Assembly (NCBI GenBank): GCA_905235535.1 | Contig: CAJOLS010000002.1 | Location: forward strand, 1-42,147 | Length of the DNA: 42,147 bases | Reading direction: 5' to 3' | DNA from: an uncultured Bacteroidales bacterium | GTDB taxonomy: Bacteria > Bacteroidota > Bacteroidia > Bacteroidales > UBA932 | Part shown: piece after piece, positions 1-42,147 of the stretch | Layout: each line of letters opens with the position of its first letter | Numbering within the stretch: position 1 is the stretch's first letter | Program-made: the position numbers and the translations under genes | The notes under the pieces: generated by a model | Told to the model about the DNA's origin: nothing | Databases searched by the model: none | The model's input: the letters and a program-made list of their open reading frames with translations, nothing else

Positions 1-472
1 CCTTGCCGGTCTAATGTCCCCTTTCCCTTCGTTCAGGACCTCACCCTTCGCAGATCCACCGTCGGCACTCCGGCTCACCATTTTCCCAAAAGCCCGTCAT
101 CGCTTCGCGAACGGCCCTTCCACCTGCTCCCTCACTTCCGGCGAATCCTATTGCTCCCGGAACCCACCTCCCGTAAAACCTGTAAAGTTTACGACTGGCT
201 TTTGACATTGACCCCAAATTGGGCTTCACTCGGCTCAATGCGAAAACCTTGTTTCTGGTCAATCGGAATAACGTCCCAGGTGCAGGAGAGTAGTGTCCCC
301 GGTCTGCATTTTTGTTGGGGACCAGCGACGGCAGAGCGCACAGAACGGCGAAAGCTGTCCCCAGTCCCCCAGGTATTTGCGGACCAGCGACGGAAAGGTC
401 AGGGACCGGTGACGGAAAGGTCGATTTCGTGTACGGGGGGCCAGTTCGGTCTTTCGTACACCGAAACAGGCA

Positions 473-590
473 TTTTCGTGTACGAGAGGCTCAAATGAGT
501 TACCCCATCCCGAAACCCCTTCCCTCGGGGAAGGGGCTGCCGCCAGAAGGCGGCTGATGTCGCGAGCGCAGCGAAATCTCGGAGGGGACG
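473..590. repeat. Dispersed GC-rich direct repeat, copy 1 (left of CHAT cassette)
   Basis: ttttcgtgtacgagaggctcaaatgag...ggaaggggctgccgccagaaggcggctgatgtcgcgagcgcagcgaaatctcggaggggacg recurs almost identically at 5464-5580 in the same orientation. Confidence 0.9.
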
Positions 591-705
591 AGATGGATGG
601 CTCAATGCGAATAATCCGCCGAGTAAACATGCGAGGAAGCCAAACTCTTCCAAATGGGCGATTCATTTCAAGCCCCACTCCATTGTCGTTCCTAAGGATA
701 GACGT

Positions 706-736
706 TTTGGTTAAAAGAGAAAAATGAGTATATTTG
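706..736 (+). promoter_or_regulatory. Bacteroidota -33/-7 promoter for CHAT operon
   Basis: TTTG (706-709), N19, TATATTTG (729-736); matches the Bacteroidota primary sigma consensus TTTG-N19-21-TAnnTTTG. Confidence 0.6.
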
Positions 737-1038
737 TAGCAGAGGTCATCAAAGTGACCTAAGACATATAGCGAAAGTGTTTTCGCTTCCTTTGTGGAAA
801 ATTTGCAGATTTTTACGAAAGGAGGATGCGACAATTCTTTCCGCTCGTGCATGCATATGTTGTGCGCCTTTTTCTAAGGCAATTACTCCATATCGGCCGA
901 GTGTGGAGTATTATTGACGTTTCATCCTTTCAGGTTCTGCAAAACCTTCCACAGATGAACGGAGATGGGCTTCACACTTTTGTTTTTGGTAGTTGTTTCC
1001 CGTCTTTGAAGCCAGGCGAACAATTTAATTTTAGCGTG

Positions 1039-4000
1039 ATGCGTTATCACATTTGGCTTGCCTTTGCCGTTATTTTGTCATGTCATATGGCACCGACATC
1101 ACTTTCGGCACAAGTGTCCCTGCAAGATAGTGCAAAAAATGGCTTGCTTGTACGCATGAACTACTTGCTCCGGCAAAGTCCGGATAGCATTGTTACTCTT
1201 GCCCAAGATTTGGAGGCGTTGACTGATAACGCCGACACTGTTTTTACGCTTCAGGTCATAAAAGCATTGACCATTCCTGATGCACAAACGACTGATGTCA
1301 GCCTGCTTCAAAGAGTTTATATCCCTTTGCTAAGGGGCAGATTTTCAGCAATGGCAACGGCCAAGAAAGAGTTTTCACGTTTGTCAATGGGACGCGAATG
1401 TCTACTGAATGAGATTTGGGAACTGATTTGGCGGCTATCAAATAATGAGACTGCGGTTCGCGCTTGTTATAGACGGTGTAAAATCGCTGCGGAATCCATG
1501 ATTGCTTATGCCATGGATCCAGGCCACCTTTCCTCATCGTATAAGAAGGAGTCATCTGTTTTGCGTCATTTGCACTACATCGAGGCATTCTTGTATGGTG
1601 ATGACAAGTATATGCGTGAGATAATGGAGCACGATGCTTCCATAGAGACGAAAGCAATCCTTTCAACGGTGTTTACTGCTTTTCCGGAAGATGGAAATTA
1701 TTTCGAAGAAACAAGGGCTGTATTAGAAGGCGTTGGCGATTTATTAATAAATGGCAATTCAACCACACTTGATGGTTTGGCTGAAACATTGGTTGACTAC
1801 GCAAATAAGAAAGTCCCGGAGTCGCAATTTTCACATATGTTAAATTGTTTGGTTCTTGCTCATAGGCAACTTTATGCATCCGAATCGACCAAGGATTACA
1901 TTGATTGGGAATTGAAGTTGCTGAAACACATAGATGCCAGTTTATCTGAGTCGGTAAAAAATATTCTCAAGGTGAACTATAGAAGGGGAGAAAGCTTGAA
2001 TACATTTTTTGAACTGAGGGAGTCATTGAAAAAAGTGGGCCGGACCTATGCAAATTATCTCCCATATGATTGCCCGTCTATAGTTTGGGCCCTGAACGAA
2101 AAAGGGCAAGACCGGTATCGGGAAAGTTTTTTGGACGCTCTTCGGGATTTAACGTGGTCATACTCATTAGTAGATAATCGTGTATCCGAACTACTTGATA
2201 ATACTTCACGTGAACTATTTAAGGGTTACAACAATCCTGTGGACATGGCGTTGAAAGCCATTCCTTACGCCCTTCAAGTAGCTTATGCGGATGATGACAC
2301 TAATAAGGGAAGGATTTTGGATATCTTGGATAATTCATTGAGTATACTTAACAACTACTCTTCTACGAACCCGTGGAAGATAATCAATCTTGCAATAGCC
2401 TATTACGACTGGGGAATGATAGCCAAGTCGGCAGATCTTGTTGAGCGGCATATCATCAGCAATCTTAAACTACTCACTTTTCCAATAAACGACCAAAAGA
2501 AACTATGTGATGATTTGTATCTATCTATGTGCACTGCCAGATTGATGCAGGCTTTGGAAATAGATAAGCCAAATGTTATAAACAAGTTGGAGAGAGAGTA
2601 TTTAGCTCACATAAATGAGGTGGAGGATAGGAGAGACAGAGCGTACCTAAATACTAACTATGGATATTATCTTCTTGAGTCTGAGCGATTTGAAGAAGCA
2701 TGCGCAACTTTTGACGATTGCCTGTTGTCTGTCTTTGACAGGCCTACGGTGCATTCAGTCAAGTCTCTCCTTGTACGATGTTATAATGCCTTGGAAAAAT
2801 ACGAACAAGTTGTTACGATAGGGGAAGAGCTTGAGCGCGAAAAATTCGTGACTTTTTCACAATACGATGCATTTTTGTTAAACTCAATGATAAAAGGAAG
2901 CAGTTCTCCTTCAAGAGTTCAGGCAGGGATCAAAAAATATCTCTCCGATACAAGGCGGTTCATATCTTCTTTCTTGCTTGAGTTTTCATCTGAAAGCAGG
3001 CAAGAGTTGATGGAAGTTCTTAGGCGTAGCCATATAGCCATTCCTATAAGTACCAACCGTGAGGAAATCTCCCCATTACTCTCATCCTTGCAATACGATT
3101 GGGCGTTATTGACAAAGACTCTCTTGCTTAAGACAGACAAAACCATAGACAAATATTTAAGCCATCATCCGGATCTTGCCGTCAGAGAAAGGTTTTCACA
3201 GTGGCAACACCTCTGTGCAGAGGCAGATAAATTGGTTATGGAGGGTGCATCGAAGGGCGATATCAATTATATCAGAGTACAGAAGTATTTTGCAGAAAAA
3301 GATTTGACAGGCGTTATAAGGAGTGGAGATATTTCTTTGGACGGCCTGTCCCGCTATCTTTCCATCAGCTGGAAGGATGTGCAAAAGAAGCTCAAGAAAA
3401 AAGAAGCTGCATTAGAGATAGTTCACGCTCCGGACAATTCTTATTATGCGTTGCTGATACGTCCTGGGTTCAAGGCGCCAAAATATATCCATCTCTGTTA
3501 TGGAAGCGAACTTCAGAAAGGTTCGCTCAGAGAACGTCGTGTTTATAGTAATCGCGTCGTATCGATGGAGTTGTATAAATCCCTTTGGGCGCCGATTGAA
3601 GAGTATATTAAGGATGCCGATAGGGTATATTATTCGATTGACGGAGATCTCCATCGCTTCAATTTGGAGGCATTTTATTCAGAAGATGGGATATTGGCTT
3701 CGGACAAATTCAATCTTTTCAGGTTGTCTTCAACGGGAGAGTTGTGCTTCCCCCACTCCAAAGAGTTGCAAACAGCTCTTCTATGGGGAGGTCTGGAATA
3801 TAACCTTTCCGCCGGTTTCAAATCAGGGTTTTTCGACAAACCCGGGGAAAGGAATTGGGTGAATCTTCCCCAAACAAAGGAAGAAGTTGACTCAATAGCC
3901 TGCGTTCTCTCTAGTACGATGGATTTTGTACGAGTTATTTCCGGACCAGATGGAGATGAAGACAGCTTCAAGAGCCAGTCCTCACAAGGAAGGAATCTGC

Positions 4001-4434
4001 TTGTTTTTTCAACGCACGGTTTTTATTCCCCTTCCCCGTCATCATTAGACCCAATGTTGCGATCAGGTATAGTCTTTTCCCGTTCCCCCGGGCAAAGCGA
4101 TCCAGAGGACGGGCTTCTATATGCCAAGGAAATAGCAACCCATAACCTGACGGATGTTTCTTTAGTTGTAATGTCCGCGTGTCAAACGGCGCTTGGAGAT
4201 ATATCTCCGGATGGTGTTTTCGGACTGCAGCGAGGATTCAAGATGGCAGGTGCGGGAGGTATCGTTATGACCCTATGGGAAGTGAACAGCGAAGAAAGCC
4301 GTGATTTCATGTTGGATTTCTTTGATGGGATGTCGAAGGGTCTGGACAGGCAGCAATCATTCCGGAATGCAAGGAATCATTTGAAAAAGGAGCATCCGCT
4401 TGGAGACTGGGCCGCGTTTATTATGATTGATTGA
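1039..4434 (+). CDS. Exported TPR-like helical protein with C-terminal CHAT (caspase-like) protease domain
   Basis: ORF opens at 826, but MRYHIWLAFAVILSCHMAPTSLSAQ at 1039 is a signal peptide. C-terminus has His in 'LLVFSTHGFYS' and Cys in 'VVMSACQTALGDI', then 'GLQRGFKMAGAGGIVMTLWEV', typical of CHAT. Confidence 0.88.
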   Translation: MRYHIWLAFAVILSCHMAPTSLSAQVSLQDSAKNGLLVRMNYLLRQSPDSIVTLAQDLEALTDNADTVFTLQVIKALTIPDAQTTDVSLLQRVYIPLLRGRFSAMATAKKEFSRLSMGRECLLNEIWELIWRLSNNETAVRACYRRCKIAAESMIAYAMDPGHLSSSYKKESSVLRHLHYIEAFLYGDDKYMREIMEHDASIETKAILSTVFTAFPEDGNYFEETRAVLEGVGDLLINGNSTTLDGLAETLVDYANKKVPESQFSHMLNCLVLAHRQLYASESTKDYIDWELKLLKHIDASLSESVKNILKVNYRRGESLNTFFELRESLKKVGRTYANYLPYDCPSIVWALNEKGQDRYRESFLDALRDLTWSYSLVDNRVSELLDNTSRELFKGYNNPVDMALKAIPYALQVAYADDDTNKGRILDILDNSLSILNNYSSTNPWKIINLAIAYYDWGMIAKSADLVERHIISNLKLLTFPINDQKKLCDDLYLSMCTARLMQALEIDKPNVINKLEREYLAHINEVEDRRDRAYLNTNYGYYLLESERFEEACATFDDCLLSVFDRPTVHSVKSLLVRCYNALEKYEQVVTIGEELEREKFVTFSQYDAFLLNSMIKGSSSPSRVQAGIKKYLSDTRRFISSFLLEFSSESRQELMEVLRRSHIAIPISTNREEISPLLSSLQYDWALLTKTLLLKTDKTIDKYLSHHPDLAVRERFSQWQHLCAEADKLVMEGASKGDINYIRVQKYFAEKDLTGVIRSGDISLDGLSRYLSISWKDVQKKLKKKEAALEIVHAPDNSYYALLIRPGFKAPKYIHLCYGSELQKGSLRERRVYSNRVVSMELYKSLWAPIEEYIKDADRVYYSIDGDLHRFNLEAFYSEDGILASDKFNLFRLSSTGELCFPHSKELQTALLWGGLEYNLSAGFKSGFFDKPGERNWVNLPQTKEEVDSIACVLSSTMDFVRVISGPDGDEDSFKSQSSQGRNLLVFSTHGFYSPSPSSLDPMLRSGIVFSRSPGQSDPEDGLLYAKEIATHNLTDVSLVVMSACQTALGDISPDGVFGLQRGFKMAGAGGIVMTLWEVNSEESRDFMLDFFDGMSKGLDRQQSFRNARNHLKKEHPLGDWAAFIMID

Positions 4435-4468
4435 TTTTCAAACATTAACCCCTAATTATAAACGTTTT

Positions 4469-5152
4469 ATGAAAAAAACAATTTTTGTATTGCTGGGTAT
4501 TCTTGCGTTTCAGTTTGCCCAGGCACAGGATGAAGACAAAGTGTCTGTCCCTGCCAATCCAATGATGGAAAGTATCCGTCTGGCTAACCAGTTGGCTTCT
4601 TACGGATATAATAACTATTCCGCTACGGCGTTGATTGAGGCAGCGAAGATTTTAATGTCTGTCCCTACACAGGAACTGATTGCCGACTCAACTCAGTTAA
4701 GTTCGTCTTCGGAGAACACCAAGTCCAGCGGACGTCCGGATATAACTGTGGACCGGTTACTGGCAGACGCTGCGCTGTGGGCTGGTGAAGACAAGCATAT
4801 TACGGACTATCTTGAAGATGTTAAAAAAGAATACTCTTCTATCAGCAGCGGCCCTTCTCGTGGTGCCACAGGTGGTCCGCAAAGTGCAATCAGCAGCGTG
4901 TCGGCTAAAGATACGGATGTCTGGACTGTAACCTTCCGTGGTGGATCGCGCGCAATGGTTGTAGTCAATGGCGACGGCGATACAGATTTGGATCTTTATG
5001 TATATGACGAAAACGGCAATCTTATGGGTAAGGATATTGATTATTCGGATTACTGCGTCGTGTCGTGGACTCCTCGATGGACCGGCCCCTTTACTGTAAA
5101 GATTATAAACCGAGGTAATGTATATAATCGGTATAGGATTTATACTAATTAA
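4469..5152 (+). CDS. Small exported protein with low-complexity linker and C-terminal PPC-like beta domain
   Basis: MKKTIFVLLGILAFQFAQAQ signal peptide at 4469; C-terminal 'DTDVWTVTFRGGSRAMVVVNGDGDTDLDLYVYDENGNLM...WTGPFTVKIINRG' resembles a bacterial pre-peptidase C-terminal domain. It follows the CHAT gene after 34 nt. Confidence 0.7.
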   Translation: MKKTIFVLLGILAFQFAQAQDEDKVSVPANPMMESIRLANQLASYGYNNYSATALIEAAKILMSVPTQELIADSTQLSSSSENTKSSGRPDITVDRLLADAALWAGEDKHITDYLEDVKKEYSSISSGPSRGATGGPQSAISSVSAKDTDVWTVTFRGGSRAMVVVNGDGDTDLDLYVYDENGNLMGKDIDYSDYCVVSWTPRWTGPFTVKIINRGNVYNRYRIYTN

Positions 5153-5158
5153 TCAAAC

Positions 5159-5200
5159 CTCCCCTGTCGTAGATTTCCTCCGGCAGGGGAGTATTTATTT
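5159..5200 (+). terminator. Rho-independent-type terminator of CHAT operon
   Basis: CTCCCCTGTCG (5159-5169) pairs with CGGCAGGGGAG (5181-5191), followed by a T-rich tatttattt. Confidence 0.7.
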
Positions 5201-5463
5201 ACATAGATTCAATAAGCCAAATCCACTTCTTTTCCCCAGACTCTTTGACTCTCGCTCCAGTTCCTCTTCTTTTTCATCAGCGAAACTGATTCTCTCTCTT
5301 GATTCGATTAAGCCGCTACTCGTTCTCACGAATGAACGCTTTCATCTGCCGACGGCTTTCCTTCCTTGGCGGAAGCTTTCCACGACATCGGCAATAGCCA
5401 CTTCCTTCCGGCTCGATGCGAAAACCCGGTTGTTTTGAGAGGGTTCGTACACCAAATAGGCGG

Positions 5464-5580
5464 TTTTCGTGTACGAGAGGCTCAAATGAGGCCCACCATT
5501 CCCAAACCCCTTCCCCGGGGAAGGGGCTGCCGCCAGAAGGCGGCTGATGTCGCGAGCGCAGCGAAATCTCGGAGGGGACG
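5464..5580. repeat. Dispersed GC-rich direct repeat, copy 2 (right of CHAT cassette)
   Basis: Near-identical to 473-590. Contains a perfect 20-nt palindrome CCCCTTCCCCGGGGAAGGGG (5507-5526) and the hairpin GCCGCC-AGAA-GGCGGC (5529-5544). Confidence 0.9.
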
Positions 5581-5590
5581 GGAGGTGAAC

Positions 5591-6262
5591 TTATTTCTCC
5601 GGAGCGAGGGCTGTCCAGACGCAGGCGCTGAGGGCACCGCCCACCAGCGGGGCGCAGATGAATACCCATACGTCCTTGAGGGCCTGTCCGCCGGCGAAGA
5701 GGGCGGGGCCGATGGAGCGGGCCGGGTTCACGGAAGTTCCGGTAAGGTTGATGCACACCAGATGGACCAGGATGAGGCTGAGGCCGACGGCCAGGCCGGC
5801 GAAGTTCCCGGCACCCACCTTGGAATCCGTCGTTCCCAGGACCACCAGCACAAAGAGGAAAGTGGCCATCACTTCCACCAGGCAGGCGCCCCATACGCCG
5901 CCGGCATTGGCAACGCCGTTGGAGCCCAGGCCGCCGGTGAGATCCGGAGCCGCCACGATGGAGGAGACCCAGAGCAGGCATGCACCGGCGATGATGCCGC
6001 CGATAACCTGTCCTACCCAGTAACCGCAGGCTTCTTTCCAGCTCATGCGGCCGCTCAGGGCAACACCCAGGGTGATGGCCGGATTGATGTGGCAACCGCT
6101 GATGCCGCCGATGGTGTATGCCATGGCAACAACGGCCAGACCGAAGGCAATGGCCGTTCCGACAACCCCGGCGGGGGTGTCACAACCCAGGAACATGGCT
6201 GTTCCGCAGCCCAGGAAGGTAAGAACAAACGTTCCCAAACACTCTGCAATGTACTTTTTCAT
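5591..6262 (-). CDS. aqpZ: Aquaporin (MIP family)
   Basis: Two NPA boxes (GCHINPAITLGVALSG, GTSVNPARSIGPAL); N-terminus MKKYIAECLGTFVLTFLGCGTA. Confidence 0.93.
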   Translation of the reverse strand: MKKYIAECLGTFVLTFLGCGTAMFLGCDTPAGVVGTAIAFGLAVVAMAYTIGGISGCHINPAITLGVALSGRMSWKEACGYWVGQVIGGIIAGACLLWVSSIVAAPDLTGGLGSNGVANAGGVWGACLVEVMATFLFVLVVLGTTDSKVGAGNFAGLAVGLSLILVHLVCINLTGTSVNPARSIGPALFAGGQALKDVWVFICAPLVGGALSACVWTALAPEK

Positions 6263-6278
6263 AATGTATAGGTTTTAA

Positions 6279-6395
6279 GAGTCTGTTTTGAAATGATTGA
6301 TATTTTTATTTATTGTTTATTTTTGTGGAAATTTTTGAGGAAAATTTACCAAAAAGAAACATAAAGAATTTATTGAATCATTTCAAAACAGACTC
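6279..6395. mobile_element. MITE-like non-autonomous element, 20-bp perfect TIRs, TAA target duplication
   Basis: GAGTCTGTTTTGAAATGATT at 6279-6298 and its reverse complement at 6376-6395; TAA at 6276-6278 and 6396-6398; no internal coding sequence; 68-bp right part recurs at 37993-38060. Confidence 0.85.
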
Positions 6396-6459
6396 TAAGA
6401 TTTCAGTATTCAAAATTACTCCATTTTGGGGAGAAAGTCAACAAGAACGTAAAAAATCG

Positions 6460-6467
6460 TATCTTTG
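6460..6467 (+). promoter_or_regulatory. Candidate -7 box TATCTTTG
   Basis: TAnnTTTG motif 26 nt upstream of ATG 6494; no correctly spaced -33 box found. Confidence 0.4.
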
Positions 6468-6493
6468 CAAGTCCGCTTTATCTATTCAGGTGT

Positions 6494-8299
6494 ATGCGAA
6501 AGGGCTTTTGTCTCATTTGTTTTCTCCTGCTGCTGTGCTCCCTTCCCATGAGGGCGCAGTGGTCCGGCAATGTGGACCTGGGTGTGGGCCTGGGTGGAAT
6601 GGATGGCGGTGTGAGTGAAGACGATGTTATGATTCACGTCCTGGCCCGGGGAACGTTTCAGCTTAACTACAAGACCGACAAATTCCTCTGGAACCTCCGC
6701 GTGGACCAGAAGTGGGAGCCCAAAACCACGGACAACAGCCGCTTCCAGTACAAGAATGAGCGGGTGAGCCTGCAGTACAAAGCTGCTTTGACCAGGCCTT
6801 TTTCCACTGCCGTCAAGTCGGATTTTGCGTGGATGCCGTCAAAACAGCAGAAGTATTCTGCCTGGATTCTGTACCAGTACAGGAACGACCGGGCCGTCAA
6901 CGAAACAGTCAACGCCAATGCCACACTGGCCGACGATTTGAATTTTTCGTACTATTATGAAGTCCCCGTCATGGATGAACACAAAGTGGAAACCGGAGTC
7001 CGGACCTACCGGAGTTTCCATTCGGGACGAAGCATCCTGGAGAGTTCCCTGTCTTTCCAGGCAACCGGCAGCCAGAGGATGAATACCTGGGCTGTTTTCA
7101 AGGCCGGGGAAGGAAAACCCGACGGAGGGACAAAAGTGGACATGGACGATATCCAGGGTTATGCCTGGATGTACCGCATCACTCCCAGCAGCTTGGATTT
7201 GAACCTGAACGGGGATGTCCATTTCCAGAGAACGGTCCTGGCCGATGCCACCCAGTTGAAACTGACTCCGGGTTTCCGCCTTTCTGCCCAGCAGGCCCTG
7301 GACCAGAACAGCGGAGCCACCCGCATCCTGCCTTCATGGGAGGGTGAGCAGGAAGAAGAGTGGCGGGATTCCACCCGCCTGAGGGAAAACTTCAATTTCC
7401 TCAGTTTAAGGGCCGAACCATACCTGGTGGCCGATTTCAAGTGGAAAAGCATAGAAGCCCACGCAGATTATGCCGCCCAGGTTTATGGCCGACGTCTCAG
7501 CGATGATTCCCATTGGGAAACCCTGAAAATAAGAGGTGTGTATCCTGTTGGAGGGGCCAACGTAAAATGGACCATTTCCCCCAGTCATTCCCTCAACCTG
7601 ACCAACCAGATGAGCGTTGCCCACCCGGACTACCTCAAAATCTGCTGGTACGACCGCACCGCCGGTTACCTGGACCAGCTATACCGCGGTAACGAAAGCC
7701 TGCTTTCTCCCACGACAGACATCTACGGCCTGGAATATGAGTTCAAGTACAAACGCTTCCTTTCCCGGACAGCGGTATCTTATAAGCAGGTACTCAACGA
7801 AATAGACCAGACCTGGACCAATGAGGAGATAGAAGGGCGCCCGTACAAGGTGTTCAAGTGGCTGAATGCGGCCGACAGCCGGTCGGTGGGGGTTTCGCAG
7901 AAGCTTGGCTGGCGCGGAAAAGTTATCACGGCCAATGCCGGGGTAACCTACAATCGGTCCCACCGCGTGGCCAGGCACAGCGGAGAAATCAAGGACAGCT
8001 ATAACTGGCGTCTCACTTCCGACATATCGGCCCGGCTGGGCAAGGGATGGAGCGTTGGAATGGATGCCAAATATCAGAGTAAAGTAGCTACCTTCTTCAC
8101 CCTTTTCAAGGAATACTGCGAGCTCAGCGCCCATATTCAGAAAGAATTCAAGAAGTTCACGCTCTATCTGGAAGGGCACGACTTGTTGGACCAGCCCCGC
8201 GAAAGCAGTTTTGAATCGGAGGACTTGCAGGAGTTCTGGGTGGAGCAGGTCAGAGGCAACCGGCGCATAGTCGTGTTGGGCGCCAAGTGGAAATTTTAG
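6494..8299 (+). CDS. Outer-membrane beta-barrel-like protein, uncharacterised
   Basis: Signal peptide MRKGFCLICFLLLLCSLPMRAQ; alternating aromatic/polar strands; terminal ...RRIVVLGAKWKF. Confidence 0.7.
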   Translation: MRKGFCLICFLLLLCSLPMRAQWSGNVDLGVGLGGMDGGVSEDDVMIHVLARGTFQLNYKTDKFLWNLRVDQKWEPKTTDNSRFQYKNERVSLQYKAALTRPFSTAVKSDFAWMPSKQQKYSAWILYQYRNDRAVNETVNANATLADDLNFSYYYEVPVMDEHKVETGVRTYRSFHSGRSILESSLSFQATGSQRMNTWAVFKAGEGKPDGGTKVDMDDIQGYAWMYRITPSSLDLNLNGDVHFQRTVLADATQLKLTPGFRLSAQQALDQNSGATRILPSWEGEQEEEWRDSTRLRENFNFLSLRAEPYLVADFKWKSIEAHADYAAQVYGRRLSDDSHWETLKIRGVYPVGGANVKWTISPSHSLNLTNQMSVAHPDYLKICWYDRTAGYLDQLYRGNESLLSPTTDIYGLEYEFKYKRFLSRTAVSYKQVLNEIDQTWTNEEIEGRPYKVFKWLNAADSRSVGVSQKLGWRGKVITANAGVTYNRSHRVARHSGEIKDSYNWRLTSDISARLGKGWSVGMDAKYQSKVATFFTLFKEYCELSAHIQKEFKKFTLYLEGHDLLDQPRESSFESEDLQEFWVEQVRGNRRIVVLGAKWKF

Positions 8300-8481
8300 G
8301 GAAGATGATGGAGAGACTCACTTGGGGATACAAACTTACCAAAGCCTATTTCCATTTTGCGTGTGACGGAATCTTTTACCGCCGGCGCCATATAGCAGAT
8401 GCAGATCATATCCCCCCGGAAAGAACGCCCGTGCTGCCGTCCCCAGATTCACAGGTCAATAACCAATAAATCATATAAACC

Positions 8482-9336
8482 ATGAAAAAACTATTGCAGA
8501 CTCTTCTGGTGCTGCTGCCGCTTTCGGCCTTTGCACAGAATCCTATCGACAAGGCCCTGAGCCGTTTCGACGACCCCGAAAATCCGCAGAAAGGCGCTTT
8601 CCTGGCCAAGGGCGGCCGTGCCTTTGGCATTGGCGGTTCCTACCGCCTGTTCAACGTGACGGGAGAGAACCCCGGAGACGGCTATTCCATCCTGTCCCTC
8701 CTGAATATCGGCCAGGGAAAGCTCCAGGTCTGGAATGTTACACCCGGCTATTCCTGGTTTGTGTCCGATGATACTTGTCTGGGTGTCAGTATAGGCTATA
8801 ACGGCTATCTGGTAGATACCAACCTCCAGCTTGATTTCCGGGATATCCTGAATGCCGCACCGGACAACGAGAGCCTGAACTTGACCATCTCCAACCGTCA
8901 CATGATACACCATAAGATGGCCCTTGCCTTTGCCGCCCGCCGTTACAAGTCCCTGTTCGGCAGCAAGATGCTGGGTGTATTTGCCGAGGGCCGTTTCTTC
9001 GGCAGTTACGGCTTCACGTTCTCCCATCCCATCCCCAAGAACGGCGGAGAGGCGACCAAGCTCCGTGAGTCCAACACGCTCACCATCGGCATCGACATTG
9101 CCGGCGGCGTGGCCGTGAAGCTCAAGGACAACAGCGTACTCACCGTGAGCATTCCCCTGGTGGGGGCCGCCTGGCAGCGCAGCCACCAGGACAAATACTG
9201 GAACATGGTAGATGCGAAAAAAGAAGACGCCAACATGGGTTCGGCCAACCTGAACCAGTTCAGGATTGCCCGCAGCGTGGACGCCCTGGGCATCCAGGTG
9301 GGCTTTGTGCGCTACATTGTACCAAAAAAGAAGTAA
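8482..9336 (+). CDS. Exported outer-membrane protein, uncharacterised
   Basis: MKKLLQTLLVLLPLSAFAQ signal peptide; beta-rich sequence. Confidence 0.7.
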   Translation: MKKLLQTLLVLLPLSAFAQNPIDKALSRFDDPENPQKGAFLAKGGRAFGIGGSYRLFNVTGENPGDGYSILSLLNIGQGKLQVWNVTPGYSWFVSDDTCLGVSIGYNGYLVDTNLQLDFRDILNAAPDNESLNLTISNRHMIHHKMALAFAARRYKSLFGSKMLGVFAEGRFFGSYGFTFSHPIPKNGGEATKLRESNTLTIGIDIAGGVAVKLKDNSVLTVSIPLVGAAWQRSHQDKYWNMVDAKKEDANMGSANLNQFRIARSVDALGIQVGFVRYIVPKKK

Positions 9337-9355
9337 ACGTCTGAAAGAAAAAAAG

Positions 9356-9384
9356 AAAGACCGGCTCCTTGGGGCCGGTCTTTT
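9356..9384. terminator. Bidirectional stem-loop terminator between convergent genes
   Basis: AAAGACCGGC-TCCTTGGG-GCCGGTCTTT followed by T run, between the stops at 9336 (+) and 9388 (-). Confidence 0.8.
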
Positions 9385-9387
9385 GGG

Positions 9388-10746
9388 TTACAGGCTGTAG
9401 GTTAACCCAACAATAATTGTTCTGAAATTGCGTTGGATGGGGGTGCGGGAAGCCAAGAGGGTTCCACCAAAGCCGTCTTCCCATCCTGCCGTAAGCTGGA
9501 AGTGATGGAACTTGACGGCTGCGGCCAGGCCAAAGACGGCACCCTGCGTTCCGTAGCCCAGGTTGGCTGTAATGTCCAGCCAGTTCCAGGGGTTGACTTC
9601 CACGGTTCCGCGTCCTTCCCAGTACGGGAGTCCTGCGCCGGCAATATGGCGTCCGGTGGCACCCACTGCCAGGCGGCGGTAAAAGGGCATCTCGTATTTG
9701 ACGCCCAGGTTGGCCTGCATGTTCAGTCCCTGTGTGCGCCAGCTGTGACCATAGAAGCCGATGGGCCTCAGCAGGTTCAGGAATTCCTTTCCGGTATCCG
9801 TCAGCAATTTTTTCATGTCTTCGCCGTTGAGGTGCTCATAGGTGACATCGTCAAATCCTTCGAAGGTGGCGGTTCCGCCCATGGTGGCCCTGTTGGCATA
9901 GTAGCAGAACACGGCCCCGATATCCTGGACGGAGAGGCTCAGCGTAAGCCCTTCGGCCGGCGTGGCCAGAAGGCCCAGGTCCAGGGCGACACCGACGCCG
10001 GTGGGAAGGAAACCCGTCGTGCCTTTCTTGGAGAGGGTGGAAAGGTCCCAGAATCCCTGGTCGTTGGTGTGGATGTTTGTTGTATGATTGGTCAGATACA
10101 AATCTCCGCGGAGCGACATCTTCAGCTGTTCCTGGTTGGTGGTCAAATCCAGCCGCGAAATGTCAAACTGGGCGCCGTGCATGGGCAGCAGGAGTTTGAC
10201 ACGGCCGCCCAGGGACAGCCAGTCGTTCACTTTCCGGCCGTAGCCGTAGGCCAGTTCTATAAACAGATTGCCACCCAGGCCCATTCCGCCCAGTTCGGAA
10301 GCGCCGTCCTTCGCGCCCAGTTTGAGGAACCTGAAGAGCTCCTTGGGCAGGGAGGCGCCGTAGATAGCACGAACGTTGACGTCTATGGTATGGAAGGCGC
10401 CGCCTTTCAGGAAGCCATAAGACATGACAGTTGCGTTGACGTCTCCGCGGAACCGGATATTCTCCGGGAGATTTCCCAGGAAGGTGCTGGCGGGGATGGA
10501 AGAATGGAGACCGGTCACCAGAATGTCACCTGCAGGATAGAGAAAGGCACCGGCGCCCACGTTGTTCACCAGCTGGAAGTTCCACTGGGGAAGGCCGATA
10601 AAGTCGTTTTCGCCTACGATGGCCGGATTATACTGATAGGCCCGGTTGAAACCTCTGAGGAAGAAACCTTCCGTGAAGGACTGGGCGTTCAGGGTGAGGA
10701 CGGCTCCTATGAGAGCGGTCGCTGCAAGGAGGATTCTTTTACTCAT
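9388..10746 (-). CDS. Exported beta-barrel-type outer membrane protein (possible DUF5723-like)
   Basis: Signal peptide MSKRILLAATALIGAVLTLNAQ; 'FLRGFNRAYQYNPAIVGENDFIGLPQWNFQLVNNVGAGAFLYP'. Family assignment from memory only. Confidence 0.6.
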   Translation of the reverse strand: MSKRILLAATALIGAVLTLNAQSFTEGFFLRGFNRAYQYNPAIVGENDFIGLPQWNFQLVNNVGAGAFLYPAGDILVTGLHSSIPASTFLGNLPENIRFRGDVNATVMSYGFLKGGAFHTIDVNVRAIYGASLPKELFRFLKLGAKDGASELGGMGLGGNLFIELAYGYGRKVNDWLSLGGRVKLLLPMHGAQFDISRLDLTTNQEQLKMSLRGDLYLTNHTTNIHTNDQGFWDLSTLSKKGTTGFLPTGVGVALDLGLLATPAEGLTLSLSVQDIGAVFCYYANRATMGGTATFEGFDDVTYEHLNGEDMKKLLTDTGKEFLNLLRPIGFYGHSWRTQGLNMQANLGVKYEMPFYRRLAVGATGRHIAGAGLPYWEGRGTVEVNPWNWLDITANLGYGTQGAVFGLAAAVKFHHFQLTAGWEDGFGGTLLASRTPIQRNFRTIIVGLTYSL

Positions 10747-11896
10747 TTGACACGCCGAGGGTTACGCCGCCGCGAAGGGTTGCGGAGGCCGATTTCACAC
10801 TGACACCTTGTTTAAAGGAAAGAAGGGTATCGGCATAGCCGGGGGCCGATTTGACGGCAAGTCCCATCTGAATGCCCGTGATGTCGGGGATGATGCCCTC
10901 CTGTGCTTTGATGTTGAGGGTGATGGGTGTCTGTCCGGGCTTTTCGAGGGACCCGCCCTTGATGGTGAGGTCTCCCGGTGTGGCCACCAAGTTCTCGTCC
11001 ACCGCCGCATCCTCACCCGTCATCAGCTGCAGACGGGTAATTTCCACCTGCAGGGGAAGGGTGTTTTCCAGCTCTATGGACACTTCCACTTCCTTGAACT
11101 CATAAGATTCGATGGGAAGGTTGAATTTGACGGAAATGCTGGTGAGGCCGAACATGGCCAGGGGTAGTTCGGCATTCTCTCCGGCTGCGATGTGGCCCGT
11201 ATAGGAAGAAGAAAAAACAAACTCCGAATTCCACGAGCTCCAGACGTGGTCTGCCGGCCGCTCCGGAAGGTTGATGGACAAGTCCCTGAATCCCATTTCT
11301 TCCGGGGTGAAGTACACCGAATCGGGAAGATTCATGTCTAAAAGTTCAACTTCAGAACTGCTGCGGCGCACCGGAATGTCTTTCAGAGGGAAATAGTTTT
11401 CATAACAGATTTCGTAAATCCGGGTGTTTCTGCACGTCACGAAAGCGTCTCCTCCCAGGGTGTAGGCCTGGTTAAGCGGGTTGGTTACACTTAGGGTCAC
11501 GTGCTGGTCAACGCAGTGGAATCCAAAGCCCTGAAACAGGGAACCCAGCGTATAGGGGGAGGTGTACTTTTTTCCAATCGGAAAGGAAAATGGCTTGGAC
11601 ATGTCTTCCTTCGTCTTGGCCATGATTTCATACACGCTAATCTTGTAAAGCTCTTCCTGGGCTTCGCACAGGATGGTGCCGTCGGCTTCGGTTTTCAGGA
11701 CAGAACCCAGGACCTGGCCCACAAGAGGAATCTGGTTCACCAGTTCCAGGTTGAACGGGCCGAAATTGCCTATCGGCACCGAAATTTCATCTTCCAGCAG
11801 GGTAACCTCCGTGGAAAGGTTGTCTATGTCGTATGTCTTGTTTTCACAGGCGGCAACCATCAGAAGACCGAGAAGGAAAGGGAAGGTTTTTCTCAT
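10739..11896 (-). CDS. Lipoprotein, uncharacterised; overlaps the downstream barrel gene by 8 nt
   Basis: Lipobox-like MRKTFPFLLGLLMVAACENK. Confidence 0.65.
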   Translation of the reverse strand: MRKTFPFLLGLLMVAACENKTYDIDNLSTEVTLLEDEISVPIGNFGPFNLELVNQIPLVGQVLGSVLKTEADGTILCEAQEELYKISVYEIMAKTKEDMSKPFSFPIGKKYTSPYTLGSLFQGFGFHCVDQHVTLSVTNPLNQAYTLGGDAFVTCRNTRIYEICYENYFPLKDIPVRRSSSEVELLDMNLPDSVYFTPEEMGFRDLSINLPERPADHVWSSWNSEFVFSSSYTGHIAAGENAELPLAMFGLTSISVKFNLPIESYEFKEVEVSIELENTLPLQVEITRLQLMTGEDAAVDENLVATPGDLTIKGGSLEKPGQTPITLNIKAQEGIIPDITGIQMGLAVKSAPGYADTLLSFKQGVSVKSASATLRGGVTLGVSNE

Positions 11897-11968
11897 GAGT
11901 TAAGTATATATGAGTAACAAAGTTAGTTTTTTTTTATTATTTTTGAACCGTTTTAAACTATGTGGTTT

Positions 11969-12721
11969 ATGAAAAAGGTACTTTTATGGGGTTTTGCCGC
12001 CCTTTCCCTGCTTTGCATTTCCTGTAAAAAGGAGGACCCGGCATCCGACAACAGTGACTTTGTCACCATTACCAGCGTAGTTCCGGACGTCATCCTGGAA
12101 ATCCGCTATTTTGGCACCTACAACTTTGTAGGAACCCGCATAGATGGCTACCAGGTGCCCACCGCGCTTCTTTCCAGGCAAGCGGCCGACAGCCTCAAGG
12201 CCGTCAACGACGAGGTGAAGGCACAGGGCTTCCGGCTCAAGATATACGATGCCTATCGGCCCCAATGTGCCGTGGATCATTTCGTGCGCTGGGCGGCCGA
12301 TATCCCGGATGTGGCCATGAAGCCCTATTTCTATCCGGACCTGGACAAGAGCGTCCTGTTTGACCAGGAGTACATTATGGCCAAAAGCGGCCATACACGT
12401 GGCTCTACGGTGGATCTGACCCTCTTTGACATGAATACGGAGAAGGAGCTGGACATGGGCGGCACCTTCGACTGGTTCGGCCCCGAAAGCCATCCGGACT
12501 TCTGCGGCAACCCGGACACCTTTGAATATACTGGAGACAACTCCAAGAGCCCGGCGGGCCGCAGCATAACCCCGGAGCAGTTTGCCAACCGCATGATTCT
12601 GCGCAAGGCCATGCTCAATCACGGATTCAAGCCCCTGGACAGCGAATGGTGGCACTTCACCCTGAAGGAAGAGCCCTATCCCGAAACCTATTTCACCTTC
12701 CCGGTGAGACAGCTTCCTTAA
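11969..12721 (+). CDS. D-Ala-D-Ala dipeptidase, VanX-like lipoprotein (peptidase M15D)
   Basis: Lipobox LLCISCKK; 'EIRYFGTYNFVGTRIDGY', 'KIYDAYRPQCAVDHFVRWA', 'SGHTRGSTVDLTL', 'DSEWWHFTL' are VanX/DdpX active-site motifs. Confidence 0.88.
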   Translation: MKKVLLWGFAALSLLCISCKKEDPASDNSDFVTITSVVPDVILEIRYFGTYNFVGTRIDGYQVPTALLSRQAADSLKAVNDEVKAQGFRLKIYDAYRPQCAVDHFVRWAADIPDVAMKPYFYPDLDKSVLFDQEYIMAKSGHTRGSTVDLTLFDMNTEKELDMGGTFDWFGPESHPDFCGNPDTFEYTGDNSKSPAGRSITPEQFANRMILRKAMLNHGFKPLDSEWWHFTLKEEPYPETYFTFPVRQLP

Positions 12722-12728
12722 ACAATCT

Positions 12729-14042
12729 CTATTTCTTCTTGCTGATGAGCAGCAGCCCTATGATGGTGAACGCGGCGTTCATCAGGAGCAGCTCGTAGCT
12801 GAAGTGGTACCCGTTGAACCACTTGACGGAATTCATGTCCAGCACCAGGCACAGGACGGGGGCCAGGATGGCCACCACGGGAACCCAGTCGTCCCTGACC
12901 GTCCTCTTGCAGCAAAGGCCGAAGGTGAACAGGCCCAGGATGGGGCCGTAGGAGTAACTGGCCAGGCGATAGACCGCATCGATGACACTGGTATTGTTGA
13001 GGGCGTTGAAAACGATGATGGCGAGGGCCATCAGAACGGCCATTCCGCTGTGGATAAGCGTGCGCTTCTGGTCTTTTCCTCCCAGGATGTCAATGGTAAA
13101 GGACGTGGTGAGGGAAGTGAGGGCACTTCCTCCGGCCGGGAAACCGGCCATCACCAGGCCCACCAGGAAGAGGACGCCCACAATCCTGGGCAGGCCACCG
13201 TTCCAGGCCACTTCCGGGAACAGCTGGTCTCCGCGGGCCGTGATGCCGTGCAGGCCGGCATACTGGTACAGGGCCACTCCCAGGAACAGGAAGAGGGAAA
13301 TCATCACCGACTGCAGCAGGATGGAAACCATCAGGTTCTTCTGGGAATCCTTCACATTCTTGCAGGCCAGGGTGCGCTGCATCATGTCCTGGTCCAGGCC
13401 CGTCATGGCAATGACGGTGAACATGCCGCCCAGAAGCTGTTTCCAGAAGAACTGGGAGGCGTTGACGTCGTCAAAATGGAAGAGTTTCATGTAGGCGGGT
13501 TCCAGTTTGCCCACCTCCTTGCCCACCAGAAGCAGGGTTAGGCCCACGGCCGCCAGCATGCACAGGGTTTTGAAGATATCCATGCCGATGACCGCCTTCA
13601 CGCCCCCGCGCACGGTATAAAGCCATACCAGCAGCACGCTCAGCAGCACCGTAATCCAGAAAGGAACGCCGATGGGGCCCAGGAGCAGGAGTTGCAGCGT
13701 GGCGCAAACCAGAAACAGACGGGCCGATGCCCCCAGAATCTTGGAAATGAAGAAGAACCACGCGCCTGTCTTGTGCGAGGCCATGCCGAAGCGTTTGTCC
13801 AGGTACTCGTACACGGACACCACGTCGAGCTTGAAATACAGCGGGCACAGGACAAAGGCAATGACCAGATAGCCCAGGAAAAAGCCCATGACCATCTGGA
13901 GGTAGCCGAAGCCGGCCACGTCCACCATGCCCGGAACCGACACGAAAGTGACTCCCGACAGGCAGGAGCCAATCATGGCGATGGCTACTTTCCACCAGGC
14001 CGTGGAGCGGGTTGCATAGAAGTCATTGTTATTCTTAGCCAT
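12729..14042 (-). CDS. Sodium:solute symporter (SSS family)
   Basis: Multi-TM protein with 'SCLSGVTFVSVPGMVDVAGFGYLQMVMGFFLGYLVIAFVLCPLYFKLDVVSVYEYLDKRFG'. Confidence 0.85.
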   Translation of the reverse strand: MAKNNNDFYATRSTAWWKVAIAMIGSCLSGVTFVSVPGMVDVAGFGYLQMVMGFFLGYLVIAFVLCPLYFKLDVVSVYEYLDKRFGMASHKTGAWFFFISKILGASARLFLVCATLQLLLLGPIGVPFWITVLLSVLLVWLYTVRGGVKAVIGMDIFKTLCMLAAVGLTLLLVGKEVGKLEPAYMKLFHFDDVNASQFFWKQLLGGMFTVIAMTGLDQDMMQRTLACKNVKDSQKNLMVSILLQSVMISLFLFLGVALYQYAGLHGITARGDQLFPEVAWNGGLPRIVGVLFLVGLVMAGFPAGGSALTSLTTSFTIDILGGKDQKRTLIHSGMAVLMALAIIVFNALNNTSVIDAVYRLASYSYGPILGLFTFGLCCKRTVRDDWVPVVAILAPVLCLVLDMNSVKWFNGYHFSYELLLMNAAFTIIGLLLISKKK

Positions 14043-14834
14043 TTATTTGTTCGATTTTAACTCATCCCGGTAAGCGCGGCCAATGGGGAGGGGATTCTGG
14101 ATGCCCATAATCTTGATGGCCGACGCCGTGCGTTTCTCGATGCGCCAGGCAGGCACAATATAAGAGCGGTGAATGCGCACGAATTTGCCTTCCGGCAGCA
14201 GTTCCATCACTTTTTTCAGGGAAATTTGCGAAACCACGTCTTCCCGGTGGTCCAGGTGGAAGGCGGCATAGTTGTTCCGGCCTTCTATATACTGGATGGC
14301 CGTAAGGGGAAGATGGACCGTCCGGTAACCGGCTTTCACCTGAATTTCGCCTTCTTCCGTTTCCGTGAAGGCTTCCGCCTTGCGGGTTGCCAGGGCCGTT
14401 TTGGCCTTCTCCTGGCTTTCTTCCTGGTCTTTCTTGGCCGTTAACTCCTTGTTTTGGGCCGCCAGGGCGCCTACGGGAAGGCTGGCCGATATAACTGCCA
14501 GTAGCAAGATCCACATGGCGCGATGATGCAGTTTCATGGTGCCGAAGCTGTCTCCGGGGCTGGTGAAGTTCACGGGCGTAAGCGTCATCAGGAACGTGAC
14601 CACGGCAATCAGGAAAAGGGAACCCACTGCCAATGCCAGGCCCTGACGGTCTTGCATCAGCAGGGGTCCCACTCCTTTGCGGCACATGAACCACACGCCC
14701 TCCAGCCAGACCAGGTAGCCCAGGACGTAATCCGGATGCCACTGAATCCATTCGCTGACGGGAAACAAGAACATCATCCCCGGCACCACGAGGATGCAGA
14801 AGATGATGTCCAGAATGAGAAGGCGTGTTTTCAC
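14043..14834 (-). CDS. Membrane-anchored LytTR DNA-binding regulator
   Basis: N-terminal TM helices, then 'LPLTAIQYIEGRNNYAAFHLDHREDVVSQISLKKVMELLPEGKFVRIHRSYIVPAWRIEK' (LytTR). Confidence 0.82.
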   Translation of the reverse strand: MKTRLLILDIIFCILVVPGMMFLFPVSEWIQWHPDYVLGYLVWLEGVWFMCRKGVGPLLMQDRQGLALAVGSLFLIAVVTFLMTLTPVNFTSPGDSFGTMKLHHRAMWILLLAVISASLPVGALAAQNKELTAKKDQEESQEKAKTALATRKAEAFTETEEGEIQVKAGYRTVHLPLTAIQYIEGRNNYAAFHLDHREDVVSQISLKKVMELLPEGKFVRIHRSYIVPAWRIEKRTASAIKIMGIQNPLPIGRAYRDELKSNK

Positions 14835-14846
14835 AGCCTGAATCGA

Positions 14847-16484
14847 TTACAGATCGTAGCCGGCGAATTCGATATCGTTGGCGGCACGGGCTTTCAGATC
14901 CGGGTTCTTGTAGGCGTTCTCCAGGAAGGCCTTCATGTCGTTCACCTTACCCTGACGGGCGGCAACGATGGCCTTCAGGTACCATACCTTGGGGTTTTCG
15001 CACTTGGCCGTGCTCATGGCCTTGTCCAGCTGGTTGGTGAGGATGTATGCCAGAACGGTGTTGTGGCAGCAGCCATCCACGTCCTTGAGCACCTGGGCAG
15101 CCTCGTTGTACTTGCCGGTGAGGATGTCCACGACACCCAGGTTCTTCTTGGCCTCGGGAGTACCGGCCTTGCGGAAACACTGCTCGGCGGTGGCCAGGTC
15201 GTTCTTGCGGAGGGCGATGACACCCTTGGCGTTGATGACGTCGGCGTCGTTGGCGTCCAGCTCGCGGAGGACGGACTCGGCCTTGGCATCCTTGCCTTCG
15301 CTCAGGTAGAGGGCGGCCAGGTTGTATTTGGCACGCTGGGAACCGAAGCGCTCATAAGCTTTGTCATAGATCTTTTCCTTCTGGGCGTTGTCCTTCACCA
15401 GGGTGGCTACGCGCAGGAGAGCTTCCTCGTCCAGGACAGTCTCGTTGCTGTTGATCAGGTCCAGGAGTTCCTCGCTGGTGTAGTTGATGGTTTCCACGTT
15501 GGCGATGAGGCGGGCGCGGCGCAGTTCCGGGAGGATTTCACCCTTGAGGGCGGTGAACACCTTGGACATGTTGCGGATTTCGTTCTCACGGACGGCGGGG
15601 TCGCTGTACATGGAGAGGACGCGCAGGATCAGGTCCTTGTCCTCGATGTTGCTCTCGTTCACCAGCTGCTGGAAGCCTTCCCAGTCTTCACCGATGCTCT
15701 TCACGGTAGGATCCTGGGCGTTGTGGCCCTTGGTAATCTTATTCCAGGCCTTGGAAGCGCTCTTGGAACGGTTGTCGGACAGCTTGTCGTTCAGTTTGAT
15801 GGCACCTTCGGGGGAAGCGTAGGCAACAATCTCCGTGCTCTTGACGGTGGAACGCTCGTTGGCGTTGGCGGCGTCCAGGGCAGCCAGGAATTCCTTCACG
15901 GAAGCGCCCTTGATTTCGGAGTTGCGGACATTGGAGCTGTTTACGAGATACTTGATCTGACCTTCAGCGGTGCTCACGATGACATCCTGGTAGTTGTCCT
16001 TCTTGAAGGCAACGAAACCGTCACGCTTGACCAGCATGCAGGTGGTGTTGGCGCCATCGGCCACCTTCTTGGTGGGGAGGTTGATGGACTTCTTGCCGGC
16101 GATGACGCGGGCGCGGAGTTCCAGATGGCTCTTTTCCATGCCTTCCACATAGTCGAAGTGGAGTTTCTCGGTCACGGACTGGCCTTCGGAAGAAACCACC
16201 TTGTAGTTGTCCTTGACTTTCTCACCCTGGCGCATGATGGGAGCCATGGCAACCTCTCCACCCTGGTACACAATCACGGGAGTGACCTCCAGGATTACCT
16301 TGGGGTTGAAATAGTCCTTGGGATAAGTAACCGTCACGACGGGGTCGATGGCTCCGTTGACAACCTCCAGCACGGCGGGGTTGCAGGTTACCTTTACATT
16401 GTCGGCCATTTTGGCCATTTTCTCAGGAGATGCGCAAGCCACGGTGAGGGCGGCAGCAGCAAAGAAAAACAATAGTCTTTTCAT
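14847..16484 (-). CDS. Lipoprotein with OmpA-like segment and C-terminal TPR repeats
   Basis: MKRLLFFFAAAALTVACASPEKM lipobox; 'EIVAYASPEGAIKLNDKLSDNRSKSASKAW' OmpA-like; TPR-like C-terminus. Confidence 0.7.
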   Translation of the reverse strand: MKRLLFFFAAAALTVACASPEKMAKMADNVKVTCNPAVLEVVNGAIDPVVTVTYPKDYFNPKVILEVTPVIVYQGGEVAMAPIMRQGEKVKDNYKVVSSEGQSVTEKLHFDYVEGMEKSHLELRARVIAGKKSINLPTKKVADGANTTCMLVKRDGFVAFKKDNYQDVIVSTAEGQIKYLVNSSNVRNSEIKGASVKEFLAALDAANANERSTVKSTEIVAYASPEGAIKLNDKLSDNRSKSASKAWNKITKGHNAQDPTVKSIGEDWEGFQQLVNESNIEDKDLILRVLSMYSDPAVRENEIRNMSKVFTALKGEILPELRRARLIANVETINYTSEELLDLINSNETVLDEEALLRVATLVKDNAQKEKIYDKAYERFGSQRAKYNLAALYLSEGKDAKAESVLRELDANDADVINAKGVIALRKNDLATAEQCFRKAGTPEAKKNLGVVDILTGKYNEAAQVLKDVDGCCHNTVLAYILTNQLDKAMSTAKCENPKVWYLKAIVAARQGKVNDMKAFLENAYKNPDLKARAANDIEFAGYDL

Positions 16485-16525
16485 GATAGTATAATTAGAG
16501 TAATAAGATATTTCAAGTCAAGGTA

Positions 16526-16556
16526 CAAATATACATGAAAATGAAATCTTTTGCAA
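16526..16556 (-). promoter_or_regulatory. -33/-7 promoter for 14847-16484 gene
   Basis: Minus strand TTG (16554-16556), N20, TATATTTG (16526-16533). Confidence 0.65.
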
Positions 16557-16569
16557 GCAAAAGCTTACG

Positions 16570-16602
16570 AAAAATCCTCCCGGCCCTAAGGGATCAGGAG
16601 GA
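16570..16602 (-). terminator. Terminator downstream of secG
   Basis: Minus strand TCCTCCTGATCCCTTAGGGCCGGGAGGA followed by TTTTT. Confidence 0.65.
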
Positions 16603-16626
16603 ATAGTCTTTCTTCCGGTGCCGAAA

Positions 16627-16980
16627 TTATTCTGCCTCGGGGTTCTGCTGGGTTACGGGGAAGTCCACCGTGGCGGCTTCCTCGGCGGCAGATTCGGCCT
16701 GGTTCATGATACCGGAGCCGATGGCGTCGTTGGTGCCGCTCTGGGTGCTGCCGCGGTTCACGAACACGGTGATGATGGAAACCACCAGGATGAAGGTTAC
16801 CAGGTACCAGGTTGCCTTCTCCAGGATGGTGGCCGTCTGGCGCACGCCCAGGGTCTGGTTGGCAGAGGTGAAATTGGTTGCCAGGCCGCCGTCCTTGCCG
16901 TTCTGCAGGAGGACAACCGCAATCAGAAGAATGGCCGCAATAATAATCAGGACCAGTAAAATGACAAATGCAGTAGACAT
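16627..16980 (-). CDS. secG: Preprotein translocase subunit SecG
   Basis: Two TM helices; 'LLIAVVLLQNGKDGGLATNF...LGVRQTATILEKATWYLVTFILVVSII'. Confidence 0.9.
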   Translation of the reverse strand: MSTAFVILLVLIIIAAILLIAVVLLQNGKDGGLATNFTSANQTLGVRQTATILEKATWYLVTFILVVSIITVFVNRGSTQSGTNDAIGSGIMNQAESAAEEAATVDFPVTQQNPEAE

Positions 16981-17004
16981 ATATTTTACCTTTTTATATG
17001 CTTG

Positions 17005-17616
17005 TTATTGGCTTGTTTCCGACCCTAAAGAGTCAATAAGGGATGCAAAGTAAGCACTTTTTTCCGGAATATCCAAAACCAGACGCGAATAAATGCGTTT
17101 TGCCTCTTCCGGACGGCCCTGTTCGGCAAAGATGCGGGCCAGGGTTTCCGTGGCGAAACGTTCTGCCACAGGGGAGGTCTCTTCCGCGTTGGGAGCGGCC
17201 TCGGAGCGGATTTGCACCGCAAAGCGGGAGAAAATGTTGTCCGACCCCTTCTTCACGTTGTCGTATTGCGCCTGGGAGAAGTAGTCTCCTCCCACCACAT
17301 GGACGCTGTGCCGGGCCTGCCCGGCCGATTCGACTTCCTGCGCGGCAGGTTCCAGATAGGAGGCCAGGAGCTCCCGGACGTCTTTGTCGGAATAATCGGC
17401 CTGGCGGGAACGCTTCAGGAGGTTTGCCAGGATGCTGCGGCGGGGCAGGTACAGGGCCTCGGTGGCGTACTGCTCACTGTCCCAGGCGTCTCCCATGCGG
17501 GCCATGCGGCGGCACAGTTCCAGCCGGGCGCCGCTGTACCAGGGGTAAAGGTTAACCACCCCGACAAGCTCGTCCAGGTTGACGTGGTGAATGTCTATGT
17601 GGGAACTGCCTACCAT
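17005..17616 (-). CDS. Conserved hypothetical protein between lptE and secG
   Basis: Uninterrupted ORF overlapping lptE end; 'ERFATETLARIFAEQGRPEEAKRIYSRLVLDIPEKSAYFASLI' TPR-like. Confidence 0.7.
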   Translation of the reverse strand: MVGSSHIDIHHVNLDELVGVVNLYPWYSGARLELCRRMARMGDAWDSEQYATEALYLPRRSILANLLKRSRQADYSDKDVRELLASYLEPAAQEVESAGQARHSVHVVGGDYFSQAQYDNVKKGSDNIFSRFAVQIRSEAAPNAEETSPVAERFATETLARIFAEQGRPEEAKRIYSRLVLDIPEKSAYFASLIDSLGSETSQ

Positions 17617-18107
17617 TGTGCTACGGTTGCGTTAAAAATATCTTCTACCAGTTTTTCAATGATGGTCTCGCAAAGCCCGGTTTCCACGGCGTCTAACGGC
17701 TGGGTGGAATCGTAGTCCTCGTAGGCGCTGAAACTCTGGGACACGTCGTCCTCGGGGTATTTGCGGTTGGTGAAAGCAATCTTTACAGAGACCGTCAGGC
17801 GGTTCTGGGCGGCCATTTCATCGGCCGTGATGGCTGTGGCCTTGACATCATAGCCGGTTACCTCCACCACCAGTTCCAGGTCTCCGTCCTGGTCCACCTG
17901 CTCCAAGCGGGTGAGCTTGCGGAATTTTTCCTGAAGGGCATCCGTGAGGTCTCCGGCCAGGCTGGGGTTCACGCGAAGGGCCCTGTACTCTACAAACGGG
18001 ATGGTGATGGTTTTTACGTCGGGCTGGATGGAAGTTCCTGTGAACGAGTAAATTCCACAGGAGACAACCAGCAGGGCCCCAAGCAGTATGATGGCAATGC
18101 GCTTCAT
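17610..18107 (-). CDS. lptE: LPS-assembly lipoprotein LptE-like
   Basis: Lipobox VVSCGIYSFTGTSIQPDVKTITIPFVEYRALRVNPSLAGDLTDALQEKF. Confidence 0.85.
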   Translation of the reverse strand: MKRIAIILLGALLVVSCGIYSFTGTSIQPDVKTITIPFVEYRALRVNPSLAGDLTDALQEKFRKLTRLEQVDQDGDLELVVEVTGYDVKATAITADEMAAQNRLTVSVKIAFTNRKYPEDDVSQSFSAYEDYDSTQPLDAVETGLCETIIEKLVEDIFNATVAQW

Positions 18108-19318
18108 TTCTTACGGTATTCAGGGGGCAGTTTGCGATAGAGCGTACGCTCGCTCATGCCCAGTTCTTCGGCGGCCTTCTTGCGGTTGCCGTGGTATTTT
18201 TCCAGAGCCTGGCGGATGAGCTCTTCCTCCGAGCGGCGTACGCTCAGGGAAGGTTCTTCCTCCGGCATTTCGTGATGTTCCACCCTCACGACAGGCCTTT
18301 CGGCCGGGTATTCTTCCTGTCCCTGCCATTCGGCCTCGTCCATCATGGGGGCCGGCGGGGCGGGCAGCTCCCGGCGGTCTATGCGCGCCTTGAGGGCGTC
18401 CACCTCCTGTTTGAGGTTGTAAATGGCCTTGAAGATGGCCTGGACCTCTTCGCCGTTGGGGGAAGAAGACTGCGGCTGCGGGCCTTCGTACAGCATGGGG
18501 ATGGGTTCTCCCTCCTCCAGGGGTATGAAGGGCTGCAGCTGCGGGGCCGATAACTCAATGCGCTGGAGTGTGGGGGTTACCTTCTGTGACAGCTGGGCCG
18601 TGAGCGACTGCGTAAAGCCTTGCAGCTGGCGGATGTTGCCGGGCCAGCGGTACTGCTCCAGCAGGCGGATGGCGTCCGGCCTCAGGGAAATCTTGCACAT
18701 GCCGTTCACCTCCGAGAAGTCCGAGGTGAACTTGCGGAACAGCAGATATATGTCCGATTTACGCTCCCGGAGCGCGGGAATGCGGATTTGGGCGGCGCTG
18801 AGTCGGAAATAAAGGTCTTCGCGGAACTTGCCCCGCTTGACGGCTTCGTACAGGTGGACGTTGGTGGCGGCCACAATGCGAACGTCCGTGTGCTCCACCT
18901 TGTTGGAGCCCACCTTGCGGTATTCTCCGCTTTGCAGCACGCGAAGCAGCAGGGCCTGGCTTTCCAGCGGGAGTTCGGCAATCTCGTCCAGGAAGAGCGT
19001 TCCGCCGTCGGCCTCCTCAAAATAGCCCTTGCGGTTATCCACGGCGCCGGTGAACGAGCCTTTCACATGGCCGAAGAGTTCCGAATTCACCAGCTCCTTG
19101 GGCAGGGCGCCGCAGTTGACCACGAAAAAAGAGTTCTGCCTGCGGGAACCGTACTGGTGGATGATGCGCGCGAAACTCTCCTTGCCCACGCCGCTTTCTC
19201 CCTGAATGAGCACACTCAGGCCGGTGGGGGCAAATTTTACGGCCGTCTCCAGCGCCTCGTTCAGGGCCGGGTCGTTGCCTATGATGTCGTATTTGTTTTT
19301 TAGCGCTTGCAAATCCAT
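18104..19318 (-). CDS. Sigma-54-interacting AAA+ regulator without receiver domain
   Basis: 'LIQGESGVGKESFARIIHQYGSRRQNSFFVVNCGALPKELVNSELFGHVKGSFTGAV', 'GGTLFLDEIAELPLESQALLLRVLQ', C-terminal Fis HTH 'AAEELGMSERTLYRKL'. Start set to MDLQALKNKYDIIG. Confidence 0.9.
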   Translation of the reverse strand: MDLQALKNKYDIIGNDPALNEALETAVKFAPTGLSVLIQGESGVGKESFARIIHQYGSRRQNSFFVVNCGALPKELVNSELFGHVKGSFTGAVDNRKGYFEEADGGTLFLDEIAELPLESQALLLRVLQSGEYRKVGSNKVEHTDVRIVAATNVHLYEAVKRGKFREDLYFRLSAAQIRIPALRERKSDIYLLFRKFTSDFSEVNGMCKISLRPDAIRLLEQYRWPGNIRQLQGFTQSLTAQLSQKVTPTLQRIELSAPQLQPFIPLEEGEPIPMLYEGPQPQSSSPNGEEVQAIFKAIYNLKQEVDALKARIDRRELPAPPAPMMDEAEWQGQEEYPAERPVVRVEHHEMPEEEPSLSVRRSEEELIRQALEKYHGNRKKAAEELGMSERTLYRKLPPEYRKK

Positions 19319-19325
19319 AGTGCTG

Positions 19326-19333
19326 CAAAGATA
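19326..19333 (-). promoter_or_regulatory. Candidate -7 box (TATCTTTG) 7 nt from start codon
   Basis: CAAAGATA on plus strand; ATG at 19318. Confidence 0.5.
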
Positions 19334-19421
19334 CGAAATATTTGGAAACAATCTGCCATTTTGTCAGTTAATTGAGGAGGGAACAGAGATTGAAGAACCG
19401 GAAGGCAAAGGAGATTGAACT

Positions 19422-21584
19422 ATGAACGAAAACAATAACAGCAACTTTTTGGAACGCTTTGCGATTAACCTCAACGAGCGGGCGTCGCAGGGCAAGTTGG
19501 ATCCGGTGATAGGCCGGGACGACGAAATCCGGCGCGTGCTGCAAATCCTGAGCAGGCGCACCAAGAACAACCCCATCCTGGTGGGCGAGCCCGGCGTGGG
19601 CAAGACCGCCATCTCCGAAGGCATTGCCCAGAACATCGTGAACGGGCAGGTGCCGGAAAACCTGAAATCCAAGAAAGTCTATTCCCTGGACATGGGCGCC
19701 CTTATCGCGGGCGCAAAATATCAAGGTGAGTTTGAGGAGCGTCTCAAGGGTGTCGTGAAAGAAGTGGTGGACAGCGCGGGGGAAATCATCCTTTTCATCG
19801 ACGAAATCCATACCCTGGTGGGCGCAGGCCGTTCTTCCGGCGCCATGGATGCCTCCAACATCCTGAAGCCGGCGCTGGCCCGCGGAGAGCTGCGCACCAT
19901 CGGCAGCACCACCCTGGACGAATACCAGAAGTACTTTGAGGCCGACAAGGCCCTGGAGCGCCGTTTCCAGATGGTGATGGTGGACGAGCCGTCGCCCGCA
20001 GAGAGCATTGCCATCCTGAGGGGCCTGAAGGAGCGCTACGAGAACCACCACAAGGTGCGCATCGAGGACGACGCCCTCATTGCCGCCGTGAACCTCTCGC
20101 ACAGGTATATCACCTCCCGCTTCCTGCCGGACAAGGCCATCGACCTGGTGGACGAGGCGGCCTCCAAGCTGCGTCTGGAGATGAATTCCGTGCCGGAACC
20201 CATCGACAACCTCAATTCCGCCATCCGGCAGAAAGAGATTGAGCGGGAGGCCATCAAGCGCGAAGGCGTATCGGCCAAACTGGAAAAACTGGAGGCCGAA
20301 CTGAAAGACCTGCAGGCGCAGCGGGACGTGCTCATGAAGCGCTGGAACGAGGAAAAGGACACCCTGGGAGGCCTGCAGACGGCCCGTCAGGAGCTGGAAG
20401 ATCTGAGTCTTCAGGCCAGGACGGCCGAGCGCAACGGAGATTATGCCCGCGTGGCAGAAATCCGTTACGGCAAGATGGCCGCCACCCAGAAGAGGATTGA
20501 CGAGCTCACCGCCAAGGCGGAATCCATCAAGAACCCCCTTGTGACAGAGGCGGTTACCCCGGAAGACATTGCCGAAGTGGTGGCCAAGTGGACCGGCATT
20601 CCCGTGAAGCGCATGATGGAAAGCGAGAAGGAAAAGCTCCTCCGCATGGAGGCGGAGCTGCACCGGCGCGTAGTGGGCCAGGACGAGGCCATCCGGGCCG
20701 TGGCCGATGCCGTACGCCGGAGCCGCGCAGGCCTTTCCAACGAAAAACGTCCCATCGGCTCCTTCCTCTTCATGGGCACCACCGGCGTGGGCAAGACGGA
20801 ACTGGCCAAGGCGCTGGCCGCCTTCCTGTTCAACGACGAGAACATGATGACCCGTATCGACATGAGCGAATACCAGGAGCGGCACACCGTTTCCCGCCTC
20901 GTGGGTGCGCCTCCGGGATACGTGGGGTACGACGAGGGCGGCCAGCTCACCGAGGCCGTGCGCCGCAAACCCTATTCCGTGGTGCTGCTGGACGAGATTG
21001 AAAAAGCCCACCCGGACGTGTTCAACGTGCTTTTGCAGGTTTTGGACGACGGCCGCCTCACGGACAACAAGGGCCGCACCGTGGACTTCAAGAACACCCT
21101 CCTCATCATGACGTCCAACGCCGGGGCCGACATTATCCAGAGCTATATGGAGAAGCTGCCGGAAGTGAACGGAGTGGACATGCAGGCCATCGCCACCCGC
21201 CGCAGCCTGCTGGACGAGTGCCGGGGGAAGGTGTTGGACGTGCTCAAGATGACCGTCCGTCCGGAATTCCTGAACCGTATAGACGAGATCATCATGTTTG
21301 ACCCGCTCACCAAGGCCGATATCCGCGATATCCTGCACATCCAGGAAGAGGAACTGCAGCACAAGCTGGCCGAAAGCGGCGTTTCCCTGGCCTTCACCCC
21401 GGCCTTCGAGGACCACATGGTGGAGCACGGCTATGACCCCGCCTACGGCGCCCGTCCCGTGAAACGCCTGATGCAGAGGGAACTGGTGAACCTTCTGGCC
21501 AAGAACATCCTGGAAGGCGCCATCCACAAGGACTCCACCGTCACGGTGGACGTAAGCGGCGGGGAAGTGGTTGTCCGCAATTAG
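19422..21584 (+). CDS. clpB: ClpB-type AAA+ disaggregase lacking the N-terminal domain
   Basis: Two AAA modules ([24 protein letters not shown]) with ClpB-like coiled-coil M domain between; begins directly at '[34 protein letters not shown]'. Confidence 0.88.
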
Positions 21585-21606
21585 AGTCTTTGCAAAAATA
21601 TCCGTT

Positions 21607-22857
21607 ATGAAAAAAATTTTTTCGCTTTGCCTTTTCATCCTCCTCTGCACGCTGGGATACGCCCAGACAGATTCCAAGGCGGCCCTGATGGCCGATATCG
21701 AGCGTGCCGGCGGCGTGCATTACCTCTATCCCACGAATCAGCCGGCTCCCACATCGGCCCCCAAGGGCTATAAAGCCTTCTATGTGAGTCATATAGGCCG
21801 ACATGGGGCACGTTATGCCCTGGGCGGCAGCGTGTATGAGGAGCAGCTGGCCGTCTGGACCAGGGGGCATGAGAAAGGGTGGCTCACCCCCTCAGGCGAA
21901 GCTTTTTACCAGGCCTATAAGGATTTTTATCCCGCCATCGCCCTCCGGGAAGGAAACCTTACCCGCAAGGGCCAGGGCCAGCACCGCTACATCGCCGGCC
22001 AGATTTATAGGAACTATCCCTCCGTCTTCAAAGGAAAAACCCATGCGGAGGCCGTTTCCACCGTTTCCCATCGCGTAATCGTAAGCATGTTCTCCTTTTT
22101 GAGCGAGCTGGACAACCTGGACAGGGACTTCACCTTCGGGGCCGATTACGGGCAGCCCTACCAGAGCTACCTGCTGCCGGATGTCATCGATTCCGGGGCC
22201 GAGCGCCACGGAGATGCCGAAGTCAAGTTCAACCGGTTCCGGGATCAGGTGCTGGACCTGGATGCCATGCTGGGCAAATGGTTCACCCGGCCGGATTCCC
22301 TGGTAAGCAATAAGTATAAGTTCTGTTTCGACCTCCATACCGTGGTTTCCACACTGGACAACACGGACGCTCCCGTGGTTCCCGAAGCCCTGTACGGCGT
22401 ATTTACTCCTGAGGAGCGCTACCAGCTGTGGAGAGTGAACAACTTCCGCGACTACCAGCTCCTGGGCCGCTCCCCGGATACGGAAAACCTGCGGATGAAG
22501 GCCATGCAGGCCCTCCTGAAGGATTTTGTGGAAAAGGCCGATGAGGACATGCGCACCGGAGGGGTGCAGCTTCGCCTGCGCTTTGGCCACGACTCCACCC
22601 TCATGCCCCTGCTGTCCCTGATGGACGTAAACGGAATGGGCGCCGTCATCGAAGACCCCGGCGAAGTGGAGAAGTACTGGCAGAACTACAACATCCCTAT
22701 GGCCTGCAACTTGCAGCTGGTCTTTTTCAAAAGCAAAAAGAACCCGGACATCCTGGTCCAGGTTCTTCTGAATGGCGTTGAGGCTTCCCTTCCTATCCCC
22801 CAGGTTTGCCCCGGGTTCTATAGCTGGAAGGATTTCAAAGCCTATTATATAAGGTAA
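21607..22857 (+). CDS. Exported histidine phosphatase (branch 2, MINPP/phytase-like)
   Basis: Signal peptide MKKIFSLCLFILLCTLGYAQ; 'YVSHIGRHGARYALGG' RHGxR motif; distal 'RFGHDSTLMPLLSLM' HD motif. Confidence 0.82.
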   Translation: MKKIFSLCLFILLCTLGYAQTDSKAALMADIERAGGVHYLYPTNQPAPTSAPKGYKAFYVSHIGRHGARYALGGSVYEEQLAVWTRGHEKGWLTPSGEAFYQAYKDFYPAIALREGNLTRKGQGQHRYIAGQIYRNYPSVFKGKTHAEAVSTVSHRVIVSMFSFLSELDNLDRDFTFGADYGQPYQSYLLPDVIDSGAERHGDAEVKFNRFRDQVLDLDAMLGKWFTRPDSLVSNKYKFCFDLHTVVSTLDNTDAPVVPEALYGVFTPEERYQLWRVNNFRDYQLLGRSPDTENLRMKAMQALLKDFVEKADEDMRTGGVQLRLRFGHDSTLMPLLSLMDVNGMGAVIEDPGEVEKYWQNYNIPMACNLQLVFFKSKKNPDILVQVLLNGVEASLPIPQVCPGFYSWKDFKAYYIR

Positions 22858-22867
22858 ACCTCCAGGC

Positions 22868-23902
22868 TTACACTTCCGTGGCGGTGGCGAATTCTCCCAG
22901 GAAGCGCATGTCGTTCTCAAAGTAGTGGCGGAGGTCATTCACCTGCCACTTGAGCATGGCAATGCGCTCTACACCCATACCGAAGGCGAAGCCGCTGTAT
23001 TCGTTGGGATCTATGCCGCTGGCCTTGAGCACGTTGGGATCTACCATGCCGCAGCCCATAATCTCCAGCCAGCCGGTTCCCTTGCAGATGTTGCAGCCCT
23101 TGCCGTGGCAAATGTTGCAACTGACGTCCACCTCTGCGGAAGGTTCCGTGAAGGGGAAGTAGGAAGGACGCATGCGGATTTGGGTCTCAGGGCCGAACAT
23201 CTCGCGGGCAAAGAGCAGGATGGCCTGCTTAAGGTCTGCGAAAGTGACATCCTTATCTATATATAGGCCTTCCACCTGGTGGAAAATGCAGTGGGCGCGG
23301 GCCGATATGGCCTCGTTGCGGAACACACGGCCGGGGCATACCACGCGGATGGGCAGGGGCTGCTTTTCCATGGTACGCACCTGCACGGAAGAGGTGTGGG
23401 TTCTCAGAAGAAGCGGATTAACATGCCCGGTGCTCACGAAAAAGGTGTCCTGCATTTCGCGGGCCGGGTGGTTGGGCGGGAAGTTCAGGGCCTCGAACAC
23501 GTGGTAGTCGTCTTCGATTTCCGGGCCTTCGGCCACATCGTATCCGAATTTGCGGAAGATGTCCACAATCTGCTGGCGCACAATGGATACCGGATGGCGG
23601 GAACCCAGCGGGAAGGAATCTCCCGGCATGGAAAGGTCTTCCTTGGGGGCCTGGGCCACTTCGCTTTCTTCCACGGAGAACTTGAGCTCCTCGATGCGGG
23701 CGTTGGCGGCCTTCTTGAGCTCGTTCAGTTTCTGGCCGTACTCCCTCTTGAGTTCGGGAGCCACGGTGCGGAACTGCTCCATCAGGGCGGTTACTTCACC
23801 CTTCTTTCCCAGGAAGCGGATACGGGCTTCCTCCACCTCTTTCTGGCTGGCCGCCTTCAGGCCGGCCAACTCTTTCATGATTTGTTCAATCGCTTCTTTC
23901 AT
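22868..23902 (-). CDS. pheS: Phenylalanine--tRNA ligase alpha subunit
   Basis: 'GSRHPVSIVRQQIVDIFRKFGYDVAEGPEIEDDYHVFEALNFPPNHPAREMQDTFFV', 'GFAFGMGVERIAMLKW'. Confidence 0.97.
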   Translation of the reverse strand: MKEAIEQIMKELAGLKAASQKEVEEARIRFLGKKGEVTALMEQFRTVAPELKREYGQKLNELKKAANARIEELKFSVEESEVAQAPKEDLSMPGDSFPLGSRHPVSIVRQQIVDIFRKFGYDVAEGPEIEDDYHVFEALNFPPNHPAREMQDTFFVSTGHVNPLLLRTHTSSVQVRTMEKQPLPIRVVCPGRVFRNEAISARAHCIFHQVEGLYIDKDVTFADLKQAILLFAREMFGPETQIRMRPSYFPFTEPSAEVDVSCNICHGKGCNICKGTGWLEIMGCGMVDPNVLKASGIDPNEYSGFAFGMGVERIAMLKWQVNDLRHYFENDMRFLGEFATATEV

Positions 23903-23904
23903 TC

Positions 23905-24321
23905 CTATTTTCTCTTTTTATTTCTCTTGTCCCGGGCTTCCTGGGCGCGTTTTCCGCCGTTTTTCCAGTACTTGGCCCACTGCTCGGGCGTGAAGATGCG
24001 CTTGTAGGTATCGTCCATCTGCTGCATCCATTTATCCTGCACGTTTACATACAAGTCTGCATTTTCCACCTTGGCGGTCTGCAGTTTCTCCAGCTCTTCG
24101 TTCAGGGCCCTGATGTCGTGGGTCAGGGTGGAATCCACATAGAATTCCTGCCAGTACTCCAGTTGCAGCATGTTGCTCAGGCGCCGCACCTCCTTGTCCA
24201 CGAATTCCAGCATCTGCTTCTCCCTTTCTTCGGGGGTTTGCTGCTGGCCGCCCTGGGCCCGGGCTATAAACGCCGAAAGGCACAAAGCAAGCGTGAGGCT
24301 CAAAAAATGATAAATTTTCAT
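23905..24321 (-). CDS. Exported helical hypothetical protein
   Basis: Signal peptide MKIYHFLSLTLALCLSAFIARAQ; charged helical body; 'YKRIFTPEQWAKYWKNGGKRAQEARDKRNKKRK'. Confidence 0.7.
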   Translation of the reverse strand: MKIYHFLSLTLALCLSAFIARAQGGQQQTPEEREKQMLEFVDKEVRRLSNMLQLEYWQEFYVDSTLTHDIRALNEELEKLQTAKVENADLYVNVQDKWMQQMDDTYKRIFTPEQWAKYWKNGGKRAQEARDKRNKKRK

Positions 24322-24383
24322 ACCTTTGTAGTCTGAACTCAACCTACAAAATTACGCAATAATTCGAAAAAGCCCAAAATACC

Positions 24384-26168
24384 ATGAGAAAATCGCTTTT
24401 GAAAGCCCTTGTGGCCTCTGCCGCCCTGCTGGGTTCCCTGGATGCCCGCCCCTGCACCAACGTCATCATTACCCGGGGTGCCAGCACGGACGGTTCCGTC
24501 CTGGTTTCCTATGCGGCCGATTCCCATACCCTTTACGGGGAGCTTTACTACAAGCCGGCCAAAGACTGGAAGAAAGGCAGCCAAATCCAGATTTTCGACT
24601 GGGATACCCAGAGGCCCCTGGCCCGGATTCCCCAGATGGCCCATACCTACCAGACCGTGGGCAACATGAACGAGTTCCAGCTCATCATAACGGAAACCAC
24701 CTGGGGCGGCCGGCCGGAGCTGGAAGACAAGACCGGCGGAATAGATTACGGTTCCCTTATCTATATTACCCTGCAGCGCGCCAAGACGGCCCGCGAGGCC
24801 ATTGACGTCATCGTGAAGCTGGCCAATGAATACGGCTACGCCTCCGAGGGGGAGACCTTCTCCATTGCCGACAAGAACGAAGCCTGGATCATGGAGCTCA
24901 TCGGCAAGGGCATGGACCTGAGGAACGGAAAGAACGTGGAGAAAGGCATTGTCTGGGTGGCCCGCCGCGTGCCGGACGGGGCCATCTGTGCCCATGCCAA
25001 CCAGGCCCGCATAGGGAAATTCCCCCTCTACGACCGTGAGAACTGCCTCTATGCCCCGGACGTGATTTCCTTCGCCCGCCGCAAGGGCTATTTCTCCGGC
25101 GAGGACCGGGATTTCAGTTTCAAGAAAGCTTATGCTCCCCTGGATTTCGGCACTGTCCGCGGCTGTGACGCCCGTGTCTGGAGCGCCTTCAACATCCTTA
25201 CGGACGGCTGGTTCTCCTTCTACGACGAGAACGGGGACGCCGTTACCCGCGACGCTTATTCATATCTGGACTACGTGATGGGCCGGGACTTGGAAGGGGA
25301 CATGCCCCTTTTCGTATTTCCCCGCAAAAAGGCCGGCGTGAAAGATGTGGCCGATGTCATGAGGGACCACTACGAGGGCACGCCCATGGATATGACCCAG
25401 GACATCGGAGCCGGCGGCAACGCCCTCCCTTACCGCTGGCGTCCCATGGAATTCACCGTAGAGGGAAAGACCTATGTGAACGAGCGTGCCATCGCCACCC
25501 AGCAAACCGGTTTCTGGATGGTGGGCCAGGCCCGCAACTACGTCCCCGACGTAGTGGGCGGAATCCTCTGGTTTGGAACCGACGATGCCGCCACCTCCTA
25601 TCTTACCCCCATCTACACCAGCGTTTCCAAAGTGCCCGAGTGCTTCCGGGAAGGGAACGGAGACCGCCTGCACTATTCTCCCACTTCCTCCTTCTGGCTT
25701 AACAACCGCATTTCCAACGCCTGCTACAAGATGTACAACCAGATGGCCCCTTATGTCCGCTCCCGGGTGGACGCCTTCGAGATGGACCAGATGGAGCGCC
25801 GTACCCATTCCGTGGACAGCATGGCCGTGGTCATGTACAACCAGGTGGTGGTAAAACTGCAGAAGAAACTGAGCTCCAAGCACGACGTCATGATTTCTTC
25901 CAAGCCCTTCTCCAAGATTGTGAACTATGTCACGGATTACACTCTGGAAACCGCCGGCAAACAGTTCTCTTCCTGGCAGGAGCTGGAGGTGGAGCTGCTG
26001 GTGAAGTTCATGGACGGCAATGTGGTGCCCCAGGACAGGGAAGGCCGCTTTGTACATTCCCGTTACTCGGAAGGAATGCCCGAAAAGGTGTCCCAGCCCG
26101 GTTATACGGAGCTTTGGAAGGAGACCGTGGCCCGGGAACATGGGGATGTCATAGCCGTTCCGCAGTAG
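24384..26168 (+). CDS. Peptidase C69 family (dipeptidase, Ntn hydrolase)
   Basis: 'ARPCTNVIITRGASTDGSVLVSYAADSHTLYGELYY', 'EFQLIITETTWGGRPEL...GGIDYGSLIYITLQRAKTAREAI'. Confidence 0.9.
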   Translation: MRKSLLKALVASAALLGSLDARPCTNVIITRGASTDGSVLVSYAADSHTLYGELYYKPAKDWKKGSQIQIFDWDTQRPLARIPQMAHTYQTVGNMNEFQLIITETTWGGRPELEDKTGGIDYGSLIYITLQRAKTAREAIDVIVKLANEYGYASEGETFSIADKNEAWIMELIGKGMDLRNGKNVEKGIVWVARRVPDGAICAHANQARIGKFPLYDRENCLYAPDVISFARRKGYFSGEDRDFSFKKAYAPLDFGTVRGCDARVWSAFNILTDGWFSFYDENGDAVTRDAYSYLDYVMGRDLEGDMPLFVFPRKKAGVKDVADVMRDHYEGTPMDMTQDIGAGGNALPYRWRPMEFTVEGKTYVNERAIATQQTGFWMVGQARNYVPDVVGGILWFGTDDAATSYLTPIYTSVSKVPECFREGNGDRLHYSPTSSFWLNNRISNACYKMYNQMAPYVRSRVDAFEMDQMERRTHSVDSMAVVMYNQVVVKLQKKLSSKHDVMISSKPFSKIVNYVTDYTLETAGKQFSSWQELEVELLVKFMDGNVVPQDREGRFVHSRYSEGMPEKVSQPGYTELWKETVAREHGDVIAVPQ

Positions 26169-26206
26169 AAAAAACTCTACAAAAACCTAACATGGCTCTG
26201 TCGAAC

Positions 26207-26237
26207 TTTGTTTTCATGTAAACAATGGCTACCTTTG
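26207..26237 (+). promoter_or_regulatory. -33/-7 promoter of the phosphate locus
   Basis: TTTG (26207-26210), N19, TACCTTTG (26230-26237); ATG of DUF47 gene at 26261. Confidence 0.7.
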
Positions 26238-26260
26238 GTTCACAAAGACAGCCACATTGC

Positions 26261-26923
26261 ATGAAACTATTTGGAATTTTCTCTACAAGCCGCGCAAAAT
26301 TGTTTGCAGAATCTGTGGACAAACTCCTCAACACCATAGATACTGCATTGATACTCTTTAAAGAAGGGGTGCGCAGCTACCTCTACAATGATGCGGAAAG
26401 TTTTTCCCAAAGCCTCTCTGCCATGGCCACGGCCGAGACAGAGGCCGGCGTGCTGCGCAGAGACATAGAAAACATGCTTTATTCCCGGGGGTCCCTCATC
26501 CGCTACAGGGGAGATATCATGCGTCTGCTGGAAAGATACAACCATATCCTCTCCATCCTGAGCAACGACCTCATCCAGTTTGAGATTGAATCCCCGTCCG
26601 TTCCTGCAGAGCTCAAGAAGGAATTCGTCAAGCTGGCCGAACTGGCTACCCTGGCGGTTGAAACCACCATCCCCGGCACCAAGGCATATTTTTCCAGGCC
26701 GGACCAGGTGAGCGAATCCATCCACCGAGTTTATTTATATGACAAACAGGCTGTCAAACTGTCCCAGTCCATCAAACGCACCGTCTTCCACGACATGGAG
26801 CCCTTGAAACTGAGCGAAAAGTTCCACCTGCGGTATTTTGCCCTTCACATCGAAGACTTGTCCACCGCAGCCGTCAAAGTGGCGGAACAGCTCTCTGTAA
26901 TGTCCATCAAGCGCAGCCTGTAA
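26261..26923 (+). CDS. DUF47 / PhoU-like phosphate transport regulator
   Basis: MKLFGIFSTSRAKLFAESVDKLLNTIDTALILFKEGVRSYL...; helical PhoU-like. ORF-track start 26225 lies upstream of the -7 box, so 26261 is preferred. Confidence 0.82.
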   Translation: MKLFGIFSTSRAKLFAESVDKLLNTIDTALILFKEGVRSYLYNDAESFSQSLSAMATAETEAGVLRRDIENMLYSRGSLIRYRGDIMRLLERYNHILSILSNDLIQFEIESPSVPAELKKEFVKLAELATLAVETTIPGTKAYFSRPDQVSESIHRVYLYDKQAVKLSQSIKRTVFHDMEPLKLSEKFHLRYFALHIEDLSTAAVKVAEQLSVMSIKRSL

Positions 26924-26927
26924 ACGA

Positions 26928-28580
26928 ATGTTCCTCCCGCTGGTTACACTGCTCATTACCCTGTGCGCTTTGGGTATCCCCCTCCTGCTGAGGGAGTTTC
27001 CGGTTGTACTGGGAAGCATCCACGCCTCCGGGGCTTCGGAACGCTGGTCTGTCAAGATTTTGCTGCCGCTTCTGGTCGCAGCGGGCCTCATGGCTCCCTT
27101 TTTCCTGGAAATTCAGGAATGGAACGCCCTTTGGGAGGCCGTTCCCTCCTATGATTTGCCTTCTGCCATAGCCATTGCCGCCGGAACGGCCGCGGCCGTA
27201 ATGATTTCTGCGGTCATCCACCGGAGGACGGCCGTGCCCTATGCTTTCCTGGGGGCCGTCTTTGGAAGCCAGCTCATGGTGAACGGCCGCATAGACCAGC
27301 CTCTGCTGCTGGGGCTGGCGGGCACCTGGGTGGCAGCCCCCCTGCTGTGCGGCTTCCTCAGCGCCCTTTTGTCGGCCCTCCTGCACAGGTATGCAAGCCG
27401 TAAGGGACGTCACCTGGCCATTGTGGACCAGCGGCTCCTGGCGGGTTCCGTTCTGGCCTCCGTGCTCCTGGTGGCCGCCTGGTCCTGGAACCAGGCACCT
27501 ATGCTGGCCATTTTCCCCCGCCAAATCCTGGGAGCCGGCTACTTCCCGGCCCTGCTCATGCTGGGCGTACTCTTTTTCCTCTTTGTCCTGAATGTCCGCC
27601 AGGTGCGCACCCACGCGATGAATCTTTCGGAAAACCAGCTGGACTTCGGCCCCGGTTCCATCCTGGCCATCCTTTTATCCATGGCCTGCTGCTTCGGCCT
27701 TTTCTCCTGGAACGGGATAGAAGTGTTGAGGCTGCAACCGGCACCTTTGAGTGCCAGCGCCCTTTTCGTGGCCGCTTTGACGGGCGTGAGCCTGAGCCGC
27801 CGGGAGGCTGTCATTTCGGATTCCGAAATTCTCCACAGCCTGGCTGCCTGCGCCGCCGCTCCCATCCTGGGTCTTCTGGCCACCTATTGCATAAGCATGA
27901 TCCTGGGGGTGAGTTCCGACAGGGCCGGCGCCACGGACTGGAATGCCCGGCTGCTGCCCACCTTCATCCTGATGGGTGTGGTGGCAGTAACCGCCGCCCT
28001 CTATCTTTACGTTCGCTCCGGCCGCAATGAAAACCGCCGCAGACAGATGCTCCAGGCCCGGGAAGACCAGGTCTATTCCACGCAGAAGTCCCTGTCGGCC
28101 CTGGAGGTGCGCGTGGAAACCAACGAAAAGGATCTTCTTAACAAACTGGATATCAAGAGGAAAGAACTGGTAGATTTTGCCGTGGGCGTAAGCGAGCAGA
28201 AAGCCTTCATGGAGGAGGTGTACACGCAGCTGGCCCAGGCCAAGGAACTGCCTTCCGGGGCGGCCAAAGACCAGGCCCTGGAAGAGATTCTCTCGAAACT
28301 GCGGGAACGGATGTATTTCACCCGGGAAATGAACGACTTCTATGCCCGCACGGAAGTCCTGCACCGGGATTTCAACATGCGCCTGAAGGAAGCCTTCCCG
28401 GACCTCACGGAAGGGGAGCGGAAGCTGGCCAACCTGCTGCGGCAGGGGTTCTCTTCCAAATACATCGCCTCCCTCATGAACATTACTCCCAAAAGTGTGG
28501 AAATCAGCAGGTCCAGGCTGCGTACCAAGCTGGGCTTGAAACGCTCCGACAACCTGGTCCAATATATTAAATCCATATAA
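26928..28580 (+). CDS. PiT-like multi-TM domain fused to coiled coil and LuxR-type HTH
   Basis: N-terminal ~360 aa TM-rich with 'IHRRTAVPYAFLGAVFGSQLM...GTWVAAPLLCGFLSALLSALLHRY', resembling PiT; C-terminal 'LTEGERKLANLLRQGFSSKYIASLMNITPKSVEISRSRLRTKLGL' HTH. Confidence 0.72.
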   Translation: MFLPLVTLLITLCALGIPLLLREFPVVLGSIHASGASERWSVKILLPLLVAAGLMAPFFLEIQEWNALWEAVPSYDLPSAIAIAAGTAAAVMISAVIHRRTAVPYAFLGAVFGSQLMVNGRIDQPLLLGLAGTWVAAPLLCGFLSALLSALLHRYASRKGRHLAIVDQRLLAGSVLASVLLVAAWSWNQAPMLAIFPRQILGAGYFPALLMLGVLFFLFVLNVRQVRTHAMNLSENQLDFGPGSILAILLSMACCFGLFSWNGIEVLRLQPAPLSASALFVAALTGVSLSRREAVISDSEILHSLAACAAAPILGLLATYCISMILGVSSDRAGATDWNARLLPTFILMGVVAVTAALYLYVRSGRNENRRRQMLQAREDQVYSTQKSLSALEVRVETNEKDLLNKLDIKRKELVDFAVGVSEQKAFMEEVYTQLAQAKELPSGAAKDQALEEILSKLRERMYFTREMNDFYARTEVLHRDFNMRLKEAFPDLTEGERKLANLLRQGFSSKYIASLMNITPKSVEISRSRLRTKLGLKRSDNLVQYIKSI

Positions 28581-28598
28581 CCTTTATTAATACTAATT

Positions 28599-29993
28599 AT
28601 GCGTAAACTAACCTCTGTGATTGCAATCGTGCTGCTGACAGCGTCTGCGGCATTTGCGCAGAAAGCCGTCAAGTACAACCAGTACGGCGTGGCCGTAGAA
28701 TCCGAGGTCCTGGATGCAGAATCCCAGGACGGATTCCTGGTCCTCGGATCCCCTGACAGCAACTACAACATCTGGTTCGACAACCGTGTCCAGGTGGACA
28801 TGGGCGGTTTCTTCGGAGCCCCCTCTTTTGCCGACCCCATCGGCAACGGCATCAGCATCCGCCGCGCCCGCTTCGCCATCAAGGCCCAGCTGGACGAGAA
28901 ATGGTACGGAGAGTTCGATATGGACCTGGCCAACGGCCTGGTAGAACTCAAGGATGCCATCATCCGGTACACCGGAGTGCGCAATCTGGAATTGCAGGCC
29001 GGTAATTTCAAGGAGAATTTCTCCATCCAGCGCAACTCCTCTTCCCGTTACCTCATGTTCATGGAGCGTCCCATGGTTTGCTCCGCCCTGGCTCCTTCCC
29101 GCCACCTGGGTCTCAATGCCAAGTACAGCAATCCTTTTATCTGGGCTTCCGTGGGCTTCTTCGCCCAGGAAGGTGCCGGTGCCGAGGAAAACACCAACGT
29201 GCAGGATAACAACAAGGACTTCGGCCGTGGCATCAGCTTCAAGGACAAGACCGGCTTTGCCGTTACGTCCAAGGTGGTTTTCCGCCCCCTGTTCAAGCTG
29301 GAGAACGCAGGCCTCCACATTGGCCTTGCCCACTCTTACCGCACCACCCTGGCCAGCGTAGCCACCGGCGAATGGGGCACCTATCGTGCCAGCTCCCGTA
29401 ACTCCACCAGCATCAACCGCAAGAAGTACGTGGACACCAACAACCTCAAGGACTACGAATTCAACCACCTGTGGACGGTGGAAGTGGCCGGTCACTGGAA
29501 CGGCCTGCGCTATGAGGCCGCCTATATCGGCGACAATGTCCATTACAAAAACACCAAGCTGGTGAACAACTTCGGCGGCTGGTATGTCCAGGCCGGTTAT
29601 CTCCTGTTCGGCGGCAAACAGCGCTACGATTCCGTGGGCGCCAAGTACACCCGTGCAGAGCGCGGCCGGAAGTGGGGAGACCTGGAGCTCTGCGCCCGTT
29701 ATGAGTATCTCAACCTCAACGACACCCGCGACAATGCCAAGGAGAAGGTTTACGGCGGCAGCGCCGAGGCCTACACCGTGGGCCTGAACTGGTGGATTAC
29801 CAACAACGTCCGTTTCCAGCTCAACTACCAGTACAACAACAACGACCGTTATGCCAACGGTAAGGACAAGCTGAATGTGGGCCTGGACGCCGTCGGACAG
29901 CCTACCAAGGACTACACCAAGGTGGTTACTCCCGCTGGCAAGGCCGGTGTGGACTACCACATGGTGGCCCTCCGTTTTGAAGTGGACTTCTAG
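28599..29993 (+). CDS. Phosphate-selective porin O/P family
   Basis: 'FDNRVQVDMGGFFGAP...SIRRARFAIKAQLDEKWYGEFDMDLANGLVELKDAIIRYTGVRNLELQAGNFKENFSIQRNSSSRYLMFMERP' typical of OprP/OprO. Confidence 0.88.
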   Translation: MRKLTSVIAIVLLTASAAFAQKAVKYNQYGVAVESEVLDAESQDGFLVLGSPDSNYNIWFDNRVQVDMGGFFGAPSFADPIGNGISIRRARFAIKAQLDEKWYGEFDMDLANGLVELKDAIIRYTGVRNLELQAGNFKENFSIQRNSSSRYLMFMERPMVCSALAPSRHLGLNAKYSNPFIWASVGFFAQEGAGAEENTNVQDNNKDFGRGISFKDKTGFAVTSKVVFRPLFKLENAGLHIGLAHSYRTTLASVATGEWGTYRASSRNSTSINRKKYVDTNNLKDYEFNHLWTVEVAGHWNGLRYEAAYIGDNVHYKNTKLVNNFGGWYVQAGYLLFGGKQRYDSVGAKYTRAERGRKWGDLELCARYEYLNLNDTRDNAKEKVYGGSAEAYTVGLNWWITNNVRFQLNYQYNNNDRYANGKDKLNVGLDAVGQPTKDYTKVVTPAGKAGVDYHMVALRFEVDF

Positions 29994-30017
29994 TATAACG
30001 AAATAAGGACTTTAGTC

Positions 30018-30848
30018 ATGAAAAAGATATTTATCATTGCAGCTGCCGCCGTCCTGGCACTAACCGGATGCGTCAAAGATGAAATGTTCAAAGGCCCCTC
30101 CAAGATTGAGAAGGTGGTCTTTACCCCCGAGGCTCCAACCTCCAACGATGCTGTTGCCGTTGTCGCTACGGTGAGCGGGCTCCAGAAAGTCACTACCGCC
30201 ACCCTTTATTATGGAAATGCCGCCGTTCCCATGACCCCGGACAACAGCGGGAACCAGTTTATGGCCACCATTCCCGCTATGCCGGACGGAACCGAAGTTT
30301 CCTTCACGGTAAAGGTGGTCAACGAAGCCAGTTTCGAGACCACTTCCGATAATTACACCTACAAGGTGGGAGACCCCGCCACCGACTGGACCAAACTCCA
30401 GTTCAATGAGGTGTACGGCGCCGGAGCCGATGAAGAGAAGTTCTTCGAGCTGCACAACGGCAGCGACTTCCCCATCAAGCTCACCGGTGTCACCATCAAC
30501 AAAGATGAAGAACTTACCTGGACCGGCGAGGACGGTGAGGTGGTTCCCGCCCACGGGGTATTTGCCATCATCGGCGGCAAGGGCACCACGTCCAGAGGCT
30601 TCAAGAGCGGCTTCTCTTCCAAGAAGAGTGTCCTGCTCGAGCTCTTCGACCCCAAGGGCAACAAGATTGACCAGTTCCAGCGCGGCGACAAGGGGGACGA
30701 CGGCAAGTGGGGCGCATCCCTGACGGACAACAAGGGCTCCTGGAGCCGTATCCCCGACGGAAGCGGCAAATGGATGATTACGGCAACCTTCACTCCGAAC
30801 GCATTGAACAGCAGGGAAGGCACCGAAGATCCCGATGTAAAACAGTAA
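30018..30848 (+). CDS. Lipoprotein with lamin-tail-like domain
   Basis: Lipobox LALTGCVKD; 'LQFNEVYGAGADEEKFFELHNGSDFPIKLTGVTI...GVFAIIGG...GNKIDQFQRG...GSWSRIPDGSGKW...TPNALN' LTD pattern. Confidence 0.75.
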   Translation: MKKIFIIAAAAVLALTGCVKDEMFKGPSKIEKVVFTPEAPTSNDAVAVVATVSGLQKVTTATLYYGNAAVPMTPDNSGNQFMATIPAMPDGTEVSFTVKVVNEASFETTSDNYTYKVGDPATDWTKLQFNEVYGAGADEEKFFELHNGSDFPIKLTGVTINKDEELTWTGEDGEVVPAHGVFAIIGGKGTTSRGFKSGFSSKKSVLLELFDPKGNKIDQFQRGDKGDDGKWGASLTDNKGSWSRIPDGSGKWMITATFTPNALNSREGTEDPDVKQ

Positions 30849-30869
30849 TACATAATAATTTAAGTAACT

Positions 30870-31508
30870 ATGGCAGAACTTAAGATTGGCGAGATTTCCA
30901 AACCTCGCTTCGAATTCCGCAGTTTTGGACAGTGCTTCTGCGAGGCACACAAACGGATGGCACGCCTAAGCGCACCCGTCCCCGAAAAGGTGTGGGAACG
31001 CACCAGCGATGAGATTTACATCATCAGCGCCAAGAACGACATCAACAACACCAAGATCCGCGACGGCAAGATGGACATCAAGACCTATGTCCAGACCGTA
31101 GATGGTTTTGAGCAGTGGAACCCCCTGATGAAGGGCGAATTCCCCATCTCCAGGGAAGTGCTGGAGAAGGAAGTGTTCCCCGCCTTCATGGTGGAGATGC
31201 CCAAGCTTACCAAGGACACCTATACCTTTGACGAGTTCATCGCCATGGTGAAGGCCTGCCCGGACCTGGCCGCCGTGCGCGTTCACAAGCAGCGCTTCGG
31301 CTACATGGTGAACAACACTATCTGCGAGGTGGGCAACGTCCTTATCAACGGCGCCAAGGTGGTGACCATCAACTCCGAGAGCACGGAGATCGAAGACATC
31401 AGGAAGACGGTGGCCGACTGCCACCTGGAGGGTGTGGAGAACATCAATTACCTCCAGGCCATTAAGCGCGTTATCGGCATGAGTGACAAACCTTTAGCTA
31501 ACGAATAG
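30870..31508 (+). CDS. Putative divergent CYTH/triphosphate-tunnel-like protein
   Basis: 'KPRFEFRSFG' (ExR), 'DEIYIISAKNDINNTKIRDGKMDIKTYVQ', 'VRVHKQRFGYMVNNTICEVGNVLINGAKVVTINSES...INYLQAIKRVIG' resemble CYTH strand order. Confidence 0.5.
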   Translation: MAELKIGEISKPRFEFRSFGQCFCEAHKRMARLSAPVPEKVWERTSDEIYIISAKNDINNTKIRDGKMDIKTYVQTVDGFEQWNPLMKGEFPISREVLEKEVFPAFMVEMPKLTKDTYTFDEFIAMVKACPDLAAVRVHKQRFGYMVNNTICEVGNVLINGAKVVTINSESTEIEDIRKTVADCHLEGVENINYLQAIKRVIGMSDKPLANE

Positions 31509-31511
31509 ACC

Positions 31512-31988
31512 ATGGCACAGGAAATTGAAAAGAAATTCTTGGTAAAGGGCGACTTCAAGGCCGATGCCTTCAAGGCCACCCGCATCACGCAGGGTTATCT
31601 CTCCTCCGTCCCGGAACGCACGGTGCGCGTCCGCGTGAAGGGAGAGAAGGGCTTTATCACCATCAAGGGAATAGGGAACGCTTCCGGCGCCGCCCGCTTT
31701 GAATGGGAGAAGGAAATCCCCGTGGAAGAGGTGAAGTCCCTCCTGGAACTGGCCGAACCCGGTGTCATTGACAAGACCCGCTACCTGGTGAAAAACACTG
31801 ACGGTGTACACACCTGGGAAGTGGACGAGTTCTACGGCGACAACGAAGGCCTCACCGTGGCCGAGGTTGAACTGTCCGATGAGAACGAGCCCTTCGACAA
31901 GCCCGCCTGGCTGGGAGAGGAAGTGACCGGAGACCCCAAATACTTCAACTCCATGCTGATGAAGAACCCTTATAAAAACTGGAAATAA
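31512..31988 (+). CDS. CYTH-domain (triphosphate tunnel metalloenzyme) protein
   Basis: 'MAQEIEKKFLVKGDF' ExExK, 'RTVRVRVKGEKGFITIKG', 'WEVDEFYGDNEGLTVAEVELSDEN'. Confidence 0.93.
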   Translation: MAQEIEKKFLVKGDFKADAFKATRITQGYLSSVPERTVRVRVKGEKGFITIKGIGNASGAARFEWEKEIPVEEVKSLLELAEPGVIDKTRYLVKNTDGVHTWEVDEFYGDNEGLTVAEVELSDENEPFDKPAWLGEEVTGDPKYFNSMLMKNPYKNWK

Positions 31989-31989
31989 A

Positions 31990-33567
31990 ATGATGGACCC
32001 GCTTGACATGAACAACTACAAGGTTGAGAAGCTGCCCAAGATGCAGAAATCGGCCTTCGAAATCTGGATGGCACGCCTGGGTGCGCCCCTGGCTTTCATT
32101 GCATTTGTCTGGATAACATGGTTCTGTCACATCGGGTTCATAGACCATCTGGACACCGGACTGTTGGCCGCTTCGGCTCAGAAGCGGCTGACAGCCCTGG
32201 GTCTGGAGGGTTTTATCCGCGCCAACTATGCCATGCTGGGCATCTTTGTGGCCAGCCTCATCCTGTGGATAACGGAGGCCATCCCCAATTACCTGACCTC
32301 CCTCATCCTCATCCTGGGTATAATCCTGTTTGATGTAACCACCCAGAAGGAGGCCCTGGCCCAGCTGGGCCACCCGGTGATGTGGCTGAACATCCTCAGC
32401 TTCGTGCTGGCCTCCATGCTGGTGAAAACCCAATTTGCCCGGCGTCTGGCCCTGGCCTTTGTCATCAAGTTCGGCCGCAGCGCCAAAGGCGTGCTGTGGA
32501 GCTTTCTCCTGATTAACCTGGTGCTGAGCGCCTTCATATCGGCCACTACCGTGAAGGCTACCATCATGCTGCCCATTTTCATGGTCATCTGCGCCATCTA
32601 CGGTGCCTCCGACGGCCACCGCAACAACTTCGGCCGCAACCTTGTCATCCAGAACCTCTTCCAGGTGAATATCGGCGCCAATGCCTTCTATACCGGCAGC
32701 GGAGCGCACCTGCTGGCCATTTCCCTCATCGCCGGCTTCGTGGGAAGCTGCGACTTCGGATACAAAGAGTGGCTGGTGGCGGTGGGCCCCATGAGCGTGA
32801 TAATCCTGGTGGTGGGCCTGCTGCTGGGCATGTATGTGTTCTTCCCCATGAAAAAGGAAGAGCAGAAGCCCCAGCTGGAGGGCGGCCTGGACCGGCTGAA
32901 ACAGGAGCTGGCAGCCATGGGAAAGATGTCGGTCGAAGAATGGAAGGCCGTGGGCATCTTTGTTCTGGTGCTGTTCCTGTGGGTGACCAAAGGCACCTTC
33001 CACAACATTGACGAAACCATCGTGGCCCTTATCGGCGCCATCCTGGCCCTGCTGCCGGGGATTGGCGTGGTCAAGTGGAATGATGTGGACATCCCCTGGC
33101 ACCTGATGCTGTTCAGCGCGGGCGCCTATACCCTGGGCAGCGGGCTCAACGCCACGGACCTGCCCAACACCATGGTGAACGCGGTGTTCAATTCCATGGG
33201 CATTACGGCCGACACCCCCTTCTGGGTGCTTTATGTGATTCTTACCTTCCTGATGATGTATTCCGGCCTGGTGTTCCAGAGCAAGACCATCCGGACCATG
33301 GTCTTCGTTCCCATCGCCCTGGGCGTGGAGAAGCGCTTCGGCTTCCCGTCCATGAGCCTGGCCCTGCCGGTTGCCATGCTCATCGAGCACTGCTATGTGC
33401 TCCCCTTCAACAGCAAACCCGCGGCCCTTCTGTACACCACCAACCAGTACAGCATGACGGACGCATTCAAATATGGCATCACCATGATGACCTTCTCCTG
33501 GCTGCTCATCCTTCTCTTCGGGCAGACGGTCTTGAAGTGGCTTCATATTACTCCGGGCTTGTTTTAG
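31990..33567 (+). CDS. DASS/SLC13-family anion:Na+ symporter
   Basis: Multi-TM; 'IFVASLILWITEAIPNYLTSLILILGIILFDV', 'LVLSAFISATTVKATIMLPIFMVI', 'DIPWHLMLFSAGAYTLGSGL'. Confidence 0.87.
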   Translation: MMDPLDMNNYKVEKLPKMQKSAFEIWMARLGAPLAFIAFVWITWFCHIGFIDHLDTGLLAASAQKRLTALGLEGFIRANYAMLGIFVASLILWITEAIPNYLTSLILILGIILFDVTTQKEALAQLGHPVMWLNILSFVLASMLVKTQFARRLALAFVIKFGRSAKGVLWSFLLINLVLSAFISATTVKATIMLPIFMVICAIYGASDGHRNNFGRNLVIQNLFQVNIGANAFYTGSGAHLLAISLIAGFVGSCDFGYKEWLVAVGPMSVIILVVGLLLGMYVFFPMKKEEQKPQLEGGLDRLKQELAAMGKMSVEEWKAVGIFVLVLFLWVTKGTFHNIDETIVALIGAILALLPGIGVVKWNDVDIPWHLMLFSAGAYTLGSGLNATDLPNTMVNAVFNSMGITADTPFWVLYVILTFLMMYSGLVFQSKTIRTMVFVPIALGVEKRFGFPSMSLALPVAMLIEHCYVLPFNSKPAALLYTTNQYSMTDAFKYGITMMTFSWLLILLFGQTVLKWLHITPGLF

Positions 33568-33589
33568 TCCTTCATAAACACTAACTTTG
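33559..33589 (+). promoter_or_regulatory. Internal -33/-7 promoter for mgtC-like gene
   Basis: TTG (33559-33561), N20, TAACTTTG (33582-33589), ATG at 33595. Confidence 0.65.
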
Positions 33590-33594
33590 TCCGT

Positions 33595-34221
33595 ATGGCC
33601 TTCGATTGGGTTTTGATATTCCGGCTGTTTGCCGCCGGTGTACTGGGCGGCCTCATTGGTCTGGAGCGGGAATTCCGCGCCAAGGAAGCCGGCGTGCGTA
33701 CGCACTTCATAGTGGCACTGGGCAGCGCCCTGTTCATGATTATCTCCGAATTTGCCTTTGACGGCAAGCAGCACGACGCTGCCCGTGTGGCGGCTCAGGT
33801 TGTCTCCGGCATCGGTTTCATCGGCGCCGGCGTCATCATTTTCCAGCGCAACGTGGTGCGCGGCATCACCACCGCCGCGGGCCTGTGGGTGGCCGCAGCC
33901 ATCGGCCTGGCCTGCGGAGACGGCATGTATCCCGTGGCCATCGCCGCCACGGTGCTCACCGTTTCCTGCCTGGAAATGATGCATTTTGTGAACCTGCATT
34001 ACAGCGAAAAGCTGGTGGACCTGATTCTGGTCCCGGAAAAGGCCTACGACCTTCCCACGCTGCCGCAGAGGCTCAAGGAACAGAAAGTGAAAGTAGAATC
34101 CTATACCCTCTCCGGCGGCAAGGTGCACCTGACCCTCCGCCTCCGGCAAAGGGATTACCTGAATACCCTCCAGCAGCTTATCAACACCCTGGAAGGCTTT
34201 ACCATTGAAGAAATTAACTGA
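33595..34221 (+). CDS. MgtC/SapB family membrane protein
   Basis: 'GGLIGLEREFRAKEAGVRTHFIVALGSALFMIIS...ARVAAQVVSGIGFIGAGVIIFQRNVVRGITTAAGLWVAAAIGLACG'. Confidence 0.92.
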   Translation: MAFDWVLIFRLFAAGVLGGLIGLEREFRAKEAGVRTHFIVALGSALFMIISEFAFDGKQHDAARVAAQVVSGIGFIGAGVIIFQRNVVRGITTAAGLWVAAAIGLACGDGMYPVAIAATVLTVSCLEMMHFVNLHYSEKLVDLILVPEKAYDLPTLPQRLKEQKVKVESYTLSGGKVHLTLRLRQRDYLNTLQQLINTLEGFTIEEIN

Positions 34222-34244
34222 CCAAAACAAACTAAAACCATACT

Positions 34245-36452
34245 ATGAACTGGCTTTTCTACTTGGTTCCGGCCGCCGCCGCGGCGGCCCTCCTGTTTGC
34301 CTGGATTTTCTTCCGCCAGATGTTCAAGGAGAGTGAAGGAACCCCTACCATGCAGGAAATCGCCCGGTACGTGCGCGAAGGGGCCATGGCATACCTTCGG
34401 CAGCAGTACAAAGTGGTTGTGATTGTCTTTATTGTGCTCGCGGTCTTTTTCGCCATCCTGGCCTATGGCTTCGGGGTGCAGAATCCCTGGGTGCCCTTTG
34501 CCTTCCTCACCGGCGGTTTCTTCTCCGGCCTGGCGGGTTTTGTGGGCATGAAAACGGCCACCTATGCCAGTGCACGCACCGCCAATGCCACCATGCACAG
34601 CCTCAATGCCGGCCTTAAGATAGCCTTCCGCAGCGGCGCCGTCATGGGCCTCACCGTAGTGGGCCTGGGCCTGCTGGACATCTCCATCTGGTGGATGGTC
34701 CTCAACGCTTTCGTAGAGGAGGCGACGCCCGCCCAAACCCTGGTGGTGATTACCACCACCATGCTCACCTTCGGAATGGGAGCCTCAACGCAGGCGCTCT
34801 TTGCCCGTGTGGGCGGCGGCATCTACACCAAGGCGGCCGATGTAGGGGCCGATATCGTAGGCAAAGTGGAACAGGACATCCCGGAGGACGACCCTCGCAA
34901 CCCCGCCACCATCGCCGACAACGTGGGCGACAACGTGGGTGACGTGGCCGGCATGGGGGCCGATTTGTACGAAAGCTATTGCGGCTCCATCCTGGCCACC
35001 ATGGCATTGGGCGCATCGGCCTTCTTTACCCAGGGAACGGACATCCAGATGAAAGCCATCCTGGCCCCTATGGTTATTGCGGCCATTGGTGTAGTTCTTT
35101 CTGTATTAGGTATTTATGCCGTACATACCAAGGAAGGCGCCACCCTCAAGGACCTGCTGGGTTCCCTAAGCGCGGGCACCAACCTCAGCGCGGTGCTCAT
35201 TGCCGTGGCGGCCTTCGGCGTGTTCTATCTGCTGGGCTTTGACGGGCAGAACGGCCTCCCGCAGTGGTGGCAGCTGTCCCTGAGTGTGCTCAGCGGCCTG
35301 GGCTCCGGCGTCATCGTGGGCAAAGTGACCGAATTCTATACGTCCCATTCCTATCGGCCCACCCGGAAACTGGCCTCCAGTGCGCAGACAGGGTCGGCCA
35401 CCGTGATCATCAACGGCGTGGGCCTGGGCATGCGTTCCACCGCCATTCCCGTGATTACCATTGCCGTCGCCATCCTGCTGGCCTATGGTTTTGCCACGGG
35501 ATTCGTGTTCTCCACGGCCACCCTAAGCCTGGGCCTGTACGGCATTTCCATCGCCGCCGTGGGGATGCTCTCCACCCTGGGCATCACCCTGGCCACAGAT
35601 GCCTACGGCCCCATTGCCGACAATGCCGGCGGCAACGCCCAGATGAGCGAACTGGATCCTTCCGTGCGCGAAAAGACGGACGTGCTGGATTCTCTGGGCA
35701 ACACCACCGCCGCTACCGGCAAGGGTTTTGCCATAGGTTCCGCCGCCCTCACCGCCCTGGCCCTTCTGGCTTCGTATATCGAGGAGCTCAAGATTGGCTT
35801 CAGCCACATTGGAAAAACCGTGCTGCAGGTGGGAGACCGCACCGTGGACACCCTTTCGGCTTCCATTACGGATATTGTTGAATATTACGATATTACCCTT
35901 ATGAATCCCATGGTGCTGGTGGGCGTTTTCGTGGGCTCCATGATGGCCTTCCTCTTCTGTGGCCTCACCATGAACGCCGTGGGCCGCGCCGCCTCCAAGA
36001 TGGTGGAGGAAGTGCGCCGCCAGTTCCGTGAAATGAAGGGAATCCTGGAAGGGAAACAGCGTCCGGACTATACCAGCTGCGTACGCATTTCCACCAGGGC
36101 CGCCCAGCAGGAGATGATTCTGCCTTCCGTGCTGGCCATTGTGGTGCCCATGCTGGTGGGCATCGTCCTGGGTCCTGCGGGTGTGATAGGTCTTCTGGCC
36201 GGCGGTCTGGGTGCCGGTTTTGTGCTGGCCATCTTCCTGGCCAACTCCGGCGGCGCCTGGGACAACGCCAAGAAATACGTGGAAGAAGGCAACTTCGGCG
36301 GCAAGAACTCCCCGGCCCACAAGGCCACCATCGTGGGAGACACCGTGGGAGACCCCTTCAAGGATACCTCCGGCCCGTCCCTGAACATCCTCATCAAACT
36401 CATGAGCATGGTTTCCATCGTCATGGCCGGCCTCACGGTAATGCTGCACTGA
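34245..36452 (+). CDS. hppA: Membrane-bound ion-pumping pyrophosphatase
   Basis: 'EQDIPEDDPRNPATIADNVGDNVGDVAGMGADLYESY' and 'DSLGNTTAATGKGFAIGSAALTALAL'; Ala in GNTTAATGKG suggests a K+-dependent type. Confidence 0.95.
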   Translation: MNWLFYLVPAAAAAALLFAWIFFRQMFKESEGTPTMQEIARYVREGAMAYLRQQYKVVVIVFIVLAVFFAILAYGFGVQNPWVPFAFLTGGFFSGLAGFVGMKTATYASARTANATMHSLNAGLKIAFRSGAVMGLTVVGLGLLDISIWWMVLNAFVEEATPAQTLVVITTTMLTFGMGASTQALFARVGGGIYTKAADVGADIVGKVEQDIPEDDPRNPATIADNVGDNVGDVAGMGADLYESYCGSILATMALGASAFFTQGTDIQMKAILAPMVIAAIGVVLSVLGIYAVHTKEGATLKDLLGSLSAGTNLSAVLIAVAAFGVFYLLGFDGQNGLPQWWQLSLSVLSGLGSGVIVGKVTEFYTSHSYRPTRKLASSAQTGSATVIINGVGLGMRSTAIPVITIAVAILLAYGFATGFVFSTATLSLGLYGISIAAVGMLSTLGITLATDAYGPIADNAGGNAQMSELDPSVREKTDVLDSLGNTTAATGKGFAIGSAALTALALLASYIEELKIGFSHIGKTVLQVGDRTVDTLSASITDIVEYYDITLMNPMVLVGVFVGSMMAFLFCGLTMNAVGRAASKMVEEVRRQFREMKGILEGKQRPDYTSCVRISTRAAQQEMILPSVLAIVVPMLVGIVLGPAGVIGLLAGGLGAGFVLAIFLANSGGAWDNAKKYVEEGNFGGKNSPAHKATIVGDTVGDPFKDTSGPSLNILIKLMSMVSIVMAGLTVMLH

Positions 36453-36486
36453 CCATCGGTATCCCCGGGGTTTTCAAAAAAAGCTG

Positions 36487-36494
36487 TATCTTTG
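36487..36494 (+). promoter_or_regulatory. Candidate -7 box TATCTTTG, 6 nt from sufB ATG
   Basis: TATCTTTG then CATGAT then ATG (36501). Confidence 0.5.
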
Positions 36495-36500
36495 CATGAT

Positions 36501-37943
36501 ATGTCTGAAGACAAGCAAATCATACAGCAGTTCACCTCCGGGGAGTACAAGGAAGGATTTGTAACGGACGTGGAGCAGGAGTTCATCCCGAAAGGGCTGA
36601 ACGAGGATATTGTGCGCATGATATCGGCCCGGAAGGAAGAGCCGCAGTGGCTGCTGGAATTCCGTTTGGACGCCCTTCGCAAGTGGCAGGCCATGCCTCA
36701 GCCGGAATGGGCGCATTTAGATATGCCGGAGATTGATTATCAGGACATTATCTACTTTGCCGCCCCCAAGAAAGACAAGGACCGCCCCAAAGAGATAGAC
36801 CCCAAGCTGGCCGAAACCTTTGACAAGCTGGGCATTCCCCTCAAGGAGAGGGACGTGCTGGCGGGCGTGGTGGCCGTGGACGCCGTCTTCGATTCCGTGT
36901 CCGTCACCACCACCTTCCGCAAAACCCTGGCGGAAAAAGGCATCATCTTCTGCAGTTTCTCCGAGGCTGTGAAGGAACATCCGGACCTGGTGAGAAAGTA
37001 CCTCGCCACTGTAGTGCCGTCCGGCGACAATTACTTCGCCGCCCTCAATTCGGCCGTTTTCTCCGACGGCTCCTTCTGCTACATCCCCAAGGGCGTCCGC
37101 TGCCCCATGGAGCTTTCCAGCTACTTCCGCATCAATGCCAAGGGCACGGGCCAGTTCGAGCGCACGCTCATCGTGGCCGATGAAGACTCGTACGTAAGCT
37201 ACATGGAAGGCTGCACCGCCCCCATGAGGGACGAGCGGCAGCTGCACGCCGCCGTTGTGGAAATTGTAGTGGAAAAAGGGGCCGATGTCAAATATTCCAC
37301 CGTGCAGAACTGGTATCCCGGGGATGCCGATGGAAAAGGCGGAATCCTGAATCTCGTAACCAAGCGCGGCATCTGCAAGGGAGACGGCAGCCACCTTTCC
37401 TGGACGCAGGTGGAAACCGGATCGGCCATTACATGGAAATATCCTTCTACTATATTGAAAGGGGATTACAGCAGTTCGGAGTTCTACTCGGTGGCCGTTA
37501 CCAACAACCACCAGCAGGCCGATACCGGCACCAAGATGATCCATCTGGGCCGGGGCACCAAGAGCCGTATCGTGTCAAAGGGCATATCGGCCGGCGTTAG
37601 CCAGAACAGCTACCGCGGCCTGGTGAGAATGGCCAAAGGGGCGCAGAATGCCCGCAACTATTCGCAGTGCGACAGCCTCCTCATTGGCTCCCGCTGCGGT
37701 GCCCATACCTTCCCGGACATCCAGTCCCGGAATCCTACCGCCACGGTGGAGCACGAAGCCACCACCTCCAAGATTTCGGAGGACCAGCTCTTCTACTGCA
37801 ACCAGCGGGGAATGGGCCCGGAAGAGGCGGTGGGCCTTATTGTTAACGGATATGCGCGGGAAGTCCTTTCCCGTCTCCCTATGGAATTTGCCGTTGAGGC
37901 GCAAAAACTGTTGCAGGTGTCCCTGGAGGGCTCCGTGGGTTAA
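36501..37943 (+). CDS. sufB: Fe-S assembly protein SufB
   Basis: '[62 protein letters not shown]', '[21 protein letters not shown]'. Confidence 0.96.
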
Positions 37944-37951
37944 CCCTGTTT

Positions 37952-37980
37952 GTTATTCTGAACGAAGTGAAGAATCTCAA
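37952..37980. repeat. Short dispersed repeat GTTATTCTGAACGAAGTGAAGAATCTCAA
   Basis: Interrupted palindrome ATTCT...AGAAT; matches a motif recalled as common in Bacteroidota intergenic DNA (encodes 'CYSERSEES' in one frame). Confidence 0.6.
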
Positions 37981-37992
37981 GCCTATGGGTGA

Positions 37993-38060
37993 AAATTTTT
38001 GAGGAAAATTTACCAAAAAGAAACATAAAGAATTTATTGAATCATTTCAAAACAGACTCT
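37993..38060. mobile_element. Left-truncated copy of the 6279-6395 MITE
   Basis: 68 bp identical to 6329-6396, including the right TIR AATCATTTCAAAACAGACTC; no left TIR. Confidence 0.85.
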
Positions 38061-38077
38061 CAATATAATGATACGAT

Positions 38078-38710
38078 ATGTTGGATTGGATGGACATCAT
38101 ACTCTTTGACCTGGCAGGACGCCCGGTGCTGCTCATCGATTTGGTGAGCTCGGTGCTGGGACTTTTCTGCGTGTTCCTGGCCGGGCGCAATTCCAAATAC
38201 AATTTCTGGGTGGGCTACCTGTACACGGCGGCCCTGTTCCTGCTTTTCTGGAACAAGAACCTGTATGCCAACCTGCTGCTGCAGCCGGTGTCCCTGGCCA
38301 TCAATATCCTGGGCCATTACCGCTGGACGCATCCTGGAAGCTCCGAGCGAAGTTCGGTAGACCGCCGTTCCCTTCGCGTGAGCATGCTCTCCGGCCAGGA
38401 ACGCTTGATTTGCCTGTTCGGGGTGCTGCTGGTGGCCTTTGCCTGGGGCTGGCTGCTGGACCGCCTGTTCCCGGCCGACCCTCACCCTTACCTGGATTCC
38501 GTGGTCACCGCCCTCATCCTGCTGGCCCAGCTGCTCTCCTCCCTCAAGAAGTGGGATTGCTGGTTGGTGTGGCTGGCCGTGAACGTAACCCAGATTATGC
38601 TGCACCTGAGCGTGGGCAACGTCTTTATGCCCATTGTTTGCGCACTGTACCTGATCAATGGCCTGTGGTCCCTGGCCACCTGGATGAAACTTTACAGAAA
38701 AAATGGATAA
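38078..38710 (+). CDS. pnuC: PnuC-type vitamin (nicotinamide riboside-like) transporter
   Basis: 'DLVSSVLGLFCVFLAGRNSKYNFWVGYLYTAALFLLFWNKNLYANLLLQPVSLAINILGHYRW', 'WDCWLVWLAVNVTQIML'; overlaps sufC by 8 nt. Confidence 0.82.
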   Translation: MLDWMDIILFDLAGRPVLLIDLVSSVLGLFCVFLAGRNSKYNFWVGYLYTAALFLLFWNKNLYANLLLQPVSLAINILGHYRWTHPGSSERSSVDRRSLRVSMLSGQERLICLFGVLLVAFAWGWLLDRLFPADPHPYLDSVVTALILLAQLLSSLKKWDCWLVWLAVNVTQIMLHLSVGNVFMPIVCALYLINGLWSLATWMKLYRKNG

Positions 38711-39446
38711 ACTGCTGGAAATACATAATTTACACGCCCGTATAAGCGACAAGGAAATCCTCAGGGGGATAGACCTGGAAATCAGGCCCGGGGAAGTGCA
38801 TGCCGTCATGGGCCCCAACGGGGCGGGCAAAAGCACCCTCAGTGCCGTCCTCACGGGCCGTCCGGACTACGAAGTCACGGAGGGCAGCATTCTCTACAAA
38901 GGGCAGGACCTTCTGGCCATGAGCCCCGAGGAGCGTGCCTGGGCCGGTCTTTTCCTCAGTTTCCAGTATCCCATAGAGATTCCCGGCGTCACCATCACGG
39001 CTTTCATGAAGGCGGCGGTGAACGCCAAACGGAAGGCGCAGGGGCAGCCGGAAATGAAGGCCGGAGATTTTCTCAAACTGATGAAGGAGAAGATGGCCCT
39101 GGTGCAGATGAAGCCGGAATTTGCCAAGCGTGAGGTGAACGTGGGCTTCTCCGGAGGAGAAAAAAAGCGCAACGAGATATTCCAGATGGCCCTTATGGAC
39201 CCCGTGCTCTCCATCCTGGACGAGACGGACAGCGGCCTGGACGTGGATGCCCTCAAGATTGTGGCCGATGGCGTGAACACCCTCCGCAGCCCGGAGAAAT
39301 CGGCCATCATCATTACCCACTACCACAAGCTTCTGGAGTATGTGCAGCCGGACGTGGTGCACGTGCTCAAGGCCGGCCGCATAGTGAAAACCGGGGGCCG
39401 GGAGCTCATAGACGCCATCGAATCCAAGGGCTTTGACCAGTTCTGA
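38703..39446 (+). CDS. sufC: Fe-S assembly ATPase SufC
   Basis: 'AVMGPNGAGKSTLSAVLTGRPDYEVTEGSILYKGQDLLAMSPEERAWAGLFLSFQYPIEIPGVT', 'VGFSGGEKKRNEIFQMALMDPVLSILDETDSGLDVDAL'. Confidence 0.97.
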   Translation: MDKLLEIHNLHARISDKEILRGIDLEIRPGEVHAVMGPNGAGKSTLSAVLTGRPDYEVTEGSILYKGQDLLAMSPEERAWAGLFLSFQYPIEIPGVTITAFMKAAVNAKRKAQGQPEMKAGDFLKLMKEKMALVQMKPEFAKREVNVGFSGGEKKRNEIFQMALMDPVLSILDETDSGLDVDALKIVADGVNTLRSPEKSAIIITHYHKLLEYVQPDVVHVLKAGRIVKTGGRELIDAIESKGFDQF

Positions 39447-39447
39447 T

Positions 39448-40032
39448 ATGGGCCACGGAAGATATATCGAACCCCCGAAAGGGCAGTATCAGGTACAATC
39501 CGGCGAAAAGCTGGAGCTGCAGTACGTGATTCTGCCGGGGGAAAGCCGGGACTTGGAGATAAGCATAGACCTGGCGGGCCCCGGGGCGGAAGCCCATATC
39601 AAGGTTTTGTACCTTTGCAAGGCCGATGAGAAGGTGCGCATCCGTGTGCTGATGCACCACCGCGCCCCGGGTTGCCACAGTACCCAGCTCATCAACGGAA
39701 TAGCCGGTGGCCGGGCCGACGTGCGTTTTGACGGAACAATCGTGGTGGCCCCGGACGCCCAGCAGACGGAGGCCTTCCAGGAAAACCACAACATAGTGCT
39801 CACAGAGGAGGCCAAGGTGGTCACCAAGCCCCAGCTGGAGATTTATGCCGACGACGTCAAGTGCTCGCACGGGGCCACGGTGGGCCGGCTCAACGCCGAT
39901 GAGCTTTTCTACATGCGCTCCCGCGGCATCCCCGAGGCCGAGGCCCGCACCCTCCAGATGCTCTCATTTCTCTCTCCCGTCATCCCGGAAGGCCGCGAGG
40001 AAGAGATTGAATCGGCCCTGCGAGGCCTGTAG
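39448..40032 (+). CDS. sufD: SufD-like protein, short (C-terminal SufBD core only)
   Basis: 'QTEAFQENHNIVLTEEAKVVTKPQLEIYADDVKCSHGATVGRLNADELFYMRSRGIPEAEARTLQMLSFL'; about 194 aa. Confidence 0.88.
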   Translation: MGHGRYIEPPKGQYQVQSGEKLELQYVILPGESRDLEISIDLAGPGAEAHIKVLYLCKADEKVRIRVLMHHRAPGCHSTQLINGIAGGRADVRFDGTIVVAPDAQQTEAFQENHNIVLTEEAKVVTKPQLEIYADDVKCSHGATVGRLNADELFYMRSRGIPEAEARTLQMLSFLSPVIPEGREEEIESALRGL

Positions 40033-40034
40033 AG

Positions 40035-41654
40035 CTATTTTCCCAGGTTTTTCACCGTCTGTTCAAAGGCGTCACGTTCGCCGAGGGCGTGGTTCTTGAC
40101 TTCTACCTTATAATTGTAGATGGTGCTCACGGAGTAGTCCAGCATGGAGGCAATCTGCTTGCTGTCATCCACACCCAGGCAGATGAGGGCGAAGATGCGG
40201 AGTTCGGTGCTGAGGCGGCCTTTGGGCGGGGAGAGCCGGGCGTCTTCCTGCAAAAGGGCGTTGAAGTCCTCGATGAAATGCGGGTACATACCCAGGAAGG
40301 TGCGGTCGAAGGTCTCGTAAAATTTTTCCCGCGCCTGCTCGCTGTGGCTGTTGATGGACAGTTCTTTCAACAGCTCATTGGCCTTGCCCTGCTTGAGCAG
40401 GTTGCGGGAGTGGTTGTCCTCCGAACGCAAAAAGGCAATTTGTTCCGAGAGGTCCCGCAGGAATTCCAGGATATAGTCCCGTTTCACCTGGTCTGCGCGG
40501 GTAATCTGACGGTTGAGGTCGTTGAGGGTGATGTTGGCGGTTTCCAGCCGGGAGTTCAAGTTCTCCAGTTCGTGCCGCATGCGCGTGAGTTTGCGGGAAC
40601 GGGTGACGAGGAAGTGGGCGAGGAAAAGAAGGATGACGGTTAATACGCCCAAAAGGATAAGTAAGACTTGGGCCGTCTGTTGTTTCTTTGCCTGAAGTTC
40701 TATATAGGCGTCCTGGGCTTCCTGCAAATAACGGGAAATTTGCCAGGGACGCAGTTTGGCATTATAGAAGAGGGCGTCCTGCTGGGCAATCTGCAGGTAT
40801 CGGAAAGCGTGCTCCACATCTGTCGGAAGGACATCGGTGGCCACCAGCGTCAGGGAGGCGTAGTCCTTCACGGCATTCATGATGTCACATTCCGCCGATT
40901 TCACCAGCCAGTGCAAGCGCTCTGCGTAGCGACCGTCCATGCCGGCAATCTCCGAACGGTAGAAAGCGTGGATGGCGTATCGGCGGTCTTCCGGGCGGCA
41001 GTTATTCATGAGTACGCGGCTCACGCTGTCGGCGGCGGACAGGTTCCCCTGCGCCATGAAGCGGTCCCGCAGCAGCTCCCGCCAGGTTTCGGAGTTTTCC
41101 GGCAGGCATTGCAGCAGGCGGTCTCGGTAGGGGGCCTCCGGCGGGATGGACAGGCGTTCCACCATGCCGGAGTTGCCGCTGAGGTCGTGGCTGAAGTTAT
41201 ACAGGGCCAGCATATAGGCGTTTTTGCCCGCTTCATCCAGAATCGTGGTGTCTGTCTGGGCGTACAGGATTTCGTTGGCTTCCATGTAGTTGCCGGCTTT
41301 GCTGTAGAGTTCTGCCAGACGGATGGAAGCGAGGGCGGCCCTTTCAAGGTTTGTCCCGGCCAGGTCTATGCAGCGCTTGAGGTATGTCTGGGTGGAGTCG
41401 AAGCTGAAGGAGAAATATTCATCGGCGGTTTTCATCTCCAGTTCGTAGCGGCGGCCCGGGTCGGCCTGTTCGCGGGAAATGTTGGACAGGGCGTCTATCC
41501 GGTTCCGCTTCTGCACCACATACATGTCCCGGGCCTGGATGTAACCGTCCAGTTCCTTCAGCAGACGGGCGGTTTCCCTGTCCGGGTGCGGTACAGAAAA
41601 CTGACAGGCACTCAGCATCAGGACAGCAGGCACAAGGGTTTGTATCCTTTTCAT
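40035..41654 (-). CDS. DUF6377-like membrane regulator: lipobox, helical/TPR sensor, TM, coiled coil, HTH
   Basis: 'VLMLSACQFS'; TM 'VLLILLGVLTVILLFLAHFLV'; C-terminal 'LRIFALICLGVDDSKQIASMLDYSVSTIYNYKVEVKNHAL'. Confidence 0.8.
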   Translation of the reverse strand: MKRIQTLVPAVLMLSACQFSVPHPDRETARLLKELDGYIQARDMYVVQKRNRIDALSNISREQADPGRRYELEMKTADEYFSFSFDSTQTYLKRCIDLAGTNLERAALASIRLAELYSKAGNYMEANEILYAQTDTTILDEAGKNAYMLALYNFSHDLSGNSGMVERLSIPPEAPYRDRLLQCLPENSETWRELLRDRFMAQGNLSAADSVSRVLMNNCRPEDRRYAIHAFYRSEIAGMDGRYAERLHWLVKSAECDIMNAVKDYASLTLVATDVLPTDVEHAFRYLQIAQQDALFYNAKLRPWQISRYLQEAQDAYIELQAKKQQTAQVLLILLGVLTVILLFLAHFLVTRSRKLTRMRHELENLNSRLETANITLNDLNRQITRADQVKRDYILEFLRDLSEQIAFLRSEDNHSRNLLKQGKANELLKELSINSHSEQAREKFYETFDRTFLGMYPHFIEDFNALLQEDARLSPPKGRLSTELRIFALICLGVDDSKQIASMLDYSVSTIYNYKVEVKNHALGERDAFEQTVKNLGK

Positions 41655-41659
41655 GTCTG

Positions 41660-41667
41660 CAAATTTA
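41660..41667 (-). promoter_or_regulatory. Candidate -7 box (TAAATTTG) 5 nt from DUF6377 start
   Basis: CAAATTTA on plus strand; ATG at 41654. Confidence 0.5.
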
Positions 41668-41703
41668 TATAAAATCTGGCGATTATAGGCCAGTTTATAT
41701 AAA
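41664..41703. promoter_or_regulatory. Operator-like hyphenated inverted repeat
   Basis: TTTATATAAAATCTGGC-gattatag-GCCAGTTTATATAAA: arms match except a 2-nt indel; overlaps the DUF6377 -7 box. Confidence 0.55.
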
Positions 41704-41782
41704 AATCAAGACCGCTGTCTTATCTTTGTTGGCGAGCGGTCATCGCCTTCCGGCGCCGCAATAGTTATATTTAACGGGCTTG

Positions 41783-42147
41783 ATGTCCCAAATTTATTAT
41801 GCCTATGCGACGGAACTCGAACAGATGCTCGGAAGAATGCGCGAGTATGATGTGTCGGAAGTCTGTATGGAGCGCACCAGCATCTACTGGATGCCCATAT
41901 GGCGTGTATTGGAGCCTTATTTCGATTTGAAGCTGGTTAATCCATTCTTCATTAAACAACTTCCCGGCAAAAAGAGCGATGTGAAGGAGGCGGAATGGAT
42001 AGCGACCTGCCTTCACAAGGATCTGATCAAGGGTAGTTACGTGCCGGAGGACCGTATCCAGCAACTCCGTCAGTATGACAGGCGCATATTCGATTTGGAT
42101 AAGGATATCGTCTATAAACTGACCAAGTTGGATGCGGCTCTCCAGCG
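41783..42147 (+). pseudogene. IS110-family transposase, 5'-damaged and truncated by window edge
   Basis: 'CMERTSIYWMPIWRVLEPYFDLKLVNPFFIKQLPGKKSDVKEAEWIATCLHKDLIKGSYVPEDRIQQLRQYDRRIFDLDKDIVYKLTKLDAALQ'; the N-terminal 'IVIFNGLDV' lies upstream in another frame. Confidence 0.75.

Follow-up and report, generated by a model that had tools for sequence, protein, structure and literature searches.

The change from transporter to sensor is usually inferred from its end points, as for UhpC, Snf3 and CbrA. Of the systems closest to the one described here, the histidine-kinase transceptor CbrA still transports histidine (PMC7096432, PMC13022988), and DadR, HcdR and CadR of the Coriobacteriia are LuxR regulators with 10-12 TM helices (PMC9734109). 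PiT phosphate transporters are defined by a GANDVANA-type signature in both halves of the protein, and transport by human PiT2 depends critically on the conserved Asp within each signature (PMC3126765).

The locus considered here lies in a window of 42,147 nucleotides (the whole stretch of DNA analysed) from an uncultured Bacteroidales bacterium. A first-pass annotation, made from the letters alone, had read one of its genes as a transporter-derived sensor regulating transcription directly from the membrane, and our analysis supports this. As that annotation described, the ORF at 26928-28580 is open as a single reading frame, the DUF47 gene ending 4 nt before it (at 26923) and a porin gene starting 18 nt past it (at 28599). 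From sequence and structural models we assign a probability of roughly 0.6 to the reading that this PiT-LuxR fusion is a membrane-integral one-component transcription regulator, built from a PiT transporter, which would sample Pi or a proxy and control its own operon. The features of the locus are:

26175..26181, + strand: CTCTACA box, candidate operator; motif precedes DUF47 in all close relatives (22/22)
about 26186-26192, + strand: candidate partial second box, CCTAACA, 11 bp further
26230..26237, + strand: TACCTTTG, Bacteroidetes-type -7 promoter element, at a position shared among loci
26261..26923, + strand: DUF47/PhoU-like gene, 220 aa (PhoU_div by Pfam; start moved from 26225)
26928..28580, + strand: PiT-LuxR fusion ORF, 550 aa
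26928..28022, + strand: residues 1-365, comprising the PiT-fold membrane domain (most PiT signature residues gone) and the final TM helix
28014..28394, + strand: long cytoplasmic helical/coiled-coil linker, about residues 363-489 (model helices 338-439 and 445-489)
28404..28565, + strand: LuxR/GerE HTH, residues 493-546 (Pfam; TM-score 0.70-0.76 to the DosR C-terminal domain)
28599..29993, + strand: OprP-like porin (Pfam Porin_O_P, 7e-30)
30018..30848, + strand: lamin-tail-domain lipoprotein, member of the operon (Pfam and neighbourhood comparison)
30870..31508, + strand: 212-aa protein, conserved neighbour with no Pfam or NCBIfam match
31512..31988, + strand: CYTH-domain protein, conserved neighbour (neighbourhood comparison)
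31990..33567, + strand: DASS-family anion symporter, neighbour in the window's clade and in stand-alone-PiT operons

For the DUF47 gene a start at 26261 is more likely than one at 26225, because relatives are 220 aa long and the -7 element falls inside the longer ORF. Across the order, copies of the 212-aa protein in this operon setting share 71-97% identity, and its residues 114-184 give an unexplained phmmer match (6.7e-9) to a chain of PDB 5iww labelled PLS9-PPR. Slightly upstream of the operon, at 21571-22857 and 24384-26168, lie genes for a branch 2 histidine phosphatase (possibly phytase-like) and a C69 peptidase.

Architecture and distribution of the fusion

The C-terminal domain is a LuxR/GerE HTH by Pfam (residues 493-546, 3.7e-8, 33.3 bits against a cut-off of 23.5), and the membrane part matches PHO4 in two stretches (3.3e-5) at 23.5 bits, below the gathering score of 33.7, which some relatives exceed (L092 with 36.4; the G295 and G296 proteins when summed). 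An AlphaFold2 model of residues 1-365, whose alignment held degenerate forms only and zero motif-intact PiT sequences, reached a pLDDT of 88.8 and a pTM of 0.87. Its sole significant Foldseek match in the PDB was 6l85 (TM 0.51-0.64, E 4e-5; next match E 0.02), the Thermotoga sodium-phosphate transporter TmPiT. The PiT resemblance that had been noticed by eye is thereby confirmed, and the fold is that of PiT rather than the 7TM/MASE sensor fold raised as its alternative.

The full-length model continues the membrane domain into an unbroken helix (338-439), a second helix (445-489) and a DosR-like HTH, so that the succession of TM helices, coiled coil and LuxR-like HTH within one protein is upheld by Pfam and the model alike. 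Since a positively charged stretch follows the last TM helix, the positive-inside rule would place the output domain in the cytoplasm. Domain search and model revealed no kinase or receiver domain, input and DNA-binding output sharing one polypeptide, and the combination of an SLC5 domain with a histidine kinase was not found by Pfam or Foldseek.

A genome scan identified 31 fusion loci in rumen/gut Bacteroidales, of which 30 are full or nearly full (40-62% identity) and one (L031) is a C-terminal fragment only; the fusion is also present in a single-contig, 99%-complete genome. This recurrence excludes an assembly error, a possibility that the first-pass annotation had tied to absence of the fusion from close relatives. 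An order-wide profile search matched 181/295 genomes, mostly through the C-terminal coiled-coil-LuxR (CC-LuxR) module alone, which is common to TPR and Y_Y_Y regulators, and a plasmid search likewise matched the CC-LuxR part only. Within the window's family the fusion occurs in 12/120 genomes and is missing from most of the genomes of the same genus that were examined (G008 among them), hence its spread is patchy; the family members fetched are motif-intact (L089, L091) or motif-poor (L090 and L092-L095, besides L032). No report of a PiT-LuxR fusion was found in the open-access literature searched.

Signature loss, selection and ancestry

The window's clade does not carry a GANDVANA-type signature in both halves. 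Across 29 motif-poor proteins, neither the first nor the second Asn of the GAND motif is retained (0/29 each), and the first VST motif keeps its Thr in 0/29 and its Ser in 9/29; one Asn of the second motif and an acidic residue at the GAND Asp position are present in 29/29. Loss of the ND motifs, which had been put forward for checking across homologues, is thus clade-wide. As to where the degenerate signatures lie, the earlier placement of the second, AWSWNQAPMLAIF, was right; the first, GSIHASGASERWS, was set about 8 residues off, the residues aligned to GANDAAN being 19-26 (LLREFPVV), immediately preceding it.

Mean column conservation falls from 0.77 in intact to 0.49 in degenerate proteins over the PiT domain and rises from 0.56 to 0.68 over the coiled coil and from 0.71 to 0.85 over the HTH. 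The dN/dS of the PiT part (0.05-0.25; C part 0.03-0.14) argues that it is not decaying, and this low ratio, taken together with the inversion of conservation, indicates that the membrane part is under selection, though a different one. Patchy spread within the family and loss of the PiT motifs are what an assembly error or a decaying pseudogene might leave behind, but dN/dS is well below 1 and the ORF is complete in about 30 independent genomes as well as in the single-contig one, which refutes such an origin.

Transporter descent, likewise proposed from the sequence, is shown by full-length homologues (~577-584 aa) in 12 genomes of eight other families, which retain the PiT motifs GANDAAN, PVSTSQ, GANNIAN and VPVSST, one motif being eroded in some of them (L039). 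Where scanned, these motif-intact fusions score above the PHO4 cut-off (E down to 3e-64), several also above that for GerE, and the degenerate and motif-intact fusions match as profiles over their whole length (hhalign probability 100, E 3e-70). The closest PiTs outside the order, in a phylum sample, lack the HTH and are part of this operon, arranged as CYTH-DASS-DUF47-PiT-porin. In a PiT-domain tree, stand-alone PiTs, motif-intact fusions and degenerate fusions separate with two changes as the minimum, long branches leading to the degenerate forms; the C-terminal tree, in which the L036 row is wrongly labelled degenerate, gives no count of independent motif losses. Since both motif-intact fusions and HTH-less PiT operons exist, the series runs from a stand-alone PiT through a PiT-LuxR fusion to the motif-poor fusion of the window.

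Several related loci deserve mention in their own right. One fusion (L039:5051-6799, - strand) has a partly eroded first signature, GSKDTVN, with its other motifs intact, and is a possible intermediate; a motif-intact-type gene in G075 (L033:4990-6807, - strand) is broken by a stop codon, either real or a sequencing error. Stand-alone PiTs of this operon from other classes (L080-L088) are extended at the C terminus by a conserved segment of ~140 aa, which is no HTH but possibly another output or regulatory domain.

Judged by their sequences, the motif-intact fusions are very likely transporters. Since one motif Asn and the acidic residue are invariant in the window's clade, the membrane part there may still bind a ligand or ion, or even transport. 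With the PiT fold kept under purifying selection and motif-intact relatives of this kind, one could see in the window's clade a divergent symporter for Pi or another anion with a regulatory tail, that is, a bifunctional transceptor; we think this unlikely, as the other signatures have lost their Asn and Ser/Thr clade-wide and the membrane part evolves fast, leaving the HTH as the most conserved part. Every degenerate-fusion genome tested, moreover, encodes another Pi transporter: NptA (PF02690) in 12/14, and a canonical stand-alone PiT in the two without it (those of L004 and L025), which is circumstantial evidence that uptake is covered without the fusion. Compensation by a DASS symporter newly joining the operon was rejected, since the operon of stand-alone-PiT relatives already includes DASS.

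Phased boxes upstream of the operon

Forward CTCTACA occurs upstream of DUF47 in 48 copies over 22/22 close loci (4 on the opposite strand), the expectation being 0.5 from shuffles and 0.9 from the remaining sequence of these loci. The copies are spaced 11, 22, 43, 54-55 and 65-66 bp apart, which sets them on one helix face (phasing 10.8-11 bp), and in many loci one copy lies ~34 bp ahead of the -7 element, assigned through TAnnTTTG, the Bacteroidetes -7 consensus. In all 13 more distant fusion loci CTACA is present and phased alike (10.8 bp). Seven further family members have the box in five cases and none in L093, nor in L091, for which only 194 nt upstream were available, bringing the total to 40/42 fusion loci, related ones among them not being independent. 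A C[TC]CTACA box was found in 0/11 stand-alone-PiT operons. Over 19 genomes the strict tandem occurs mainly at the fusion operon, with chance-level matches elsewhere, the one checked lying inside a coding gene; given these matches, and nptA upstreams without CTCTACA, a regulon beyond the operon was rejected.

The regulators available in these genomes bear on what reads the boxes. Among 16 fusion genomes, six have no OmpR/PhoB-type HTH at all and five have such a domain only as a tail of NptA. In the window's genome (82% complete) the sole PF00486 domain is fused to NptA and no free PhoB was found, and PstC above cut-off is absent from all 14 degenerate-fusion genomes (the window's and 13 more). 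Because most of the genomes are incomplete MAGs, absence of PhoB or Pst is uncertain in any one of them, a weakness that touches single-genome absences more than the pattern over 14-16 genomes.

Since 11/16 fusion genomes lack an OmpR/PhoB-type regulator, the boxes are probably the operator of the fusion's own HTH. They could instead be bound by PhoB or another CC-LuxR protein, leaving the fusion to regulate something else: the same CC-LuxR module is present in TPR and Y_Y_Y regulators, and 11-bp direct repeats resemble the classical Pho box in layout. We regard this as quite improbable, given that the boxes persist in the six genomes without any OmpR/PhoB-type HTH (for which a Pho-box reading was rejected) and track the fusion, not the operon, none being seen upstream of nptA. 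LuxR-type domains often bind inverted repeats, unlike the direct repeats formed by these boxes. The direct transcriptional control that we favour gains from the phased boxes ahead of the operon a specific prediction.

A second fusion type, joining an NptA-type Na/Pi cotransporter to PhoU and a C-terminal PhoB-type winged helix (Trans_reg_C 9.7e-14), is encoded at G000:C68:22446-24401 (- strand; L060), in L061-L064 and in G713, G731, G749, G750, G765 and G789, and contains the only OmpR-type HTH found in the window's genome; close NptA homologues in G732, G800 and G801 lack the winged-helix domain.

Proposed mechanism and comparison with known systems

We propose that the PiT domain of the window's clade no longer transports, and would still sample external or transported Pi, or else its DUF47 partner or Na+. 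The helical linker would relay the conformation of this domain to the HTH; the latter, in dimeric or oligomeric form, may bind the helically phased CTCTACA boxes and control, most likely activate, its own operon (DUF47, sensor, OprP porin and lipoprotein). Pi uptake would fall to NptA or a different transporter, with no need for PhoB. Activation is suggested by the placement of the boxes upstream of the promoter, the sole basis for this sign, and Pi as ligand by ancestry and operon content.

With the Pi-site residues largely gone and DUF47 strictly linked to the fusion within the operon in our neighbourhood comparison, a membrane regulator might take a different input: an anion other than Pi, Na+ or proton-motive state, or the DUF47 protein by itself. 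This is less probable, at well below even odds, in that, among the loci compared, DUF47 and an OprP-type porin stay in the operon whatever the state of the PiT domain, and porin O genes of B. fragilis respond to Pi limitation (PMC3547664). Taking a phosphate-related regulator as the preferred reading, we tentatively suggest, with somewhat less than even confidence, that a gut Bacteroidales lineage replaced PhoBR/Pst with the PiT-LuxR protein and, in some genomes including the window's, the NptA-PhoU-winged-helix fusion, PiT-LuxR having been first a working transporter-transcription factor and later a transport-dead sensor.

One conserved operon holds as living homologues the stages of such a change: a transporter without output, one with a DNA-binding output, and a motif-poor putative sensor that has kept this output. 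With so compact a candidate operator, binding, direction and ligand can be tested directly, and the fusion suggests a way for bacteria apparently without PhoB to sense phosphate.

Set against described systems, the fusion has the fold, internal repeat and DUF47 neighbour of PiT/PHO4 proteins (PF01384; TmPiT 6l85), but neither of the two GANDVANA-type signatures and no VST motifs; it lies below the Pfam cut-off and has a CC-LuxR output. By architecture alone it resembles the Coriobacteriia LuxRs with 10-12 TM helices, which are also one-component proteins with a polytopic membrane domain and a C-terminal LuxR HTH (PMC9734109); it differs from them in phylum, in its PiT-derived input and phosphate-type operon, and in its long Bacteroidetes-type coiled-coil linker. 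CbrA and the SLC5-STAC transceptors similarly join a transporter domain to a signalling output (PMC7096432, PMC13022988), which in their case is a histidine kinase and in the fusion is predicted to be DNA binding. The Bacteroidetes TPR-TM-CC-LuxR and Y_Y_Y-TM-CC-LuxR regulators (L099, L097) have the same coiled-coil and LuxR output, with TPR or propeller/Y_Y_Y inputs in place of a transporter-derived one. PhoRB of B. fragilis (PMC3547664) presumably shares with the fusion a phosphate-response role and a porin target, whereas it is a two-component, Pst-linked system with an OmpR-type HTH that was not found in most fusion genomes examined. Each element of the fusion has a precedent (12-TM LuxRs, PMC9734109; CbrA, PMC7096432), and its novelty would lie in being a membrane one-component regulator with a transporter-derived input.
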